Shown here one piece after another: positions 1 to 64,000 of a stretch of 64,000 bases of DNA. Source of the DNA: an uncultured Alphaproteobacteria bacterium (GTDB lineage: Bacteria > Pseudomonadota > Alphaproteobacteria > RF32 > CAG-239); the NCBI GenBank assembly GCA_944393175.1, contig CALXZH010000031.1, positions 1 through 64,000 on the forward strand, read 5' to 3'. A model generated the notes under the pieces. It saw only the letters and a program-made list of their open reading frames with translations. It was not told where the DNA came from and did no database searches. Positions within the stretch are counted from its first letter, which is position 1; each line of letters begins with the position of its first letter. The translations under genes and the position numbers were made by a program.

Positions 1-619
1 ATTCCCAAAATTGCTGAAAATTTTTGCGTGATGAAGGTGTAAAACCGGTTTCTATAAGCCGCCAACTAAAATATAAATGTAAAAATGTTCCAAATAAAGA
101 TAGCCACATAACAGCGTACATTGAAAATATTGAGGCGACCAAACCACCAAGTAATGATGAAAGAGCTAATCCTAAAATATGACAGGCTTTTATTTTTCCG
201 TAATAGTCTTCAAAATTATCTAAGGCTTTTAATTTTTTTACATTTTCATAAACAACGGCATTATTTGTTCCACTACTTAAACTCTCTGCCAAACCATAAA
301 AAATACTTGAAATAATAAGAAAAACGAACGGATAGCAGAAGAATGCCAAAATATAACTGATTTTTACAAAAGAATAACACAAGGCACTAAAAATCAAACT
401 CAAACGCCGACCATACTTATCTGATATAATACCGGTAGGAATTTCAAAAAAAGAAATGAAGAAATAACGCAACAAAAGAACGACACCGGACAATGCGTAA
501 GAATTAAGCAATTCTCCAAAATATATAATTAAAATGACATTTTCAGGCAACCATCCCCAAAAGAGAAATTGGTAGCGTAAAAATTTTAAGTTTTGCTGTG
601 CTATTTGAGATTGTTCCAT
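1..619 (-). CDS. MFS transporter, N-terminal half, cut by the window edge
   Basis: This reading frame is open from an ATG at 619 to the left edge, giving about 206 residues of a polytopic membrane protein. After a short polar N-terminus it shows successive hydrophobic segments. Between the second and third lies DKYGRR, the loop motif A typical of the major facilitator superfamily (secondary solute transporters with 12 helices). About half of a normal MFS protein is present; the rest lies outside. No clear Shine-Dalgarno sequence precedes the ATG. The substrate cannot be told. A short plus-strand stretch resembling an MFS C-terminus lies just behind the start (679-804), so the locus may have held more than one transporter. 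Confidence 0.75.
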   Translation of the reverse strand, partial: MEQSQIAQQNLKFLRYQFLFWGWLPENVILIIYFGELLNSYALSGVVLLLRYFFISFFEIPTGIISDKYGRRLSLIFSALCYSFVKISYILAFFCYPFVFLIISSIFYGLAESLSSGTNNAVVYENVKKLKALDNFEDYYGKIKACHILGLALSSLLGGLVASIFSMYAVMWLSLFGTFLHLYFSWRLIETGFTPSSRKNFQQFWE

Positions 620-678
620 TGTAATATCATGCTAATTTTATTTGTTATAATAAAATAAACATATTAAAAATGTGATAA

Positions 679-804
679 TTTATTTTTTTAATCGGAATGG
701 TGGCTGATATGACAAGTCCGTTTGATGCAATGTTATGGGCCTATGTTTTGGCTTTATTGAGTAATAGTATCTTTTTCTTCACATTGAAAAATACGAGAGG
801 ATAA
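679..804 (+). pseudogene. possible remnant of an MFS transporter C-terminus
   Basis: An open stretch of about 41 codons ending at a TAA at 802-804. It reads as one short loop (GMVADMTSPFD), one hydrophobic helix and a basic tail (LKNTRG), which looks like the last helix of an MFS-type transporter. A stop codon lies directly upstream in frame (676-678), so only the tail is left. An ATG at 697 could instead start a 35-residue peptide, but no ribosome binding site is visible. The assignment rests on one helix and is weak. Confidence 0.25.
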
Positions 805-808
805 AAAA

Positions 809-1693
809 TTACAACAAAACCATATTAATGCCTATGATAATGGCAGTAAATGAGATGAGCTTTTTGATAACTTCTTGGCTGGTTAAGTTTTCTTTGAAGC
901 GGTTTCCGAAGATTTTATAAAGCATAAACCCTAACAAAAGCGTAAAAATACTCTGTGATGATTCGATTGATTCGACCACCAAAACCGGAAGGTGAGCCAA
1001 AGCTATCGTTAAGGCTAGCGTTCCTCCTTGGTTTAGAAGTTCATTAGATAAAAAGAGTTTGATTCTTTTTTTATACTGTGGAAAGGTGCTTACAATATCT
1101 GTGCTATATTGAGGAAGAAGTAAAAGAGATAAACAGATTGATGTCGCAAAAAGTGAACCCCAGAATAAAACTGTTACAAAGTCAACACTCTGCAGAGAAT
1201 ATTTGGATAATACCGAAGACAGGGATAATAAAAGAGAGACGACCAACATCAAGAAAAATGCGATATTAATTTTTAATTTCTTGATGTCAAAATTAAGCAA
1301 AAAAGTGGAAAGCAAAATAATTCCGAAACCGCAATATTGAGTAAAGTTCAGTTTTTCGTTTACAATAAAATAAGCCAATACCGGAATGGTGATTTTACCT
1401 AAAGAGAATAATGCCACAACAATAGAGGTATCAATATTACGGAGCGCATGATAATAAGGAATTTGATAGCAAACTTCAATCAAAGCGGTGATAAATAATA
1501 TTGCTAAAATCTCTAAAGGGGGAATAATCGGGGTTCCAAAGAAAAATAAAAACGGAATGATAATGATGTTGCTGATTGTGGCGTAAAATACGAGTGAAGG
1601 CACTTTCTTAAAAATATTATTAGAAAAATGCGCATCCACAATACAAGACAAAGCGTGTAAAATCGGCGTTAAAAAGGCTATCAGAACGTACAT
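809..1693 (-). CDS. EamA/DMT-superfamily inner-membrane transporter
   Basis: A 294-residue, almost entirely hydrophobic protein with about ten membrane segments, matching the length and layout (two repeats of five helices) of the drug/metabolite transporter family. The N-terminal repeat contains the family-like stretch YYHALRNIDTSIVVALFSLG followed by an NEKL segment, where EamA proteins usually have a helix break and a Glu-Lys motif. The start is supported by AAGGA about 9 nt upstream of the ATG. Substrates in this family range from amino acids to nucleotide sugars, and the sequence gives no clue which applies. It stands alone, with the divergent gene at 1841 behind it. Confidence 0.75.
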   Translation of the reverse strand: MYVLIAFLTPILHALSCIVDAHFSNNIFKKVPSLVFYATISNIIIIPFLFFFGTPIIPPLEILAILFITALIEVCYQIPYYHALRNIDTSIVVALFSLGKITIPVLAYFIVNEKLNFTQYCGFGIILLSTFLLNFDIKKLKINIAFFLMLVVSLLLSLSSVLSKYSLQSVDFVTVLFWGSLFATSICLSLLLLPQYSTDIVSTFPQYKKRIKLFLSNELLNQGGTLALTIALAHLPVLVVESIESSQSIFTLLLGFMLYKIFGNRFKENLTSQEVIKKLISFTAIIIGINMVLL

Positions 1694-1840
1694 ATCAAAT
1701 CCTTGAGGAAATTCTTATAATGAGAAAATAGTTACTCATAATCGGTTAAAATATGGTTTAACTCTTGAATATGGAAGAGTTGATAAGACTTGAAAAGGGG
1801 GAAAAACTTCGGCATAATATTCTTATGAGGTAGGAAGAAA

Positions 1841-2851
1841 ATGATGTCGGTTTATGATAAGTTTGAAAAATATTTGCCCGAAATGGTCGAGGTGCGCGCA
1901 AGATATAATACTTATCTGGCCAACAATCATTTGGTGAAAAATACGGAAGAAAAATTATCGGACTATTTGGCTTTGGTTGCAGCATCTTACGAAAAACAAA
2001 AGTTTGATTATGTTTTTGTGCAAAAAGATGTGCCAAGTGTTGTTGCCAAACCTTTAAGCAGAGAAGGTTTATCTTTGGCCTTGGTGGTATTGAGCCGGCG
2101 CTTGAGGCAACAGCCGATGATGGATAAAATAAACGGCTTTTCGCAACAAGTGCGTGATGAATTATGGTCAGTTCCGCCAGAAAAAGAGTGTGATAGAGAG
2201 TTTGGAGCTTATTGGTTTTATAAGATGTTTCCTTACAATAAATATAGAGGAATGGGTGGAGCGGAAGAAAAGAATGTTGTTCGCTATGCGCTCAATGTAA
2301 AGCCTGGGATTGGTTTGTTTAAAAAGCTCGATGATATTTGCCTGAAATATGATGTGTTTAACTACAAAGTTGCGGCCGAAGATGATTATAACAACCGAAA
2401 AGATCCGATTATTATTTATGCTCGCGATAGGCAGCAAAAGGAAATGCGGCAAGATTTGTTAGGACTGGCTAAAAGGTATCGCCGTAAAGATGACTATGAA
2501 ATGATAGGGTATCAAAATTTTGGTGATGGGCTGTATGGTGCCGATGAGGTTAAGGCTCAGGATGTGATGGCCTTGCGGATGAAGTTGTTGAAGCCAGATG
2601 AAAGGCTGGTTTTTACGCAACCGCTTGCTGATGAGTGGGAGCAGATGGACAGAGAATATGATTTGAAAGCAAAACTCAGAAAAGAAAAGAGTTTGCGGGG
2701 GTTGTTGTATGGGGCTTTGTGCTCTGTGTCGTATGATAATGCGTTATCAAATGGAGAGTTTCAGGTTTATCAAATGACGGTGAATGCTTACCTGCAAGCG
2801 GAAAACTCTCATCAGCTTGGGATATGCGCAAAGAATGCTTTTGAGCGCTAA
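1841..2851 (+). CDS. hypothetical soluble protein, 336 aa
   Basis: Unrecognised. The protein is charged, without signal peptide or membrane segment, and rich in Arg, Lys, Asp and Tyr. Predicted helices dominate the first 100 residues and the C-terminal third. AGGAAG stands at 1832-1837; it favours the second ATG (1844) by spacing, so the protein may begin one residue later. A strong hairpin follows at 2867-2900, so the gene is probably a single transcription unit. No catalytic motif was seen. Its composition resembles the other unrecognised charged proteins in this window (2914-3924, 43142-44179, 60693-61190), but no alignable similarity was evident by eye. Confidence 0.6.
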   Translation: MMSVYDKFEKYLPEMVEVRARYNTYLANNHLVKNTEEKLSDYLALVAASYEKQKFDYVFVQKDVPSVVAKPLSREGLSLALVVLSRRLRQQPMMDKINGFSQQVRDELWSVPPEKECDREFGAYWFYKMFPYNKYRGMGGAEEKNVVRYALNVKPGIGLFKKLDDICLKYDVFNYKVAAEDDYNNRKDPIIIYARDRQQKEMRQDLLGLAKRYRRKDDYEMIGYQNFGDGLYGADEVKAQDVMALRMKLLKPDERLVFTQPLADEWEQMDREYDLKAKLRKEKSLRGLLYGALCSVSYDNALSNGEFQVYQMTVNAYLQAENSHQLGICAKNAFER

Positions 2852-2866
2852 GTGCTATTGAGATAC

Positions 2867-2900
2867 AAAAAAAGAGTGGGCCTTGTGCACACTCTTTTTT
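2867..2900. terminator. bidirectional intrinsic terminator
   Basis: AAAAAAGAGTG at the left pairs with CACTCTTTTTT at the right around a 10-nt loop. U-runs are produced on both strands, so it can end the plus-strand gene (1841-2851) and the convergent minus-strand gene (2914-3924). Confidence 0.8.
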
Positions 2901-2913
2901 AGGAATTTAGAAG

Positions 2914-3924
2914 TTAAGACCATCCCCAGACGGCATCATAGATAGCGCCATAGGTTATGGTTGTTCTTTTTGCTTTGATTCTGCGTCTCATTTTTGAAAA
3001 TATGAAGTGTTGTTTCAATATTTTCTTTGCCGTAAATCTTTCTCCAAGTGCTTCCAGGTTGTGATAAAGCCAAACTTCCAATGCGTTTTGAGAACGCTTT
3101 GTTTTACCGTAGATTAGCTTATGGTTAATCATTAAGCCTACGGTATATCTTAAAAGGTCGGCATTTATTTGACCTTGTTGTTCTTGGCAAATGGCAATAT
3201 TTGCAAAAGCCTCAAAACAAGTTTGTGCACTGATTCGTTTTTCTTTGTACAGATAATCAACCTGTTTCCATAAATTGTCTGACGCAAATGCCTCATATTC
3301 CTTTTCTGTTATTAAGAAAAGGTAGGGATTAAAGTAGCTGCAAGCTTTTTGTCGCAATTTGTTGGAATCTTTTACTATTACATTCTTATGGTCGGAATGA
3401 TATAGTAGTTCATAGCATTTTTGCGCGCCGTAAAGCATGTCCTCATAGCGCTCATAATGGAACAGAATGTCTGCTTCATCATAATAGGCCAAAGTTTTCC
3501 AATCTTGGTTTTTGACCAAGATGTCAATATGCTTTGCGTTATAGAGCTCGCAATTATGGCTTCCCCTTGCTTTTTTGCAAAGGCAGATTTCATCGAGAAA
3601 TAAGCCTTGCTCTATGAGTAGGTTCTCTTTTCCCAGAGCGACAACCCAGTCGATGTGTCCCGTTTGCGCTAGTAAAATAGCAGCATCTTCTTCAGAGTAC
3701 TGCGTTTGCAGTGCAGCGAAGATTTCTGAGCGAGATGTTGAGGTTGTTATTTTGGCTGCCTTCAGCAATTCACTCAAAGCCTCTTTGGAGGGGAGATACT
3801 TCATCAAGAGCTTTAACGCCTCACCATTGAGGTAGAAATTTTGATTAAAGTTTTTAACAAAATCCTCAGCTGTCTGCTCCAGCAATATCTGCATGGTGGC
3901 AGAATCAAATTTTAATTCTTTCAT
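2914..3924 (-). CDS. hypothetical soluble protein, 336 aa
   Basis: Unrecognised. A mainly helical protein with no signal peptide or membrane helix. It has a Cys-containing segment (LDEICLCKKARGSHNCELY) near residues 110-130, which could bind a metal but is not a known motif. The C-terminus is basic (SKMRRRIKAKR). The ATG at 3924 has no visible Shine-Dalgarno sequence; upstream is an AT-rich stretch and a hairpin of the TTTTGTCT/AGACAAAA type. It is convergent with the preceding gene and shares its terminator. Confidence 0.6.
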   Translation of the reverse strand: MKELKFDSATMQILLEQTAEDFVKNFNQNFYLNGEALKLLMKYLPSKEALSELLKAAKITTSTSRSEIFAALQTQYSEEDAAILLAQTGHIDWVVALGKENLLIEQGLFLDEICLCKKARGSHNCELYNAKHIDILVKNQDWKTLAYYDEADILFHYERYEDMLYGAQKCYELLYHSDHKNVIVKDSNKLRQKACSYFNPYLFLITEKEYEAFASDNLWKQVDYLYKEKRISAQTCFEAFANIAICQEQQGQINADLLRYTVGLMINHKLIYGKTKRSQNALEVWLYHNLEALGERFTAKKILKQHFIFSKMRRRIKAKRTTITYGAIYDAVWGWS

Positions 3925-3988
3925 AATGATAAAATAATTTAATTGGTTATATGGTAGGGATAATAGCCTATTTTGGAGATTATATAAA

Positions 3989-4014
3989 TAGACAAAATTT
4001 GTTTTTTTTGTCTT
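3989..4014 (-). terminator. probable terminator of the frameshifted gene
   Basis: On the minus strand AGACAAAA pairs with TTTTGTCT across about 8 nt, followed by an AT-rich stretch, just after the stop of the 4015-4519 pseudogene. The stem is AT-rich, so its strength is modest. Confidence 0.4.
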
Positions 4015-4519
4015 TTATGCTAAAGGAGTAGAGGAATTTTTGAGTTTACGCGTGGCGTGGAGTTCTTCAACTAAATTCCAAGTTTGGCCGCCGTCGTGTG
4101 TGGCCTCGCAACACCAATAAAAAGAGTGTAACTCTATATCTTTAATTGTCCAGCGGAGGCGGAAGTCTTGCGCTGTGTCATCCCAGATGATTATTTTATC
4201 TTCAGCGCATTGTGTGCGGAGGCGGTTGAAATTGTCATCATCGCCGTCATAGGTGTTCCACTCATTGTTTTTTTGATTATACAATCGTTTGGATGTGCGC
4301 GGACGAACGCAAATTCCGCTTTTTTCGGCTTCTGGGCGCGAAGGGCAGATAAAAACATCGATAAATCCCATGATATTGCGGTAGGCGGCTGAAAAGCCAT
4401 TCTCCTTTGACTTCGTGGGCTATTTTTCCTTGTGCAAAATTATGCCACGTAAAGTCCCATTCCCCAATGAGGAGGCCGAATAAATTGCTACATTGTGTAT
4501 TTTGATTCGTTTCGTTCAT
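4015..4519 (-). pseudogene. frameshifted calycin-like (DUF1579-like) protein gene
   Basis: Two overlapping reading frames together make one recognisable protein. The first (from ATG 4519) gives LFGLLIGEWDFTWHN and VKGEWLFSRLP. The second continues as GFIDVFICPSRPE and ends with FYWCCEATHDGGQTWNLVEE-LHATRK. I know this order (GEWDF, KGEW.F, DVFICPSR, DGG.TW) from an uncharacterised family of about 150-170 residues that resembles DUF1579/calycin barrels. The frame changes by one base near 4370-4385, where CCGCAATATCATGGG is read in both frames. It may be a true pseudogene, a programmed slip or a sequence error. A functional single-frame product is not encoded as written. Confidence 0.7.
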
Positions 4520-4746
4520 AAGAGCTAAGTTAATGGGGATTATTTAATATTTGGTAAAATAAATATTTCAACGAATAATATAATATATATAAAGTGTACT
4601 AATTTTTAGTTATCACAATTATAAATTTAGGTTATTTTGTTTTGGCAATTTATAATATATTGTTAATATGCAATATATAAAAATATAAATTTTTAGTTGT
4701 TATTGCGCGAATATTTTTCTAAAACTGATTTAAGGAAACTAAAGTT

Positions 4747-4950
4747 ATGCATAAAGGTATTGTTAAGTGGTTTAACACTAAAAAAGGTTATGGTTTTATT
4801 CAATCTGATGCGGCTGCAAAAGATATTTTTGTTCACGTTACGGCTTTGCAACAATCCGGTATCAGAAAATTGACAGACGGGCAGGAAGTGTCTTTTGATA
4901 TTTTTGATGATAAAGGACGTCCAGCGGCTAATCATATTTCTATTTTGTAA
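4747..4950 (+). CDS. cold-shock domain protein
   Basis: A 67-residue protein forming a single cold-shock domain (OB fold) that binds single-stranded RNA and DNA. It shows GIVKWFNTKKGYGFI, with the RNP1 motif KGYGFI, and the RNP2 motif DIFVH, in the usual positions (residues about 5-18 and 27-31). The length is typical of the CspA family. AAGGAA lies about 9 nt before the ATG. The 220 nt upstream are extremely AT-rich, and a long untranslated leader is common for csp genes. A strong GC hairpin follows directly, so the gene is monocistronic. Which Csp paralogue it is cannot be said. Confidence 0.95.
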   Translation: MHKGIVKWFNTKKGYGFIQSDAAAKDIFVHVTALQQSGIRKLTDGQEVSFDIFDDKGRPAANHISIL

Positions 4951-4975
4951 ATTTGCCTAATTTGAGGCTAAAAAA

Positions 4976-5006
4976 CTCCGGAGCGTAAAAACTCCGGAGC
5001 TTTTTT
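4976..5006 (+). terminator. intrinsic terminator of the cold-shock gene
   Basis: CTCCGGAG at 4976-4983 pairs with its self-complementary copy at 4992-4999, followed by C and six T. The stem also sits at the 3' end of the convergent gene 5020-5892. Confidence 0.9.
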
Positions 5007-5019
5007 GTTGGAAACTTTG

Positions 5020-5892
5020 TTAATGGTTTCCAACAAGGTAGTAGGCAAGGCGCCTACTTTTGATTTGACCATTGAGGTCAAATCGTTCGGATCTCATTAG
5101 GAGGTCCGAAATCGCCGCAAGACGGCGATCAATTCCACACTGCAACTCGTGGATAGTTTCCCTATCCAGTTTGCTAAAGTGGATTTGTCGTGCCTCCGCT
5201 AAAGCAGCGACATTTTTTTGACGATCACCGTCCTTGTCTTTCAACAAGGAGGCAATCTTCCAAGGCACCCCAGCTTCATCAGCTAAGGATTTTACCTTGT
5301 TATAGTACTCTCTCTTGGCCTCTTTTTCGGCCTTGAGGTCGACCTCGCTGTAGCCCCACATGAAAGTGTCAGGGCCGGTGACGCGGAACCAGGCCTCATA
5401 CGTCTTACCACCTGCGCTCAGGCGATAATAGTAGGTCTTGTATCCCGTGCCAACCCAGTGGCATACTGAGCGGACAAATCGAGCGCTGTCCCAGCGACCG
5501 ATGGCTCCAACGAGGCAACGTGCTTCAGAGGGGCTAAATTGCCGCTCTTTTATCACGTTTTCCATCCATTCCAGATTGCTCTGGAATACGGAAAGCATTT
5601 CGTGCTTTCCTTGGATGAAATTCATTTCTTCTTCTTTTGTTCCCTCAGGGAACAAAAAGTTGAAGAGCAGAGAGGCTTTGTATGAGCCAAAGTCATCCCA
5701 CAGGAAGTGGGGATGTCTTTCTTTTATTTCTTCCGGTTCTGGTTTTTCAACCAGAAGAAATTTGTCTTCCACGGATTGTATCTTCAACCAGAGCTCACTC
5801 TGATCGGAAAATACAACATGATATATCTTTTGCCATACGGCATTAAATATATCAATTGTCTCAACGCTGCTAATAATTTTTTTTGTTTCCAT
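5020..5892 (-). CDS. hypothetical soluble protein, 290 aa
   Basis: Unrecognised. No signal peptide or membrane segment. Residues about 150-185 read YKTYYYRLSAGGKTYEAWFR, a beta-rich stretch, followed by a charged helical region (EVDLKAEKEAKREYYNKVKS) and a C-terminal basic tail. Trp and acidic residues are frequent in the first third. The ATG at 5892 is preceded by ACTAATACCAATTT with no Shine-Dalgarno sequence, unlike most genes here. The base composition (more GC inside the gene, for example around 5100-5600) also differs a little from its neighbours. Transfer from elsewhere is possible but unproven. Confidence 0.55.
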   Translation of the reverse strand: METKKIISSVETIDIFNAVWQKIYHVVFSDQSELWLKIQSVEDKFLLVEKPEPEEIKERHPHFLWDDFGSYKASLLFNFLFPEGTKEEEMNFIQGKHEMLSVFQSNLEWMENVIKERQFSPSEARCLVGAIGRWDSARFVRSVCHWVGTGYKTYYYRLSAGGKTYEAWFRVTGPDTFMWGYSEVDLKAEKEAKREYYNKVKSLADEAGVPWKIASLLKDKDGDRQKNVAALAEARQIHFSKLDRETIHELQCGIDRRLAAISDLLMRSERFDLNGQIKSRRLAYYLVGNH

Positions 5893-6372
5893 AAATTGGT
5901 ATTAGTTTTGCCCAAGGTCAACAGATGTGCCGTATTGTTGAAAAAATAGCAAGTTAACTCCTTCCAAACAGACCAATGTTGTTAAAAACAAAGGGGCGAT
6001 TAAAAAGACAACTTCTATCGAAGTCTCCGGACTCACAGCTTAAAACGTCCTTAATTAATCGGTGACCGAACATCTTGTTTGGTTGAAAGTTATTAAATGT
6101 TATCTCTTCGCAAATACTGAATGCAAACCTGTTTTGCTTGAACGAATTTAACAAAAAAATTATTACAGAACAGCATCATTTGCCCAAGAGAGCGGAAATA
6201 ATACTTTTAAAAATGTTCCATAATAATTTGTTTTCATAACATCAATATATCATAAATTTACGAGTCGTACAATAGTGTTTTGGACAAATGGCTGTTTTGT
6301 CTATTCTTTGAGGCTTGACAAGTGTATGTGGGGCAGAAATAATATGTTAATTTTAATTGAGGAGTGAAAGAA
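5893..6372. other. 480-nt intergenic stretch without a supported gene
   Basis: This stretch separates two divergent genes. A 66-codon frame on the minus strand (5954-6154) has no ribosome binding site and no recognisable protein features, so it is not called. The right end carries a near-consensus promoter (6315-6343). Around 6285-6305 the bases GACAAA and TTTGTC form a loose inverted repeat. Confidence 0.5.
6315..6343 (+). promoter_or_regulatory. sigma-70-type promoter of the lipoprotein gene
   Basis: A perfect -35 box TTGACA at 6315-6320 is followed after 17 nt by AATAAT at 6338-6343. Transcription would start near 6350, giving a leader of about 20 nt before the GGAG ribosome binding site. 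Confidence 0.75.
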
Positions 6373-7044
6373 ATGAAATTTACAGCCGTTTGGGGGATGG
6401 TACTGGTTTTGGTTATGGCTTGCTCTCATATAGATTCACAAAATTCAGAATTGTTGATTGGCGAGTGGGTGCAAGTACTGCCTGCTCATTCAAAAATTGT
6501 TCAAGGTTTTCAATTAATGAAAAATGGAAAAGCGGTTTCTATTAATATGGCAACTTTGCAATATGAGACTTGGAAATTACAGGATAATAAATTGGTTCTT
6601 CAGGGAAAGAGTATCGGCAATCACCAAGTTATTGATTTTACAGATGCGTGGAAAATTGTTGAATTGTCCTCCTCCTCTTTGATACTTGAGAGGGCGGATA
6701 AATATCAGCTACAGTATGTTAAACAGAATGAATCAGAAGTGAAAAATGTTGAGGGAATTGTGAGAATAGGGCATGAAGTGCGCTCTTTTCAAGATAATAG
6801 AGATTGTAAAGAATATTGGTTGGTCGATAAGTCTGGAAAATTGGTGAGGAAATATAAAAATATTATTGGAACAGAGGATGTTCATTATCAACCTGTGTTT
6901 GCTCGTTTGAAAGTAAAAAATATAGGCAAAATGAGTGAGGGGTTTGGTGCTGAATATGACGGCGCTTATGAAGTGATAGAAATTGAGGATTTGTCAAAGG
7001 ATTCATTTAACAGCCAAAGTTCTTGTTTTGATAAATTAAGGTAA
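6373..7044 (+). CDS. lipoprotein with lipocalin-like and NlpE-like OB domains
   Basis: A secreted lipoprotein of 223 residues. The ATG at 6373 is preferred over an in-frame GTG at 6364 because GGAG (6361-6364) lies 8 nt before it. The N-terminus is a lipoprotein signal ending VMAC, so Cys would be acylated and the protein anchored in the outer or inner membrane. Residues about 25-115 match a lipocalin-like family (LIGEWVQ, NMATLQYETW, LVLQGKSIGN, VIDFTDAWKI). The C-terminal half (HEVRSFQDNRDCKEYWLVD, DGAYEVIEIEDL) resembles the OB-fold domain found at the C-terminus of NlpE. NlpE acts in envelope stress sensing in enterobacteria; whether this protein does so is unknown. Its stop overlaps the end of the convergent gene by 9 nt. 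Confidence 0.75.
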   Translation: MKFTAVWGMVLVLVMACSHIDSQNSELLIGEWVQVLPAHSKIVQGFQLMKNGKAVSINMATLQYETWKLQDNKLVLQGKSIGNHQVIDFTDAWKIVELSSSSLILERADKYQLQYVKQNESEVKNVEGIVRIGHEVRSFQDNRDCKEYWLVDKSGKLVRKYKNIIGTEDVHYQPVFARLKVKNIGKMSEGFGAEYDGAYEVIEIEDLSKDSFNSQSSCFDKLR

Positions 7045-7587
7045 AATGATTTCTAACTTGGGGTTATCTATATCTTGTTTGATGATGAGGTTGTAGTTAT
7101 TCTCTAATTTTAAGACGACTGCTACGAGATATAAGTTATCTTCAGATAATAGCGGATAAATATTTTTAATCTTATTCCCTAATATATCTTTATATAAATA
7201 TGATATATCCATATACGTGTTTTTTAATTCCGATATGTTTTTTATCGATAAATTTTGAATTTCAATACAAGGAGAAATATCTTTGCTGTTTAGTCCTATT
7301 TCGTAGAAATAATAAGCTGCAAAATCGATAGATAAAAAATTTTCGCCAATTTTGAAAATAAAAGCCTGTTCCCAATTATATAGATCTCTGTTTTGAGGCT
7401 GCAAAAAATCATTTTCATTAAAGTCTGATACACTTAAATCAAACTTTGAGTTGAAAATAGCGGTTAGCTTTTGCTCAACCAATAAAGGTTTTATGCTCTT
7501 TATTATAAACTCAGCACCAGTAGCCGGAAATTTACTTTTAGGCTTTTGCCCTTGAACATAAGCCGTTTGGATTGAAATCTTTTGCAT
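7036..7587 (-). CDS. hypothetical protein, 183 aa
   Basis: Unrecognised. The ATG at 7587 is chosen because GAAAGGG (7593-7599) stands 5 nt before it. An earlier in-frame ATG at 7686 lies inside a large hairpin and has no ribosome binding site. The protein begins MQKISIQTAYVQGQKPKSKF, then alternates short hydrophobic beta-like stretches with polar ones; there is no signal peptide. Notably, a hairpin with a U-run (7602-7698) ends directly before the ribosome binding site, so expression may be controlled by attenuation. The 3' end overlaps the lipoprotein gene on the other strand. Confidence 0.55.
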   Translation of the reverse strand: MQKISIQTAYVQGQKPKSKFPATGAEFIIKSIKPLLVEQKLTAIFNSKFDLSVSDFNENDFLQPQNRDLYNWEQAFIFKIGENFLSIDFAAYYFYEIGLNSKDISPCIEIQNLSIKNISELKNTYMDISYLYKDILGNKIKNIYPLLSEDNLYLVAVVLKLENNYNLIIKQDIDNPKLEIILP

Positions 7588-7601
7588 AAAAACCCTTTCA
7601 A

Positions 7602-7698
7602 AAAATAAAGTGGCTTTGGATGGACGGTGTTTCTCATCATCGGCACATGAATACGTCATGCTTCGCAGCTCACCGATTTTCTGCATTTCAAAGCCACT
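7602..7698 (-). promoter_or_regulatory. long-stem hairpin with U-run in front of a ribosome binding site
   Basis: On the minus strand AGTGGCTTTG (7698-7689) pairs perfectly with CAAAGCCACT (7618-7609), enclosing 70 nt, and is followed by TTATTTTTT. The Shine-Dalgarno sequence GAAAGGG and the ATG of the 183-aa gene come immediately after. Inside the loop, ATCGG can pair with CCGAT, or alternatively CGGTG with CACCG; the two options exclude each other. This is what a transcription attenuator could look like, but no known riboswitch motif was recognised. The plus strand also has a U-run after the stem, so it could equally be a bidirectional terminator. Confidence 0.45.
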
Positions 7699-7702
7699 CT
7701 TT

Positions 7703-7794
7703 TTATATAAGATTTGCCCTTATATAAAAACATATCAGGTTGACAAATAACCTTAATGATATGTTATTTATGAATGACACAACTATTCATAAAT
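7703..7794. repeat. three consecutive perfect inverted repeats
   Basis: Three hairpins stand side by side. TTATATAAG (7703-7711) pairs with CTTATATAA (7719-7727). AACATATCA (7729-7737) pairs with TGATATGTT (7757-7765), with an inner GGTT/AACC pair. ATTTATGAAT (7766-7775) pairs with ATTCATAAAT (7785-7794). They lie in the leader or promoter region of the minus-strand gene 7036-7587. They could be operators, RNA hairpins or both. Confidence 0.6.
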
Positions 7795-7837
7795 GTCAAT
7801 AAGTGAAACTGTGGGATTATCGTGGGTTTGTATGAGG

Positions 7838-7885
7838 GCAAAAACAAAAAACCGCCCTTACGGACGGCTTTTTCTTTTTGGTTGC
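7838..7885 (-). repeat. distal copy of the initiator-tRNA tail and terminator repeat
   Basis: These 48 bases are identical to 8034-8081. The copy includes an intrinsic terminator (CCGCCC TTAC GGACGG, with T-runs on both sides). On the minus strand it is preceded by CAAATCCTATCCAAAGCAACCA, a damaged version of the last 20-odd bases of the initiator tRNA. The unit thus carries tRNA 3' end plus terminator, about 196 nt beyond the intact one. Confidence 0.85.
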
Positions 7886-8033
7886 TTTGGATAGGATTTG
7901 TCTGCGACATTGCGTTCGCAATGCTTATTCCTTCGCGTTCATTCGCGGAGCTTGGCTCCGCTCACCGGCGTTCTTCGCCCGCCTTTCACTTGGCGTGAAC
8001 CTACTTTTCGTAGTTTCAAATCAGCCGCGCCAT
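7886..8033. other. palindrome-rich spacer between the two tRNA-tail copies
   Basis: No gene is supported here. The stretch is richer in GC than its surroundings and full of short palindromes, for example ATTGCGTTCGCAAT and CGGAGCTTGGCTCCG. Reading frames across it run into the antisense of the tRNA and are spurious. Confidence 0.6.
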
Positions 8034-8074
8034 GCAAAAACAAAAAACCGCCCTTACGGACGGCTTTTTCTTTT

Positions 8075-8081
<7 letters not shown>
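8034..8081 (-). repeat. proximal copy of the initiator-tRNA tail and terminator repeat
   Basis: Directly follows and overlaps the 3' end of the initiator tRNA on the minus strand; identical to 7838-7885. It contains the tRNA's own terminator hairpin (about 8046-8065) with a U-run. Confidence 0.85.
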
Positions 8082-8151
<70 letters not shown>

Positions 8152-8176
8152 ATAAAATATCGCAAAACTGTGCGTA

Positions 8177-8205
8177 TAATTACCCCTTTTTTCTTTTATT
8201 GTCAA
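8177..8205 (-). promoter_or_regulatory. promoter of the initiator tRNA
   Basis: On the minus strand TTGACA (8205-8200) is followed after 17 nt by TAATTA (8182-8177), placing the transcription start some 10-20 nt before the tRNA 5' end. Confidence 0.75.
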
Positions 8206-8226
8206 TACTCAAATTGTATTTTTTAC

Positions 8227-8295
8227 TTAAAAGGCAAAACTTATTACAAGGGCAAAGATAAAAACTATAAGGGTGATGATGTGCCAGGGTTTCAT
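8227..8295 (-). CDS. tiny single-helix membrane peptide, 22 aa
   Basis: The frame encodes MKPWHIITLIVFIFALVISF plus AF: a short polar start and one hydrophobic helix. GAAAGGA lies about 6 nt before the ATG, a better ribosome binding site than many large genes here have. It sits 15 nt after the stop of a second tiny membrane peptide gene and may belong to the same transcript as 8407-8910. No family is recognised. The length is below most annotation cut-offs, so it may be unannotated in databases. Confidence 0.5.
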   Translation of the reverse strand: MKPWHIITLIVFIFALVISFAF

Positions 8296-8310
8296 TGCTT
8301 ATCCTTTCGT

Positions 8311-8391
8311 TTAATTAAATAACATGAGTGATATGATTAATAAGACTAAAACAGTGCTTAAGATGATTTTGTGCGGTGTGGTGAAATTCAT
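8311..8391 (-). CDS. tiny single-helix membrane peptide, 26 aa
   Basis: Encodes MNFTTPHKIILSTVLVLLII followed by SLMLFN: an eight-residue polar head and one membrane helix. AAAAGGA stands 2-6 nt upstream of the ATG. The start is 15 nt behind the stop of the 8407-8910 gene, suggesting co-transcription. Two such peptides in a row, each with its own ribosome binding site, argues against chance. Function unknown. Confidence 0.5.
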   Translation of the reverse strand: MNFTTPHKIILSTVLVLLIISLMLFN

Positions 8392-8406
8392 GTCCTTTTC
8401 TCTTTC

Positions 8407-8910
8407 TTAAAAATAGGGATTATATGCCCACTGCAAAAGTGCTTGTCTTTGACGCATGCGGCAAGACATATCATATAAATGACAATTCTTTAAGATTTGT
8501 GCCTTATGACGGCGGAAGGCTTTCCAACGTTTGATTTGGAGTTGGTCAAGTTCCGGTATTCTTCGGCCTTGGTAGTAACGACAATACCACTGAAACCATC
8601 CTCTGGGGTCGGGGCCATATATCCAGCCGCGTTTTTGCCACTCTTGCAAAGATAAACGGGATTTGAGGTGAAATAAGTTTAATTTGCTATCAGCTTGCAG
8701 AGGTGAAAGTCTGGCTTTCTCAAACCAAAAAGACGGAAATTCATCTTGGCAGTCATTGAGGTATTTCCCTTCAAAAACGCCGAAACTTAACATCTCATAA
8801 GGGGTTAGTTCAGGTTGGAATGTGTCTGCAAATTCTTTTCCCGGTTTGCAAACTAATTCATAGCTGTAACCTTGTTGCATCTTATCATTGACGGTAATGA
8901 ATTTTCTCAT
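8407..8910 (-). CDS. conserved protein of unknown function with DPRGWFQWYCRYY motif
   Basis: A 167-residue soluble protein. The ATG at 8910 is chosen because AAGGAG lies 7 nt before it; a longer frame starting at 8961 lacks a ribosome binding site. The central part (ELTPYEMLSFGVFEGKYLND, FPSFWFEKARL, GWIYGPDPRGWFQWYCRYYQ, GRRIPELDQLQIKRWKAFRR) is a block I know from proteins of unknown function spread over bacteria, fungi and algae. The invariant Trp, Tyr, Cys and Arg residues suggest a binding pocket, but no reaction has been assigned to my knowledge. Two tiny membrane-peptide genes follow closely. Confidence 0.7.
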   Translation of the reverse strand: MRKFITVNDKMQQGYSYELVCKPGKEFADTFQPELTPYEMLSFGVFEGKYLNDCQDEFPSFWFEKARLSPLQADSKLNLFHLKSRLSLQEWQKRGWIYGPDPRGWFQWYCRYYQGRRIPELDQLQIKRWKAFRRHKAQILKNCHLYDMSCRMRQRQALLQWAYNPYF

Positions 8911-8969
8911 ATTCGGCTCCTTGGCTTTATATATATTCTTCTGTATTGTTTTCAAGAGCACAAAAAAAA

Positions 8970-8998
8970 CCGCACTTTCTGTGCGGCTTTTTTTACAA
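8970..8998 (-). terminator. intrinsic terminator of the Cys/Thr-rich lipoprotein gene
   Basis: CCGCAC (8970-8975) pairs with GTGCGG (8981-8986) around TTTCT, flanked by A-runs and T-runs, so it can work on both strands. Confidence 0.85.
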
Positions 8999-9018
8999 GG
9001 AGAAAGAATTTTATTTAA

Positions 9019-9582
9019 TTACTTCATTTCTTCTTCGGGCATAACCGGAGCTACAGGTTGTGCCGGCGTAGAATCAATGGTGTAAGATATAGTTTCGGTT
9101 TTGGTTTCTGTTTGAGTCGGAGTTGTCACAACTTCTACCGGAGCACTGGCTTGTGTGGTCGTTGTGGTTACAACGGTTTTTGTTGTCATAGGTTGAGTTG
9201 TGATTTGCTCTTTTTCATAAGAAACATTGGTTACTGTTTTGGGTTCATAAACAGTGGTCTTAGTTGTCTTTTTGTATACAATTTCGACCGGCTCTTTTAC
9301 AATTTCTACTTTAGGTGCACAGTTGTTGCAAGGTTGAGCGACCTGAGCGCAAGTATTGCAAGGTTGGACTACCGGTTTGGGTTGTTCTACTTGGCAAGGT
9401 TTAACAATCGGTTTTGGCTCTTCATAGACTCTTACTTGTTTCGGTGCGCGTCTTTTTACTTGGCATCTGCCGGTGCAATTGTAACTGCTATAGTCTGCAG
9501 GGGTATTACTGCGGTATATCGGGCCAGAATAGCAGGAGGATAAAAACATTATTGTTGCTAATGCAAATATCTGTTTTTTCAT
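9019..9582 (-). CDS. Cys- and Thr-rich lipoprotein
   Basis: A 187-residue exported protein with a lipoprotein signal (MKKQIFALATIMFLSSC; lipobox LSSC at about residues 14-17). The mature part is low-complexity. Residues about 60-95 repeat Pro-Cys units (KPCQVEQ, QPCNTCA, QPCNNCAP), and residues about 110-170 are Thr/Val-rich (TTKTTVYEPKTVTN, TKTVVTTTTTQA). Such sequences are usually extended and surface- or periplasm-exposed, with possible disulfide links. It resembles no enzyme. It has its own terminator and stands alone. A structural or cell-envelope role is inferred from composition only. Confidence 0.7.
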   Translation of the reverse strand: MKKQIFALATIMFLSSCYSGPIYRSNTPADYSSYNCTGRCQVKRRAPKQVRVYEEPKPIVKPCQVEQPKPVVQPCNTCAQVAQPCNNCAPKVEIVKEPVEIVYKKTTKTTVYEPKTVTNVSYEKEQITTQPMTTKTVVTTTTTQASAPVEVVTTPTQTETKTETISYTIDSTPAQPVAPVMPEEEMK

Positions 9583-9768
9583 ATTTTTTCTCTTTTAAAA
9601 TGAAGGTTATTAACAAAATGTTAACGCTAATATAGCCGATATTTTTTTATTTGTCAATTTTTGTTTAGTAAAAAATGCAATTTTTTTATTTTTTAAAATT
9701 TTTATTCTTTTTGCAAAAAAATACTTGTTAAATTTATTTTTTGTGTTAAACATAGGCAAGTTAGATAA

Positions 9769-9845
9769 CGGAGTGTAGTTCAGCCTGGTAGAACGCTACG
9801 TTCGGGACGTAGAGGTCGCTGGTTCGAGTCCAGTCACTCCGACCA
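9769..9845 (+). tRNA. tRNA-Pro (CGG)
   Basis: A complete 77-nt cloverleaf with encoded CCA. The acceptor CGGAGTG pairs with CACTCCG. The anticodon arm is CTACG TTCGGGA CGTAG with anticodon CGG, and the T-arm is GCTGG TTCGAGT CCAGT. It follows an AT-rich stretch of about 150 nt that should contain its promoter. Confidence 0.95.
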
Positions 9846-9872
9846 ATCGCACAAAGGCTGCGTTAAGTATTG

Positions 9873-9905
9873 AGGACATTCAATTATGGATGTCCTTTTT
9901 TTTTG
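9873..9905 (+). terminator. terminator downstream of tRNA-Pro
   Basis: AGGACAT (9873-9879) pairs with ATGTCCT (9890-9896), followed by a run of nine or more T. Confidence 0.85.
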
Positions 9906-10023
9906 TTGTTTATATAACTACAGCAGGCAATAAGAGTTATACTTTAGAAAGCGAATTCAAATTGACAATGCGACCCACCTGACATATCCTACTTTCACGT
10001 TTGAAATAATTAAGGACTGTCAA

Positions 10024-10599
10024 ATGCTGGATTTAGGAAATAAAAAGTTAGAGCGTTTTTCTTTGCCTGAAAAAATTGTCGGCGAAAAAGTTATTCTAGT
10101 GCCAAGAACGCATGAATTTGATGAGGTTTTATGGCAGCTTATTGATTCTTCAAGAGAATTTTTGCGAGAATATTTGTTTTGGGTTGATGATACGAAATCT
10201 TTGCAAGATGTGAAAGATGTTACCTCAATCTTTATGGAAAATTGGCAAAAACAAAATTCTTTTGAATATGTGTTCTTAGAGAAAAACTCTCGTCGGTTGG
10301 TCGGCGCAGGGGGAATTCATACGGTTTCTTATTTGCACCATTGGGCGGAATATGGCTATTATTTGAGCAAAGATGAAGTCGGACACGGATATATTACCGA
10401 GGCAGTCCAATTGCTCGAAAAAGAACTGTTTAAAAAAGGAATTCACCGTTTGGTGATTACTTGTGATGTGAATAACCTTGCCTCTGCCGCAGTGGCCAAA
10501 AGATGCGGTTTTGAATTGGAAGGAAAACTCCGTGAGGCGCGTTTTGCATACGGACAATATCGCGATGAACTCTTGTTTGCAAAAATAAATAAGGCATAA
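10024..10599 (+). CDS. GNAT-family N-acetyltransferase, RimJ/RimL type
   Basis: A 191-residue protein of the GNAT fold, which transfers an acetyl group from acetyl-CoA to an amine. Its order is typical of the RimJ/RimL/SpeG-like branch: an N-terminal ERFSLPEKIVGEKVILVPRT strand, a helix, LVGAGGIH, then YYLSKDEVGHGYITEAVQLL. The last gives the pantetheine-binding region, here VGHGYI in place of the usual R/Q-x-x-G-x-G/A. It ends with the NLASAAVAKRCGFELEGKLR segment common in this group. AAGGA precedes the ATG. The substrate (ribosomal protein N-terminus, polyamine or other) cannot be told. slyX follows after 4 nt. Confidence 0.85.
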   Translation: MLDLGNKKLERFSLPEKIVGEKVILVPRTHEFDEVLWQLIDSSREFLREYLFWVDDTKSLQDVKDVTSIFMENWQKQNSFEYVFLEKNSRRLVGAGGIHTVSYLHHWAEYGYYLSKDEVGHGYITEAVQLLEKELFKKGIHRLVITCDVNNLASAAVAKRCGFELEGKLREARFAYGQYRDELLFAKINKA

Positions 10600-10603
10600 G
10601 TTT

Positions 10604-10807
10604 ATGGATAATTTGGAAGAAAGATTGATTGAAATTGAAACAGCCTTGGCTAACCAAGAACGAATCGTGGAAGATTTGAATTCGGTGGTGATTGCTCAAG
10701 GAAAAATAATTGACCGTCTTATAAAACAAAATCAATATTTAATGAGTGTGGTGGATCAAGACAGTGTTAAGCCCTTGAGTGAAGAAACGCCGCCGCCACA
10801 TTATTAG
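10604..10807 (+). CDS. slyX: SlyX family protein
   Basis: A 67-residue coiled-coil protein with heptad-spaced hydrophobics across residues 1-50 (LEERLIEIETALANQERIVE) and the conserved C-terminal PPPHY ending that identifies SlyX. The length is normal. The biological role of SlyX is not settled. It starts 4 nt after the acetyltransferase gene and is probably translated from the same transcript. Confidence 0.92.
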   Translation: MDNLEERLIEIETALANQERIVEDLNSVVIAQGKIIDRLIKQNQYLMSVVDQDSVKPLSEETPPPHY

Positions 10808-10871
10808 GTGAGTGATAAGGCTTGCAATCAAAAGGTTTGACATTATATAAGACTGTGGAGGTAGAAATTTG

Positions 10872-11540
10872 ATGAATCCTGATGCTTTATATAAATTAAC
10901 GCACGGACTGTATATTTTGGGTGCGCAAGATAACGGGCGTATGGTCGGCAGTGTGGTTGACGCCGTGATGCAAGTGGCAAATAAACCATGGATGATTGCA
11001 CTTTCTTGCAATAATAACAGTTATACCAAAAGATGTATTGAAGTTTCAAAAGAGTTTTCACTTTCCGTGTTGGGCAAAAGTGTTGAACCGTGGATTATTG
11101 CTGATTTTGGTTTCCAAAGCAGTAAAATGGTTGATAAATGGGAAATTACCAAATATAAAGTTAAAGACAATTTGCCTTATTTGGAAGGAAATTTGGCCTC
11201 ACTTAAATGCAAAGTGGTACAATGTGTAGCTTATGAGAGCAATACGCTGTTTTTGGCCGAGGTGATAGATTGTGAGGACGGGGTGGATGATGAACCCTTG
11301 ACTTATCAAGATTATCGCGCTTATTTTAAGAAAGATGTTATCGAAAGTTTTAATCATCTTAAATCTAATGAAAAGGAGAAAAATACCATGACAGATGAGA
11401 AGAAAAAAGAAGACGGTAAACATTGGGTTTGCACCGTTTGCGGATATGTCTATGACGGTGAAACACCGTTTGAAGATTTACCCGAAGATTGGGTTTGCCC
11501 GTTGTGCGGCGTTGATAAGAGCCATTTTGTTTATGAATAG
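10872..11540 (+). CDS. flavin reductase domain fused to rubredoxin
   Basis: A 222-residue two-domain electron-transfer protein. Residues 1-160 form an FMN-binding flavin reductase-like split barrel ([51 protein letters not shown]). After a charged linker ([18 protein letters not shown]) comes a full rubredoxin with two iron-binding cysteine pairs, [10 protein letters not shown] and CPLCGVDK. This fusion is known as high-molecular-weight rubredoxin, which passes electrons from NAD(P)H to partners such as flavodiiron proteins in anaerobes. That suggests life without or with little oxygen. The ATG at 10872 is preferred to the TTG before it; GGAGG lies 10 nt upstream. The next gene starts 5 nt after the stop. 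Confidence 0.9.
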
Positions 11541-11545
11541 GTCTT

Positions 11546-12058
11546 ATGCATTTATCTCAAAAACAAACTACGCAAGATAAAAACTGGATTAAAGCGATAT
11601 TTATTCTTCCATTTAATGTGGTGGTGGTAATACCTGCTTTAATCCTGTTTTTTTCTGAACAAAAGGTTGAGCTCAAGTTTAATTTGCTCTCAGCCTTTGG
11701 GGCTTTATCTTTTGGAATTGGTTTAGCCTTAGTGGTTTGTACGGTTATGTTATTTAAAAATTTGGGCAAAGGTTCGTTGGCTCCTTGGAATCCGCCGACT
11801 AAGTTGGTTTTGCAGGGACCTTACCTATATGTCAGAAATCCGATGATCAGCGGGGTCGGAGGAATGTTGTTGGGCGAAGTTATCCTCTTTTTAAATGATG
11901 ATTTGGCCTTTTGGCTCTTAATCTTTTGTTTGGCTAATGCTTTATATATCCCGTATTCGGAAGAACCGGGCTCGTTAAAGCGGTTTGGCAAAGATTATGA
12001 ACAATACTTAAAAAATGTTCCGCGTTGGATACCTCGTTTGACGCCGTGGAAAAAATAA
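11546..12058 (+). CDS. isoprenylcysteine/phospholipid methyltransferase-like membrane protein
   Basis: A 170-residue protein with about four membrane helices and the signature of the ICMT/PEMT-like methyltransferase group. That signature is GPYLYVRNPMISG, in which RNPxxxG marks the SAM-binding face, and an acidic EEPGSLKRFGKDYEQYLKNV segment near the C-terminus ending VPRWIP. In this group a methyl group is moved from S-adenosylmethionine to a lipid or prenyl-cysteine acceptor at the membrane; the acceptor here is unknown. It closely follows the rubredoxin fusion and ends at a strong terminator. Confidence 0.8.
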   Translation: MHLSQKQTTQDKNWIKAIFILPFNVVVVIPALILFFSEQKVELKFNLLSAFGALSFGIGLALVVCTVMLFKNLGKGSLAPWNPPTKLVLQGPYLYVRNPMISGVGGMLLGEVILFLNDDLAFWLLIFCLANALYIPYSEEPGSLKRFGKDYEQYLKNVPRWIPRLTPWKK

Positions 12059-12080
12059 GCCGGTAAATTTACCGGCTTTT
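12058..12080. terminator. bidirectional intrinsic terminator
   Basis: GCCGGTAAA (12059-12067) pairs with TTTACCGGC (12068-12076), followed by TTTT. It separates two convergent genes. Confidence 0.8.
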
Positions 12081-12083
12081 GAT

Positions 12084-12668
12084 TTATTTTATACATCCGA
12101 TATAGTGCCAATTGTCTTTATCGTATTGGAGGTGGATGATTTCGCCGTTGTCAACCTCGTCTTTATCAATATCTAAGGCGTGCAAAGTTTCGGTTAAGGT
12201 TATGCCGTGGCCGGAGATGGCGATGTTGTTGTATTTACTTTGAGCATATTGTTCAAGAGCTGAAAAAACACGTTGGCGAACTTGGCGCTTAGTTTCACCG
12301 TTTTCAAAGCGAATGTCTTGGTCGGAAGCATCCTTACTGCGCCATCTTTTATATGTTTCACCAAATTTTTCCATTGCTTGCGTGTAATGTAAGCCTTCGG
12401 CAACACCGACGTTTACTTCCGTAAAGCGTTCGTCAAACTGAATGGGGGCTTGAACAACGCGGGATACAATATTGCCCGTTTGCTTGGCGCGGCGCAACGG
12501 GCTGGAAATAACGACATCTATGTCTTTGTTTTTGAGGTGGTCGGCGGTGGCATAAGCTTGATCTATGCCTTTATCGGTAAGAACGGAGTTGTTTGTGTGT
12601 CCTTGTATCTTGCCTTCAAGATTGTAGGAGCTTTGACCATGTCGGAAAATATAAAAATTTTTTACCAT
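12084..12668 (-). CDS. histidine phosphatase family (phosphoglycerate mutase-like) protein
   Basis: A 194-residue cytoplasmic protein of the histidine phosphatase superfamily. The catalytic RHG is in YIFRHGQSSYN (His about residue 9). SSPLRRAKQT gives the conserved Arg, FTEVNVGVAEG supplies the acidic residue, and the second His lies in ISGHGITL. All key residues are present, so it should be active as a phosphatase or mutase. AAAGGAGG precedes the ATG. The substrate is not deducible. Confidence 0.88.
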   Translation of the reverse strand: MVKNFYIFRHGQSSYNLEGKIQGHTNNSVLTDKGIDQAYATADHLKNKDIDVVISSPLRRAKQTGNIVSRVVQAPIQFDERFTEVNVGVAEGLHYTQAMEKFGETYKRWRSKDASDQDIRFENGETKRQVRQRVFSALEQYAQSKYNNIAISGHGITLTETLHALDIDKDEVDNGEIIHLQYDKDNWHYIGCIK

Positions 12669-12744
12669 GCAAAACCTCCTTTGGATAGGGTGGGGAGATG
12701 AGCTTATGGTACCTGATTTTTTTATTTTTTACAAGTAGATTTTC

Positions 12745-13929
12745 TTAATATAATTTTAATTTCTTGGCTAAGTACGGTAAAGACTTTCCTTGTACCAATA
12801 CCGATAAAATGACTAAGAAAAATATGATGTTAAACAGATAGCTCGAATCGGGATAATTGTACATTAGAGGGTAGGTGGCTAAAATAATCGGTACAGCCCC
12901 TTTGAAACCGGCCCAACTGATGAAAATTTTGTCGGCCGTGGTGTAGGTGCTTTTATAGAGGCAGGCAAATACGGCCAGCGGGCGCGCTACAAAAATTAAA
13001 AAGATGGCGCAAAGTAAGCTAATCGGAAATACAGCCGGAAGTTCATGCGGGTTGACCAATAGGCCCAAAAGTAAAAACATGCCGATTTGCATTATCCAGG
13101 CCAGAGAATCTTGAAAGTTGATAAAGTGGCGACGATATAAAAATACCGTATTCCCCATTATTATTCCGGCAATGTAAACTGCTAAGAAGCCATTGCCGTC
13201 TAAAAGTTGGGTGAGGCTATAGGTGAGTAATACGACGCTAATTCCAAAAACAGGATAAAGACCGGGGTAAACCAAATTCCAACGTCGTAAAACATAGCAT
13301 GATAATTGTCCAAATACATAACCTGCAGCTAAACCTAAGCTCATTTGCCATAAAAAATCTTCTATCAGTGACAACATACTGAAATCTGGATCGGAAAGCG
13401 AATTTAGTGCGCCTAAGGAGAGCAAAACCGCCATAGGGTCGTTGCTGCCGGATTCAAACTCAAGCAATGGTTTGATGCCTGATTTGAGCTCTTGTTTTTG
13501 ACTGCGAAGTATTGAAAATACTGCCGGAGCATCGGTTGAGGAGACAATAACGCTTAAAAGCAGAGAAACTTCGTATGAAAGCCTTAGAATATATCTGGTG
13601 CAGATAAATAAAAACAAGGCCGTTAAAAATACGCCCAAGGTGGATAACAGGCTGCCGCGTTTTAAGGTTGGTTTCACTTCAGTCCATTTCGTGTCCAGGC
13701 CGCCCGAAAACAAAATAAAAGCAAGTGCAAAAGTTCCGGCATAGTTTGCTAGGTGGGCATTGTTAAACTGAATGCCTAAACCATCGCTGCCGGCCAGCAT
13801 GCCTAAACCTAAAAAGAATAATAAACTCGGTATGCCGTAGCGAATGGAAATGCGATTGGCGTAAACGCATATTAAAAGTAAACTTCCAGATACAGCCATT
13901 ACTAAGTTAAGATTCATTCGTGTCTCCAT
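12745..13929 (-). CDS. monovalent cation:proton antiporter, CPA1 type (NhaP2/CvrA-like core)
   Basis: A 394-residue integral membrane protein with about twelve helices that exchanges K+ or Na+ for protons. Typical CPA1 features are the N-terminal GIPSLLFFLGLGMLAGSDGLG helix, the STDAPAVFSILR segment, and FESGSNDPMAVLLSL, which carries the ion-binding Asp pair region. NhaP2/CvrA proteins usually add cytoplasmic TrkA-C-like domains after the membrane part; here the protein ends with the membrane domain (LPYLAKKLKLY). An ATG 12 nt inside has GGAG close before it and may be the true start. Confidence 0.85.
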   Translation of the reverse strand: METRMNLNLVMAVSGSLLLICVYANRISIRYGIPSLLFFLGLGMLAGSDGLGIQFNNAHLANYAGTFALAFILFSGGLDTKWTEVKPTLKRGSLLSTLGVFLTALFLFICTRYILRLSYEVSLLLSVIVSSTDAPAVFSILRSQKQELKSGIKPLLEFESGSNDPMAVLLSLGALNSLSDPDFSMLSLIEDFLWQMSLGLAAGYVFGQLSCYVLRRWNLVYPGLYPVFGISVVLLTYSLTQLLDGNGFLAVYIAGIIMGNTVFLYRRHFINFQDSLAWIMQIGMFLLLGLLVNPHELPAVFPISLLCAIFLIFVARPLAVFACLYKSTYTTADKIFISWAGFKGAVPIILATYPLMYNYPDSSYLFNIIFFLVILSVLVQGKSLPYLAKKLKLY

Positions 13930-13993
13930 ATTTATCCAACAAATAGGATAAACTTATAAAGTTAATATTTCATAACCTTTTGGTGAGAAATCG

Positions 13994-15241
13994 TTATTTT
14001 ACTTTGGCAATTTCGGCCCAACGCGTGGTATAACAAGGTGAGCGAAATTCATGTCTGATAAAAGAGGTTTGTTTGGGGGTTTGCAGGCCAAAATAGACTG
14101 TGCGTTTGCCTAATTTTTCGTTGAGGTTATCAAAGGCTTGCATAAGGGCTTTTTCTTTTTTGTTTTGGGAGGAAGTTTGAAAAAGGTCGGTTTGAGGGCT
14201 GTCTTCGGCACAAATATCCGTTAAAATAATTCCGGCACGTTTATAGCGAAATTTGGCATTAAAAATTTGTTTTAAGCCTTTATCCATGGCGCTTAAAAAT
14301 TTGGCGGTATTGTTTGAAGGGGCATTGAGGCTGATGAGCTGAGAATTGTCATATTGCGGTTCGTTGCGAAAACGATTGGTGGCAATAAAAGTGATGATTC
14401 CGCTGGCAAGAGCTTTTTGTTCGCGCAGGCGGCGGCAACCCGAATCCACAAATTCGGCAATAATGGTGCGGATTTGCTCATAAGATGTCAGTTCGCTTTC
14501 AAAACTACGTGAGCACAAAATGGATTTGGAGTGCTCAAGCTCATCCATTTGCAGGCAAGGTATGCCGTTTAATTCTTGAACCGCACGCTCTAAGGAAATA
14601 CCAAATTTGGAACGAAGCATGGAAAGCGGGGCTTTGACCAAATCTTCGGCCGTGAAGATACCCATGAAATTTAATTTTTTGTTGAGATTGCGGCCGATTC
14701 CCCAAATTTTTTCAACATCTAAATTTTTAAGATATGGACGGGCGGTTTCTTTATCGGGCAAGGTAAAAATTTTGCCTGAACTTTGTTTTTTGGCAATGCT
14801 GCCGGCTAATTTGCATAGGGTTTTGCTTGGGGCAATGCCAATTGATACCGAAATGCCGATTTGGTGTAAAATATCTTGGCGCAGAGAGTGGGCTATGGCT
14901 AAATAGTCTTCACTGTCGGCTATATGGGCAAAAGCTTCATCAATGGAGTAAATTTCAATTTTGGGAAAGTAGCTGCGAATTAAATTCATTACGCGTGAGG
15001 ACATACTGCTGTAGAGCTCGTGATTGCAGGAGAGCCAAGCGCCGTTATGTTTTTGCAGAAAAGTTTTAACCTGAAAAAAAGGCACACCCATCGGAATATT
15101 TAAATCTTTGGCCTCATAAGAGCGGGCAATGACACAGCCATCGTTGTTGGAAAGAACGACTACCGGCCGGTTTTTAAGGTCAGGTCGGAAAACTCTTTCA
15201 CAAGAAACGAAAAAATTATCACAATCAACCAACATATACAT
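13994..15241 (-). CDS. umuC: Y-family DNA polymerase V catalytic subunit UmuC
   Basis: A 415-residue error-prone translesion polymerase. The start is set at 15241 because the ATG overlaps the umuD stop (TAATG); a longer frame to 15280 lies inside umuD. The N-terminus MLVDCDNFFVSCERVFRP holds the first catalytic Asp, and YSIDEAFAHI the Asp-Glu pair. Finger, thumb (helix-hairpin-helix near KIWGIGRN) and little-finger regions follow. PQTDLFQ near residue 360 is a beta-clamp binding motif. Complete and apparently active. It is translated with umuD from an SOS-type promoter. Confidence 0.95.
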   Translation of the reverse strand: MYMLVDCDNFFVSCERVFRPDLKNRPVVVLSNNDGCVIARSYEAKDLNIPMGVPFFQVKTFLQKHNGAWLSCNHELYSSMSSRVMNLIRSYFPKIEIYSIDEAFAHIADSEDYLAIAHSLRQDILHQIGISVSIGIAPSKTLCKLAGSIAKKQSSGKIFTLPDKETARPYLKNLDVEKIWGIGRNLNKKLNFMGIFTAEDLVKAPLSMLRSKFGISLERAVQELNGIPCLQMDELEHSKSILCSRSFESELTSYEQIRTIIAEFVDSGCRRLREQKALASGIITFIATNRFRNEPQYDNSQLISLNAPSNNTAKFLSAMDKGLKQIFNAKFRYKRAGIILTDICAEDSPQTDLFQTSSQNKKEKALMQAFDNLNEKLGKRTVYFGLQTPKQTSFIRHEFRSPCYTTRWAEIAKVK

Positions 15242-15594
15242 TACAGAAGTTTCCTGATGACAGAGGTGACAACGCCCCAAACGGCAAAAGTGTCATCAGG
15301 GCTTAATCTATACGGAGGAACGTGTGGATTATCGGTTGAAAGCAGAGGTTTGCCGTTTTGTAATAAAAAACGACGGGCAATTAGTTCGCCGTTGAGTTCG
15401 GCAATGATTAAATTGCCGTTGGCGGCGGTGAGCGCACGATCGATGGTGAGAATATCATCATGAAAAATGCCGATGTGTTCGAGTGAATTTCCATCCATGC
15501 GGAAAAAATAGGTGGAAAGCGGGTGGGGCTGTAGGTAAGCATTGAGGTCAAGGTCATGCTCTTGAAAATAGGTGGTGGCAGATGAAAACGGCAT
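15241..15594 (-). CDS. umuD: UmuD, encoded directly in the short UmuD'-like form
   Basis: A 117-residue S24-family protein, accessory subunit of polymerase V. It aligns without gaps to E. coli UmuD from residue 24 onward (SATTYFQEHDLDLNAYL, HPLSTYF, GNSLEHIGI). The catalytic Ser is present (Ser37, equal to Ser60), but the catalytic Lys (Lys97) is Arg74 in ELNGELIARRF. Met1-Pro2 falls at Cys24-Gly25, the place where RecA-stimulated self-cleavage makes UmuD'. No upstream start codon in frame exists before a TGA stop. The gene therefore seems to make the active short form at once and to have lost the need for cleavage. It overlaps umuC by 1 nt. Confidence 0.9.
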   Translation of the reverse strand: MPFSSATTYFQEHDLDLNAYLQPHPLSTYFFRMDGNSLEHIGIFHDDILTIDRALTAANGNLIIAELNGELIARRFLLQNGKPLLSTDNPHVPPYRLSPDDTFAVWGVVTSVIRKLL

Positions 15595-15610
15595 TTTTAT
15601 ATCTCGTAAT

Positions 15611-15655
15611 GTTCTTGTTTTGTTCTTATAATACTCTTTAGAAAAAATATTTCAA
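15611..15655 (-). promoter_or_regulatory. SOS promoter: LexA box of alphaproteobacterial type plus -10/-35
   Basis: GTTC (15611-15614), seven bases, GTTC (15622-15625) is the GTTC-N7-GTTC box bound by LexA in Alphaproteobacteria. On the minus strand TTGAAA (15655-15650) and TATTAT (15633-15628) with a 16-nt spacer form the promoter, and the box overlaps the expected start site. LexA would therefore repress umuDC until DNA damage. Confidence 0.85.
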
Positions 15656-15723
15656 TAAAATTTATTCGCAATTTGTAAAATATGTTTTATATTAGTACAA
15701 ATTGTTTAACAAGGAGACAGATT

Positions 15724-16704
15724 ATGGAAAAAATTATTCCGAATAAATTGGTGAAAGGCGATGAAATCAGGGTGATTGCACCAGCCAGAGGAATTAAAAT
15801 TATTGGCAAGGATTCTCGCCAGATTGCACAAGAGCGTTTGGAATCTTGGGGGCTGAAGGTAAGTTTCGGACGGCATACAACCGATGATAATTGGGATATG
15901 CTCGGTTCTTCGTCTATTCAAGACAGAGTTGAGGATATTCATGAGGCTTTCCAAGATAACAACGTTAAGGCGATTTTTACCATAATCGGTGGGGCAAATT
16001 CTAATCAGTTGTTGCCTTATTTGGATTATGATTTGATAAAGAAGAATCCTAAAGTTTTTTGCGGCTTTTCCGATATTACCGCTTTGTTAAATGCCATTTA
16101 TGCCAAAACCGGTTTGGTGACTTTTTCGGGACCGCATTTTAGCTCACTCGGTATGCTGAAAGGTGCTGACTATACTTTAGAAAACTTAAAAATTATGCTG
16201 ATGGGTGATAGAGTTAATAATGTTAAGCCTTCGAAAGAGTGGAGTGATGATTTGTGGTTTATTAATCAACAAGACCGCAATTTTATTTCAAACGAAGGCT
16301 ATTGGACAATTCATCAAGGAGAAGCGCAAGGTACACTTATCGGCGGAAACTTGGGAACATTTAATCTTTTGCTGGGTACGGCTTATCGTCCGGCGTTTGA
16401 GAAAGACACAATCTTGTTTATTGAAGATACCGAAGGAGCTGATATTTTAGATTTTGAGCGCAATTTCCAAGCTCTGATTTATCAACCGGATTTTCAAAAT
16501 GTGAAAGGTGTTCTTATCGGGCGGTTCCAGAAAGGTTCAAAAGTTTCACGCGAGCAGTTGGAATATATCATCTCGACCAAGCAAGCTCTGCGTAATCTTC
16601 CGATTATTGCCAATGTCGATTTTGGGCATTCGACTCCGTTGCTGACTTTGCCGGTGGGTGGAACAGCTCATATTAAAAATGGTGAAATTCAGTTGAAATT
16701 GTAA
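15724..16704 (+). CDS. S66-family LD-carboxypeptidase / MccF-like serine peptidase
   Basis: A 326-residue cytoplasmic peptidase. AAGGAG at 15711-15716 fixes the ATG at 15724; the frame extends further upstream without a ribosome binding site. The N-terminal VIAPARG and the nucleophile segment FCGFSDITALLNAI (Ser in GFSD) match the S66 family, with the C-terminal Glu and His regions (FIEDTEGADILDFERNF, NVDFGHSTPLLTLPVGG). Members recycle murein tetrapeptides (LdcA) or inactivate microcin C-like nucleotide peptides (MccF). The sequence alone does not decide which, though a single-gene context fits either. A terminator follows. Confidence 0.9.
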   Translation: MEKIIPNKLVKGDEIRVIAPARGIKIIGKDSRQIAQERLESWGLKVSFGRHTTDDNWDMLGSSSIQDRVEDIHEAFQDNNVKAIFTIIGGANSNQLLPYLDYDLIKKNPKVFCGFSDITALLNAIYAKTGLVTFSGPHFSSLGMLKGADYTLENLKIMLMGDRVNNVKPSKEWSDDLWFINQQDRNFISNEGYWTIHQGEAQGTLIGGNLGTFNLLLGTAYRPAFEKDTILFIEDTEGADILDFERNFQALIYQPDFQNVKGVLIGRFQKGSKVSREQLEYIISTKQALRNLPIIANVDFGHSTPLLTLPVGGTAHIKNGEIQLKL

Positions 16705-16710
16705 TACGAC

Positions 16711-16753
16711 AAATCCCCTGACAAGGTTTGTGATTTTGTCAGGGGATTTTTTT
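16711..16753 (+). terminator. intrinsic terminator of the LD-carboxypeptidase gene
   Basis: AATCCCCTGACAA pairs with TTGTCAGGGGATT and is followed by a run of seven T. Confidence 0.9.
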
Positions 16754-16762
16754 ATACTTTTT

Positions 16763-16951
16763 TTAGGCCTTTTCTTCTTTGTGCCATGGGCGGATTTTCC
16801 AAGCGCCGATGCCATAGAGAACTGCGGCTAAAAAAGAAATAATGATAAAAGCCCATTTCCAGATTTGGAAATCGCTTTCAATCAGGGCAATGCCGGCAAC
16901 AATAAAGCCAATTGCCAGACAGCAACTTAATAGAAAAACTGTTGTTTTCAT
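16763..16951 (-). CDS. small two-helix membrane protein, 62 aa
   Basis: The first 25 residues and residues about 32-50 are hydrophobic helices, followed by a charged tail (WHKEEKA). No family is recognised. No clear ribosome binding site precedes the ATG, so the gene is accepted on composition and placement between two terminators. It may be an inner-membrane accessory protein. Confidence 0.5.
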   Translation of the reverse strand: MKTTVFLLSCCLAIGFIVAGIALIESDFQIWKWAFIIISFLAAVLYGIGAWKIRPWHKEEKA

Positions 16952-17037
16952 AAGTGTGTTTTTTTAGGGTTAATAATATAGATAATTTTTAGACTTCTTT
17001 AGACAGAAAAACACAAATTTAAGAAAAATGCAAGTGC

Positions 17038-17370
17038 TTAATTATAATTTTGGTAAATGTTCAAAAATTGGTGTTTGTCTGCCTCCGTCTGACTATATAT
17101 AAATTTATCATCGCTGTCGCGTTGCAATAAATCATCATATAAGGCTTGATTGTCAGGAGCTGTTCCGTGTTGCGAGATATAGTCCAAATCTTCTAAATAG
17201 TCGTCATAGGCTTGTTGAAAGAGGGGCTTGTGTAATTTTTCATAAGCTTGTTGCAAAATTTCGGCATCTACTTGACCGGCACTGAGATATTGTTCTTCAA
17301 TATCCTTGGTTTGACCATATACCGGAAAACTTGTCAAAATTAATAGTAAAAATACGATGTATCTTGTCAT
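17038..17370 (-). CDS. small exported protein, 110 aa
   Basis: MTRYIVFLLLILTSFPVYGQ is a standard Sec signal peptide with cleavage near residue 19. The mature part (about 90 residues) is acidic, helical and rich in Gln, Asp and Tyr (LQQAYEKLHKPLFQQAYDDY). AAAGGG lies before the ATG. Probably periplasmic. No known domain; it lies back-to-back with another exported protein gene (17453). Confidence 0.6.
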   Translation of the reverse strand: MTRYIVFLLLILTSFPVYGQTKDIEEQYLSAGQVDAEILQQAYEKLHKPLFQQAYDDYLEDLDYISQHGTAPDNQALYDDLLQRDSDDKFIYSQTEADKHQFLNIYQNYN

Positions 17371-17452
17371 TTATGCCCTTTCTTTTTTGCTATCATAGTA
17401 AATGTTTTTTAAGAAATGGATAATAAATTTTAAATACTGTTTAGAGGTAAGT

Positions 17453-18202
17453 ATGAGAAAATTTTGTTTTAGTGTTTCTTTGTTGTGTCTGTTACAGGCT
17501 ACATCTGCTTATGCTTGGAGTTATGGTGAGTTCATTTCTTGTGACGCAATCAATCCTATGCCTAAAATTACTTTTACGACTTCTTATGGTAAATTAGTAC
17601 ACGATTTGTCTCAGCCTCTATCCGTGATTAATTCTCAACATTTGGCTCAAGCTGAACCAGGTTGGTTGACGGTTGGTTATGCAACAAGGAGTTTGCAGTA
17701 CTCAATTTGGGTTAAAAATGCAACCGTTAAAAAAATTGATGATAATACTACCTGTGTGATGGCTAATGATATTGAAGTGTTTTTAGGTTACCAACAACCG
17801 ATGATTTATGTGGCTAAAGAAGCTCAGGAAGATTTGTGTAAATTCTCAGTCGTTATTCGACATGAACAAGTACACCAACGAATTAATAAATTGGCTTTGG
17901 ATTATTTTTTGCCTTTGGCTGATGAGGCTATTCGTAAAGCGATTGCCGATGTGAGAGCGGTGAAAGTATCATCTCCTCAAGAGGGGCAGGAGGCTATGAT
18001 TGTATTGTCTAAATATTATCGGGCGAGGTTAATGCCTATTTTGGAAGAAATGGTTAAAGCCGTTGATGCTGAACACGCAAAACTTGATTCTTTGACAAGT
18101 TATAAAATGCAATGGAATATGTGTGATAAGTTTAGGGAACGTCAACGCCGAGAAGAATTATTAAAAGAGTTGGAAGATAAAATTAAAAATTCAGATTATT
18201 AA
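17453..18202 (+). CDS. exported protein with HExxH zinc-protease-like motif
   Basis: A 249-residue secreted protein. The ATG at 17453 follows AGAGG and begins a clear signal peptide (MRKFCFSVSLLCLLQATSAY, cleavage after AYA). Near residue 140 it has VVIRHEQVHQRINKLALDY, an HExxH motif in a helix as in gluzincin-type metallopeptidases, with more acidic residues downstream that could act as the third ligand. This resembles periplasmic proteins of the DUF922 kind, but I could not confirm the family. C-terminal residues are a charged helix. Expected location is the periplasm. A terminator follows. Confidence 0.65.
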   Translation: MRKFCFSVSLLCLLQATSAYAWSYGEFISCDAINPMPKITFTTSYGKLVHDLSQPLSVINSQHLAQAEPGWLTVGYATRSLQYSIWVKNATVKKIDDNTTCVMANDIEVFLGYQQPMIYVAKEAQEDLCKFSVVIRHEQVHQRINKLALDYFLPLADEAIRKAIADVRAVKVSSPQEGQEAMIVLSKYYRARLMPILEEMVKAVDAEHAKLDSLTSYKMQWNMCDKFRERQRREELLKELEDKIKNSDY

Positions 18203-18221
18203 TTTTATTTTCTAAATTAAA

Positions 18222-18247
18222 AAGCCCTTCCGAAGAAGGGCTTTTGT
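18222..18247. terminator. bidirectional intrinsic terminator
   Basis: AAGCCCTTC pairs with GAAGGGCTT around CGAA-type loop bases, flanked by A- and T-runs. It serves the exported protein gene and the convergent RND gene. Confidence 0.85.
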
Positions 18248-18253
18248 TTGGTT

Positions 18254-21200
18254 TTAGGCTTTTTCTTGTGTTTTGTCTTTACCTTTACTCCATTCATACG
18301 TCTTTTCACGCATGGTTTGGAACAAAATGTAGAGCAAAGGAATAACAATCAAGCCGGCGGCCGTTCCTACCAGCATTCCGTAAAATACCGGAACACCGAT
18401 GGCAATACGGCTGGCCGCACCAGCACCCGTTGCAACAATCATCGGCCATACACCTAAAATGAAGGTGAAGGCTGTCATGAGTACGGCACGGAAACGCTCT
18501 TTGGTACCAACAATTGCAGATTTAACAATCGAAGCGCCTCTTTCGTGTTCTTCTTTTGAAAATTCAACAATCAAAATCGCGTTCTTACTGGCAAGTCCAA
18601 CCAGCAAAATCAAACCTAATTGAGCATAAATACTCAATGGTAGACTGGTGACAAATAAGCCGGCCATTGCTCCCAGCATTGCTACCGTGACAGAGGTTAA
18701 TACCGGTAACGGGGTTGACCAACTTTCATATTGGGCAACCAAGAACAAATAACCAAAAGTGATGGCCAAAGCGATAATATAGCCGATTTGTCCTTGAGTT
18801 TGCTTTTCTTGATAGCTCATGCCTGACCACTCATAGCTGAAGCCTTTAGGCAGTTGCAAGTTTTCAACCGCGGTCATGGCTTGTCCGGTACTTACAGCTG
18901 GAGATTGGATGGCGTTGATTGAGGCTGCCGGATATTGGTTGTAGCGTTCAACCGTACGAGGTCCTAAAATCTTCTTGATGCTTAAGACGCTGCCCAGCGG
19001 TACCATCTTGCCTTCTTTGTTCTCAACATATAAGTCATTAATTGAGTTAATGTCTTTACGATATGTCCAATCAGATTGGATATATACCTTATTTACTTGA
19101 GTACCAAAGTTAACGTCGTTAATGTAACTTGATCCCAAATAGTTTTGCAAAAGTGTATATATATTGCCAATCGGTACGCCCATACTTTCGGCCTTTTGCT
19201 TATCAATCGTAATAAACAATTGCGGAGTTTTGGCCGTATAAGTCGTAAATGCATATTGCATTTCAGGCATCGAATTCATCTTTTGCAAAACCCCTTGTAA
19301 GGTTGCATCCAACAGTGAAGAATCGGTGCTGTTGAGTGATTGTAGACGATAGTCCATACCGCCGCTTGCGCCTAAGCCTTGAATTGCAGGAGGTTCAAAA
19401 AAGTTAATCTCTGCGTTCGGAATTCCAGAAACTTTGGCTTTGATGCGGTTCATAATTGCAGAAGAGTGAAGGTTAGGATCTGTTCTCTTATCCCACGGTT
19501 CCAATACAATTACGGAGAAAGCAACGTTTTCACCGCCGCCACCCAAGATGGAACGACCGACAATCGTCATAACATTGGCGACGCCTTCTTCATTTTTCAA
19601 GTCCGGATAGATTTGACTAACCAATTTACGCGTACGTTCCATTGATGCACCTTCAGGCAATTGGATGTTGGTGAAGATAACGCCTTGGTCTTCACTCGGA
19701 ATAAATGAAGTTTGGCTTATTTTGAGGAAGAAGACGTTGGCTAAAATCAGCATGCCTAAGAGGAGGGCTACAACACTGACTTTTCGTCCGATGATTCCTA
19801 CTATTGAGGCATAGCGATCGCGGGATTTGTTCAAAAATTGGTTAAACCAGAACAAAGGACCACTGGTGTAGGGTTTGAGCGGACGAAGCAGCGTTGCGCA
19901 CAATGCCGGTGATAAGGTTAAGGCATTGACCGAGGAGAAAAATACCGCGGTGGAAATTGCAACGGCAAATTGTTGATAAATTCGTCCGGTGATGCCGCCT
20001 AAGAAACCAACCGGTACGAAAATAGCCAACAATACCAAAGTAGTTGCAATAACCGCACTTGATACTTGCTCCATGGCTTTGATGGTGGCTTCTTTCGGGG
20101 TTAGGTGTTCGTTTTCCATAAGGTAGAGAACACGCTCAACCACTACAATCGCATCATCTACCACCAAACCGATGGCCAAGACCAAGCCAAACAAGGTTAA
20201 CATGTTGATGCTGTAGCCCAGGGCCAACATAACGGCAAAAGTTGCAAACAATGAAACCGGAATGGTGAGTGAGGGGACGAGCGTTGCTCTCCAGTCTTGT
20301 AAAAACAGGTAGCAGACGGCAATAACCAAGATAAAGGTTAAAATAAGTGTGAAGACTACTTCATCAATAGATGCGCTAATGTATTTGGTGGCATCGTAGG
20401 TGATGTCAACCTTAAAATCATCAGGAAAATATTGTGACAGTCTTTGCAGCTCAGCCTTGATGCCTTTCATGGTATCCAATGCATTTGCACCAGAAAGCAA
20501 GTTAATGGCTACAGCAACTGACGGACTGCCGTCAATGGTGGATTCTACACCATAGTCTTCAACACCGACTTCGACTCTTGCAACATCTTTTAAGTAGACA
20601 ATGCCGCCTTCTTCGGCCGTACGGACAATAATGTTTTGGAAGTCTTCAACCTCATTAATACGTCCTTGGGTTTGCAGCGTATAAGTCATTTGTTGGGTGC
20701 CGTCTCCGGGCATTGAACCAACCGAACCAAGTGAGGGTTGATAGTTTTGTCCTTCAATGGCTGAAATTACCGAACTTGCCGGCAATTTCAGAGCGGTTAA
20801 TTTGTTGGTGTCCAACCAAACACGCATGCTCAAAGGCGAGGCGTGAACTTGGACTTCACCCACACCATATACACGGCTTAAGTTGTCTTTGATGTTGTTT
20901 TGAACATAGTCACTCAAAAACATTCTATCATGGGTTTTGTTGGGCGAATAAACCGTTAAGAAGCCTAAGGTATCCGAAGAACGACGCTTTACCGTCAGAC
21001 CTTGTCTTTGTACTTCTTCCGGCAATTTTGAGAGGGCTTGTTGAATACGGTTTTGGACTTTTACTTGTGCCATATCCGGATCCGTCCCTACCGCAAAGGT
21101 TACGCTTAAAGAATAAGAACCAGAGTTTTCGGAAGAAGAATCCATGTATAACATGTTTTCAACACCGTTAATCTCTTGTTCCAGCGGGATACCAATGGTC

Positions 21201-21379
21201 TTGGAGATAACTTCTGCACTCGCTCCCGGGTAGGTGGCACTAACTACTACCATAGGCGGTGTAATTTCCGGATATAAGGCAATCGGTAATGAAAATACCG
21301 AAATAAGACCTGCCAGAGTTAATACGATGGAAATCACCATCGCAAAACGAGGCCTTTCAATGAATATTCTTGAAAACAT
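18254..21379 (-). CDS. RND multidrug efflux pump, inner-membrane permease (AcrB/MexB type)
   Basis: A 1,041-residue proton-driven exporter of the HAE1 family, of normal length. The N-terminus [20 protein letters not shown] holds the first helix. TM4 contains [17 protein letters not shown] with the proton-relay Asp pair. Two large periplasmic loops and a second set of helices follow, ending in [20 protein letters not shown]. Together with the adaptor gene directly upstream and a TolC-type outer-membrane channel (not in this window) it would span both membranes. It ends the operon tetR-adaptor-permease. Confidence 0.95.
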
Positions 21380-21381
21380 CC

Positions 21382-22554
21382 TTAGTTACCTTCCGTGTTG
21401 GTGGTGAGCAATTCGGCTTTTACTTTTTGACCGTTTTGAACTTTTTGCAGCCCTTGAATAATGACCTTATCATCATCTTTCAGGCCCGATTTTACAACTT
21501 GCATATCACCGAAAACTTCGCCTAATTCAACACGGCGTTGTTCGGCAATGCTATCTTCCGTGACAACCATTACGTAGTTCCCGTGTTCATCTTGGGCAAC
21601 GGCTGCTTGCGGAATCAAAATGGCTTCGACGCCTTTGGTGTTGCCAATCAATACTTGGACATATGCTCCCGGAACCAGCAAACTTTGTTCGTTGCCATAT
21701 TCGTTATATACGGCAATCGTAGCGGTGGTGGTATCAATCTCATTATCGGTAAAACGAGATTTTAAGTGATTGACCAAACGTTTACCGTTAGGCAAAATCA
21801 GCTCACTGCTAATCGGAGAAGTTTCGCCTCTTTCGGCGGCTAAATTCTTTTCGCGGAAATCAATTAAATCTTTATCCGTAATTGAAAAAGCTACACGAAT
21901 CGGGTCGGTTTGAACAATACGTGCCAAAGTTTGGGTCGAAGAGTTTACGTAGTTACCTTCGGTGACTAAAGCTTTACCGATATAGCCGGTGAAAGGGGCT
22001 TTGATTTCGGTGTAGTCCATATCAATTTTGGCCAATTCCAAATTTGCTTCGGCTTGTTTGACTGCGGCTTTAGCTTGGAGGTAGTTGCTCTCAGATGTAT
22101 CAAGCGTGGCTTTGGAAGCATAGTTTTGGCTGCTTAAAGATTTTTGGCGTTTGTAATCTCTTTCGGTTTTTACCAGATTGGCTTGAGCACTGGCCAGTTC
22201 TGCTTCTCTCAATTCCAGATTAGCCAAATAGCGTTTTTGTTCAATAACAAAAAGAACATCGCCTTTTTGTACCAGACTGCCTTCTTGGAATAAAACTTTT
22301 TCTACATAGCCCGTAACCTGAGGGCGTAAATCTACGGAATTAATGGCCTCAACATGCCCAATGTAATTTTTTTTGGGGGAAATGTCTCTTTTTTCAACTC
22401 CTTGTATCAAGACATAAGTGTCTCCTCTGTTCATTCCCATCATCGGAATTTGCGGCGTCATTTTGCCTTTCAGATACCATCCGACGGCGACACATAGCAG
22501 AAGTATGACCGTCTTACGGATGATTGTGCGTTTGTTTATGGTGACAATCTGCAT
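21382..22554 (-). CDS. RND efflux periplasmic adaptor (AcrA/MexA type)
   Basis: A 390-residue membrane fusion protein linking the RND permease to the outer-membrane channel. One N-terminal hydrophobic segment ([14 protein letters not shown]) anchors or exports it; no lipobox was seen. Then come the split lipoyl half-motifs ([20 protein letters not shown] and [17 protein letters not shown]), an alpha-hairpin between them (residues about 110-185) and the beta-barrel. It starts right after the tetR stop and ends 2 nt before the permease ATG, showing tight operon structure. Confidence 0.93.
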
Positions 22555-22555
22555 G

Positions 22556-23185
22556 TTAGTTATCCTCTTTTGTCTTTAGTGATTTGAATATTAATTGAAA
22601 ACTTTGTTCCGTTAACCGCGGAAAATCTCCGTGATAATTTTTACCTATGGCTTGGTGAAGTATTCCGTCCCACAAAGCGGCAATAATTTGAGCGGTCGTG
22701 GTGACATCCGTCTCCTTATTTATTTCTCCGCTTTCAATACTGTTGGTCAGAACTTTGGTAATCATTTCTTGATGAAAGTTCTTTATTTGATTAATGGGGC
22801 CTGATATGTTTAGCGTATTAAACAGACCTTCCGACCATTCCATTTGATACATGACAAAAAACAAAAATTTGCGAAATATGGAAACATCTTGAACCATTTG
22901 CGCTTCATATTTGAAATATTGTAATAAGTCATTTAAGGTTTTGACTTCGGAAATTTCCCTGTTTATAACGGCTTGATTGCGTTCAAAAGCTTCTATTATC
23001 AATGCTTTGATAATATCTGGTTTATTGCGAAAATGCCAATAAATCGCTCCTTTGGTGAGATTTATCTTTTTGGCTATCTCATCAAAGGTAGTGCGCGTAT
23101 AGCCTTTGTCACAAAACATATCTAAAGCAGCCACAAGTATTGTTTCCCTTGTTTGTTGGGCTTCTTCTTTTGTTCTTCTAGCCAT
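22556..23185 (-). CDS. TetR/AcrR-family repressor of the RND operon
   Basis: A 209-residue transcription factor. Residues about 10-55 form the helix-turn-helix domain (TRETILVAALDMFCDKGYTR, FDEIAKKINLTKGAIYWHFR), followed by an all-helical ligand-binding domain. It is the first gene of the operon with the pump, and an inverted repeat covers its own promoter. It most likely represses itself and the pump, with pump substrates as inducers, as AcrR does. Confidence 0.93.
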   Translation of the reverse strand: MARRTKEEAQQTRETILVAALDMFCDKGYTRTTFDEIAKKINLTKGAIYWHFRNKPDIIKALIIEAFERNQAVINREISEVKTLNDLLQYFKYEAQMVQDVSIFRKFLFFVMYQMEWSEGLFNTLNISGPINQIKNFHQEMITKVLTNSIESGEINKETDVTTTAQIIAALWDGILHQAIGKNYHGDFPRLTEQSFQLIFKSLKTKEDN

Positions 23186-23205
23186 TTGTTTTTGTTATCC
23201 TTTAA

Positions 23206-23253
23206 ATATATACATTCGTGGAGGTATATATATCAGTTTGGCTTATTGTACAA
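23206..23253 (-). promoter_or_regulatory. TetR operator and promoter of the RND operon
   Basis: ATATATAC (23206-23213) and GTATATAT (23224-23231) form an inverted repeat with a 10-nt spacer. On the minus strand TTGTAC (23253-23248) and TATATA (23230-23225), 17 nt apart, form the promoter, so its -10 box lies in one arm of the operator. Binding there would block the polymerase. Confidence 0.75.
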
Positions 23254-23284
23254 GCATTTTTTTAATAAATTATGAATTTGGTGA

Positions 23285-24886
23285 TTACTTGCGGCAATTG
23301 GCAAAAATATCTAATTTTTTATCATAAACACTTGTTTTTATGCCGCTTAATCCCAATAGAGAATGAAAGATATTGTCTTGTGAATGCGGCTTGCGGGCTT
23401 GCTTTTGCAGACAAGCTTTATCTATGCCGAAATCATGCGCAAAAGAATCGGATATCCACACCAAAAACGGAATGTCTATTTGCTCTTTGGGTGCGGTATC
23501 GTATGGTGCTGCATGCAAAAACATGCCGTTTTCGCCTAATGATTCACCGTGGTCGGATATGTATATCATTACCGTATTATATTTATCGGAGAGCTTTTGC
23601 AATTCTTCAATCGTTTGGGCTAAAAACATACTGGTATAGTATATGGAATTGTCATATACATTTATTAAAGATTCTTGAGAACAGGATGGAAAATCCTTTT
23701 GCTCGCAGATTGGTGTGTAGCGTTCGGCTGCTTTAGGGTAATGTTCCGAATAGGCCGGACCATGGCTGCCTCTTTGGTGTAAAACAATCATGGCATTTTT
23801 ACCAAATTCTTGCATGCGAGCATCAAAATTTTGCAGCATGACTTCATCAAGACAGAATTTTCCGGTTGTGCAAGGGTCTTCAAGTTCTACACGGTCACAT
23901 ACATTTTGACAGCCGGTGTTGTTTTCGCGCCACAAAACTTTGTAGCCGCCTTTTTCCATAACATCAAGCAGGTTTTCGGTGTAGACTTCGGAGCCGGTTT
24001 TGAAGTTTGTGCGGCTGTCTTTGGAAAACAGGCAAGGAACGGCTACTGCGGTTGAGGTTCCGCAAGCCGTCGTATCGCTATAGTAAATGATGTCTTTTAA
24101 ATAAGGCGTCAGTGGCTCATTTGTGGGACGGTGGTAACCGCGCAAAGAAAAATTGGCGGCACGGGCTGTTTCTCCAACAACAAATATAATCAAGTTTTTC
24201 TTATCGTTTTTCCAATATTTTTGAGTATGGGCGTCTTCTCCGATTTTGATTAATTCAGGTCTGGGTTTGGCTTTGATTTTGATAACCGAAATGATTGACC
24301 CGATGTAGCCGGATGGAGCCAGATAGTAACGCAAATTGCGGTTCGAATCTAAAAATTGACGGGTGGTGCTAAAATTACTCAGGATAATTAGTGATGCCAA
24401 GAATAAAGCCGAGACAACGGACATGATTTGTTGCTTTAGGGAGCTGGAATTTATGTGTGTTTTGGCAATTAACCAGGCAGGCAACAAGCCCATGCCGATG
24501 AAAATTAAAAAGAATCGCGGATTAAGCAAGTCTTTGACTTCGGCAGCATCCGTTCTCAGAACATTTAAAAACATTATCTTGTCCAGAGCGGCATTGTATA
24601 AAAACATAAAGTAAAAAGCCAGAGCGTTGCTGATGACAAGTGTGATGGCCAATGGTTTGCGTAAACGGCCGTGAAATAATATGCCACAGGCTGCAAATAA
24701 TATCAGCCACAGGCTTACAAACAGGCCGCTCATAAAAAGAATATCTGAGCGAAAGTCAGCCGCATGTTTAAAAAACACACCATTGTATAAAATAAGTGTC
24801 AGTAACCCATAGAGCAGATTGAATTTGATGTCACTTATTGTGAACAAAAAAGGCTTTTTGAAAAATTGAAAAAGTTTACCGGGCAT
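23285..24886 (-). CDS. eptA: EptA-type lipid A phosphoethanolamine transferase
   Basis: A 533-residue inner-membrane enzyme (from the ATG at 24886; an in-frame ATG at 24937 would overlap the upstream gene). Five membrane helices span residues about 15-180. The periplasmic sulfatase-fold domain has the nucleophile motif VVGETARAANFSL, then CGTSTAVAVPCLFS, the DHGESLGENGMFLHAAP metal site and several Cys for disulfides. It moves phosphoethanolamine from phosphatidylethanolamine to lipid A, lowering negative charge. MCR enzymes belong to this family and change polymyxin binding. All key residues are present. It lies 19 nt downstream of hdaA, an unusual pairing. Confidence 0.92.
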   Translation of the reverse strand: MPGKLFQFFKKPFLFTISDIKFNLLYGLLTLILYNGVFFKHAADFRSDILFMSGLFVSLWLILFAACGILFHGRLRKPLAITLVISNALAFYFMFLYNAALDKIMFLNVLRTDAAEVKDLLNPRFFLIFIGMGLLPAWLIAKTHINSSSLKQQIMSVVSALFLASLIILSNFSTTRQFLDSNRNLRYYLAPSGYIGSIISVIKIKAKPRPELIKIGEDAHTQKYWKNDKKNLIIFVVGETARAANFSLRGYHRPTNEPLTPYLKDIIYYSDTTACGTSTAVAVPCLFSKDSRTNFKTGSEVYTENLLDVMEKGGYKVLWRENNTGCQNVCDRVELEDPCTTGKFCLDEVMLQNFDARMQEFGKNAMIVLHQRGSHGPAYSEHYPKAAERYTPICEQKDFPSCSQESLINVYDNSIYYTSMFLAQTIEELQKLSDKYNTVMIYISDHGESLGENGMFLHAAPYDTAPKEQIDIPFLVWISDSFAHDFGIDKACLQKQARKPHSQDNIFHSLLGLSGIKTSVYDKKLDIFANCRK

Positions 24887-24905
24887 AGTCGTTACTCGTT
24901 GTCGA

Positions 24906-25634
24906 TTAGGAGAAAAGTTCTCCTTGGTGGTTGTCATTTAACACGTTGATTGCTTCTTTGACGATTGCAATGGAGACAGCGCGTTTCTTAGCCAATGAAA
25001 TACTGTCTATTTCGGCCACGAGCTTGCAGGCGTAGGCGAAAGAGCGTTGCGTGTTGTGCAACATATAATTAATGACTTCGGGGGCAACCGTAATTTGACG
25101 GTCGGTGAAGAGTTTTAAGAATAGAGCTGAAAGCATTTCATCATCAGGCTCATTAATGGCGGCAGAGGGTACAATATTCATTCTGGACTGCAAGTCAGGC
25201 AATTTGAAATGTATTCTTGCCGGCGCTTGTTGAGCCGTAAATAAAATATAGCCGCCTTCGTTACGGTAGTGATTATAGAGATGAAACAGGGCTTCGTTAT
25301 CTATGTTCTCATTTAGGTCTTCAACTATAAGGCATTGGCATTGATTAAAAAAATCCAAGGTTTCAAAGCATATATCTTTTGCTTTAATGGTTGGTATTTT
25401 GTAGGGCCAATGGGTCAGTGTGGAAACCGTGTGGGCAAAAATCGTGGCAAGATGGGTCTTACCGCATCCCTCAGGGCCATAGATGCAAATGGCAAAAAAC
25501 GGCCAGTCCGGCCAACTGTCTACCAGCTTGAAAGCTTCATAGTTACAAGCGGCAACCATAAAGTCTTCCTTTCCCATATAAGGTTCGGGTATAAATTCTA
25601 AAGGCAGTTGTCCCGAAAAATCCGCAGCGCTCAT
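24906..25634 (-). CDS. hdaA: HdaA/Hda-like DnaA-related AAA+ ATPase
   Basis: A 242-residue protein matching the ATPase core of DnaA without its DNA-binding domain IV. It begins with the clamp-binding-like GQLPLEF (QLxLxF). Walker A is GPEGCGKTHLA (about residue 52-60), Walker B is CLIVEDLNE, and sensor regions follow. Hda, with the beta clamp, triggers ATP hydrolysis by DnaA after initiation; in Alphaproteobacteria it is called HdaA. It is located between cckA and eptA. Confidence 0.85.
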   Translation of the reverse strand: MSAADFSGQLPLEFIPEPYMGKEDFMVAACNYEAFKLVDSWPDWPFFAICIYGPEGCGKTHLATIFAHTVSTLTHWPYKIPTIKAKDICFETLDFFNQCQCLIVEDLNENIDNEALFHLYNHYRNEGGYILFTAQQAPARIHFKLPDLQSRMNIVPSAAINEPDDEMLSALFLKLFTDRQITVAPEVINYMLHNTQRSFAYACKLVAEIDSISLAKKRAVSIAIVKEAINVLNDNHQGELFS

Positions 25635-25642
25635 CTTATCCT

Positions 25643-28291
25643 CTATTTTTGATTCAATACATCAAAAACCTTTTTGGTCAGGTCGCCTAAGCTGAATGGC
25701 TTAGCCATAAACTCAAAATCTTGTGAGCCGGCTAATTCTCTTCTTGCAATCTCCTCAGAATAACCGGAGGCAAGAATAATTTTGATGTTTGGTATCTTCG
25801 TTTTGATGATACCTGCCAGTTCGGCTCCGCTCATGCCGGGCATAACCATATCCGTGACCAAAAGATCAAAGTCAGTTTCTTTTTCTAATTGTTCTAATGC
25901 ATTTTCGGCCGAATTGCAACCGATTACCTCGTAGCCTTTTTTCTTTAAGGCGCGTACGGCAAAGCTGCGGACGGAATCTTCATCTTCTACAAACAATATT
26001 TTGATGTCTTTTGCTTCGTGGTTTGGTTCGGTATTGCGGTCAATGGCTGAAACATTGAGCCCAAAAATGATTTTTTGATTGATGTTTATCGGGGAGGTGC
26101 GCTTTTCCTGAACAGTGAGAATCGGCGTACCGTCTTTGGCTGTAATGCGCTCTTTGGTCTCAATGAGATTTTGTTCTTCTTCATCGGTATTTTTTTCAAA
26201 ACGGGGCAGATGAATCGAAAATGTGGTGCCTTTGCCTAAGGTGCTGTTTACTTTGATAAAGCCTTCGGTTTGGCGAACAATACCATATACCGTGGCCAGC
26301 CCAAGTCCCGTACCGGAACCTACGACATTTTGTTTGGTGGAGAAAAATGGTTCAAAAATGCGGTTTAAGTTTTCGGGCGGAATGCCGCAGCCGGTATCTG
26401 TTACGTCAATTACAACAAATTCTCCAGGTTTTATTGTGTCGGCGCCGAATTGGTAAGGCGTTGTGAGTGTCTCGACCCGTGTAGTGATACTTAATGTGCC
26501 GTTACCGTTCATGGCATCTTTGGCGTTGACGGCCAAATTGATGATGACTTGAGAAAATTGTACGGGATCAACGCGGATGAAGCCCAAGTCATTGCCATGG
26601 TAAAAATGCAAAACAATTTGCTCTCCTAAAATACGTTTTAACATTTGGCTCAGTTCTACGAAATTTTCGGTGACATCAATTAACTTCGGCTTAAGGGGTT
26701 GTTTGCGTGAAAAGGCTAATAATTGTCTTACTAAACCTGCTGCGCGATTGGCATTTTGTTTGATTTGGATTAAGTCGGTGAAAGAAGGATCACCAACACC
26801 GTGACGCTGTAATAATAAATCGCAAAAACCTATCATGGCCGTCAGAAGATTGTTAAAATCGTGGGCTACGCCTCCGGCCATTTGTCCCATAGCTTGCATC
26901 TTTTGGGCTTGGGCAAATTGCATCTCCAGGCTCTTTTGTTGGGTGGCATCAATTACATAGACGACTAAACCATCAATTTGCTCAGGATGGGCCGTATGGA
27001 GTTTTTGCATCGGGCTGAGATAAAGTGAGGCGATTTTTTCACTTTTATCCAGAGTGATATGAATATCTATGGCTTTTGATAGCTGACTGGTACCGTTGAT
27101 TGATTGCATTTCTTTTTGGAGAAGATCGCACTCTTCGGGGCGCATATAATCAAAAATTCTTTTGCCGATAATGAGGCCCTTTTCGCGATCTAAAAATTTT
27201 TCTACCGCAGAATTGCAATCTTGTATTTGTCCTTCAGTGTTTATGAAGGCAATTCCTACCGGCGCATCATTAAATAACCAACTGATTTCATCCAACGAAT
27301 GTTCCAAATGTTGTTGCAGCTCAGTATCGTTCGGCAAGTCACTAATCATAACGCCGCGGAACTTAATTTCTTTATCTTCACGGAAGCTTTCTTGAGCTAC
27401 AAAGTATTCTTTGGTTTCATCATTGGCACCGATGAGATATAAATTTCCTTTCCATAAAGAGTGTTTTTCGGGCAATTCGCAGTGCGGACTTAAAAATCGC
27501 CATAGATTTTCACCGATGATTTCTTCTCGGTTATATCCCAAAGCGTTGGCTAAAGCATGGTTACAATATTCTATACGGTAGTCTTCATTGCAGGTATATA
27601 CGCCGACCGGTAAATAATCTAAAAAATCGTGTAAAGATTTACGTTCTTCTTGAAATACCTGTTCCATATTTTTGGAGGCGGTGATGTTTTCTAATTTCCA
27701 GTATATATAAGTGTATTTCTTGATGGCTTTAACTGAAAACTTACCTTCAAAAATATCTGTCTTTTTTAAGTAAATCGGTTTTAGGCTGATGGTATACCAT
27801 TCTTCGGGGGTGAAAATTTTCGAATCGTCTTGTTGGAGAATAAGCGAAAGGGTGACTTTTTCGCTGACCAGGTCATTATAAGCGGTTTTTAATCTATAAA
27901 GTGCAGCCGAGTTGCTTGATTGTCCGGATAAGTGGTTTTCCAGAAATTTTAGTAAATTATCATTATGAAACATCTCTTGAGCCAGGTCATTTTGAATTAC
28001 CGGCTCTCCGTTGGAGTTGTCTATGCGGATTATTTCATATTTGTTTTTTATTATTTCGTTGGCAAAACCACCGTAAGTTATGGCTTCTTCTGCGGCGTTT
28101 ATGGTTTTTATGGTCAGTGATAAACAACAAACCGTGGTGAGAATAAAGGTAAAAACCAATAGTAATCTGTATTCGGGATAAGCCAAAAACAAAACTAAAG
28201 AAATTGTCAGAATTATAAGCGCATAGGCTAATAGTATCAGGCGATTTTGCAGTAATTTATCAGGTCTGGGGGTTTTTAAGCTGCATAACAT
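25643..28291 (-). CDS. cckA: CckA-type hybrid sensor histidine kinase
   Basis: An 882-residue membrane kinase, longer than Caulobacter CckA (about 690). Two N-terminal helices (residues about 17-62) precede a weak sensor region and two PAS domains (about 225-330 and 335-455). HisKA has [17 protein letters not shown] with the phospho-His near residue 477, the exact CckA signature. HATPase shows [11 protein letters not shown] and [15 protein letters not shown]-terminal receiver domain carries Asp near 814 ([13 protein letters not shown]). CckA feeds phosphate through ChpT to CtrA, the cell-cycle and flagellar regulator. It overlaps flhB by 32 nt, an order common in Alphaproteobacteria. CtrA and ChpT are not in the window. 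Confidence 0.93.
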
Positions 28292-29333
28292 ATCCTATTA
28301 CCTCGGCTACGGCTTTGAAGTGTTCTGACGGTATCATTTGGTCGATTTCTACCGAAGCAAACAGCGCTCTTGCAAGTGGCGGATTTTCCACTATCGGAAT
28401 GTCGTGTTCTTCGGCTATCTCCCGAATCTTTAGCGCGATGTTGTCTACGCCTTTGGCAACAACTATCGGCGCATCCATTTTATCCATTTTATATTCAAGT
28501 GCAACCGCATAATGCGTCGGGTTGACAATTATTACATCGGCTCGCGGAACCGCATCCATCATCCGGTGGCGTGCCCTTTCCATACGCACTTGTCTGATAC
28601 GCGATTTGACCAAAGGGTCTCCTTCGGTTTGTTTGTATTCATCTTTTACTTCTTGCTTGGTCATACGCAATTTCTTTAAATGGCTGTATTTTTGATATGC
28701 AAAGTCTGCTATGGCGATAATCAGAGTGGCAATTACCACCGTGAAAATCAGCAAAACAACTACCTTGTGGATATAGCTAAGAATCGCCATTGTATCCATG
28801 GTCGGCATCAGATTTACATTTTCAAGATAGGGGCGAATAACCAGAATCGATACAAAGGCTATTACCGTGATTTTGATGATGCCTTTTATACTCTCTACGA
28901 TTTTTTTCATATTAATAAATTTCGGAAGAGCTGCAAATATATTTAATTTATTCCAGTCGGGTTCCAGTCTCTTGGGCGCAAAGACAAATCCGGTTTGTGC
29001 AATGCTGGCAAATAGCCCCAAAGTGATGAATATTACAAAAGGAATCGCTAAAATTTTTAAGATGCCAAGCACAACATTGATTAATAATAATTGCAGATGT
29101 CGGGGGTCGGTCGGTATTGATTCCGGATTTTCGATGAATTTGACCGACATTATATAAAACCACTTCATCAACAGAGGCAGTAAAAGCCAGACAACAAAAA
29201 GCATGCCTAACAGCATGATAAAACTTTTGGCATCTTGCGAAAGCGCAACATCACCTTCTTCTTTGGCTTTGGAGATTTTTCGTTCCGACGGTTCTTCGGT
29301 TTTCGAGGCGTCGTCATCGTCTTCAGGGACCAT
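28260..29333 (-). CDS. flhB: flagellar export apparatus protein FlhB
   Basis: A 357-residue member of the flagellar type III export gate, controlling the hook-to-filament switch. The N-terminus SKTEEPSERKISKAKEEGDV is diagnostic, followed by four membrane helices. The cytoplasmic domain carries the autocleavage motif NPTH in VIIVNPTHYAVAL near residue 270 (cut between Asn and Pro). PPLARALFASVEI follows, then a normal C-terminus. It ends the fliQ-fliR-flhB block and overlaps cckA. The NPTHYAVAL form fits flagellar rather than injectisome use. Confidence 0.95.
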   Translation of the reverse strand: MVPEDDDDASKTEEPSERKISKAKEEGDVALSQDAKSFIMLLGMLFVVWLLLPLLMKWFYIMSVKFIENPESIPTDPRHLQLLLINVVLGILKILAIPFVIFITLGLFASIAQTGFVFAPKRLEPDWNKLNIFAALPKFINMKKIVESIKGIIKITVIAFVSILVIRPYLENVNLMPTMDTMAILSYIHKVVVLLIFTVVIATLIIAIADFAYQKYSHLKKLRMTKQEVKDEYKQTEGDPLVKSRIRQVRMERARHRMMDAVPRADVIIVNPTHYAVALEYKMDKMDAPIVVAKGVDNIALKIREIAEEHDIPIVENPPLARALFASVEIDQMIPSEHFKAVAEVIGYVMQLKNPQT

Positions 29334-29345
29334 GTCTTCTCCTCT

Positions 29346-30101
29346 CTATTCCAAAAAACGCTTCAGACCCTGTTCATAATATCTTATGAACCAAAGAATC
29401 ATCATCGGGGTGGTTATCATTAACAGTCCTACGCCTAAATATATTTGTAAAGGCAGGGATAAAAAGAAAATGTTTAGTTGCGGCATAAGGCGAGAAACTA
29501 AGCCCATACCGACATAAAATACAATCGAAAAAGCAATAAAGGGTGAGCCAATCTTAAATCCCATGATAAAACTCTCATTGAGACTTTGGCTGGCAAAATT
29601 GGAAAAATCAGCTACCGGCAAAGGAGAGCCTACCGGAAACAGCGTATAACTATCGGTTACGGCACTGAGCATAAGGTGGTGAAGGTCGGTGACAAAAACA
29701 ACTGTTAAGGCCAGAATCGTGAGAAATGTTTCAATTACGATACTTTGAGTTTGAAAGGCCGGATCAAAAATTTGGGCATTCGAAAAGCCGATTGCCTGTC
29801 CGATAAAATTACCGCATAAGTTAAGTGCGGAAAACAGAATTTGCATTATGACGCCGAAAAAAATGCCATAGATGATTTCAAACAAGTACATTTGCATGCA
29901 TTCTAAGGTATCTTCAGGCTGAGGCGGTAATTTATCACTTAAAAACGGAACCAATACTAAAGAAATGGCCAAGGCAATTGAAAGACGCTGGCGGACATTA
30001 ATATAAGAAGCTGAAAAACCCGGCATTAACATCAAAGCTGAACCCAGTCGTAAAAATACTAAAATAAATTTATATATTTCTTGATTTAAGAGTTCTGTCA
30101 T
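29346..30101 (-). CDS. fliR: flagellar export gate protein FliR
   Basis: A 251-residue protein with about six membrane helices. It shows the conserved FLRLGSALMLMPGFS start, the segment IGQAIGFSNAQIFDP (usually GxQ-G-ES--I-DP) and the C-terminal block LMPQLNIFFLSLPLQIYLGV. Its first bases overlap the end of fliQ by 4 nt, indicating translational coupling. It forms the core of the export pore with FliP and FliQ. Confidence 0.93.
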   Translation of the reverse strand: MTELLNQEIYKFILVFLRLGSALMLMPGFSASYINVRQRLSIALAISLVLVPFLSDKLPPQPEDTLECMQMYLFEIIYGIFFGVIMQILFSALNLCGNFIGQAIGFSNAQIFDPAFQTQSIVIETFLTILALTVVFVTDLHHLMLSAVTDSYTLFPVGSPLPVADFSNFASQSLNESFIMGFKIGSPFIAFSIVFYVGMGLVSRLMPQLNIFFLSLPLQIYLGVGLLMITTPMMILWFIRYYEQGLKRFLE

Positions 30102-30370
30102 AATCCGCCGCCGGTTATTATTTTATCAAATAAATTATCTGATAAAATTTGCATTTGCCCCAACATAAACGGAAACAGCAAAATAATGGCAACAAAGACG
30201 CCTAAAATTTTTGGCACGAAGGCCAATGTCATTTCCTGAATTTGGGTCAGAGCTTGAAAAATACCAATGATTAAACCGATGAACAGGGCTACCAGTAAAA
30301 TAGGCGTGACGACTTTTAATAATGTAAAAATCGCCGTCCGTGAAATTTCTAAAACTTCTACTTCATTCAT
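30098..30370 (-). CDS. fliQ: flagellar export gate protein FliQ
   Basis: A 90-residue protein with two membrane helices. The conserved core is PILLVALFIGLIIGIFQALTQ, followed by QEMTLAFVPK and a second helix; the length is normal. It is the first gene of the fliQ-fliR-flhB run and starts 10 nt after the stop of the GH114-like gene. fliP, usually next to fliQ, is not here. Confidence 0.93.
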   Translation of the reverse strand: MNEVEVLEISRTAIFTLLKVVTPILLVALFIGLIIGIFQALTQIQEMTLAFVPKILGVFVAIILLFPFMLGQMQILSDNLFDKIITGGGL

Positions 30371-30380
30371 TTGACTTATC

Positions 30381-31493
30381 CTATTCCAACGGGGTCATTT
30401 TTTCAAAATAGCGGTGATTTTCAAGCCCGGTTAAAAAGGCTCCGTCATAGCCGGATTGAATTAATCCTCTGAAATAACGCGACATGTATTCTTTCCATTC
30501 CGGAGCCCAATAGCGTGTGATGATACCGTGTCCATCAGAAAATGAGGGGCGGAGTAACCAGTCGGGTGAACCTATTTTCCAACCCGGTTGCCAGTAAAAG
30601 GCCGTGTCTTTGGCTTCGGTTGTGCTGAAACGTGCTAAAATCTGACGACGGGCGCCATTTTTTTTGTATTTCATGGAATTGATTTCATCGGGCGTAAAGG
30701 GAACCTTGTTGCGAAAATAAGGCTCAATAACCACTACGTCATAGTTTGATGCGCGTACGGCGTCTATAAAGTCTTGTTTATCGGCATATAAATCATCTTT
30801 GAGCAAAAATGAAATATTTTGTGCCGATTTAAGGTCAAAAATGTTTTGAGCACTTTCTTTGATTATCGGTTGAGCGACAATTTTTTTGAAAGCCATATCT
30901 TGGTTGATAAAAGCATAAAGCGGTACTTTTGCCTTTAACGAAGCGGATATGGCTTGGTCAAAAGATTTCTCATTTTGACAGTTGTCAATTGAAAAAAGTT
31001 TTATGTTTTCTTGTTTGATAATGGGAGATACTTCTCTTGATGAGCAAAAATAGTTATTGACCGCTATTGCGTCTATACTTCGTAAATATTCGGCCGAGGC
31101 ACTTCCGACAATCGGTTCAAACTCAGGTGAGGTTTGTTTGAGGTTGAGCAAAAAAGATGGGTCATTCACGTCTTGACCTTCATTTCTTGCTTTTATATAG
31201 CCTTCTAAATGGTATTCCCAAAGACTCTTGGTTAACAGGTCTTGCCCCTCGTGTACCATAATTTGAAATTCAGGATTATTGGCTTTGGCATAATGTGCCA
31301 AACCGATAATATTTTCTCTTAAGAGATTGCGGTAATTCATTATGGAGCGCGGCGGAACATTCATGTTTAAGAGCTGCTCTTCTTTGGTATAGGGGTGAAT
31401 GCTATCAAAACCGTATAAACCCGCATACGCGCTAGATGAGGCCATCAGCGCGCTGCATAACAGAATGGTTTTTAGTGTCCTACGTAATAACAT
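30381..31493 (-). CDS. exported GH114/TM1410-like glycosidase-family protein
   Basis: A 370-residue secreted protein. The ATG at 31493 starts a signal peptide (MLLRRTLKTILLCSALMASS, cleavage after AYA); an extra upstream extension lies inside pgm and is not counted. The C-terminal half has a TIM-barrel-type pattern with FRGLIQSGYDGAFLTGLEN, close to the GxDGxFLDxxD block of the MJ1477/TM1410 (endo-alpha-1,4-polygalactosaminidase, GH114) family. DVVVIEPYFRNKVPFTPDEI would be the strand with the acidic residue. The expected action is cleavage or binding of an envelope or exopolymer galactosamine chain, by family only. It sits between pgm and fliQ, and overlaps the pgm end by 14 nt. Confidence 0.65.
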   Translation of the reverse strand: MLLRRTLKTILLCSALMASSSAYAGLYGFDSIHPYTKEEQLLNMNVPPRSIMNYRNLLRENIIGLAHYAKANNPEFQIMVHEGQDLLTKSLWEYHLEGYIKARNEGQDVNDPSFLLNLKQTSPEFEPIVGSASAEYLRSIDAIAVNNYFCSSREVSPIIKQENIKLFSIDNCQNEKSFDQAISASLKAKVPLYAFINQDMAFKKIVAQPIIKESAQNIFDLKSAQNISFLLKDDLYADKQDFIDAVRASNYDVVVIEPYFRNKVPFTPDEINSMKYKKNGARRQILARFSTTEAKDTAFYWQPGWKIGSPDWLLRPSFSDGHGIITRYWAPEWKEYMSRYFRGLIQSGYDGAFLTGLENHRYFEKMTPLE

Positions 31494-33099
31494 CGGCGTG
31501 TTGTTTCCCTGTGCGAGGTGTAATTTCTGCAATTTCCATCGCAATGGCTAAAATCGGTTTGAGCATGGAAAGAGGGTCTTCGGATAATTTGTTTTGCTCA
31601 TATTTTTCCAAATATACGCGCAAAGTTGCACCGCTGGAACCCGTGCCCGACAGACGATAAACAATACGTGAACCGTCTTCGAATTTGACAATTAAACCAT
31701 TTTTAGTGCTCGAATTGTCTACCGGATCATGGTAAACAAAGGGCGCCGCTTCGGAAACTTTATAGCCGTTAAACTCTTGATTATTAAGAGAAGGAAGTTT
31801 GGCTTCCAAGTCACTCATCAATTTATCGGCAACGGCTGTGTCCAATCCTTCAAAGTCAAAACGCATATAATAGCTGCGGCCGTATTTTTGCCAATGTTCA
31901 CGGGTGATTTCTTCAACCGATTTGCCGGTGGCAGCAATGATGTTGAGCCAGAACAAAATGGCCCAGATACCGTCTTTTTCACGAATATGTGCCGAGCCGG
32001 TACCAAAACTTTCTTCTCCGCAGAAAGTTATGCGCTTAGAATCCATTAAATTTACAAAATATTTCCAGCCGGTCGGAACCTCATAATAACCAATATTGTG
32101 GGCTTTGGCCACACGTCCGACGGCTGTGGAGGTGGCGGCTGATTTGGCTACCCCGAAGATACCTTTTTTGTAAGCCGGAATATATTGATAATTATCGGTT
32201 AAAATGGCTAAACTGTCTGAGGGGGTAACAAAAAACTTTTTACCCAAAATCATATTGCGGTCGCCGTCGCCATCGTTTGCTCCGCCAAAGTCAGGTGCAG
32301 AATCGGAGAACATTAAATCAACCAATTCTTTGGCATAAACCAAGTTCGGGTCCGGATGCAGACCGCCAAAATCAGGCAAAGGTTTGGCGTGAACCACGCT
32401 GCCTTTGGGGGCGCCTAAAATCTCTTCAAAAATGCGGATGGCATAAGGTCCCGTAACGGCATTCATGGCATCAAAACGCATGGTGAAACCTTTGGCAAAC
32501 AGGGCTTTGATGGCGCTGAAGTCAAAAATATGTTCCATCATCTCAACATAATCAACAACAGGGTCAATGACTTCAATTTCCATTGAGCCTAAATGTTGCG
32601 TGCCGAGGTGAGATAAGTCTACATCAGGAGCATCATAAATCTTATATTCACGAATCGCCAAAGTGTTGGCATAAATTTTGTCGGTGACAGAGGCCGGAAC
32701 TTGTCCGCCGGTTTGGTTGGAATATTTAATGCCGAAATCGCCGTTTTCTCCACCCGGATTGTGAGAGGCAGATAAAACAAAACCGCCATCTAATTTGTTT
32801 TTTAAGATGATGTTGGAGCCGGCCGGAGTGGAAACGAAACCGTTTTGCCCGATAACTAATTTTTTGACGCCGTTGGCTGCGGCCATTTTAATGATTTTTT
32901 GGATTGCAATGTCGTTATAAAAACGGCCGTCACCACCCACTAAGAAAGTTTTATCATCTAATTTGCCGATTGTATTGAAAATACTTTGCATAAAGTTTTC
33001 AATATAATTTGGCTGCATCGCAATTTTTGACTTCTTTCTTAAGCCTGCCGTACCCATTTTTTGGTCGGTGTAAGGGGTCGTCTGAATCGTGGTAATCAT
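31480..33099 (-). CDS. pgm: alpha-D-phosphohexomutase, phosphoglucomutase (PGM1-like)
   Basis: A 539-residue enzyme interconverting glucose-1-phosphate and glucose-6-phosphate. Four domains are visible: GTAGLRKKSK near the start, the active-site phosphoserine loop VLSASHNPGG (about residue 130), the metal-binding loop GGANDGDGDRNMI, the sugar-binding GEESFGTGS, and the phosphate-binding C-terminal RLSGTGSSGATLRVY. Length and motif forms match the eukaryotic/proteobacterial PGM group rather than the shorter PMM/GlmM. Products feed LPS and glycogen synthesis. Confidence 0.95.
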   Translation of the reverse strand: MITTIQTTPYTDQKMGTAGLRKKSKIAMQPNYIENFMQSIFNTIGKLDDKTFLVGGDGRFYNDIAIQKIIKMAAANGVKKLVIGQNGFVSTPAGSNIILKNKLDGGFVLSASHNPGGENGDFGIKYSNQTGGQVPASVTDKIYANTLAIREYKIYDAPDVDLSHLGTQHLGSMEIEVIDPVVDYVEMMEHIFDFSAIKALFAKGFTMRFDAMNAVTGPYAIRIFEEILGAPKGSVVHAKPLPDFGGLHPDPNLVYAKELVDLMFSDSAPDFGGANDGDGDRNMILGKKFFVTPSDSLAILTDNYQYIPAYKKGIFGVAKSAATSTAVGRVAKAHNIGYYEVPTGWKYFVNLMDSKRITFCGEESFGTGSAHIREKDGIWAILFWLNIIAATGKSVEEITREHWQKYGRSYYMRFDFEGLDTAVADKLMSDLEAKLPSLNNQEFNGYKVSEAAPFVYHDPVDNSSTKNGLIVKFEDGSRIVYRLSGTGSSGATLRVYLEKYEQNKLSEDPLSMLKPILAIAMEIAEITPRTGKQHADVIT

Positions 33100-33190
33100 T
33101 GCTCATCCTTTATTTGTTTTGTTTAAGATGTTTTTGAGTTTAGCACTTCTTATCTTAAACTCAAGAGCTAACATAGTTATTACTAACTGA

Positions 33191-33715
33191 TTATTTGGTT
33201 TGCAAAAGAGCCGTCAGATGTTGGTAAAAATCCGTTGCGTAAGGAAAACGGGTGTTTGGTGCTAAACGGGAAAATATTTGTAAGCGGGTGGATACAAGTG
33301 CAGAGTTGGGTGAGGTATCCTGTGGCAGTCCTATAATTTTTAATATTTCCTCATGGGTATAAGGCGTATCTTTGGCTTTATCTTCTTGTGCTTGGCGGTG
33401 AAATTTGTATTGCAAAACTTTGGCATAAATGCCTTTGCCCGAATTTTTTAGACAGCTCTTTAGCAGATAATTATGCACTAAGGTTAAACATAAAACAAAG
33501 ATTATGATTGCTAATATTATTTGAAAATAAAAGTCTTTTATTGTCAGCCATGCAAAGCCCGCATAAAACAAAAAACCCCAGAGCAAATTTAAATGCGCGT
33601 TTGAAGGGTAGGTGACATAAAGTTTACGTGAATCTTTATCGGTAAGGGCAATATAAGCCTGATTTAAGGCGTAGCCGCAACCGATAAAAAACATAAGATA
33701 GGCCAGTTCTTTCAT
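33191..33715 (-). CDS. hypothetical membrane protein, 174 aa
   Basis: GGAA 5 nt before the ATG at 33715, which lies 2 nt after the mipZ stop, sets the start. Helices are seen at residues about 3-22, 38-55 and 62-85, followed by a soluble C-terminal half. That half reads YTHEEILKIIGLPQDTSPNS, vaguely like the start of a J-domain but without HPD. No function can be given. It appears to be translated with mipZ and the carboxypeptidase gene. Confidence 0.65.
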   Translation of the reverse strand: MKELAYLMFFIGCGYALNQAYIALTDKDSRKLYVTYPSNAHLNLLWGFLFYAGFAWLTIKDFYFQIILAIIIFVLCLTLVHNYLLKSCLKNSGKGIYAKVLQYKFHRQAQEDKAKDTPYTHEEILKIIGLPQDTSPNSALVSTRLQIFSRLAPNTRFPYATDFYQHLTALLQTK

Positions 33716-33717
33716 CT

Positions 33718-34518
33718 TTATTCCGGACAAATAAATTCAGCCAAAGCTCTGATTTCTCTTTTAGCTGCAATGTGAGATACACTCATTTTACGCTTGAGTT
33801 CGTCGGTTTGCATGTCAAGAACCGTTAGCCCTTCTAAAAACAGTTCTTTATAAATAACGCGGTCTTTGAAGCCTTGCGTAACTCTAAATCCATATAATTT
33901 TGACAGCTTTTCCAAATATTCAAAAAATAAAGTTTTATTGTGTGAATTCAGCGGAGATATTTTATTGCCGACAACTATCCAGTTAAGGTAAGTTTTTCCT
34001 TGAGAGGCAAGGTATTTTTTGACTTCCCAAATGTAGTTTGCATAGTGTCCCGGCGTACCAATATGACCGGTTTCAAAGTCAATTTCCGATAATACGTTTA
34101 AGTCAATTAAACTATCTGACAGAGGGGTAATTAAGGTATCGGCAAATTTATGTGCTTCCTCAAACAGGTAGTTTTTGTTTCCGGGGGTATCAATAATGAT
34201 GGCATCATAACTTGGAATAAGTTTACTTATTTCATAGTTTACGTGTCCTCGGTCGGCCGGAATTAGGGTGTAGTTTTCTTGCGGCTCAAATTTGTAATGT
34301 GCGGGAATTGGTAAATTTAGCTGGTGACGCTCACAAAACCGTTTGCGGTTTTCAATATATTTGGTGAGTGTGCCTTGACGTCCATCCATATCAATTGTTG
34401 CCACTGAAAAGCCTTCTTGCAGCAATTTTATGGCTAAATGCATTGAGATGGTTGATTTGCCGGTGCCGCCTTTTTCGTTGCTGACAACGATAATATGTGC
34501 TTTTTTGGTCTCTTCCAT
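33718..34518 (-). CDS. mipZ: ParA/MipZ-type ATPase, division-site regulator
   Basis: A 266-residue deviant Walker A ATPase. EKGGTGKSTISMHLA (residues about 15-29) is the deviant Walker A with the signature Lys; VATIDMDGRQGTLTKYIENR follows, and AIIIDTPG gives Walker A' / B. The GNKNYLFEEAHKFADTLITP region and general length match MipZ, which forms a gradient from the ParB-bound pole and keeps FtsZ at midcell in Alphaproteobacteria. Plain ParA would normally be next to parB. Start overlaps the upstream stop (TAATG). Confidence 0.88.
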   Translation of the reverse strand: MEETKKAHIIVVSNEKGGTGKSTISMHLAIKLLQEGFSVATIDMDGRQGTLTKYIENRKRFCERHQLNLPIPAHYKFEPQENYTLIPADRGHVNYEISKLIPSYDAIIIDTPGNKNYLFEEAHKFADTLITPLSDSLIDLNVLSEIDFETGHIGTPGHYANYIWEVKKYLASQGKTYLNWIVVGNKISPLNSHNKTLFFEYLEKLSKLYGFRVTQGFKDRVIYKELFLEGLTVLDMQTDELKRKMSVSHIAAKREIRALAEFICPE

Positions 34519-35774
34519 TAGTATTGACTGTTAGCTAGTATAAGTTGGTTATCATTCTTAACTGCTACCACAATACAGGATTTATTTTTGCGTTTCAAGT
34601 TCTGGCACGCTTTATCCGCAGTTGATTTTTCCATCCCGACGATTTTGGAGCGGTAGATAATGGCTGATCCATTGGCAACAGGTTCTATGTCTATCGGATT
34701 GGAAGCTAGTTTTTGAGCGGCTTCTTTCTTTATTTTCAGTGCATAACTGCGGGCTTTGGAATAGTTGGAAAATGCTCCGATTTGAATTCCCCATTGTTGT
34801 TTTACTTCAGTTTCTTGAGGGGCGTTTTGTTGTGCTATCCAATCTTTTTGAGTGCTTGAATTATCAACAGATGCAGTTTTGGTGCCTTCTTCAGTTATAA
34901 CTTTTTTGCTCTCTAGGCTGGCATACATGTTACTTTCTTTAACGCGATCATTTAAGGCTAATCTTTTTAAGCCTTTATCCATCATTTTGGAAACGTGACG
35001 GTCGCGTTCTTTGGCCGTATTGTGCCCCATGGTAACCGCAATAACACGGTGTCCGTCTCGCTTGGCTGAGGTGATGATGTTAAACCCTGCGGCATTGGTA
35101 AAACCTGTTTTCATACCATCTGCGCCTTCAAACGTTTTAAGAATATTATTGTGAGTGTAGATGGTTTGACCGTTATAGGTAAATTTTTTCAAAGAAAATA
35201 GTTTATAATATTGCGGAAAATGGTGATACATTGCGGCTGCCAGTAAAGCCATATCTCGAGCCGTGGTCTTTTGTGCCTTATTGGGGAGACCGTTTGCATT
35301 GCGGAATGTGGTGTTCTTCATCCCTAACTCTTTGGCAACTTGTGTCATGGTTTGGGCAAAGTTTTTTTCGCTATAACCTAAATTTTCTGCTAAAACTGTT
35401 GCGCAATCGTTTGCTGATTTTACAATCAATGCTTCAATGCAAGTCTTTACCTTTACAGTCTCTCCGGCGCGAAGTCCTAATCTGGATGGTGCCATATTGG
35501 CAGCATGGCGACTGACTTTTAGGTCATCGTCGAGTTTGATTATGCCTTTATTTAGGGCATCAAAGGTTATGTATAACGTCATGACTTTGGTGAGAGATGC
35601 CGGATAACGCAATTCATCGGCATTGGAGGATGATAATATATCTCCGTTTTCGGCATCTATAATAATGGATGAGGTAGAGGCTTGTGCCTGAGATATATTA
35701 CAAAGGCTTATTCCTAATCCGAATAAGCTACAGACTAAAATATTGGCAAATATTCTTTTGTTCAATTGTATCAT
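34518..35774 (-). CDS. D-alanyl-D-alanine carboxypeptidase (S11, PBP5/6 type) with SPOR domain
   Basis: A 418-residue periplasmic enzyme trimming the terminal D-Ala of peptidoglycan stem peptides. Signal peptide at residues 1-32 (cleavage after QAQA). The three penicillin-binding motifs are present: SLTK in RYPASLTKVMT, SAN in VKSANDCAT, and KTG in DGMKTGFTN. Residues about 325-415 form a SPOR domain (WGIQIGAFSNYSKARSYALK), which binds glycan stripped of stem peptides at division sites. That fits the shared operon with mipZ. Confidence 0.93.
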   Translation of the reverse strand: MIQLNKRIFANILVCSLFGLGISLCNISQAQASTSSIIIDAENGDILSSSNADELRYPASLTKVMTLYITFDALNKGIIKLDDDLKVSRHAANMAPSRLGLRAGETVKVKTCIEALIVKSANDCATVLAENLGYSEKNFAQTMTQVAKELGMKNTTFRNANGLPNKAQKTTARDMALLAAAMYHHFPQYYKLFSLKKFTYNGQTIYTHNNILKTFEGADGMKTGFTNAAGFNIITSAKRDGHRVIAVTMGHNTAKERDRHVSKMMDKGLKRLALNDRVKESNMYASLESKKVITEEGTKTASVDNSSTQKDWIAQQNAPQETEVKQQWGIQIGAFSNYSKARSYALKIKKEAAQKLASNPIDIEPVANGSAIIYRSKIVGMEKSTADKACQNLKRKNKSCIVVAVKNDNQLILANSQY

Positions 35775-35895
35775 TCTTCTATTTCCGCAGAAAATTTCTT
35801 GGAAATAGTATTAGCGCCAAAAAGCAAATAAATTGTTAATTTATTCTGCTAAGAACGGCTTTTTTTATAAATAATATTTTGATGTAATTTTTAGC

Positions 35896-35924
35896 TTGAC
35901 TTTATTGTTTATTGTTTGTAAAAC
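35896..35924 (+). promoter_or_regulatory. promoter of tRNA-His
   Basis: TTGACT (35896-35901), a 17-nt spacer and TAAAAC (35919-35924) lie 12 nt before the tRNA 5' end. Confidence 0.65.
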
Positions 35925-35935
35925 TCAATGGCAAT

Positions 35936-36012
35936 GGCGAACGTAGCTCAGTTGGTAGAGCCCCGGTTTGTGGTACCGGTTGTCGTCGGTTCGAGCCCGA
36001 TCGTTCGCCCCA
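35936..36012 (+). tRNA. tRNA-His (GTG)
   Basis: A 77-nt gene with encoded CCA. The acceptor GCGAACG (from 35937) pairs with CGTTCGC. The extra G at -1 (35936) faces C73, the classical His identity pair. The anticodon arm is CCGGT TTGTGGT ACCGG with GTG, and the T-arm is GTCGG TTCGAGC CCGAT. A clade of Alphaproteobacteria lacks G-1; this genome keeps it. Confidence 0.95.
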
Positions 36013-36111
36013 TTTTTAAAAGCTCCCTAAAAAGGGAGCTTTTTGTTTTTTTTAAGTCTTAAGGCTCGAACTTTCAGTTCGTCTGGCTCGTAAGCTCAAT
36101 GAAATTTCGCT
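36000..36111 (+). repeat. tRNA-His tail repeat, copy 1
   Basis: Starts inside the tRNA (last 13 nt, ATCGTTCGCCCCA), continues through the terminator hairpin AAAGCTCCCT/AGGGAGCTTT with T-run (about 36018-36052) and a palindromic stretch with CGAACTTTCAGTTCG. Nearly identical to 36235-36345. Confidence 0.9.
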
Positions 36112-36234
36112 AACTCGCTGCGGTCACTTGTTTTGTAACGCTTTTTCGGCGGCGCTTGGCTTGCCTCAAAGCTAACAAACCTACGCCTGAATCAAGAAAA
36201 CAATTCACAGGATTGTTTTCTTTTCTTCAGCCTC
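36112..36234. other. 123-nt spacer between the two tRNA-His tail repeats
   Basis: No gene. It contains GC-rich short palindromes (GCGGCGCTTGGC, for example) and a hairpin AGAAAACAAT/ATTGTTTTCT at about 36196-36223. Character resembles the spacer behind the initiator tRNA. Confidence 0.5.
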
Positions 36235-36345
36235 ATCGTTCGCCCCATTTTTAAAAGCTCCCTAAAAAAGGGAGCTTTGTGTTTTTTAAGTCTTAAGGCT
36301 CGAACTTTCAGTTCGTCTGGCTCGTAAGCTCAATGAAATTTCGCT
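36235..36345 (+). repeat. tRNA-His tail repeat, copy 2
   Basis: A second copy of the tRNA-His 3' end, its terminator (about 36253-36279) and the following palindrome, 235 nt beyond the first. Differences from copy 1 are a few indels in the A/T runs and T-to-G change after the hairpin. After it, CTCATTTTTAAAA near 36353 may be a fragment of a third copy. Confidence 0.9.
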
Positions 36346-36393
36346 CATTCCCTCATTTTTAAAAATCCTGCAACAGAGGGCTCGGGGTATTCT

Positions 36394-36825
36394 TTAATCT
36401 TCATCTTTATCGGGGAAAATTTGTTCCATTAAGTAGGAAAATAATTTTTCAAATGTTTCGAACTCTTGGCGGGAGCGGAGATTAATGCGGTCGGCTAAGG
36501 CATAGTAATTGCCTCTTTTGTCGTAATAAATCAGACTCTCATTCCAATTTCCCAATACTAGCTTGTTATTGAAGAAATTATAATCTTTGAAATTTTGATT
36601 TACTTCTTGTAGAGATGGATATTTATAGTTTTTATTTTCTCGATAGTGGGAGCTGCAACCATATAAATTTAATCCATTATAACTACATCCGTTGCTGTAT
36701 CTTAAAAATTTCTCATATTCTTCAGGTATGGCACAAAATTTTGCCATTAGAAGCCAGGTGTTGGTGGTTTCTATTTCCGGAGATACCGCTGGGGAAAATT
36801 TAATAAACGGCAAATTTTCAATCAT
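36394..36825 (-). CDS. SUKH/YrhA-family protein, putative immunity to the HNH toxin
   Basis: A 143-residue soluble protein of the SMI1/KNR4 (SUKH) superfamily. The ATG at 36825 is preferred to a TTG at 36843 since AAGGAA sits 9 nt before it. The family core is seen as CAIPEEYEKFLRYSNGCSYNGLNLYG (written in parts: IPEEYEKFLRYSNG, then NGLNLYG), followed by NKLVLGNWNESLIYYDKRGN. SUKH proteins are common immunity proteins that bind and block nuclease toxins. It overlaps the 3' end of the HNH gene by 8 nt, the classical toxin-immunity order. Specific pairing is inferred from position. Confidence 0.8.
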   Translation of the reverse strand: MIENLPFIKFSPAVSPEIETTNTWLLMAKFCAIPEEYEKFLRYSNGCSYNGLNLYGCSSHYRENKNYKYPSLQEVNQNFKDYNFFNNKLVLGNWNESLIYYDKRGNYYALADRINLRSRQEFETFEKLFSYLMEQIFPDKDED

Positions 36826-37426
36826 GACATATCTTTCCTTCAAATATGGGAATAAATAATTGTCGATGTTCTTTCAAAAAATTAGAGTTTAGTTGCAAAT
36901 CAATTATTTTATGGAGATTTTCATGTGTGGGATGTGTTCTTATCAGGCTTAAATTGGTTAGTTCGGCTCTACCTCCAAAATCAAACGGAATTTTTATGTG
37001 TACACTGAAGTTTTCGGGTGTAATCCCTTGTTTTAGCAAATTTATATCTTGAAAGTTTAATCCAACCGTTTTGCAGCTGTATTCATTTGTGTACGCTAGG
37101 CGTTTTAAAAATATTGCGCGGAGTTGGGTGATATCTTGATAATATTTGTCTTGTTCTTGCCAAGTTTGGGGGTTATAGGGACAAAGTTTGAGTTTAAATG
37201 TCGTGAGCTTAAATTCTTTTAATTTTCTTTGCAGGCGATTTTCCATATCTTCTATGTTTTGTCGGTTCTGCAATATTTGGTAGGAAGGTGCATCCTTAAA
37301 AGGTTGCGGTGAGGGGGATAAGCCTTTATTTAATATATCATCATAGGCGCAAAGAAGGGAGGAGTCTTCATCATACAAGGGAAGTGTCAATCCGTTTTGA
37401 TGTTTTTGATTTGACCACTCCCACAT
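36818..37426 (-). CDS. HNH-type nuclease-like protein, putative secreted toxin
   Basis: A 202-residue protein without signal peptide. The C-terminal part reads VHIKIPFDFGG (His near 143), LTNLSLIRTHP (Asn near 156) and HENLHKIIDLQ (His at about 168 and 172): the spacing and residues of HNH/treble-clef endonucleases. In most, the first His is preceded by another His or Asp, here Val. The first 130 residues are helical and may serve delivery. AGGAG overlaps the stop of the coupling ATPase gene and the ATG lies 9 nt after that stop, so both are one translational unit. A SUKH immunity-like gene overlaps its end. It is best read as an anti-bacterial DNase toxin carried with a type IV coupling protein; no proof of secretion. 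Confidence 0.7.
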   Translation of the reverse strand: MWEWSNQKHQNGLTLPLYDEDSSLLCAYDDILNKGLSPSPQPFKDAPSYQILQNRQNIEDMENRLQRKLKEFKLTTFKLKLCPYNPQTWQEQDKYYQDITQLRAIFLKRLAYTNEYSCKTVGLNFQDINLLKQGITPENFSVHIKIPFDFGGRAELTNLSLIRTHPTHENLHKIIDLQLNSNFLKEHRQLFIPIFEGKICHD

Positions 37427-37435
37427 CCTTTGCTC

Positions 37436-39679
37436 CTATTGATTTTGATTGGTGTCGTTTTCTATATCTTCTTCATTATAATCGTCTTCATCAAAATCTT
37501 CATCATCAAAGTCTTCGTTAGGATCATATTCTATTCCCAGTTTGGAGAGCATATCTTCATTGATGTCTTCTCGCTGGGCTACAATCCAATCCGGTACATA
37601 AGGTGAGGGTGGAAGTTTTGATAATGCCAGCATTTGCTTATCTAGATAAAAACGTGGTGCGTCTGCCATAATCGGACGATCAATAAAGCCTTGCATTAAA
37701 ACAACTTGTTTCAACATTGGCAAACTTAATAATTGCGTCGTGCTGATTACGGATGTTCCTTGCAATTGATAGCTGACGTTTTTACTGAAAGGATTAGAAC
37801 CTTTTTGGAAGCTAATGCCTTCATTTTTTGAGAATGAAGTGGTTTGTACAGTCTTGTTACCAATCATTTTTGAAAAGCGTTGAGCGGTTTGTTCGTTGTT
37901 TTGTGACAAAATAACCTTACAAGCCGTGGTAGATATTACTGTTTCCAAGTCATCTTTACCATATTTACCTGAAATTTGGCCTAGGTCTTGTCCTATCAGT
38001 AAGTATGATACTTTTTGACCACGTCCAACGGCTGGTCCATCAATGATGGCTTTTAGTTTAGGCATTTGCGGAAACTCGTCCAATACAAACAAGGTGGGGA
38101 ACGGTCCCATTTGACCGTCGGTCTTGTTTTGAAATTTTGGCGGGTTGGCAATTAAATATGAGGACATTAACTCAATAAAAGTTCCTGAAATTACACCTAA
38201 GGCTCGTGCATCAACCTGGTTAACGGACAGATAAACCGAAATTGGTTTCCATTCTCCCGTTATTGGGTCTTTCATACCGCGCAAATCCTTAAAGTGCAAA
38301 TCAGAAAAGCTGGTACGAGATACGACGGCCGAGTTCTTGAAAATACCAATACCGGCAAAACCGGTTGATAATACGGAGCCGCGCTCTTTATCCGGCATGG
38401 AGCTTAATTGGCTCAATTCTACGATACAACGCGGTGAGTAGCCGTATTTTCTTGCTTCTTCAATAGCTTCTTCCAACATATCACGCATCGGGTCAGCCAT
38501 CGCGGCCATTTGGTCGCCTTCATCCAAGCGGCGTTTTATGTCTTGCGATTGTTTAATTTGTGATTCCGTAATCCATTCCAAAATCATTGCCAAACAAGAT
38601 TCATGACCAATCCACTTTTCAGGTAGCAATGACCAGGTTCCGATTGGAAGGTAGTTATCAATGGTTAAGGTGTCGCTATGCAGATTTTGAATGGCTTTGG
38701 CAGCCATCGGATCTCTCATTTCCAGATAATAGCCTTCCAACACTCTTTTATCTTCTTCATCGAGTTTACCTTCATAAACACGACCGATAAAATAGTCGTT
38801 GGCGCGCGCTCTTTCACATTTTGATGCAATGAAATGTATGAAACCCGTTAGAGCTGCACGACCGGTCTTTGACCAGTGAGGATCTGCTCCGCCTTTCGGA
38901 TCTTCTACCAAAATGTTACACATGGAATCAACATACATATCACGGTCAGGTCCGGGAGCCGGTAAAGCATTCGGCGACAGCGGATTCCAGCTCGGGTAAT
39001 AGATACCTTCGGCCGGATTATCTTCGGCACCCCAGTTAATGACAAATACAGGACCATCTTTTGCTCTTGCCCCGGTGGTGGTAAAGCATAGTTCAGGTTT
39101 TGGGTCGTTTACCACAATACTTAAACCGTGAGAGTGAAATATTGTCGGAATAACCACTCCGGCAGTTTTACCGGTTCCCGGAGGTGCACAGCACAGTGTG
39201 GACAGTGTCTCTTTTAACATTAATAAATGGCCTTTGTATTTACCGACAACCATGCAAAAGCCGTCTAATAATCCCATTTTCTTAATGTCTTTTAATTCAG
39301 CCAGTCGTGCCGAACCATGAATGTTTGATTGAAATCTATACGGATTTGACAGTGTTCCGACAACAATACCGAAAGGAAGTGAAATGAAAGGGAGAATCGG
39401 AAGCCATAATCCGATGGAAAAGGCTCCGTGGTAATTGGATATTTGTTTTATCCAATTCCAGTATCTGGAAAAAAGGTAATTGGGGGATTCCCAAATCGTT
39501 TGCAAAAATTTTCCGACTTCATTTAATGTGTCTTTGGAAACGCCACTGCCGATTAGGTAGCCTAAAGGCATGGATATTACCGCTAAAACGGCCGTGACCA
39601 AAAACGTGATAAGGAAAGTCAGAATTATCCACTGAACGGCATTATTATATTCTTCCCATTCTTCGCCTTTTTTTTCCAT
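37436..39679 (-). CDS. type IV secretion coupling ATPase (TraG/VirD4 family)
   Basis: A 747-residue hexameric ATPase of the inner membrane that selects substrates for type IV secretion. Residues about 15-40 and 82-110 form membrane helices with a small periplasmic loop. Then come the strand NIHGSARLAELKDIKKMGLL, Walker A APPGTGKTAG near residue 168, and VNDPKPEL. The all-alpha domain follows (about 250-420), and Walker B FVLDEFPQMPKL near 530. LIGQDLGQISGKYG and ACKVILSQNNEQTAQRFS complete the RecA fold. The C-terminus is very acidic (EDFDDEDFDEDDYNEED), a common site for adaptor or effector binding. Four unrecognised genes lie upstream and an HNH-SUKH pair lies directly downstream. Confidence 0.92.
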   Translation of the reverse strand: MEKKGEEWEEYNNAVQWIILTFLITFLVTAVLAVISMPLGYLIGSGVSKDTLNEVGKFLQTIWESPNYLFSRYWNWIKQISNYHGAFSIGLWLPILPFISLPFGIVVGTLSNPYRFQSNIHGSARLAELKDIKKMGLLDGFCMVVGKYKGHLLMLKETLSTLCCAPPGTGKTAGVVIPTIFHSHGLSIVVNDPKPELCFTTTGARAKDGPVFVINWGAEDNPAEGIYYPSWNPLSPNALPAPGPDRDMYVDSMCNILVEDPKGGADPHWSKTGRAALTGFIHFIASKCERARANDYFIGRVYEGKLDEEDKRVLEGYYLEMRDPMAAKAIQNLHSDTLTIDNYLPIGTWSLLPEKWIGHESCLAMILEWITESQIKQSQDIKRRLDEGDQMAAMADPMRDMLEEAIEEARKYGYSPRCIVELSQLSSMPDKERGSVLSTGFAGIGIFKNSAVVSRTSFSDLHFKDLRGMKDPITGEWKPISVYLSVNQVDARALGVISGTFIELMSSYLIANPPKFQNKTDGQMGPFPTLFVLDEFPQMPKLKAIIDGPAVGRGQKVSYLLIGQDLGQISGKYGKDDLETVISTTACKVILSQNNEQTAQRFSKMIGNKTVQTTSFSKNEGISFQKGSNPFSKNVSYQLQGTSVISTTQLLSLPMLKQVVLMQGFIDRPIMADAPRFYLDKQMLALSKLPPSPYVPDWIVAQREDINEDMLSKLGIEYDPNEDFDDEDFDEDDYNEEDIENDTNQNQ

Positions 39680-39696
39680 TTACTTTCTTCTCTCTT

Positions 39697-41010
39697 CTAT
39701 TTTATATTGCGAATTAATTTTTTTACTTTTTCAAACTTGTCTTTGTCAATCCGAGGATCTGCCTCTTCTAACGTTTTGGCAAAGAGTTTGATTTCTCTTG
39801 GTGTGCCTCGATCTATACGTGTGACGTTAATTTTCATTTCGTCCCAGATTTCAAACATATCTTCAGCGTTTATGATGTTTCCAAGCTGAATGATTACATA
39901 AGGGGTAATTGTGAATTTTAAATCGGCTTCTTTTAATTTCTCCTCCAATGTCTGACAGGACAAAGCAATCTTTCTCACAGGCGATATGCGATGGCTGCTT
40001 TCTGAAAACCATAATGGTTCTTCATCGTTAAATCTTTCTTCATCGGCCAGCCAGTCTCCGGGTTCCTTATCAACTAAGCAAACGCAAAGCTGTTTGTCAC
40101 CAACGCCTATGAAATCTATCAGATTATTATTGAGTGTAACACCTGTAATAATTTCATAGCCTTTTTGCTTGAGTATGTCAATTATGGAGCCGTTATGTTG
40201 TGCGTTTTGAGGCGTATCTCCTCTGTTTTGCGGCTTTTTGTTATCTCTGTTATTGGCGTTTTTGTTAAAGTCTTTCTTTTCCCTGATGGGCTTATTGGTT
40301 TGAAAATCTTTGTTTTTGTCTCGCGGCGGAGTCTTGTCTTCTTTGGCCGCAGTGTCTTTTTGGGCAGGTGTGCTCGGAGTATCAAATGCATCAAAATTGA
40401 AATCGAAGTCATCACTTTCGCCATCGTCAAATTGGAACAAGGAATGCTCAAAACTAGAAGACTCGGTTGCGCTCGGGGCACTTAAAACTGACGGCTTGGG
40501 CGTGGTATTAACCAACGGAGCTTTTGCTTTGGGCGAAATTTGGTTGCTCAAAACAGTCGCTCGCGGCAGTACATCTTCTATTCGTTCGTCTATCGGCGCT
40601 CTTATGCTGCGCGGCCTGATTTCTTTGTATGACTTTTTTTTGCGGACGGGTTGTCCGGTTTTTTTGGTGGTAATTACCTTAACCTGCTTATAAAAAATCT
40701 TGCGAAACAGCTTTAACGGATAAAGAACAATTTTTACCAAAATTTTATCCCAAGCTATTAAGCTCAAAGCTGCCCAGCCGGTTAGCCATAAGGGTATGAA
40801 CGTTAATATAATTAATATAAAGGCCCATTCTTTGGGAGCTTGTATCGTCCAGCCTTGATACCAAAGATTATACAGGTGTTCCCAGTGGCGAGAGCGAAAA
40901 ATATCAAAATGCCAGTTGGTGAGCATAATAACCCTTATCCCTTCCAGAAAAAATATGCTCCAGAAGATACCGACAAATATTATGCGAATGGTTATCAATA
41001 AGGGTTTCAC
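39697..41010 (-). CDS. membrane protein with disordered linker and C-terminal domain, coupling-complex candidate
   Basis: A 437-residue protein: two membrane helices at residues about 5-27 and 62-88, a long low-complexity linker (about 110-270, rich in Pro, Lys, Asp, Asn) and a folded C-terminal domain of about 160 residues (SIIDILKQKGYEIITGVTL, EDMFEIWDEMKINVTRI). The helix region matches that of the 41069-41572 gene: W then F, a short loop with W, and IPLWLTGW against IPVWIMGW. It is 17 nt upstream of the coupling ATPase and so probably part of the same complex. The C-terminal domain has a restriction-enzyme-like look (DKQLCVCLVD strand) but no catalytic motif was verified. Confidence 0.65.
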   Translation of the reverse strand: MKPLLITIRIIFVGIFWSIFFLEGIRVIMLTNWHFDIFRSRHWEHLYNLWYQGWTIQAPKEWAFILIILTFIPLWLTGWAALSLIAWDKILVKIVLYPLKLFRKIFYKQVKVITTKKTGQPVRKKKSYKEIRPRSIRAPIDERIEDVLPRATVLSNQISPKAKAPLVNTTPKPSVLSAPSATESSSFEHSLFQFDDGESDDFDFNFDAFDTPSTPAQKDTAAKEDKTPPRDKNKDFQTNKPIREKKDFNKNANNRDNKKPQNRGDTPQNAQHNGSIIDILKQKGYEIITGVTLNNNLIDFIGVGDKQLCVCLVDKEPGDWLADEERFNDEEPLWFSESSHRISPVRKIALSCQTLEEKLKEADLKFTITPYVIIQLGNIINAEDMFEIWDEMKINVTRIDRGTPREIKLFAKTLEEADPRIDKDKFEKVKKLIRNIK

Positions 41011-41068
41011 AGATTCTTTTCTCCGCTGATTCTTTTTTGCTTCAGTTTACACTTTAATGGTTAATTCT

Positions 41069-41572
41069 TTATTTAAGCTTTTTGCCCTCAAATCTTTCTT
41101 TTAGGCTTTCTCTCAGAACTTCTGAGGTCTTTTCTTTCTTTTCCATGTCGTCTTTAATTGTCTTTAGCTTGTTTTCAATAAATTCATTCGGGTCGATTTT
41201 TTTGCCAGTGGTGCCCATATTTTTTAAGACAATGCGTGAGGCTGCTTGTCCGTATTTGGCTAATTTCTTGTTGTTATACCAAAGTATCGGAGCAAGAAGA
41301 ATAGCTACAAAATTTCTATGATATAAATATTTCCAGCCCATTATCCAGACAGGAATTATCAGTAGCAATGTAATGAAAAAACAATAGTCTTTAAATTGTT
41401 TAATTGAGCCGCCTTGCTCCCAGTAGGCCGAAATGATATTCCAATCGCTGGCGGATAAATAATTAAAATTCCAAGCAGATGCCATTAAAAACAGACTGGC
41501 ATATAAATAAATATATGTCCAGACTGCTCCAATGAGTATAAATTTTGAAATTTTTAATATTTTTTTTAACAT
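41069..41572 (-). CDS. two-helix membrane protein, paralogous to the next gene's membrane domain
   Basis: A 167-residue protein. Helices at residues about 10-32 and 63-82 flank a loop containing AYWEQGGSIKQFKDY, like LWYQGWTIQAPKEW in the 437-aa protein. A basic, helical cytoplasmic tail follows (LKTIKDDMEKKEKTSEVLRE). The ATG touches the stop of the 494-aa gene upstream. It lies in the coupling ATPase gene block, so a role in that complex is likely but the exact one is not known. Confidence 0.6.
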   Translation of the reverse strand: MLKKILKISKFILIGAVWTYIYLYASLFLMASAWNFNYLSASDWNIISAYWEQGGSIKQFKDYCFFITLLLIIPVWIMGWKYLYHRNFVAILLAPILWYNNKKLAKYGQAASRIVLKNMGTTGKKIDPNEFIENKLKTIKDDMEKKEKTSEVLRESLKERFEGKKLK

Positions 41573-43057
41573 TTATTTGGTCGCACTCCGTTGCTGTAAA
41601 GCTAAGCGGTATGAGTCCATTGTCAGGCCGTGCTGCGGCTTATTTTGTGTCGCTTGTCGCTGTTGTTGAGCTTGGAGCTGTCCTTGTCGGTCGCCGGCAA
41701 TTCTTCCTTGGGGATTGATACGACTTTGGATGGATTCTCTATAATTGCTTCTTATGCGTTGTCTGAAATTTCTTCTTCTTGCTTCATAATTATCATTTCT
41801 TGCCTCTAAAGTGGCGCTGCTCCCCCTCATCTTATTTAATTTATCGGTTATAGCTAAATCAAAGTTGTTGGACGCAACTAAGTGTTCCAGCATACTTTGA
41901 GGTTCTAACCGTTCAGGCTGCGTAATGTTGTCTTGCTTGAGGCTTAATCTGTCGTTAATTTTATGCAGAGTTTTATTCGTATTGCCTTTTTTCCCTGCTT
42001 CATCAAATTTGTGTTTTTTGTATTGTTTATCGGTGAACTTGTTGGCATCAGTGACGTCGTCGGTTAAGTTTTTGAGGAATTTTGCCGGATCTTTTCCTTG
42101 TTTTTCACAGCTGTCCATCTTGCGGGCTATGGCTATGGCGTTGCGTTTGGTGAGGGCTTCATATAATTGAGCCGTATTCGTATTTTTGAACACATCTTGA
42201 TTCATGCAGATGCTCTCACCCATTTGCGCGCGAGCCAGTTGTCCGGCCACAAACTGTATTGTTTTCATGTTTTCGGCCAGATTTTCAATCATGACTTTGG
42301 CTTGTTGACAAAAAGCTTGGCGTTTATCTTCGGAGAGCTCATTCATCAATATTTTGGTACATTCTGTGGCTTTTGAACCGTCTATGTTACCCGCCATAAT
42401 CGCATCTAATGTTGCTTTTACGCCATCGCGCCCCTTTTCGATTGAGGCTTTGGAACCGTCATACATTTTGACGGCTTTGTCATCAATGTTATTGCGGGTG
42501 GTGATGGTGTTATATTCGGCATTTTCACGTTTTTTGGCATCATTTTTGGCCTGAGCACAACGATTTTTAAAAGCTTGCCCAAATTGATCAATCTTTTTGT
42601 AGGTTTTTTTATACAACCAGTTGGCTCCGCCTAACAGCCAGTCGTTATACATGTAGTCAATGATGTCTTGTTCTTTAAAGAGGTCTTTGGGTTCTTCATC
42701 AGAAGGGCCGACTTTGGTTCCGTCTTCAGGTGTGACTTCACCTTCGTTACCGTCTTTACCTTGAGAAAGCTGATCTTTTAGGTCTTCTTTTAATTTCCGT
42801 TCGTCAGGGGTTAAAATGCCTCTCTTTTCTTTGATATTAAGGTAATTTAGTTTTTGGGCAACAGTCATACCATCAAAAGCTTGAGATTCCTTTTTAGGAT
42901 TTTGAGAGAGCGCAACAGTCTTTTGCGGCTCCTGTTTTTGAGCTTGAGGCGTGGGTTGGGTGTGTGTCGGCTGCTGTTGACTTGGTTGCTGAACAGCTTG
43001 CGGTTGCGGCTTGGGTGCAGCTTCGTTAATTTTTGCAACTTTAGGAGTATCAACCAT
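41573..43057 (-). CDS. 494-aa soluble protein with Gln/Pro-rich N-terminus
   Basis: Unrecognised. Residues about 1-60 are Pro/Gln-rich and disordered (PQPQAVQQPSQQQPTHTQP). The middle is helical and charged with conserved-looking Cys residues (KNRCAQ, ATECTK, QAFCQQ, SICMNQ, DSCEKQ). The C-terminus is again Arg/Gln-rich (NFRQRIRSNYRESIQSR, GQLQAQQQRQATQ). No signal peptide or membrane helix. The composition resembles substrates or adaptors of type IV systems. It precedes the two membrane protein genes with no gap. Confidence 0.6.
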   Translation of the reverse strand: MVDTPKVAKINEAAPKPQPQAVQQPSQQQPTHTQPTPQAQKQEPQKTVALSQNPKKESQAFDGMTVAQKLNYLNIKEKRGILTPDERKLKEDLKDQLSQGKDGNEGEVTPEDGTKVGPSDEEPKDLFKEQDIIDYMYNDWLLGGANWLYKKTYKKIDQFGQAFKNRCAQAKNDAKKRENAEYNTITTRNNIDDKAVKMYDGSKASIEKGRDGVKATLDAIMAGNIDGSKATECTKILMNELSEDKRQAFCQQAKVMIENLAENMKTIQFVAGQLARAQMGESICMNQDVFKNTNTAQLYEALTKRNAIAIARKMDSCEKQGKDPAKFLKNLTDDVTDANKFTDKQYKKHKFDEAGKKGNTNKTLHKINDRLSLKQDNITQPERLEPQSMLEHLVASNNFDLAITDKLNKMRGSSATLEARNDNYEARRRNFRQRIRSNYRESIQSRINPQGRIAGDRQGQLQAQQQRQATQNKPQHGLTMDSYRLALQQRSATK

Positions 43058-43141
43058 GATATTTACCTTCTAATAACTTGATTCTATTGTGTTTAGTCTA
43101 GCATAAAAATTTGTTTTTGTCTATATTTTTGTAAAAATAGA

Positions 43142-44179
43142 CTATACTTTTAATTTTTTTATAAATTCTCCGATTTCACGATTTACGCGAATACCGTCTT
43201 GCGGGGTGACTTTAATTAACCCAAACAGACGAGGTTTAATTTTGTTTATTTCTATCGGCGCGAAAGTTGCCGGGTTGGTGGTAAGGACTTTATAGGCTCC
43301 CTCGGCATCTTTGTTGGATGTTTTGAAAAAGTTTTTTACCAAACGTTCGGCATCTATCGGAAATTCTTTTTTCTTGATGGCTTCAATATATTTTTTTGTG
43401 CGTTCGACGCGTGCTTGGTGCTCCTCATAGATTTCTTTTTCGATTTTTCTTTTTTCGGCTTTTAGTTTACGCGCTTCATATTGAATATCACAGCCTTCCA
43501 TTTCAATTAAGATTTCTACATAAGAAATTATAGCCAACTGCAGATTGTCATCTTTAGCGCTTTCGGCAAAGTCCAATAGTTCATCGTCTGTTCCGGCAGG
43601 ATTAAGCGTTTGTAACTCTTGCGGGAAGACTTGCAACATTATGTCCCAGCCTTCCATAATTTCTTTGGAAATGCGAATGCCAAGCCGCGGTTTGTAGTGA
43701 GGATAAAACTTTTGTGCAGTGAGTGAAGGTGATAGTGGCGTGATGTTATGGGTTTCGGCAATCGTGCGAACCGCAAAAAAGTAGTTTTGATAGGCGCGAT
43801 ATAAAGATTTTTCCGGATCAGTTAAAAGAGATGAATTTTCTTCGTCGGAGTTGCTGATGGGAAGGGAAGAGGACATTTCAACTTCTTGTCCGTCTTGAAT
43901 GTTGTCAACAACTTCTTGAGCATCATCAAGTTCTGCATTGATAAACTCATTTAGCAAACGTTCAAATTCATCATCATCAGAGGATGCTTGGGTGCTGGTT
44001 TTGTCGGGCGCAGGCTGTGCGGAGGTGTTTGGTTGAGCATCTTCTGCCAATAACGCTTTAATATCAGCCTCGGTTGTGTCGGATACAGGCATTGACTGCG
44101 GAATTTTTTTGTTTTGAGATATAGGGCGTTTGTGTTTTATCTTTTTCAAGACTTTCCCATTTTTTTTGTTCTCATTCAT
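43142..44179 (-). CDS. 345-aa charged protein at the head of the coupling-ATPase block
   Basis: Unrecognised. A basic N-terminus (KKIKHKRPISQNKK) and an acidic, disordered linker (SSDDDEFERLLNEF, ELDDAQEVVDNIQDGQEVE) precede a helical domain. It also has a strongly charged coiled coil (ARKLKAEKRKIEKEIYEEHQ) near residues 240-262. Start ATG is preceded by AGGGATACCGAA. A gap of 84 nt with an AT-rich hairpin separates it from the next gene, so it may be a separate transcript. Confidence 0.55.
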   Translation of the reverse strand: MNENKKNGKVLKKIKHKRPISQNKKIPQSMPVSDTTEADIKALLAEDAQPNTSAQPAPDKTSTQASSDDDEFERLLNEFINAELDDAQEVVDNIQDGQEVEMSSSLPISNSDEENSSLLTDPEKSLYRAYQNYFFAVRTIAETHNITPLSPSLTAQKFYPHYKPRLGIRISKEIMEGWDIMLQVFPQELQTLNPAGTDDELLDFAESAKDDNLQLAIISYVEILIEMEGCDIQYEARKLKAEKRKIEKEIYEEHQARVERTKKYIEAIKKKEFPIDAERLVKNFFKTSNKDAEGAYKVLTTNPATFAPIEINKIKPRLFGLIKVTPQDGIRVNREIGEFIKKLKV

Positions 44180-44195
44180 TTCGGTATCCCTTAAT

Positions 44196-44477
44196 TTAAT
44201 TTAATTTAATTTCTTCTAAAACTTGGTTCGGGTCACGAATAATCATAATTTTGTCGGATTGTGAACCACCCCTAATCAATAAGTAAATATTTCCGTTTTC
44301 AACACTAAAAGAGGAAATTTCACTCCCAATTTCTTGTTTCAAATTAAGTCTTGTTTGTGTATTGGATTTTTGTTGCGTGGTCTTTTGGTAAAGTATGCCT
44401 AGAAGGCTTATACTTCCTATAACTAATAAGAAAGTGATGAAAAATACGATAGATTTTATTAATTTTAATTTATCCAT
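44196..44477 (-). CDS. small bitopic membrane protein upstream of rluD, DUF6476-like
   Basis: A 93-residue protein with one membrane helix (SIVFFITFLLVIGSISLLGI) and a C-terminal beta-rich domain (ISSFSVENGNIYLLIRGGSQ). In many Alphaproteobacteria a protein of this size and layout (DUF6476) lies divergent to rluD, as here, and that supports the call more than the sequence does. The stop codon lies in a pentanucleotide repeat (TTAAT)n at about 44193-44213. Function unknown. Confidence 0.6.
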   Translation of the reverse strand: MDKLKLIKSIVFFITFLLVIGSISLLGILYQKTTQQKSNTQTRLNLKQEIGSEISSFSVENGNIYLLIRGGSQSDKIMIIRDPNQVLEEIKLN

Positions 44478-44561
44478 AATCTAATCCTTGCTTTTTCTTA
44501 GATTAACTGTATGTTAGGTTATATTATATTCGTTAAGTGTAAATTTTTTATTGCTAAATTT

Positions 44562-45539
44562 ATGGAAATTGATACCAACATTGTTATTACCCCCGAAGTT
44601 GATGAATTATCCTCAGGGGTGAGATTAGATAAATATTTGGCAGCTTGTGCCAAAGAATTGTCTCGTTCCCAAATCCAAAGATTAATAGAGCAGGGAATGG
44701 TGAGCTGCGATGATAATTTGGTTACGGATAATGCTTATAAGGTAAAAATCGGTGATGCCTTCCAGATTGAAATACCTCCGCCGGAAGAGCCAGAGCCAAT
44801 TGCGGAAAATATTCCTTTAGATGTTGTTTTTGAAGATGATGATTTGATTGTTGTGAACAAACCCGCCGGAATGACAGTCCATCCTGCACCGGGCGCTTAT
44901 CATCAAACATTGGTAAATGCATTACTCTTTCACTGTCAGGGTAATCTTTCCGGTGTGGGTGGGGTTAAACGTCCTGGAATCGTGCATAGAATCGATAAAG
45001 ATACGAGCGGGTTGTTGGTGGTTGCAAAAAATGACTTTACACATCGGGGATTGGCTGAACAATTTGCCGCGCATTCTATTGAAAGGACTTATCATGCCGT
45101 TGTGTATGGAATCCCAAATCCTTTAAGTGGCAGAATTGAGGGAAATATCGGTCGCAGTCGTTTTGATCGTAAGAAAATGGCTGTTTTGCAAAGCGGAGGT
45201 AAACATGCCGTGACAAATTACAAAACCCTTAAAGTTTGTTCAACGGCCGCTGCTCTCGTCCAGTGTAATTTGGAAACTGGCAGAACACATCAAATAAGAG
45301 TGCATTTATCCAGTATCGGCTGTAGCTTAATTGGTGATAAGCTATATGTAAAAAGCGGAAAAACGTCTATCAGCGGTATACCCGTTGAAACAAAAGAGTT
45401 TATCAATCATTTTCCAAGGCAGGCGTTGCATGCCAAGAGTTTGGGTTTTGTGCACCCGCGCTTGAATAAATTTATGCAATTTGATTCGTCTTATCCCGAA
45501 GATTTTTCTTCGTTATTGCAAATCTTGCATTTAATTTAA
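44562..45539 (+). CDS. rluD: 23S rRNA pseudouridine synthase RluD
   Basis: A 325-residue enzyme from the ATG at 44562 (an upstream in-frame ATG at 44511 gives an unlikely hydrophobic extension). An S4 RNA-binding domain covers residues about 18-70 (RLDKYLAACAKELSRSQIQR), then VVNKPAGMTVHPAPG and the catalytic motif PGIVHRIDKDTSGLLV (Asp of HRIDKDT). TYHAVVYG and TGRTHQIRVHLSSIG complete the fold. It makes pseudouridines in helix 69 of 23S rRNA. rpoH follows in the same direction, an order conserved in Alphaproteobacteria. Confidence 0.94.
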   Translation: MEIDTNIVITPEVDELSSGVRLDKYLAACAKELSRSQIQRLIEQGMVSCDDNLVTDNAYKVKIGDAFQIEIPPPEEPEPIAENIPLDVVFEDDDLIVVNKPAGMTVHPAPGAYHQTLVNALLFHCQGNLSGVGGVKRPGIVHRIDKDTSGLLVVAKNDFTHRGLAEQFAAHSIERTYHAVVYGIPNPLSGRIEGNIGRSRFDRKKMAVLQSGGKHAVTNYKTLKVCSTAAALVQCNLETGRTHQIRVHLSSIGCSLIGDKLYVKSGKTSISGIPVETKEFINHFPRQALHAKSLGFVHPRLNKFMQFDSSYPEDFSSLLQILHLI

Positions 45540-45653
45540 ATATATTCTACTTTTAATATAATATTTTATATTTGTAAAACTAAAAGATACATTGTCTATA
45601 TCTTGAAATCCTAATATTGTGGCCTCTGTCAATTATTACTGAGGGAGGCTATT

Positions 45654-46526
45654 ATGAATAAAGACTTCACTCTGAACGGACTTGACTTTTCGCCGGAAAT
45701 TAATCTGGCACGATATTTACAGAGTATTCGAAAATTTCCAATTCTTTCTCCGGAAAGTGAGTATGCACTTGCCGTGGAGTATAAAAAACACCGTGACCCA
45801 AAAATTGCGCAGACTTTGATTGATTCTCACTTAAGATTGGTGGTTAAAGTCGTTTCTAAATACAGAGGATACGGTTTGCCCGTAAACGAGATGATTTCTG
45901 AGGGAAATATGGGCCTGCTTTATGCAGTGAATAAATTTGAACCAGATAAGGGATTTAGATTTTCCACCTATGCTTTATGGTGGATTAAGGCTTCAATTCA
46001 AAAATATATTTTAAGCTCTTGGTCTTTGGTTAAAATCGGTACTACTGCCGCGCAAAAAAAACTTTTCTTTAATTTACGTAAAATTAAAAATCAGCTTAAT
46101 TTGGTTGATGACAGAGAATTATCTCATGAAATTCTCGGCGGAATCGCAGATAGCCTTGATGTGAGTGTGCAAGAAGTTACGGATATGAATATGCGTTTAA
46201 AATCTCATGACGGGTCTTTAAATACTTTGATTGATGCTTCTGCCGATGGGGGCAGTGAGTGGATTGATTTTATTTCCGACAAAAAGCCTAATCAGGAAGA
46301 AAAATTAGCCTATTCGGAAACTTTTTTGTATCGTAAGAGGTTGTTTTTGAAGGCGTTGGATTGCCTTAATCAACGCGAAAAAGATATTTTATTTAAACGT
46401 CGTTTGGCGGAAAAGGCCGTTACTTTGGATGATTTGAGCAAAGCTTATTCCATTTCAAAAGAAAGAGTGCGGCAAATAGAGCTTAATTCGATTAAAAAAA
46501 TCAGAAAAGCAATCGGCACGCTTTAA
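45654..46526 (+). CDS. rpoH: heat-shock sigma factor RpoH (sigma-32)
   Basis: A 290-residue sigma-70 family factor. Region 2 includes LIDSHLRLVVKVVSKYRGYG, ISEGNMGLLYAVNKFEPDKG and FRFSTYALWWIKASIQKYIL. The RpoH box QKKLFFNLRK, which separates it from other sigma factors, comes next. Region 4.2 shows LDDLSKAYSISKERVRQIEL. AGGGAGG precedes the ATG. It directs transcription of chaperones and proteases. A terminator follows 17 nt after the stop. Confidence 0.96.
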   Translation: MNKDFTLNGLDFSPEINLARYLQSIRKFPILSPESEYALAVEYKKHRDPKIAQTLIDSHLRLVVKVVSKYRGYGLPVNEMISEGNMGLLYAVNKFEPDKGFRFSTYALWWIKASIQKYILSSWSLVKIGTTAAQKKLFFNLRKIKNQLNLVDDRELSHEILGGIADSLDVSVQEVTDMNMRLKSHDGSLNTLIDASADGGSEWIDFISDKKPNQEEKLAYSETFLYRKRLFLKALDCLNQREKDILFKRRLAEKAVTLDDLSKAYSISKERVRQIELNSIKKIRKAIGTL

Positions 46527-46543
46527 ATCTTGAAAAATTCTTA

Positions 46544-46564
46544 CCCGCTTAGGCGGGCTTTTTT
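46544..46564 (+). terminator. intrinsic terminator of rpoH
   Basis: CCCGC (46544-46548) pairs with GCGGG (46553-46557), loop TTAG, then C and a T-run. Confidence 0.85.
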
Positions 46565-47069
46565 ATGCTTGCGGCTGCGAAGATATGGTTCCTCTGATGC
46601 CTTCTCCCCAATCTTGGGCCAGTTTGTCCAGTTGGCTATCAATCGTTTTTAATCTTTTTTGTGCCATTATTTTATAAATATAAATGAAGAGGTTGGGAAC
46701 TTCCAGATATACAATCAAACCTAGACCGGCAGAACCAAGCATTATAATCAAATTAAAGATGTCGCTGAAAATAAAAAAGGCATCTCTTACCGTAAAATTA
46801 CTTATAATGTGAAATAAATAGATAAATACGCCTGAGAGATTAAAACAGCCGACAATTACCAATTTGTTGGTATTGGTGCGGTCTGTTATCAGTACCGTAA
46901 AAGTCGGCAATAAACCTATCAGTAATACAACCATAACCGGAAGAGTGGTCATGACAGCTATTAATAAAGCCAAGATTAACAGAACTTTTTGCAACAGATT
47001 CAGACGAAATGTATCATTGCGTCTGAGCGGCGGATTGCGTAGTGGTCTTTGCGGAGGTACTTTACTCAT
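46563..47069 (-). CDS. four-helix membrane protein, 168 aa
   Basis: A basic Pro/Arg-rich N-terminus (PPQRPLRNPPLRRND) is followed by four hydrophobic helices (residues about 25-60, 70-92, 96-118, 118-136) and a short helical tail. It overlaps the pseudokinase gene by 4 nt (ATGA), so the two products are probably made in equal amounts and may work together in the membrane. No family is recognised. Confidence 0.65.
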   Translation of the reverse strand: MSKVPPQRPLRNPPLRRNDTFRLNLLQKVLLILALLIAVMTTLPVMVVLLIGLLPTFTVLITDRTNTNKLVIVGCFNLSGVFIYLFHIISNFTVRDAFFIFSDIFNLIIMLGSAGLGLIVYLEVPNLFIYIYKIMAQKRLKTIDSQLDKLAQDWGEGIRGTISSQPQA

Positions 47070-49096
47070 TTTAGTATCCAGTAAAAAAGGTTAAGGACAA
47101 ACGAAGCAATGAGAGTCAAAACGGCTAAGATATTTGCAAAACGCATGGCAACTTCTCTGGCTTCCTCGTCCCATTTTGCCGTATTGTTTTGAAGATTGTT
47201 TTTTTCACTTATCAATAAATTGGCCGTCTTTAAGGCGTTGGCGTAGTCGACGCTGTCTTTTTGTCTGGCTTCTTCGTTTTCAATTATTTCCGTAATCTCA
47301 TAGAGTTTACCGTTTTTGTGTATCTTGAGAACTTCTCGTTCCAAATATTTTTGATATTTAACGTTGTGGTAGCTCTTGATGGTCAGCATGCAGGCACTTA
47401 CCAGCCATTTTGCCAAATTAGGTAACTGAGTAGGTCCGTATTTGTTTTGCATATCCGTGTATAAGCGTAAAATTGCGCTGGCCTGCAGTGCTTCTCTTGA
47501 GGTGTTTAAGTCCGTTAATATTCCATCTATTTTTTTACCTAATTTGCAGCGTAAATATGCCATAATGTTGCGGTCGTAAGGCATAGAGGTTACTTTGTTG
47601 TGGGCATAATTATTGTCCAAGGCTCTTAGAATTCTGGGTGCGCTGTTTACAAATTCATCTCCCAGTAAAGGGCTGATGCAGGGTAAATCTTCGTCAAAGT
47701 CATACATGATACGATCTATTCCGTAGCCCATATCACGACGAGAAATGTAACTTTTGAATTCCCCGCTGTTAGACGGAGCTCTGATGTTTGTCTGTTCCTG
47801 ATACCAGAGTTTGAATAAGTCAGAATTTAGTAAGTCATAATATATATTTAAGCTTTCCTTATTTTTTATGGCCAAGAAAATAACTTTTGATACGGCATTG
47901 GGAAACAGCCATAGCGTCTTATATTTTATCGGCAAATGCGGCGCCAAAATAATACAAAGTTTTGATATGAGCAATTCTCGGCTGGCCGTATTATCTGAAT
48001 TGGTGTGAATCAATTTCTCAATTTGGGTGTTGAGTTTTTCATTCTCCAAGCCGTTTTTAATCCAGTCCGTAATTTTTCCGGATTTTAATAATTCGTATCC
48101 TTCTTCCGGATTTTGCAATAAAGCATAGGCTACTTCTGTCGGTGTATAGACTTTTTCACCTGAGATGGTTAATGATTTTTTCGGCCGTTCAGAATTGGAT
48201 GCAGGTGTGTTATTTGGTTTTCCTTCCAGTAGATTGTAGGCTTGCGTGTAGCTATAGCGCTCGTCTTCATCATCATTTAGAAGGCCTTTGAACAAGGTGG
48301 CATAGTGTGCAGATAATTTGTCTGTTCCTAAAAGTGTCGTGTAACTTCCTTTTTTTAATTTTAGGCGTAAAACTTCCATGTCTGAAAGGTCTTCCAGAAG
48401 TGGATGTCCAAGATATAACTGTAATGCAGTGACGCCAACGGCGTAAACATCGTTTTTATCTGTTCCGTTGCCACGGCCTTCTTTTTGAGCCATCAGGCTT
48501 TCTATGGTTTCGCTACAACCTGGTTGATAGTAGGCCGGAAAGGAGGCTATGCAATCGCCTAAAACCATATGCTCGCGCGCTTCATCTCGGTAATAAATAT
48601 TGCTTGCACGTATGGCGCGATGGGTAATGCCATAACCTTTAAGAACCTCAACCGCCGATAACATTGATAAAACTTCGGTTTTAAATTTTTCAGCTTGATT
48701 CTTGAGGCAATAGGCGCCTTGTTCGTCAATCACCCTGCCTCCGAGCGGCGTTTCATATATCAATGCCATATTACGGGAATTTTCTTTTGTATAACTGACA
48801 ACACCATATTCAACCAATTTCATAATAGCCGGGTGGTCAATCGATTTGAGATAGGGAAGCAAAGAACTGCGCGGCGATGTGAAGTTATTGCATATAAGTG
48901 CAAACAATTCTTTTTTATCATTGATTTTATCTTCAACTTTATATGCCTTGGCTCCGTTAGTGTCCAGCCATACCAAAGGAGCGGAAAAATCAATGGTGTA
49001 TCTTTCCTTGAGTACGTAGGTATGTTCTTTTTCAGTGACGGCAAAATTTTCTATTTCGCTTGTCTCCGGGGCCTGTTCTGCAGCTTCTTCAGTCAT
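47066..49096 (-). CDS. tail-anchored protein with degenerate kinase (pseudokinase) domain
   Basis: A 676-residue protein. Residues about 30-300 keep the order of a Ser/Thr kinase. The catalytic loop is HRAIRASNIYY (HRD changed to HRA, losing the catalytic Asp). The DFG position reads LGDCIAS, and NDVYAVGVTALQLYLGHPL matches the D-V-Y-S-x-G helix. The VAIK Lys also appears missing (LFALICN). The fold should thus be non-catalytic. The central part (about 320-620) is helical without known domain. The last 20 residues form a membrane helix (ILAVLTLIASFVLNLFYWIL), a tail anchor. Coupled to the four-helix protein gene by a 4-nt overlap. Confidence 0.75.
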   Translation of the reverse strand: MTEEAAEQAPETSEIENFAVTEKEHTYVLKERYTIDFSAPLVWLDTNGAKAYKVEDKINDKKELFALICNNFTSPRSSLLPYLKSIDHPAIMKLVEYGVVSYTKENSRNMALIYETPLGGRVIDEQGAYCLKNQAEKFKTEVLSMLSAVEVLKGYGITHRAIRASNIYYRDEAREHMVLGDCIASFPAYYQPGCSETIESLMAQKEGRGNGTDKNDVYAVGVTALQLYLGHPLLEDLSDMEVLRLKLKKGSYTTLLGTDKLSAHYATLFKGLLNDDEDERYSYTQAYNLLEGKPNNTPASNSERPKKSLTISGEKVYTPTEVAYALLQNPEEGYELLKSGKITDWIKNGLENEKLNTQIEKLIHTNSDNTASRELLISKLCIILAPHLPIKYKTLWLFPNAVSKVIFLAIKNKESLNIYYDLLNSDLFKLWYQEQTNIRAPSNSGEFKSYISRRDMGYGIDRIMYDFDEDLPCISPLLGDEFVNSAPRILRALDNNYAHNKVTSMPYDRNIMAYLRCKLGKKIDGILTDLNTSREALQASAILRLYTDMQNKYGPTQLPNLAKWLVSACMLTIKSYHNVKYQKYLEREVLKIHKNGKLYEITEIIENEEARQKDSVDYANALKTANLLISEKNNLQNNTAKWDEEAREVAMRFANILAVLTLIASFVLNLFYWILK

Positions 49097-49237
49097 CAGG
49101 TTATCTTTCTTTGTTCTGTTACTTGTTTTTTATCATATACCCATAAGAGTTAATAAAACACAAATATTTTTTGTTTTTTACGATTTTTGGGGTAAACTAA
49201 ACGTATTATGTTGTTTGTGAGGTGATTTTAGAACAAA

Positions 49238-50335
49238 ATGAGTCTTGAGGATAATACCAGTATTGATTTTTTAGAAAATATTGAGGAAAACAATATTCCT
49301 TATAAGTCGGATGATGTTTCCGAAGATTATGTCTTTGGCTTGGAAGATTTAGAAAATTTAACAACCGCGCCGGTAAAACAGGGGCCAATGCGGAATGTGA
49401 AAACTTTATCTCCAAAGCCCGAAAATTCGAGTGCTCATTCCGAGGTTTTTGATGCCTTTTTGTCAGAAACAGATATTCGTCTTAAAGATGTGGTGGACAA
49501 GGTTTTTAGCCGCTCAGACAGGCCTTTCGTAGTTATCAGAGATGATAAAATCGAATATGTTAATAAAACATTTTTTAAATTGGTGGAATTAAATAGCGAA
49601 CAAAATGTTTTGCATCAAAAATTTTTAAAATTTGTTGCTAAAGAAGATTGGGATTTCTTGGCTAAAAATATCGGTGAAATGTTGACTAACAACGAAGCGA
49701 TGGAAATAAATCTTATTTGCGGTGTGCATAAGACGATTAAAGTTAAATTTGAGGCAATTTATTTATCAGATGACCAACATTTTACTTTTATTTTGATAGG
49801 TGAGCGGTTAGGTGCAAGAACAGCAAGTGTTATGAGTATGTATGATCAGTTGACAGGCTTGCCAAACTTTTATTTATTTGAAGACCGTGTGCAGGTGTTG
49901 GTAAATTACGAAAATTATAAGGATGTCCGTCAGAAGAAAAATATGATTGCGGTGGCCGGTGTGGCGATTGATAATTTTGATGATTTGAAAGCTATCGGCA
50001 TGCATGAATGGGTCTTAAAAAAATTAGCTGAAAAACTTATGCTGAGTTTGAAAAAAACTTATACCGTGGGAAGTGGGTTGAAATATCAATTTTGGATTTT
50101 GATGCCCGATATTATGGATGAGGAAAGCTTAAAATTGGAGCTGAGCAAAATTCAGACGATTTTTCAGGAGCCGATTGCGGATAATTTTACTGCGCATGAG
50201 CTATCTGCTTCTATTGGGGTGAGCATCTTTCCCGAGCCGGCAGCCTCTGCAAAAAAACTGATAGAACAAACTATTTTATCAATACAAAAAGCTCAAAAAG
50301 AAGGCGGAAATCGTTTGCAAATCTTTGGTATTTAA
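49238..50335 (+). CDS. PAS plus degenerate GGDEF-domain protein
   Basis: A 365-residue soluble protein. After a disordered acidic N-terminus (1-75), a PAS domain (about 85-195: FVVIRDDKIEYVNKTFFKLV) and a GGDEF-type fold (about 205-365) follow. The latter starts normally (MYDQLTGLPNFYLFEDRV) and ends normally (ASIGVSIFPEPAASAKKLIE, GGNRLQIF), but where RxGGDEF should be, the sequence reads SGLKYQFWILMPD. It can thus not make cyclic di-GMP and may bind it or regulate partners. It is divergent from the pseudokinase gene. Confidence 0.8.
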   Translation: MSLEDNTSIDFLENIEENNIPYKSDDVSEDYVFGLEDLENLTTAPVKQGPMRNVKTLSPKPENSSAHSEVFDAFLSETDIRLKDVVDKVFSRSDRPFVVIRDDKIEYVNKTFFKLVELNSEQNVLHQKFLKFVAKEDWDFLAKNIGEMLTNNEAMEINLICGVHKTIKVKFEAIYLSDDQHFTFILIGERLGARTASVMSMYDQLTGLPNFYLFEDRVQVLVNYENYKDVRQKKNMIAVAGVAIDNFDDLKAIGMHEWVLKKLAEKLMLSLKKTYTVGSGLKYQFWILMPDIMDEESLKLELSKIQTIFQEPIADNFTAHELSASIGVSIFPEPAASAKKLIEQTILSIQKAQKEGGNRLQIFGI

Positions 50336-51090
50336 TCGCAAACATCAAAAAAAGACAGGCCTTCTCTTAAAATCTTAAAAGCTTGGGGCGTGTGTTCTCC
50401 TGTGGGCGTGTGAATGGTTATGCCCCTTAAAATACGCGCGGGAGCTTTGGAATCTTTGGTCGCTGTTATCATGACTCTTTTGGCTGGTTGTTCGGGTTTG
50501 GAAAAGAGGGGAATAATATTGATATTGCCTGCTTTACCGTATAAACAAGATAGAATCTCACTAATTGCTTCTGCACGATTGATTAAATATAAGTTTCCTT
50601 TTGGGGCTGCCATTTTGAGGCAAAATTTTAACCAATCAGACAAGTCAATCCCTTGGTGATTGTGGGCTAAGGCTTTGCTCGGGTTGGGCGAGGGCATATC
50701 GCATTCGCTGTAGGGCGGGTTGCTGATTACGTGCTGAAAACTGCAAGGCGGTAATTGTTGCGGTGTGATGGTGGTGATATTGTAATTCAGGTAAGTTAAG
50801 GACTCCGAAAATCCATTGGCTGCCGCACTTTGGTTAGATAATGAACATAATTCTTCTTGGAGCTCAATGCCGGTGATTTGCGGTTTTATGTTTTGAAAGC
50901 GTGCTGCTAGGCAGAGAGAAATAGCTCCCGTGCCGGAGCCGACATCCAGAATTTTATCTTGAGGTTTTACTTTGTTGACTAAGGATGATACCATTACGGC
51001 ATCGGTGGATGCGCGGTAGCCATCTCGGGGTTGAAAAATTTTGACTCTGCGGTCTAAAAGATAATCATTTGTGTGTTCTGTCATTGTCAT
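50332..51090 (-). CDS. TrmN6-like tRNA1(Val) adenine-N6 methyltransferase
   Basis: A 252-residue SAM-dependent enzyme. LDRRVKIFQPRDGYRASTDAV near residues 11-31 and the SAM-binding ILDVGSGTGAISLCLA are typical of the TrmN6 (YfiC) group. The NPPY motif in HVISNPPYSECD marks adenine/cytosine/glutamine amino methyltransferases. The substrate, A37 of tRNA-Val, is known only for the E. coli protein. The two possible ATG starts differ by two codons. Its 3' end overlaps the convergent gene by 4 nt. Confidence 0.82.
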   Translation of the reverse strand: MTMTEHTNDYLLDRRVKIFQPRDGYRASTDAVMVSSLVNKVKPQDKILDVGSGTGAISLCLAARFQNIKPQITGIELQEELCSLSNQSAAANGFSESLTYLNYNITTITPQQLPPCSFQHVISNPPYSECDMPSPNPSKALAHNHQGIDLSDWLKFCLKMAAPKGNLYLINRAEAISEILSCLYGKAGNINIIPLFSKPEQPAKRVMITATKDSKAPARILRGITIHTPTGEHTPQAFKILREGLSFFDVCD

Positions 51091-51213
51091 ACCTCGCCAG
51101 AGATTTTAGCTAAAAAATATTAAAAATCCAGCAAATAATTGTTTTAATTTCGTTGCAAAGTTGTATGGCTTCATATACACTTTTTCATATTGTTAATTTA
51201 GAGGAAGTGAAAT

Positions 51214-52029
51214 ATGAAAACTTTGATTGTTATTCCTGCCAGATACGGCTCAACTCGTTTTCCGGGTAAACCTTTAGCTAAAATTGCCGGAAAGGAAATG
51301 TTATTAAGAGTTTGGGAAAATGCTTGCAAAGCTGCCGCTAAGTTTGATAGCTGCGAAGCTGTTGTGGCTACAGATGATGATAGAATTATGGATTTTTGTA
51401 AGGCAAATAATATCAGAGCCGTTATGACTTCCGTTAATTGTCCGACCGGAACAGACAGAGTTATTGAAGCTGCTGAAAAAATGCAAGAGTTTCCAGAATT
51501 CGTGGTCAATCTGCAAGGCGATAATCCTTTGTGCCCGACTTGGTTTGTGGAGGCTGTTATTAGTGAATATTATAAAAATGACAGAGTTGAAACCGTTACT
51601 CCGGTAGTGAACCTTTCTTGGGAAGATTTGGATAATTTAAGAGCTCATAAAAAAACAACCCCGTTTAGCGGAACTACTGCCGTATTTAATGCCGAAGGTG
51701 ATGCTTTTTATTTTTCAAAAAATATTATTCCGGCCATTCGTAAAGAAGATAAGGTGCGCGAGGCTATGGATATGTCTCCGGTATATCGTCAAGTCGGCTT
51801 GTATGGCTATCGTTTGGATGTGTTGCGTAAAATTGCAAAATTGCCTGAAGGTATTTATGAAAAATTGGAAGGTTTGGAGCAGTTACGCTGGATTGAAAAT
51901 GGTATTAAAGTTCGTTGTGTGAAGGTTGATTATCGTGAGTTTAAAAAAATGTCTGCGTTGTCCGGCGTGGATTCTCCCGAAGATATTGCCAGAGTGGAAG
52001 AAGCCTTGGCTGAATTGGGAGAATTTTAA
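51214..52029 (+). CDS. kdsB: CMP-Kdo synthetase (KdsB)
   Basis: A 271-residue nucleotidyltransferase that activates Kdo with CTP for LPS inner-core synthesis. VIPARYGSTRFPGKPLAKIAG (in parts: IPARYGSTRFPGKPL) is the nucleotide-binding start. VVATDDDRI, PTGTDRVIEA and VVNLQGDNPL are family hallmarks, though LQGDEP is usual, here Asn for Glu. QVGLYGYRLDVL and LEQLRWIENG complete it. GAGGAAG precedes the ATG. The next gene overlaps by 1 nt. Confidence 0.9.
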   Translation: MKTLIVIPARYGSTRFPGKPLAKIAGKEMLLRVWENACKAAAKFDSCEAVVATDDDRIMDFCKANNIRAVMTSVNCPTGTDRVIEAAEKMQEFPEFVVNLQGDNPLCPTWFVEAVISEYYKNDRVETVTPVVNLSWEDLDNLRAHKKTTPFSGTTAVFNAEGDAFYFSKNIIPAIRKEDKVREAMDMSPVYRQVGLYGYRLDVLRKIAKLPEGIYEKLEGLEQLRWIENGIKVRCVKVDYREFKKMSALSGVDSPEDIARVEEALAELGEF

Positions 52030-52664
52030 TGGTTACCAGATTAATTATTGCAAGACACGGTAATACTTTTACCAAAGAGCAAACACCTACAAGAGTTGGC
52101 GGCAGAACGGATTTGCCTTTGGTGGAAACCGAGCGCGGTACCAATATCGGTAAGTACCTGAAACTAAAAAATTGGTTGCCGGATGCGGTCTTTGCTGCGC
52201 CCTTAAAAAGAACAATGGATACAGCAAAATTAGCCGTGGCGGAAATGAAACTTCCTCTTGAAGTTATGGAAGAAGATAGTTTTCGCGAGGTTGACTATGG
52301 TCCCGATGAAAACAAAACCGAAGATGAAGTTATTGCAAGAATCGGTGAAGAAGCCATAAAATTATGGAATGAAAAAGCCATTGTGCCCAGTGGTTGGTTG
52401 GTGAATGTTGAGGACTTAATTCAAACCTGGCAAAGGTGGGCCGACAAAATAGCTAAAGAATATAAGGATAAAAATGTTTTGATTGTTTCCAGTAACGGAG
52501 TTATTCGCTTTGCTCCTTATATCACAGGTGATTTTGCGGCTTTTGCAAAAGAGCATGATATTAAGGTCGGGACAGGGTGTGTGTGTGTCTTTGAAAAAGA
52601 GGGCAACAATCCTTGGAAATGTATCGAATGGAATGTTAAACCGGCTAAAGAATTAGCAAAATAA
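52029..52664 (+). CDS. histidine phosphatase-fold protein with altered second His
   Basis: A 211-residue protein of the phosphoglycerate mutase-like superfamily. ARHGNTFTKEQ carries the phospho-acceptor His, APLKRTMDTAKL the Arg, and FREVDYGPDE the acidic part. The second catalytic His, expected as V-x-S-H-G, is Asn in LIVSSNGVIRF, which normally weakens or removes activity. The gene overlaps kdsB by 1 nt (TAATG), implying a linked role in Kdo or LPS metabolism, perhaps as a phosphatase with changed mechanism or a regulator. Confidence 0.8.
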   Translation: MVTRLIIARHGNTFTKEQTPTRVGGRTDLPLVETERGTNIGKYLKLKNWLPDAVFAAPLKRTMDTAKLAVAEMKLPLEVMEEDSFREVDYGPDENKTEDEVIARIGEEAIKLWNEKAIVPSGWLVNVEDLIQTWQRWADKIAKEYKDKNVLIVSSNGVIRFAPYITGDFAAFAKEHDIKVGTGCVCVFEKEGNNPWKCIEWNVKPAKELAK

Positions 52665-52671
52665 AAAAAAG

Positions 52672-52696
52672 TCCCTCATCTGGAGGGATTTTTTTT
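52672..52696. terminator. bidirectional intrinsic terminator
   Basis: TCCCTC (52672-52677) pairs with GAGGGA (52683-52688), flanked by an A-run and a T-run; between convergent genes. Confidence 0.85.
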
Positions 52697-53642
52697 ATTC
52701 TTTGTAGGCAGCTCGTTGAATGCGGTCATTAATTGCCAAGCCTAAACCTTTTTGGGGAATGGGCGACATGCAGATGCCGGTGTAGCCCGGTTGGCGGTCG
52801 GCAAAGCGCAAAAAGGCAAATAATCTGCTGGCGGCTTCTTCCAGATTTCCGGTCGGAGATAGGTTAATATCTGAGGCGGAAACGTCTCCGAATCCGATAT
52901 AAAATTCTCCCTCTTTGCGGGAGGAGGCATTAATCCTTAAGGGCTTTGTCGGAGCGTAGTGTTTTAGAAGTTGTCCCGGTGCGCTGGGCTGGTTTGGATT
53001 GCCGTGAGATATTAAAACTTGCTCGTTCAAAAAATCCTCAAGGGCTTCAAGAGTGGTTCCTCCGGCGCGCAGCATTACCACTTGTTTGCCCGTTACATCA
53101 ATAATTGTGGATTCTACGCCTACTGCGCATTGTCCACCATCTAGAATCATGTCAACTTTGTCGCCTAAACTTTCTTGAACATGGTAGGCCGTGGTTGGGC
53201 TGATTGATTTGAATTTATTTGCCGACGGCGCTACAATCGGCACGCCGCTTTCTTTTATCAGTTGAAGTGCTACCGGATGCGAGGGCATGCGGACGGCAAT
53301 ATTGGGCAAGCCCGAACAAGCCAAATCAATTGCCGGATTGCTGTCCTTTCTTTTTAATATCAGTGTCAGCGGACCAGGCCAAAAATGACGGGCTATATTC
53401 ATTGCTCGGTCATCGGTTTGGGCATATTCGGGTAAAAAGTTAATGTCGGCAATGTGGGATATGAGCGGATCAAATTTGGGGCGTTGTTTGGCTGAAAAAA
53501 TTCTGGCTACGGCATTTGAAAGATAAACATCTGCTCCCAAACCATAAACAGTTTCGGTCGGAAAAGCAACTAATCCGCCGTTTTTGATTACGTCAGCAGC
53601 TTTTTTTATATTGTCTGCAGATATATCATAAATATTACTCAT
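52695..53642 (-). CDS. L-threonylcarbamoyladenylate synthase, Sua5 type
   Basis: A 315-residue enzyme making threonylcarbamoyl-AMP for the t6A37 modification of tRNAs. The YrdC domain covers residues 1-200 (GGLVAFPTETVYGLGAD, KQRPKFDPL, PGPLTLIL, PIVAPSANKF, STIIDVTG). The linker PSAPGQLLKHYAPTKPL leads to a C-terminal Sua5 domain, which the short TsaC type lacks. It overlaps the SUKH gene by 4 nt (ATGA), placing a housekeeping gene at the end of a putative toxin-immunity operon. Confidence 0.93.
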   Translation of the reverse strand: MSNIYDISADNIKKAADVIKNGGLVAFPTETVYGLGADVYLSNAVARIFSAKQRPKFDPLISHIADINFLPEYAQTDDRAMNIARHFWPGPLTLILKRKDSNPAIDLACSGLPNIAVRMPSHPVALQLIKESGVPIVAPSANKFKSISPTTAYHVQESLGDKVDMILDGGQCAVGVESTIIDVTGKQVVMLRAGGTTLEALEDFLNEQVLISHGNPNQPSAPGQLLKHYAPTKPLRINASSRKEGEFYIGFGDVSASDINLSPTGNLEEAASRLFAFLRFADRQPGYTGICMSPIPQKGLGLAINDRIQRAAYKE

Positions 53643-54055
53643 GCTTCCATCTTCAAAATATAATTTAAGGCTTGTTCCAAATCTTGATATTCTTCTAGCA
53701 CTTCGAAGTCATCTTTGTCAATGATTTGATAAATATTCCATTTTTGACTATATCCCAGAAAGTCAAATTCATCAAAGCCTAATAAAATGGTATCTTGTGC
53801 AAGCGGGTGGCTTATTCTTATGTTTAGGTCCAAAATATCGTTAATGCAATCGTGTTTTGCAAAAATGCCACATAGCCAAGCATCTTGGTAATGAAGTCCG
53901 TTATAACTGCGTAAAAAATTTAGGTAGTCTTGCGGAATATCGGCAATGTGATGTTGTTTTAAGGCTTGCTTGGTTTGGTTTACCAAAAGAGGGGAAAGAG
54001 GTTCTTGGAGCCTTGATGCTATTTGGGTTTCTATGCGTTGTAAAAGAGATTTCAT
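53639..54055 (-). CDS. SUKH/YrhA-family protein, putative immunity to the repeat-HNH toxin
   Basis: A 138-residue soluble protein with the SUKH pattern: IADIPQDYLNFLRSYNGLHY (the P-x-x-Y-x-x-F-L-x-x-x-N-G block), WLCGIFAKH, and LLGFDEFDFLGYSQ near residue 85. It belongs to the same superfamily as the 36394-36825 protein but differs in sequence. The ATG overlaps the toxin-gene stop by 1 nt (TAATG), so both are made together. Position supports an immunity role. Confidence 0.78.
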   Translation of the reverse strand: MKSLLQRIETQIASRLQEPLSPLLVNQTKQALKQHHIADIPQDYLNFLRSYNGLHYQDAWLCGIFAKHDCINDILDLNIRISHPLAQDTILLGFDEFDFLGYSQKWNIYQIIDKDDFEVLEEYQDLEQALNYILKMEA

Positions 54056-57000
54056 TAACCACGTCCCTGTCTACTGCCGGTGACAATGTAAAATGCCGTT
54101 TCGGGTGCTAATGTATCTTTTTTGCGTTCTTGGGCATTTAAGGCAATCATTTTTTCGGTGTGTGCACGGTAGCGTTTGGTGCGCTCGTCGTTTGAATAAT
54201 CATAAGTTAACTGGTCCTCAGGGGCAAGACCGCCAAAAAAGACGATGTCTTTGTTTTGGGGGTAAATACGGCCGATATAGCGTTCCCAGTTATCAAATTT
54301 TTCGGTTTTATCCAGACCGTGAAAAAATCTTATATGGTAAGGATCATCAATTATGCCGCTTAGATTTTCAAAGTAATTGGCAGCGGGCAAAATCGGAAAT
54401 AAATCTTGTGTGATGCCGCCGGCATCTACAGAATTTGAGGCTTTAGGTTTATGCGCAGTTTGGGGATGGTATTGCTCAAAACTATCTTGGACGGCATTGA
54501 TGTGATGTACGGCAATCGGGATGTTTATGGTATATCCGTCTTTAAACTGCAAAACCGTATTTTCTTTTTCACATATCATTTTGATATTTTGCGACAGGGT
54601 ATAATTTGCAAATTGTTTTTTGAGGCTTTCAATATTGGTTGTACCGATTTTTTCTTTTTCCAGATATTGCAGAAAATCTGTTTGATTTTGACTAATGTAT
54701 TGTAATCCCCAGTAATAAAGCTCACCTTTTTCAGGAGATTTTTCTAATTGCTGTGCAATTGATGTAATATAATTTTCTATATTGTGCGGTGTGTTTATAA
54801 AGGCAATAAAATTTTGTCTATGGTGCAAAATAAAGTTTTTGGCAATCTTTTGCACATCTTTATTGGCTCCATTGCTTTTTAAGTTAATGGTTATGTCATT
54901 GCTGTAATTGTCCGCATCCGTTCCATTATAGAGGTCGTTGTTAAACAATGGCTTGTTGTTTAATATGAATTTATGGGCAATGGACATTGTTGTTAATGTA
55001 ATGCCTTGTTGTGTAAATTTTTTTAATAAAATATCGGCTTCCGTCTCTTTGCACTTGATATGTTGTTGAACAAGCGAATTACGATAAATGTATCCATTAC
55101 GACGAATAAATTGTTCCAGTAAATTTCTTAAGGTGGAAATGGTTTCGGTATTGGAAAACTTGCTTAATTCTTTGGGATTCAGAAAGTTGCCTTGATGAAA
55201 TAAACCACTTATTTCTTGCGATTTTAGGAGCAAGCCGTGATCTTGGCAAAATTCGCTGAAAATATCAATACGTTCCTTAATGAAGCCGGTTACTTCAGAA
55301 AAATCATCAGCAGAGAGACCCTGATTAAGGATGGTTTTGTGCTTTAGTTCGGCATCGCTTTGGTATTGACGGAGCTTAAAATTTGAATACCAGTAGCGAA
55401 AGACGGTTTTGTTGCGCAAAATGAATTGTTTTGCAAAATCTTTGATATATGAGGGTATTTTTTGGGTTTTGATGATGAAATTTGTTATATCCGTATACTG
55501 CTCATTTAGTTCTTGATAGGTTAAAATGTTATTTTGTTTGAAAAATTCACTATATTCCTTACGGTGTTGCAAAATATAGTCTTTAACCAAGGGGTAGGTC
55601 TCATGAGTGATACCTGTTTGCTGCAATTGTTTGCTTAGGTCGGAAGCTGGATCATGGCTTAGAATAAAGTTTTCAATGCCCTCTCGCATATATTCGGGAA
55701 TGAGCGGTGGATTGAGTTTATTGGTTATATATTTGATATAATTTTCATCACGATTATCTGTTTGCAGAAATTGCTTACATTTTTCAATATTTTGTTTGCT
55801 GTATTCCATTACAAAAATTTCAAATTTCCCTTTGAGGGGTTTGCTTCTGAGCTTTTCCGTAATTAATTGGCTTTCGCGCGGTGAAAAATGCTTGCTTTGT
55901 AAAAATTGCTGGAAATCTTCGCTGTCGGACAGAGCAAAGCCTTTTAAATTTTCTTTTAAGTAAAAGGGCATTTCTTGATCGTTCAGAGCTTCAAAGGTCG
56001 CATTGAGTAGATGGCTCGAGATATACTTTCTTTTAAGATAGTTCTTAAAAGTGGTTTCGTTGCTTAAGATAAATCTGTTCATTTCTCCCGTGAGCGGGGT
56101 CCCGGTATTTTCTAATTGCTCCAGAATATCTGCCATATGATCCTGATTGTAGACTTGTTCTTTGGTAAAAGTCAAAAAACTGTTTTTATGATTATGCAGA
56201 TATTCCAACATGTAGTCTTGTATGCTGTTTTTGAGGTCAATATTGGCGGTGACACCTTTTCTTTGGGCTATTTTTATCAGTGCCTCAACATAGCGTTCAT
56301 CATAGTTATGACGTTTGAAATAATCTCTAAACCAATCGGCATTTTTTTTGAATAAGTCTTTGATGAAAGCTTGTCTTGCTCCTAAGAAAATTCTGACGCT
56401 CTCACCTTCCTGTGTTTCTGGTTTTTGATAATAATTGTAGAGAATGTCTGAGTAGTCATAAACGTTTAAATAGGGAAGAATTTGAGGGTCAAGCCCTTGT
56501 TTAGCCATTTGAATGCGGACTTTGTTTTCTATGGTATGAAATCTTGGAAAAGTGCGCATTAAACGCCATGTCGGTGAGATGTTTAAGTCATAATCTTGAG
56601 GAGAGTAAGGGGTGTGCTCGGTAAGGGAGTGAGCTTCCATATTATCTGCAAGATCCGTGTCTAACGGTGCTTTAGCTCTCTTTTTGTCTTTACGGCTATG
56701 TCCTTCGGCAAATATGGTTGAATTTTTGATATAGGCTTCGCTTTTTTGGTCGGGACGCGGTTTGTTGACTGTTCCGTAAAAGTCAATACGAATTAAGTGC
56801 TTTTCGGGGCGACTTAAGGCGTAATGTTTCTTTTCAACGTAGATTAGCCCCCATTGCTTGAATTTTTGAATAAGAAGTTGTTTGTATTGCTCTTTGTTTT
56901 TGTAGCGCAACTCTTTAGCGACTGTTCGGTCTCCGTTATAGTATTTATCAAGTAAATCGAGTAGTTCTTGCTCGGCTGAAGATGCTTCCTCTTTGGAGAA

Positions 57001-57174
57001 ATTTTGTTGCAGATGTTGGGTAACAGGAGAGATGTCTTGGAAGTTTTCGGCGGTCAGGACAACAGGTGTCGTGGTCAATTTGTCCATTATTTTTTCCGCA
57101 GGAGTTTGTACTTCTTCCGAAAGGTATTCGGGAGAGGCTTTTAACGGATTATAGCGTTTTTTATTGGCACTCAT
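54055..57174 (-). CDS. large helical-repeat protein with C-terminal HNH-like domain, putative toxin
   Basis: A 1,039-residue protein without signal peptide or membrane helix. The N-terminal 200 residues are basic and partly disordered. Residues about 215-860 are built from degenerate helical repeats of roughly 45-70 residues, each with a core like FILSNETTFKNYL, FALSDSEDFQQFL or FILRNKTVFRYWY. The C-terminal region has IPIAVHHINAV (His near 889), NYFENLSG (Asn near 934) and YHIRFFHGLD (His near 947 and 952), the order of HNH endonucleases. ATG is preceded by CAGGAA. A SUKH immunity-like gene overlaps its stop, then sua5. This is the layout of a polymorphic toxin; delivery by the type IV-like system in the window is a hypothesis. 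Confidence 0.68.
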   Translation of the reverse strand: MSANKKRYNPLKASPEYLSEEVQTPAEKIMDKLTTTPVVLTAENFQDISPVTQHLQQNFSKEEASSAEQELLDLLDKYYNGDRTVAKELRYKNKEQYKQLLIQKFKQWGLIYVEKKHYALSRPEKHLIRIDFYGTVNKPRPDQKSEAYIKNSTIFAEGHSRKDKKRAKAPLDTDLADNMEAHSLTEHTPYSPQDYDLNISPTWRLMRTFPRFHTIENKVRIQMAKQGLDPQILPYLNVYDYSDILYNYYQKPETQEGESVRIFLGARQAFIKDLFKKNADWFRDYFKRHNYDERYVEALIKIAQRKGVTANIDLKNSIQDYMLEYLHNHKNSFLTFTKEQVYNQDHMADILEQLENTGTPLTGEMNRFILSNETTFKNYLKRKYISSHLLNATFEALNDQEMPFYLKENLKGFALSDSEDFQQFLQSKHFSPRESQLITEKLRSKPLKGKFEIFVMEYSKQNIEKCKQFLQTDNRDENYIKYITNKLNPPLIPEYMREGIENFILSHDPASDLSKQLQQTGITHETYPLVKDYILQHRKEYSEFFKQNNILTYQELNEQYTDITNFIIKTQKIPSYIKDFAKQFILRNKTVFRYWYSNFKLRQYQSDAELKHKTILNQGLSADDFSEVTGFIKERIDIFSEFCQDHGLLLKSQEISGLFHQGNFLNPKELSKFSNTETISTLRNLLEQFIRRNGYIYRNSLVQQHIKCKETEADILLKKFTQQGITLTTMSIAHKFILNNKPLFNNDLYNGTDADNYSNDITINLKSNGANKDVQKIAKNFILHHRQNFIAFINTPHNIENYITSIAQQLEKSPEKGELYYWGLQYISQNQTDFLQYLEKEKIGTTNIESLKKQFANYTLSQNIKMICEKENTVLQFKDGYTINIPIAVHHINAVQDSFEQYHPQTAHKPKASNSVDAGGITQDLFPILPAANYFENLSGIIDDPYHIRFFHGLDKTEKFDNWERYIGRIYPQNKDIVFFGGLAPEDQLTYDYSNDERTKRYRAHTEKMIALNAQERKKDTLAPETAFYIVTGSRQGRG

Positions 57175-57303
57175 CCATTTTTCCTGTTTTGTTATTTTGT
57201 CTAAAATATAAACTATTTTTATAAAAAATCCAGCTTTTAATTAGGGGTTTATTATTATTTTGTTGCTATATTATGTATATTCGTTGTTTATGGGAGAAAA
57301 ATT

Positions 57304-58722
57304 ATGCTGGAATTTGTCTTTAGAGGGGAATTTTTTGATGAAAATTATCCTCAAGTTGTACTACTTAGCGAAAAGTGGCAAGCCGATATTAAACGACTCG
57401 ACCAATTGAAGAAAAATGTGCAAGAAACTCTCATAAAATCCTGTGAAATATTTGATTTAGCCAAAGTAAAAAAGCTTAAAATTATTACAAATAATCAGAT
57501 GTTTGTTGTGATGATCTGTCAACCGGATTCCTATAAAACTTTTGTCCATAAGCTCTATGCCGAAATTGCTGATTTGCAAAAGGTGCAAATTTTTGCGGCA
57601 CCAAGTTGTAAATTAGATGTCTCTGCAGTGGCGTTGGCTTTGGAAGGTGAGGCGTATCGTTTTGACAAATATAAAACCAAGCAGAAAAGTGATGAACTTC
57701 CGGCTTTGGAAACTGTTTGTTTTCCGCAATTTGAAAAGCCGGATAATTGGAAAGAAACGTTGGCGCTTGCAAACGGTATTCGTTATGCCAAAGATTTGGG
57801 CAATGAACCTTCTAATTTTTTGACACCAGAAGTATTGGGCTTAGATATAAAACGCTTGGAGTACTTGGATATTCGAGTAGATTTGTTTGATTGGAATTAT
57901 ATTACAAAAAATAAAATGGGTTTAATTGAAGCTGTTGCAAAAGGTTCGACTAATAAGCCTTGTCTTGCGGTTATGCAATATTTAGGTAATCCAAACCGCA
58001 AAGATTGGACTCTTGGCTTGGTTGGAAAGGGTGTTACTTATGACAGCGGCGGCATCAGCTTGAAATTAGATGACCAACAAATCGGTGAAAAGAAAGATAT
58101 GTGCGGAGCGGCGGCCGTGATTGCCGCAATGAAGGTTGCAGCTTTGCAAAAATTGCCGATTAATTTGGTGGCAGTCTTGCCGATAGTTGAAAATATGCCG
58201 GCGGCAAATGCTTATAAACCTGATGATGTGTTGATTTCAATGTCTGCACAAACCGTAGAAGTGGTTGATACAGATGCCGAAGGCCGGCTCATTTTGGCTG
58301 ATGCTTTATGGTATTTACAAGAGAAATTCAGGGTTAAAAAAGTTATTGATATTGCAACACTGACGGGCTCTACATCCTATATCTTTGCAGGACACTATGC
58401 TGCTTTGCTCGGAAATGATGATAGTTTGATGAAAATCGTTCAAAAAGCTGCAAAAATTTCGGGAGAAAAAGTTTGGGAACTACCGATGGATGAAGAAATT
58501 GATAAGCGTTTGAAATCTGAAATTGCGGACTTAAAACAATTGGCTAAAAAAGAAGCTGATTCTACTCAAGCCGCCTGCTTCTTACGGCATTTTATTAAAC
58601 AAGGCGTGGCTTGGGCTCATTTGGATATTGCAGGGTGTGAGGCTGACAAAAGCGGCAATGCCAGCGGTTTCGGTGTGGCTCTGTTGGTCAATATTATTCA
58701 TTCTTTGATGGAGAAAAAGTAA
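57304..58722 (+). CDS. M17 leucyl aminopeptidase (PepA family)
   Basis: A 472-residue cytosolic di-zinc aminopeptidase. The N-terminal domain (1-155) is poorly conserved, as usual. The catalytic domain shows NEPSNFLTPEVLG, VGKGVTYDSGGISLKL (metal-binding Lys and Asp), DMCGAAAVIA and the signature DTDAEGRLILADAL, with the C-terminal WAHLDIAG. All metal ligands are present. GGGAGAAAAATT precedes the ATG. The stop is directly followed by the ATG of a second aminopeptidase gene. Confidence 0.93.
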   Translation: MLEFVFRGEFFDENYPQVVLLSEKWQADIKRLDQLKKNVQETLIKSCEIFDLAKVKKLKIITNNQMFVVMICQPDSYKTFVHKLYAEIADLQKVQIFAAPSCKLDVSAVALALEGEAYRFDKYKTKQKSDELPALETVCFPQFEKPDNWKETLALANGIRYAKDLGNEPSNFLTPEVLGLDIKRLEYLDIRVDLFDWNYITKNKMGLIEAVAKGSTNKPCLAVMQYLGNPNRKDWTLGLVGKGVTYDSGGISLKLDDQQIGEKKDMCGAAAVIAAMKVAALQKLPINLVAVLPIVENMPAANAYKPDDVLISMSAQTVEVVDTDAEGRLILADALWYLQEKFRVKKVIDIATLTGSTSYIFAGHYAALLGNDDSLMKIVQKAAKISGEKVWELPMDEEIDKRLKSEIADLKQLAKKEADSTQAACFLRHFIKQGVAWAHLDIAGCEADKSGNASGFGVALLVNIIHSLMEKK

Positions 58723-59847
58723 ATGCAAAAAGATGCTAGATTATATCAATTGGCTGAAAATGTGCTAAAAAATTCAGTTAAACTGAAAAAAGGTGAAAAA
58801 ATTTATATTGAGGCTTTCGGCAGCTCGGTTTTGGATTTATTTGAAATCTTTATTCAAACCGCAACTAAAATGGGAGCTGTGCCTTTTTATTTTTATAACG
58901 ACGAGCATTTGTTAAAAGCGGTGATTGCTAATGCCTCAGCTTCTCAAATGGAGAGTTTTGGCGAAGTGTATCGCAAGCAAATGGCTGATAGTGATGTTTA
59001 TATTGCTATTCGCGGGTTTGATGATATTTTTGCTTTGTCTGATGTAAATGAAAAACAGATGGCTTTGTATATGAAGTATTATTTTAATCCGGTGCATAGA
59101 ACAACCCGTATCCCTCATACCAGATGGTGCGTGATGCGTTATCCAAACCAGTCCATGGCGGCTTTGGCCAAAATGTCAGTCAAATCTTTTGAAGATTTTT
59201 ATTTTGATGCTTGTTTGGTCGATTATAATAAAATGGCTAAAGCTATGGAGCCTTTGCAGAAGTTGATGGCCAAAACCGATAAGGTTAAAATTATTGCTCC
59301 TAATACACATTTGGAATTTTCAATTAAAGGAATTCCTGTGATTAAGAGTTGCGGAGAGTGTAATATTCCCGATGGCGAGGTTTATACGGCTCCGGTCAAG
59401 GATTCCATAAACGGTGTCGTGCAATTTAATACCGACACGGTCTTTAACGGAATTTTCTTTTCTAATATCCGGCTCGAATTTAAAAATGGAAAAATTATCA
59501 AAGCAACGTCTTTGACTAATAACGATAAATTACAAGAAATTCTTAGAACGGATGCCGGCGCCAAGTATATCGGAGAATTTGCCTTAGGGCTTAATCCCGG
59601 AATTACACATCCGATTTTGGATATTTTGTTTGATGAAAAAATCGGGGGCTCTTTCCATATGGCTATCGGCAATTCCTATGATGTGGCCCCAAACGGCAAT
59701 AATTCAGCTGTACACTGGGATTTGATTCAGATGCAAGACAAAGCGCATGGCGGCGGAGAGATTTATTTTGACGATGTGCTTATCAGAAAAGACGGAAAAT
59801 TTGTGTTGAAAAATTTGCTTGCTTTAAATCCTGAAAATTTAAAATAA
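58723..59847 (+). CDS. M29-family aminopeptidase (aminopeptidase T-like)
   Basis: A 374-residue metallopeptidase of family M29 (thermophilic aminopeptidases T and S). Typical stretches are VKLKKGEKIYIEA near the N-terminus, SCGECNIPDGEVYTAPVKDS (Glu ligand), IGEFALGLNPG (Glu), GSFHMAIGNSYD (His) and SAVHWDLIQM (His, Asp). Together they cover the known metal ligands. It adjoins the M17 gene with no gap, giving a peptide-degradation operon for amino-acid supply. Confidence 0.9.
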   Translation: MQKDARLYQLAENVLKNSVKLKKGEKIYIEAFGSSVLDLFEIFIQTATKMGAVPFYFYNDEHLLKAVIANASASQMESFGEVYRKQMADSDVYIAIRGFDDIFALSDVNEKQMALYMKYYFNPVHRTTRIPHTRWCVMRYPNQSMAALAKMSVKSFEDFYFDACLVDYNKMAKAMEPLQKLMAKTDKVKIIAPNTHLEFSIKGIPVIKSCGECNIPDGEVYTAPVKDSINGVVQFNTDTVFNGIFFSNIRLEFKNGKIIKATSLTNNDKLQEILRTDAGAKYIGEFALGLNPGITHPILDILFDEKIGGSFHMAIGNSYDVAPNGNNSAVHWDLIQMQDKAHGGGEIYFDDVLIRKDGKFVLKNLLALNPENLK

Positions 59848-59872
59848 AAGAAGAGGGAATTTCCCTCTTCTT
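59848..59872. terminator. bidirectional intrinsic terminator
   Basis: AAGAAGAGGGAA pairs with TTCCCTCTTCTT with almost no loop, flanked by A/T; overlaps the last codon of the convergent gene. Confidence 0.75.
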
Positions 59873-60566
59873 AAATGGCGACCATACTTATTTTCATGTG
59901 CGGATTGTGAAAAATTTTTGAAAAATACCAGCCGGTTGCGAGGTCGTATCCAACCTGATATTTTTCATCGAAATGATAAAAAATATCACCTATTTCCAGA
60001 TAATTCCACGCCGTACGGTTGGGATTAAAGCCGCGGTGAATTAATATATCCTCCGTAAATGTCGGGTACATTTGAGCATAATTGTTCTTATCGGTTACGA
60101 GCCAACTCGTAAACGACGGGGTTTGCTCTTCAGGGGTTAGGTAGACACCAACTAAAGATATTTCTTCAAATGGCTCCTTCATCATTTGAAACAGAGCTTT
60201 TATATCTTTTTCTTCCGAAAACACGGCTTGCTCTCGGATGCTTAAACCAAGCGTTTCATCTTGGCACAAAAGATAAGTGCGTCGGTTGCGTAGAAAATGT
60301 TTTCCCGCATCTTCAGGGTAGAAATAGCTCAAATTTCCGCTGATGCTATTGTTGCGACGAAAAGCCCAGAGCGGAAAATAATCTCCCTGAGGGGTTTGCA
60401 GCAACCATACCAAATCCTTTTCCATATGATCGGTGTAGCCGATACCTAAGGTTATCTCTCCGGTGAGAAGTTGGTCTTGAAAAAAGTTTTTGACCTCTTG
60501 TTCCGTAGGATATAAACACTCAGCTCCGACCGGAACAGTTGTTTCTAAGAACGTAAGCTTTTTCAT
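59871..60566 (-). CDS. hypothetical soluble protein, 231 aa
   Basis: Unrecognised. No signal peptide or membrane segment. It looks like an alpha/beta protein with a Trp/Tyr-rich surface (LVWLLQTPQGDYFPLWAFRR, GYDLATGWYFSKIF). DHMEKD near residue 46 and HFDEKY near 210 could be metal-binding but are not a known motif. The ATG lacks a Shine-Dalgarno sequence (AACGATACTTT before it). Terminators lie on both sides, so it is a single gene. Confidence 0.55.
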   Translation of the reverse strand: MKKLTFLETTVPVGAECLYPTEQEVKNFFQDQLLTGEITLGIGYTDHMEKDLVWLLQTPQGDYFPLWAFRRNNSISGNLSYFYPEDAGKHFLRNRRTYLLCQDETLGLSIREQAVFSEEKDIKALFQMMKEPFEEISLVGVYLTPEEQTPSFTSWLVTDKNNYAQMYPTFTEDILIHRGFNPNRTAWNYLEIGDIFYHFDEKYQVGYDLATGWYFSKIFHNPHMKISMVAI

Positions 60567-60649
60567 AAAGTATCGTTTTTTTAGTTAATAATTTCTTGGT
60601 AATATGTGTTATGAATTTAACTAAACATAACTTTCTTATTTTGGCAATA

Positions 60650-60676
60650 AAAAAAGGAGCCTTAGCTCCTTTTTTG
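60650..60676 (-). terminator. intrinsic terminator of the 165-aa gene
   Basis: AAAAAGGAGC (60651-60660) pairs with GCTCCTTTTT (60665-60674) around CTTA; U-runs exist on both strands. Confidence 0.85.
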
Positions 60677-60692
60677 GAAATTTGGTTCTATC

Positions 60693-61190
60693 CTATAAAG
60701 ATTGCCCTTCTTTTTGTTTGTAAAAACGGGTAATCGCATAACCGCGGTAATTGCCTTTATCAATGTCTCTGGCAATATTGCGAATCTTTATTTGGCGAGC
60801 CAAGGCACGTGATTCTTCAGAAGTGTAAGTCTTGTAGAATTCTTTGTGTTCATTCATAATGTCTCTTATTCCGCGACGATATTTTAAGGCTTCATCGCTG
60901 TAGGCATAAAATGTGCAATATTTTTGGAAAATAAAGGCCATGTGGTCTTCTTTTTCTTCAGCAGACATATTTTGGGTCTTTTCTTTTCCTTTTTGAGAAA
61001 ATTTATAGCCTTCGGTTTGCAACATTGCTTTTTCGGCAATGGCTCGTTTGGCCGCGCCGTCATAACTGCGGAATTTTTTGCTGCTTTGTTCAGCGGTTCT
61101 CAAATAGGGTTGATTGGGTAAATTTTTAAAATACTCCAGATTGTTAATGTCTTCTTTAGGAGTATTTTCTGATTGTATGTATTCTGTCAT
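60693..61190 (-). CDS. hypothetical charged helical protein, 165 aa
   Basis: Unrecognised. Strongly charged and helical (FRSYDGAAKRAIAEKAMLQT, SRALARQIKIRNIARDIDKG), no signal or membrane segment. The end is basic (RGYAITRFYKQKEGQSL). It lies 96 nt downstream of another charged protein gene on the same strand, possibly in one transcript. The general style resembles the unrecognised proteins near the coupling ATPase, so a link to that system is possible. Confidence 0.55.
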   Translation of the reverse strand: MTEYIQSENTPKEDINNLEYFKNLPNQPYLRTAEQSSKKFRSYDGAAKRAIAEKAMLQTEGYKFSQKGKEKTQNMSAEEKEDHMAFIFQKYCTFYAYSDEALKYRRGIRDIMNEHKEFYKTYTSEESRALARQIKIRNIARDIDKGNYRGYAITRFYKQKEGQSL

Positions 61191-61286
61191 CTTTTTATCC
61201 TAATTTTGTATAGTTAATGTGTCTATTTTCACCCTTAGAAATATTTTTTCATAAAAATTTTAAAGTAATCCACAAGAAAATTATTT

Positions 61287-62105
61287 TTATCGATTTAGAG
61301 CTTTGCGTTTACGCATCATTTGCAGAGAAACATCGGTTTGAGGCGACTGTTTGATGCTTAAATTTGTTTCGGACATGTCAGATTGTGGTGAATCTTGTTT
61401 TTTATCGGTTTTGTTTTTTGCGGAAGATACTTTTTTAGGACTCGATTCTTTTTGGTTGGGGGCGGCTTGTTTGGGATTATTATTTTTTTCATCGCCGTTT
61501 GCTTCCGGTATGTGAGCCGTTAATTTATGCCATTCTTCCGGGGTGTGATTGCTGCTTAAAAATTCTTTTTTCAGTGATTGCCAAAAAGCTGAGGATTTGG
61601 GCAAATCGCCAAAAGGAGCAATACCGCTCATAATGCATTCTTTGGCAAAAATTCCGCTTATGCGTTCATCTTTTTTACCATTAGGGGCTTGGATGCGTAA
61701 TTTTGTTGATCCGCTGGCTTTAAATTTTTGTACGATTGTCTTAAAAACTTCTTCGGGAGAGGCAGGAGGCAGAGTGTTTCCAAGATTATCCTTTGCCAGG
61801 GCATTGCCATTCTTATCAAAATTGACGGCAAAACTGGTCAGCTCTTTTTTATTTGAATTTTGCTCATTTTGCTTAGATTCTTTTTGGATGGTGTAAGTAT
61901 TTGCTTTGGATTTTTGTTTGTCTTTTTGTGGGGGCATAAATTCAAATTTTGTAATATCACCCGTTTGGTGGTAGTAGTCTAATGCTTGGCGGATATATTC
62001 TTGTTTGAGCTCAAGAGGGTGTTTTTCTTTGCGAAACTGGAGATTTATTTTTCTTAGGATATGTTTGGTTTCTGGTGATGGGGCGTCAATTTTAGGCATA
62101 AGCAT
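61287..62105 (-). CDS. 272-aa charged protein with central folded domain
   Basis: The N-terminal helical region (1-55) and low-complexity Lys/Gln linkers flank a central domain (about 92-185). That domain has VNFDKNGNALAKDNLGN, EVFKTIVQKFKASGSTKLRI and ISGIFAKECIMSGI. It faintly recalls LPD7-like domains, which occur in large polyvalent and relaxase-associated proteins of conjugative elements, but this is weak. The C-terminus is disordered and Ser/Lys/Gln-rich (PNQKESSPKKVSSAKNKTDK). No signal peptide. It may be another part or substrate of the type IV-like system. Confidence 0.5.
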   Translation of the reverse strand: MLMPKIDAPSPETKHILRKINLQFRKEKHPLELKQEYIRQALDYYHQTGDITKFEFMPPQKDKQKSKANTYTIQKESKQNEQNSNKKELTSFAVNFDKNGNALAKDNLGNTLPPASPEEVFKTIVQKFKASGSTKLRIQAPNGKKDERISGIFAKECIMSGIAPFGDLPKSSAFWQSLKKEFLSSNHTPEEWHKLTAHIPEANGDEKNNNPKQAAPNQKESSPKKVSSAKNKTDKKQDSPQSDMSETNLSIKQSPQTDVSLQMMRKRKALNR

Positions 62106-62319
62106 TCTCCTGATACAAGATTTTAAGTAATTTTAGCAAAAAAAAAGGTTGTTGTAAAGTCTCGTTTGTCTAAATTTTGTCTTGATATGTGCTCTTTTTT
62201 GTGTTACTAAATCTGATTAGCAATTAATTATGATGGGTATTATTAAAAATTTTTTTGAAGTTTTACTTTGAGATGTTTTCTTGTACCTATCTTTTGTTTT
62301 ACTTCTAATTCATTTTTTT

Positions 62320-63348
62320 ATGAAAAATCAAACAGTAAGACCTCTGAGAAATGCAGAGGTGCAAGAAATTCTTGCTATTCAGAAATGGGGAACTTACAGC
62401 CAGGAGTACCCACTGTATTGTGTCAGTTCATTAAATGGCTCTCACGTGTTGGTGCATTCGTTCTCTTTGGACAATGTGCCTCAGCTTGATTTATTAGTCG
62501 TATTTGGCGGCTATCCCAGATTGGTCAAACACTTGGGCGAGGTTTGGATGAAACATGATAAACTTTATCCGGACACGGAAGTGGAAATTGCCATGCTTGG
62601 GTATAAGCCAAACAAAGGACAGGATACGCCTGGGTCAGAAGCGCAGATTTATGCCTCTCTTTTGGAACAACTCGGCTTTGATTCCAAACGCGTACGCAAA
62701 AATCTGATTAAGACTTTTGCTACAGATACGGTTGGTAATGTGGCTGAATTGCGGCAGATTATTGCTAATTCGCCCGAACTTTCCAAATTGGATTGTCCGC
62801 GAATCGGTATGGTAACACATGCCGGGTATTCATTGACAGCAGCTCAACAGTTTGGTTTCTTGATGCCCGAGGCGGAATTTTATTTTTATGAAACACCGCT
62901 GACGCTGTTATGTGACCGATTCTTTGATGTTGAGGCTATTATCAATGGCTATGCCGTGGATGTGATTACCGGCTGTGCATTGCGTTCTATGATGAATTGG
63001 AATTATGAGCGATTGGCGTTGCCCCAGGCTAAGGTAGAGGCGTTTCCTAAAATGAACTCTTTGCCTAATCCGGAAGGATTATTGCAAACGGTAAAAAAGT
63101 ATTTCCTGAAAGGTTATACATTTTATATGCCCTATAAGGAGATGTGGAAAATGCTTAATATTCCCGAAGAACAAGCCAAAGAATTGGTTAATAACCGAAA
63201 AGTCGAAATTACCGGTTTTGATATTGATGGAAAAAAAGTAGGCGAGGGTTGGAAATCCAGTTCGGTTCCTGAATTGCAAAGGCAGCTTAATAATATGGTA
63301 GAGTCTATTCTTGATGAATGGATGAAAACCGGAAAGTTGCCGGTCTAA
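62320..63348 (+). CDS. DUF218/YdcF-like protein
   Basis: A 342-residue protein (start at 62320; an in-frame ATG at 62281 would add a hydrophobic tail of doubtful value). The central part follows the DUF218 pattern: LDLLVVFGGYPRLVKHLGEV, a strand with EIAMLGYKPN, TPGSEAQIYASLLEQLGF, FATDTVGNVAELRQII, and GMVTHAGYSLTAAQQFGFL. YdcF, SanA and ElyC belong here and are linked to envelope functions; YdcF binds SAM. No Shine-Dalgarno sequence precedes the start. Confidence 0.6.
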   Translation: MKNQTVRPLRNAEVQEILAIQKWGTYSQEYPLYCVSSLNGSHVLVHSFSLDNVPQLDLLVVFGGYPRLVKHLGEVWMKHDKLYPDTEVEIAMLGYKPNKGQDTPGSEAQIYASLLEQLGFDSKRVRKNLIKTFATDTVGNVAELRQIIANSPELSKLDCPRIGMVTHAGYSLTAAQQFGFLMPEAEFYFYETPLTLLCDRFFDVEAIINGYAVDVITGCALRSMMNWNYERLALPQAKVEAFPKMNSLPNPEGLLQTVKKYFLKGYTFYMPYKEMWKMLNIPEEQAKELVNNRKVEITGFDIDGKKVGEGWKSSSVPELQRQLNNMVESILDEWMKTGKLPV

Positions 63349-63387
63349 AAAAATCTCATTGTTTAACTTTAATAAAAAATCTAAAAA

Positions 63388-63831
63388 ATGGAAACAATTT
63401 ATCAATTTTTGCACGAATGGGCAGTGGTGTTATTGCTTCTTTGTGTTATCGTGTTGGCAATTTTTGGTATTCGTCAGGTGAGAAGCAGAAAGTCTGAACT
63501 CAAAGATGAGGAATTCCCTGCTAGTGACGAACCAGAGGATGAAGCTTCTGAAGGACAAACGGAAGAAGTTTTGACTGAAGAAGTTATCAAGGTTCAAGAA
63601 CGTCCTTTACTTCCTCAACGGCGCTTGTATATCAAGGAGGCTTTGCCGTCGCAGACTGATACTGTGTTGCAGGAATTTCCGGATTTGTTACCCGAGAGCG
63701 AAGAACAATTGGAAATTTTCCGCAAAGAGTGGAAAACTCTTGGCGGAAAAGCTCAAATGACATCTACGGAAAGAGTCAGGTATGCCGCAATCGGGCATAT
63801 TTTGACAGTCTTTGAACCGAGAAAATCCTAA
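63388..63831 (+). CDS. single-helix membrane protein, 147 aa
   Basis: One N-terminal helix (AVVLLLLCVIVLAIFGI, residues about 12-28) is followed by a very acidic stretch (DEEFPASDEPEDEASEGQTE) and a cytoplasmic helical domain. Unrecognised. The start (CTAAAAAATGG) lacks a Shine-Dalgarno sequence. It is 39 nt downstream of the YdcF-like gene. Confidence 0.55.
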   Translation: METIYQFLHEWAVVLLLLCVIVLAIFGIRQVRSRKSELKDEEFPASDEPEDEASEGQTEEVLTEEVIKVQERPLLPQRRLYIKEALPSQTDTVLQEFPDLLPESEEQLEIFRKEWKTLGGKAQMTSTERVRYAAIGHILTVFEPRKS

Positions 63832-63844
63832 AATTGTTTCACTG

Positions 63845-63893
63845 TCGGACTCCCTAGCTTATAAAGGTTGGGGAGTTCTGTTTCTTTATTTTT
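63845..63893 (+). terminator. possible terminator
   Basis: GGACTCCC pairs imperfectly with GGGGAGTTC around TAGCTTATAAAGGTT, followed by a T-rich stretch that runs into the next start codon. Confidence 0.4.
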
Positions 63894-63894
63894 T

Positions 63895-64000
63895 ATGAAA
63901 AAAATTTGTAAGGCCAGTCAGCAAAAACCTCTTAAAAATGTTTTGCCCGAAGTTTGGGAACAGCATTTTGGAAACAGAATGTGCACCGTCGATGTTTACC
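63895..64000 (+). CDS. start of an unrecognised protein, cut by the window edge
   Basis: From the ATG at 63895 the frame stays open to the right edge (35 codons: MKKICKASQQKPLKNVLPEV, then WEQHFGNRMCTVDVY). No signal peptide. No Shine-Dalgarno sequence precedes it. Too short to identify. Confidence 0.45.
   Translation, partial: MKKICKASQQKPLKNVLPEVWEQHFGNRMCTVDVY

What the first reader, a model, noticed from the sequence alone, without database searches (positions are those of the whole stretch)
39697..44179. Four unknown genes upstream of the coupling ATPase may form a new coupling or adaptor complex
Seen: a 345-aa charged protein, a 494-aa Gln/Pro-rich protein, and two membrane proteins lie directly upstream of the ATPase gene on the same strand with gaps from 0 to 84 nt. 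None looks like VirB, Trb or the known Dot/Icm adaptors I can recall. The ATPase has an unusually acidic C-terminal tail. Inference: this could be a divergent coupling complex (in the sense of DotL/DotM/DotN) peculiar to this lineage.
Basis: partly seen in the sequence, partly recalled or inferred. Interest (0 to 1): 0.65.

Follow-up and report, generated by a model that had tools for sequence, protein, structure and literature searches.

The report
New type IV secretion coupling gene module
Gut Alphaproteobacteria keep, next to the gene for the ATPase that feeds cargo into a type IV secretion machine, a fixed set of previously undescribed partner genes that track that machine across the class, so they probably form a new kind of cargo-loading complex.

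Summary
In detail: A (345 aa), B (494), C (167) and D (437) precede a VirD4-type ATPase, here TCP, on the minus strand, with gaps of 0-84 nt. The order A-B-C-D-TCP is kept in every complete locus examined in the order, and TCP is in 118 of 125 genomes. Across the class, D is found almost only with one VirB4 subtype (20 of 22 against 1 of 363), and A only where the D/TCP system exists. Where A is unlinked from TCP it usually lies beside the tandem VirB6 array. D lies directly upstream of TCP in 54 of 59 loci. D is a two-TM protein with a degenerate NERD/PD-(D/E)XK-like domain; C is a D paralog that lost it; A is helical without known relatives; B is hypervariable. Two downstream genes belong to the wider module. 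No homology to DotM, DotN or IcmS/W was found. So: a non-homologous coupling module, analogous to the Dot/Icm coupling complex, in at least ten families. Physical assembly is inferred, not shown. Whether the window's own genome has the VirB core is unresolved, because 72 kb of it is withheld.

The parts
43142..44179 (-). Gene A, 345 aa: cytosolic, low-confidence (probably disordered) N-terminus, conserved helical C-terminal part with one 60-residue helix
   Evidence: AlphaFold model pLDDT 81, all helical, no PDB fold match; no convincing Pfam or PDB profile hit; in 18/385 class genomes, 17 of them D+; beside the VirB6 array in most genomes where it is unlinked from TCP
41573..43057 (-). Gene B, 494 aa: Gln-rich, low-complexity N-terminus, hypervariable; its position in the operon is always occupied
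   Evidence: 12-25% identity outside the closest relative against 37-53% for A and 46-62% for D in the order; two invariant residues only (GDIIxYM motif); no family hit
41069..41572 (-). Gene C, 167 aa: two-TM protein, paralog of D that lacks the NERD-like domain
   Evidence: hhalign C versus D N-terminus probability 98.8%, E 4e-17; full-length C with a remnant domain in L128, L130, L131
39697..41010 (-). Gene D, 437 aa (GTG start): two-TM N-terminus, long linker, C-terminal NERD/PD-(D/E)XK-like domain
   Evidence: Pfam NERD in 12/26 orthologs, best 2.7e-5; model abbbab; Foldseek top matches are mostly restriction-endonuclease-like folds at E 0.01-1; directly upstream of TCP in 54/59 loci
39700..40185 (-). 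D residues 276-437, degenerate nuclease-like domain with signature GDWLADEExFNxEEPLWFSExxHRxSPV
   Evidence: Alignment over ten families; no conserved (D/E)xK in the third strand
37436..39679 (-). TCP, 747 aa VirD4-type coupling ATPase, two TM segments, Walker A GTGKT, Walker B DEF, acidic tail
   Evidence: PF02534 2e-55, PF12696 3e-23; 118/125 genomes of the order; motifs conserved
36818..37426 (-). Y202, 202 aa: module gene with an HNH-like motif (VHxKIPxDxGG..NL..HPxH..IH)
   Evidence: Directly after TCP in 29/59 loci and in all other families with a readable TCP locus; 44/125 genomes of the order; HNH assignment is motif-level only
36394..36843 (-). SUKH/SMI1-KNR4-like protein, 149 aa, overlapping Y202
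   Evidence: SUKH Pfam models, below cut-off, in several members; PDB protein 2icg (Lin2918) E 0.008; travels with Y202
44196..44477 (-). X93, one-TM protein, weak DUF6476; neighbour of RluD, probably not part of the module
   Evidence: not seen at D-TCP loci of families without the rpoH-RluD context

Best explanation
The operon encodes the coupling ATPase of a divergent P-type (VirB/D4-like) T4SS together with its dedicated accessory factors. Most likely mechanism: TCP, presumably a hexamer like other VirD4 proteins, sits in the inner membrane; D, anchored by its own TM pair, binds TCP and presents a catalytically dead NERD-like domain as a docking platform for substrates or adaptors, as DotM does for DotL; C is a truncated D copy that keeps only the membrane part; A is a soluble helical linker or chaperone between cargo, TCP and the VirB6 side of the channel; B is a fast-evolving partner, either a scaffold or a cargo-specific adaptor; the acidic TCP tail is a flexible tether. 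Shown: gene content, order, co-distribution with the T4SS, paralogy of C and D, likely domain type of D. Inferred: that the proteins assemble, that D's domain is inactive, and the role of each part.
For: TCP is a genuine VirD4-family ATPase. Order genomes carry a full P-type T4SS: VirB2, B3, B4 (TIGR00929 1e-108), tandem VirB6-like genes, two VirB8, VirB9, VirB10, VirB11, VirB4 in 105/125. Five-gene order fixed. D-TCP adjacency 54/59. D in 22 class genomes with strong scores, 20 of them with VirB4 of the same subtype (at least 52% identity); genomes with VirB4 at 44% or less lack D apart from one weak hit. A found only in genomes of this group and next to VirB6 arrays in families f23, f40, f70, f91 and f74. 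TCP module next to virB8-9-10 in G157 and D copies next to VirB6 in G128. NERD-like domain without the catalytic pattern. No plasmid match for D, no phage match for A.
Against: VirB4 was not found in 20/125 order genomes, most of which keep TCP, and VirB9 was also missing in ten of the twelve of those tested; either the island is lost there while TCP persists, or it is unbinned or withheld. The window's genome shows only scattered T4SS pieces (VirB8-like, VirB2-like), with 72 kb withheld. Co-occurrence counts are not corrected for shared ancestry. Linkage of A to TCP fails in several families.
Confidence: 0.72

Rival explanations
1. The module is a DNA-transfer or DNA-processing device: TCP pumps DNA and D and Y202 are active nucleases (NERD and HNH types), with SUKH as an inhibitor, e.g. 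for conjugation or DNA release or uptake.
For: D's domain belongs to a nuclease-related family; Y202 has an HNH-like motif and is paired with a SUKH gene, a family used as nuclease-toxin immunity (PMC3482391 and own knowledge); type IVB-pilus genes (PilN family) lie beside the VirB locus.
Against: No conserved (D/E)xK in D, and even the strand-2 Asp varies; the HNH assignment is motif-level; no relaxase was seen beside TCP but no dedicated search was made; chromosomal fixed site and near-universal distribution in the order.
Confidence: 0.12
2. An orphan, repurposed VirD4 machine that works without a T4SS channel in at least part of the lineage, the VirB association being ancestral.
For: The TCP gene is present in most of the 20 order genomes (of 125) where no VirB4 was found, some at 100% estimated completeness in 10-50 contigs.
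Against: The withheld stretch in G000 shows that absence can be artificial; VirB4 is present in all 16 genera; class-wide co-distribution.
Confidence: 0.1
3. A-D are unrelated housekeeping or membrane genes that happen to share a fixed neighbourhood with TCP.
For: In the order the whole rpoH-RluD region is syntenic, so adjacency alone is weak evidence.
Against: D-TCP adjacency persists in families with entirely different surroundings, and A lies beside VirB6 arrays elsewhere.
Confidence: 0.04

Closest known systems
Legionella Dot/Icm type IV coupling complex (DotL, DotM, DotN, DotY, DotZ, IcmSW, LvgA)
   Same: VirD4-type ATPase with a C-terminal tail, a partner with N-terminal TM helices and a cytosolic domain, several lineage-specific soluble partners (PMC7280309, PMC5802825)
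   Different: D's cytosolic domain models as NERD-like alpha/beta, DotM is all-alpha with three TM helices; no profile match to DotM, DotN, IcmS or IcmW; the accompanying machine is P-type VirB, not Dot/Icm
Rickettsiales vir homolog (rvh) T4SS with RvhD4
   Same: Alphaproteobacterial P-type T4SS with duplicated components (rvh: PMC11077975, PMC2653234)
NERD (nuclease-related domain) proteins, PF08378
   Same: D's C-terminal domain matches PF08378 in 12/26 orthologs and has the abbbab order
   Different: No conserved catalytic (D/E)xK; a new invariant motif; fused to a TM pair and tied to a T4CP
Other coupling-protein partners, e.g. CagF with Cag-beta in Helicobacter pylori
   Same: A partner that docks to a VirD4 homolog to recruit cargo (PMC12857230 proposes the subscript D4Aux for such proteins)
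   Different: No sequence relation seen; the partner here is membrane-anchored

Membership tests
VirD4/TraG type IV coupling protein | T4SS-DNA_transf (PF02534) and TraG-D_C domains | tested here: met
   2e-55 and 3.2e-23, far over cut-offs
VirD4/TraG type IV coupling protein | N-terminal TM segments, Walker A and Walker B | tested here: met
   TM 13-48 and 85-111; GTGKT in 56/56; Walker B found in 52/56 by a strict pattern, DEF invariant in alignment A7
Dot/Icm coupling complex | DotM homolog (all-helical cytosolic domain) | tested here: not met
   D profile finds no DotM chain in the PDB; D model alpha/beta, Foldseek top hits nuclease folds; DotM described as all-alpha in PMC5802825
Dot/Icm coupling complex | DotN and IcmS/W homologs | tested here: inconclusive
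   No hit for the A, B or Y202 profiles and none for the A model among the matches shown; Y202 and B were not modelled
Dot/Icm coupling complex | Partners bind the ATPase tail | not testable with these tools
   Needs multimer prediction or binding assays
P-type (VirB/D4) T4SS | VirB2-B4, B6, B8-B11 in the host lineage | tested here: met
   Found in relative G065; VirB4 in 105/125 order genomes
P-type (VirB/D4) T4SS | Core present in the window's own genome | tested here: inconclusive
   Not found in visible sequence but C32:1-72000 is withheld
NERD / PD-(D/E)XK nuclease | Fold | tested here: inconclusive
   Pfam best 2.7e-5 in an ortholog, window protein 0.0054 and below cut-off; Foldseek E 0.01-1 but repeatedly REase-type folds
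NERD / PD-(D/E)XK nuclease | Catalytic D..(D/E)xK residues | tested here: not met
   No invariant (D/E)xK; Asp of strand 2 replaced in several families
HNH nuclease (Y202) | HNH profile match | tested here: not met
   No Pfam HNH hit in 21 members; only a chance-level PDB match to a maturase C-terminus, E 1.2
Conjugation (MOB) system | Relaxase linked to the coupling protein | not tested
   No relaxase was recognised beside TCP in the loci read, but no dedicated relaxase search was made

The most novel reading that the evidence does not exclude
A second, independently evolved type IV coupling complex built from domesticated nuclease-type folds: a pseudo-NERD membrane adaptor (D, duplicated into C) plus an HNH-like/SUKH pair derived from a toxin-immunity couple, together with a hypervariable adaptor (B) that tunes cargo choice in gut commensals.
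Probability: 0.3. Interest if true: 0.78.

Novelty: new variant of a known kind. Interest (0 to 1): 0.6.

Why it matters
Coupling complexes decide what a T4SS secretes, yet the multi-subunit type is structurally known in detail essentially from Legionella. A conserved, non-homologous set of partners across at least ten alphaproteobacterial families, including common gut commensals, gives a second example in which to ask which parts of a coupling complex are essential, how adaptors evolve (here by duplication and loss of a nuclease-like domain), and what commensals secrete.

Tried and rejected
Homology to DotM, DotN, IcmS/W or any solved structure: profiles of A, B, D, Y202 and TCP, and the TCP sequence, against the PDB gave nothing meaningful; the TCP profile found no solved VirD4 homolog at E 0.001 either, so this search is not very sensitive. 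Hits of B to haemagglutinin HA2 are chance coiled coils. Pfam and NCBIfam scans of A, B, C: no family. A-model fold search: none below E 1. Mobile-element origin: no plasmid match for D, no phage match for A. A shared C-terminal 'GR' signal in B and Y202 was considered and dropped as inconsistent. Apparent loss of the T4SS from the window's genome was followed by taking its stretches; 72 kb reads as N, so no conclusion. Literature on this lineage's T4SS: none found. The idea that DotN is itself HNH-like could not be confirmed and is not used.

Full report
What is there. On the minus strand the window holds A (43142-44179), B (41573-43057), C (41069-41572), D (39697-41010) and TCP (37436-39679), with gaps of 84, 0, 58 and 17 nt. 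TCP is a VirD4/TraG-type coupling ATPase (PF02534 2e-55) with conserved Walker motifs and a conserved acidic tail. Immediately downstream are Y202 (36818-37426) and, overlapping it, a SUKH-like gene (36394-36843). One of the named relatives found is 'Azospirillum sp. CAG:239' (L038); the lineage is a group of small-genome Alphaproteobacteria known mostly from MAGs, many of them from animal guts.

Conservation in the order. TCP is in 118 of 125 genomes and all 16 genera of the order. In the MAG loci fetched by name (L033-L069, L071), A-B-C-D-TCP is the order in every complete locus, downstream of a rpoH-RluD-X93 block; B falls below phmmer detection in some genera but, where the locus is complete, an ORF of 437-755 aa fills its place. 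The other family of the order keeps the same arrangement (L075). Because the flanks are also syntenic, this alone does not prove a functional link.

Conservation beyond the order. A D profile finds 24 of 385 class genomes, 22 with strong scores in at least ten families. In nearly all, D lies directly upstream of TCP and Y202-SUKH directly downstream, in surroundings unlike the window's; over all loci D is adjacent in 54 of 59. The five exceptions are two loci with a short ORF in between (L135, L137), two second-type VirD4 paralogs (L073, L076) and a distant Telmatospirillum MAG (L072). The number of independent loci is smaller than 59, since some come from closely related MAGs and one is represented twice (L070/L127).

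Which secretion system. Relative G065 has one contig with VirB2 (two), VirB3, VirB4, tandem VirB6-like genes, two VirB8, VirB9 with a SPOR domain, a giant VirB10 with a beta-flower repeat protein beside it, VirB11, and then pil genes resembling the type IVB (PilN) set. VirB4 of this type is in 105 of 125 order genomes. In the class sample, 21 genomes have VirB4 at 52% identity or more; 20 of them have D, and the one without (G005) has A. Genomes with VirB4 at 44% or less have no D, except one weak hit in G158. Fisher's test gives 4e-30; shared ancestry is not corrected for, so the p-value overstates the independent support. A is in 18 genomes, all in the same group. Where A is not in the TCP operon it lies beside the tandem VirB6 array in G291, G147, G278, G375, G416 and G194 (four families), though not in G325 and G215; in f74 the joint module itself abuts the VirB6 array (L130, L131). 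In G157 SUKH-Y202-TCP-D is next to virB8-9-10, and in G128 three D-like genes abut the VirB6 array. This linkage in changing surroundings is the strongest evidence that the genes are T4SS components.

What the proteins are. D: two TM segments, a long linker, and a C-terminal domain that 12 of 26 orthologs match to NERD (best 2.7e-5), modelled as alpha-beta-beta-beta-alpha-beta; Foldseek's best matches, though weak (E 0.01-1), are repeatedly PD-(D/E)XK-type folds (R2 endonuclease domain, N.BspD6I, Card1, FokI). The model as a whole is of modest confidence (mean pLDDT 67, linker disordered); most blocks of the domain itself are at 74-91, with a dip near 50 at the conserved motif. The alignment has no conserved (D/E)xK but an invariant GDWLADEExFN...PLWFSE...SPV motif in most families, so loss of catalysis is the likelier reading; this is inference from sequence. 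C: its 107-residue N-terminal part is homologous to D (hhalign probability 98.8%, E 4e-17); in f51 and f74 the gene at C's position is a full-length D paralog with an eroded domain, so C arose by duplication and loss. A: a confident all-helical model with a 60-residue helix and no known fold relative. B: hypervariable, no TM segment, no family. Y202: a motif resembling HNH nucleases but no significant match. SUKH gene: several sub-threshold SUKH hits and a weak match to a solved protein of that type. SUKH proteins are known as immunity partners of toxins, hence the idea of a domesticated pair, which is only a lead; Y202 was found in just 44 of 125 order genomes, so it is not essential there.

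How it most likely works. By the usual definition a coupling complex is a VirD4 ATPase plus auxiliary proteins that recruit substrates (PMC12857230). D's fixed pairing with TCP and its membrane anchor make it the best candidate for a docking platform; C would be a membrane-only copy; A may connect cargo or TCP to the VirB6 side of the channel; B may be a cargo-specific or scaffolding element. Only gene content, order, co-distribution, paralogy and likely domain type are shown here; assembly and roles are inferred.

Compared with what is known. It resembles the Legionella coupling complex in plan, not in parts: DotM is all-helical with three TM segments (PMC5802825), and none of the profiles matched Dot/Icm subunits. 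It should not be called a Dot/Icm complex. The rvh system of Rickettsiales is a plausible relative of the VirB part, but rvh sequences were not compared directly.

Limits. No interaction test; genome names are hidden for most class genomes; 20 order genomes lacked VirB4 in the search, and the window's genome has 72 kb withheld (C32:1-72000), a stretch long enough to hold the VirB locus, which was left alone.

Noticed in passing
G000:C12:49577-51664 (L073:9527-11860); L076:9801-12869: A second VirD4 paralog (about 31-38% identical to TCP) in many order genomes, preceded in both loci read by a pentapeptide-repeat-like gene, as if each VirD4 had its own upstream partner.
   Followed up: partly
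G065:C8 about 1.8-59.8 kb (L092-L094): Divergent P-type T4SS with a very large VirB10 (open frame 1.2-2.4 kaa in relatives), a neighbouring protein full of beta-flower repeats, VirB9 with a SPOR domain, tandem VirB6-like genes, and type IVB-like pil genes next door.
   Followed up: partly
L141:9464-10582, L251:3123-4247, L252:1204-2289: In family f23 a second D paralog sits inside or beside what looks like the ATP synthase gene cluster.
   Followed up: no
window 46563-49096: A protein-kinase-like gene (676 aa, weakly resembles the MAD6 defence kinase model) and a 168-aa membrane protein next to rpoH are conserved with the operon in much of the order and in f51 (L128).
   Followed up: no
G000:C34:14389-15186; C29:3917-5149; C10:852-2201: Scattered T4SS-like genes in the window's own genome: a VirB8-like protein, a VirB2-like domain in a 410-aa protein, and a PilT-like ATPase.
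   Followed up: partly
G000:C32:1-72000: This stretch reads as N (withheld), so absence calls for the window's genome are unsafe.
   Followed up: no
window 41573-43057: Gene B evolves far faster than its neighbours (12-25% against 37-62% identity for A and D) while keeping its position and a GDIIxYM motif.
   Followed up: partly
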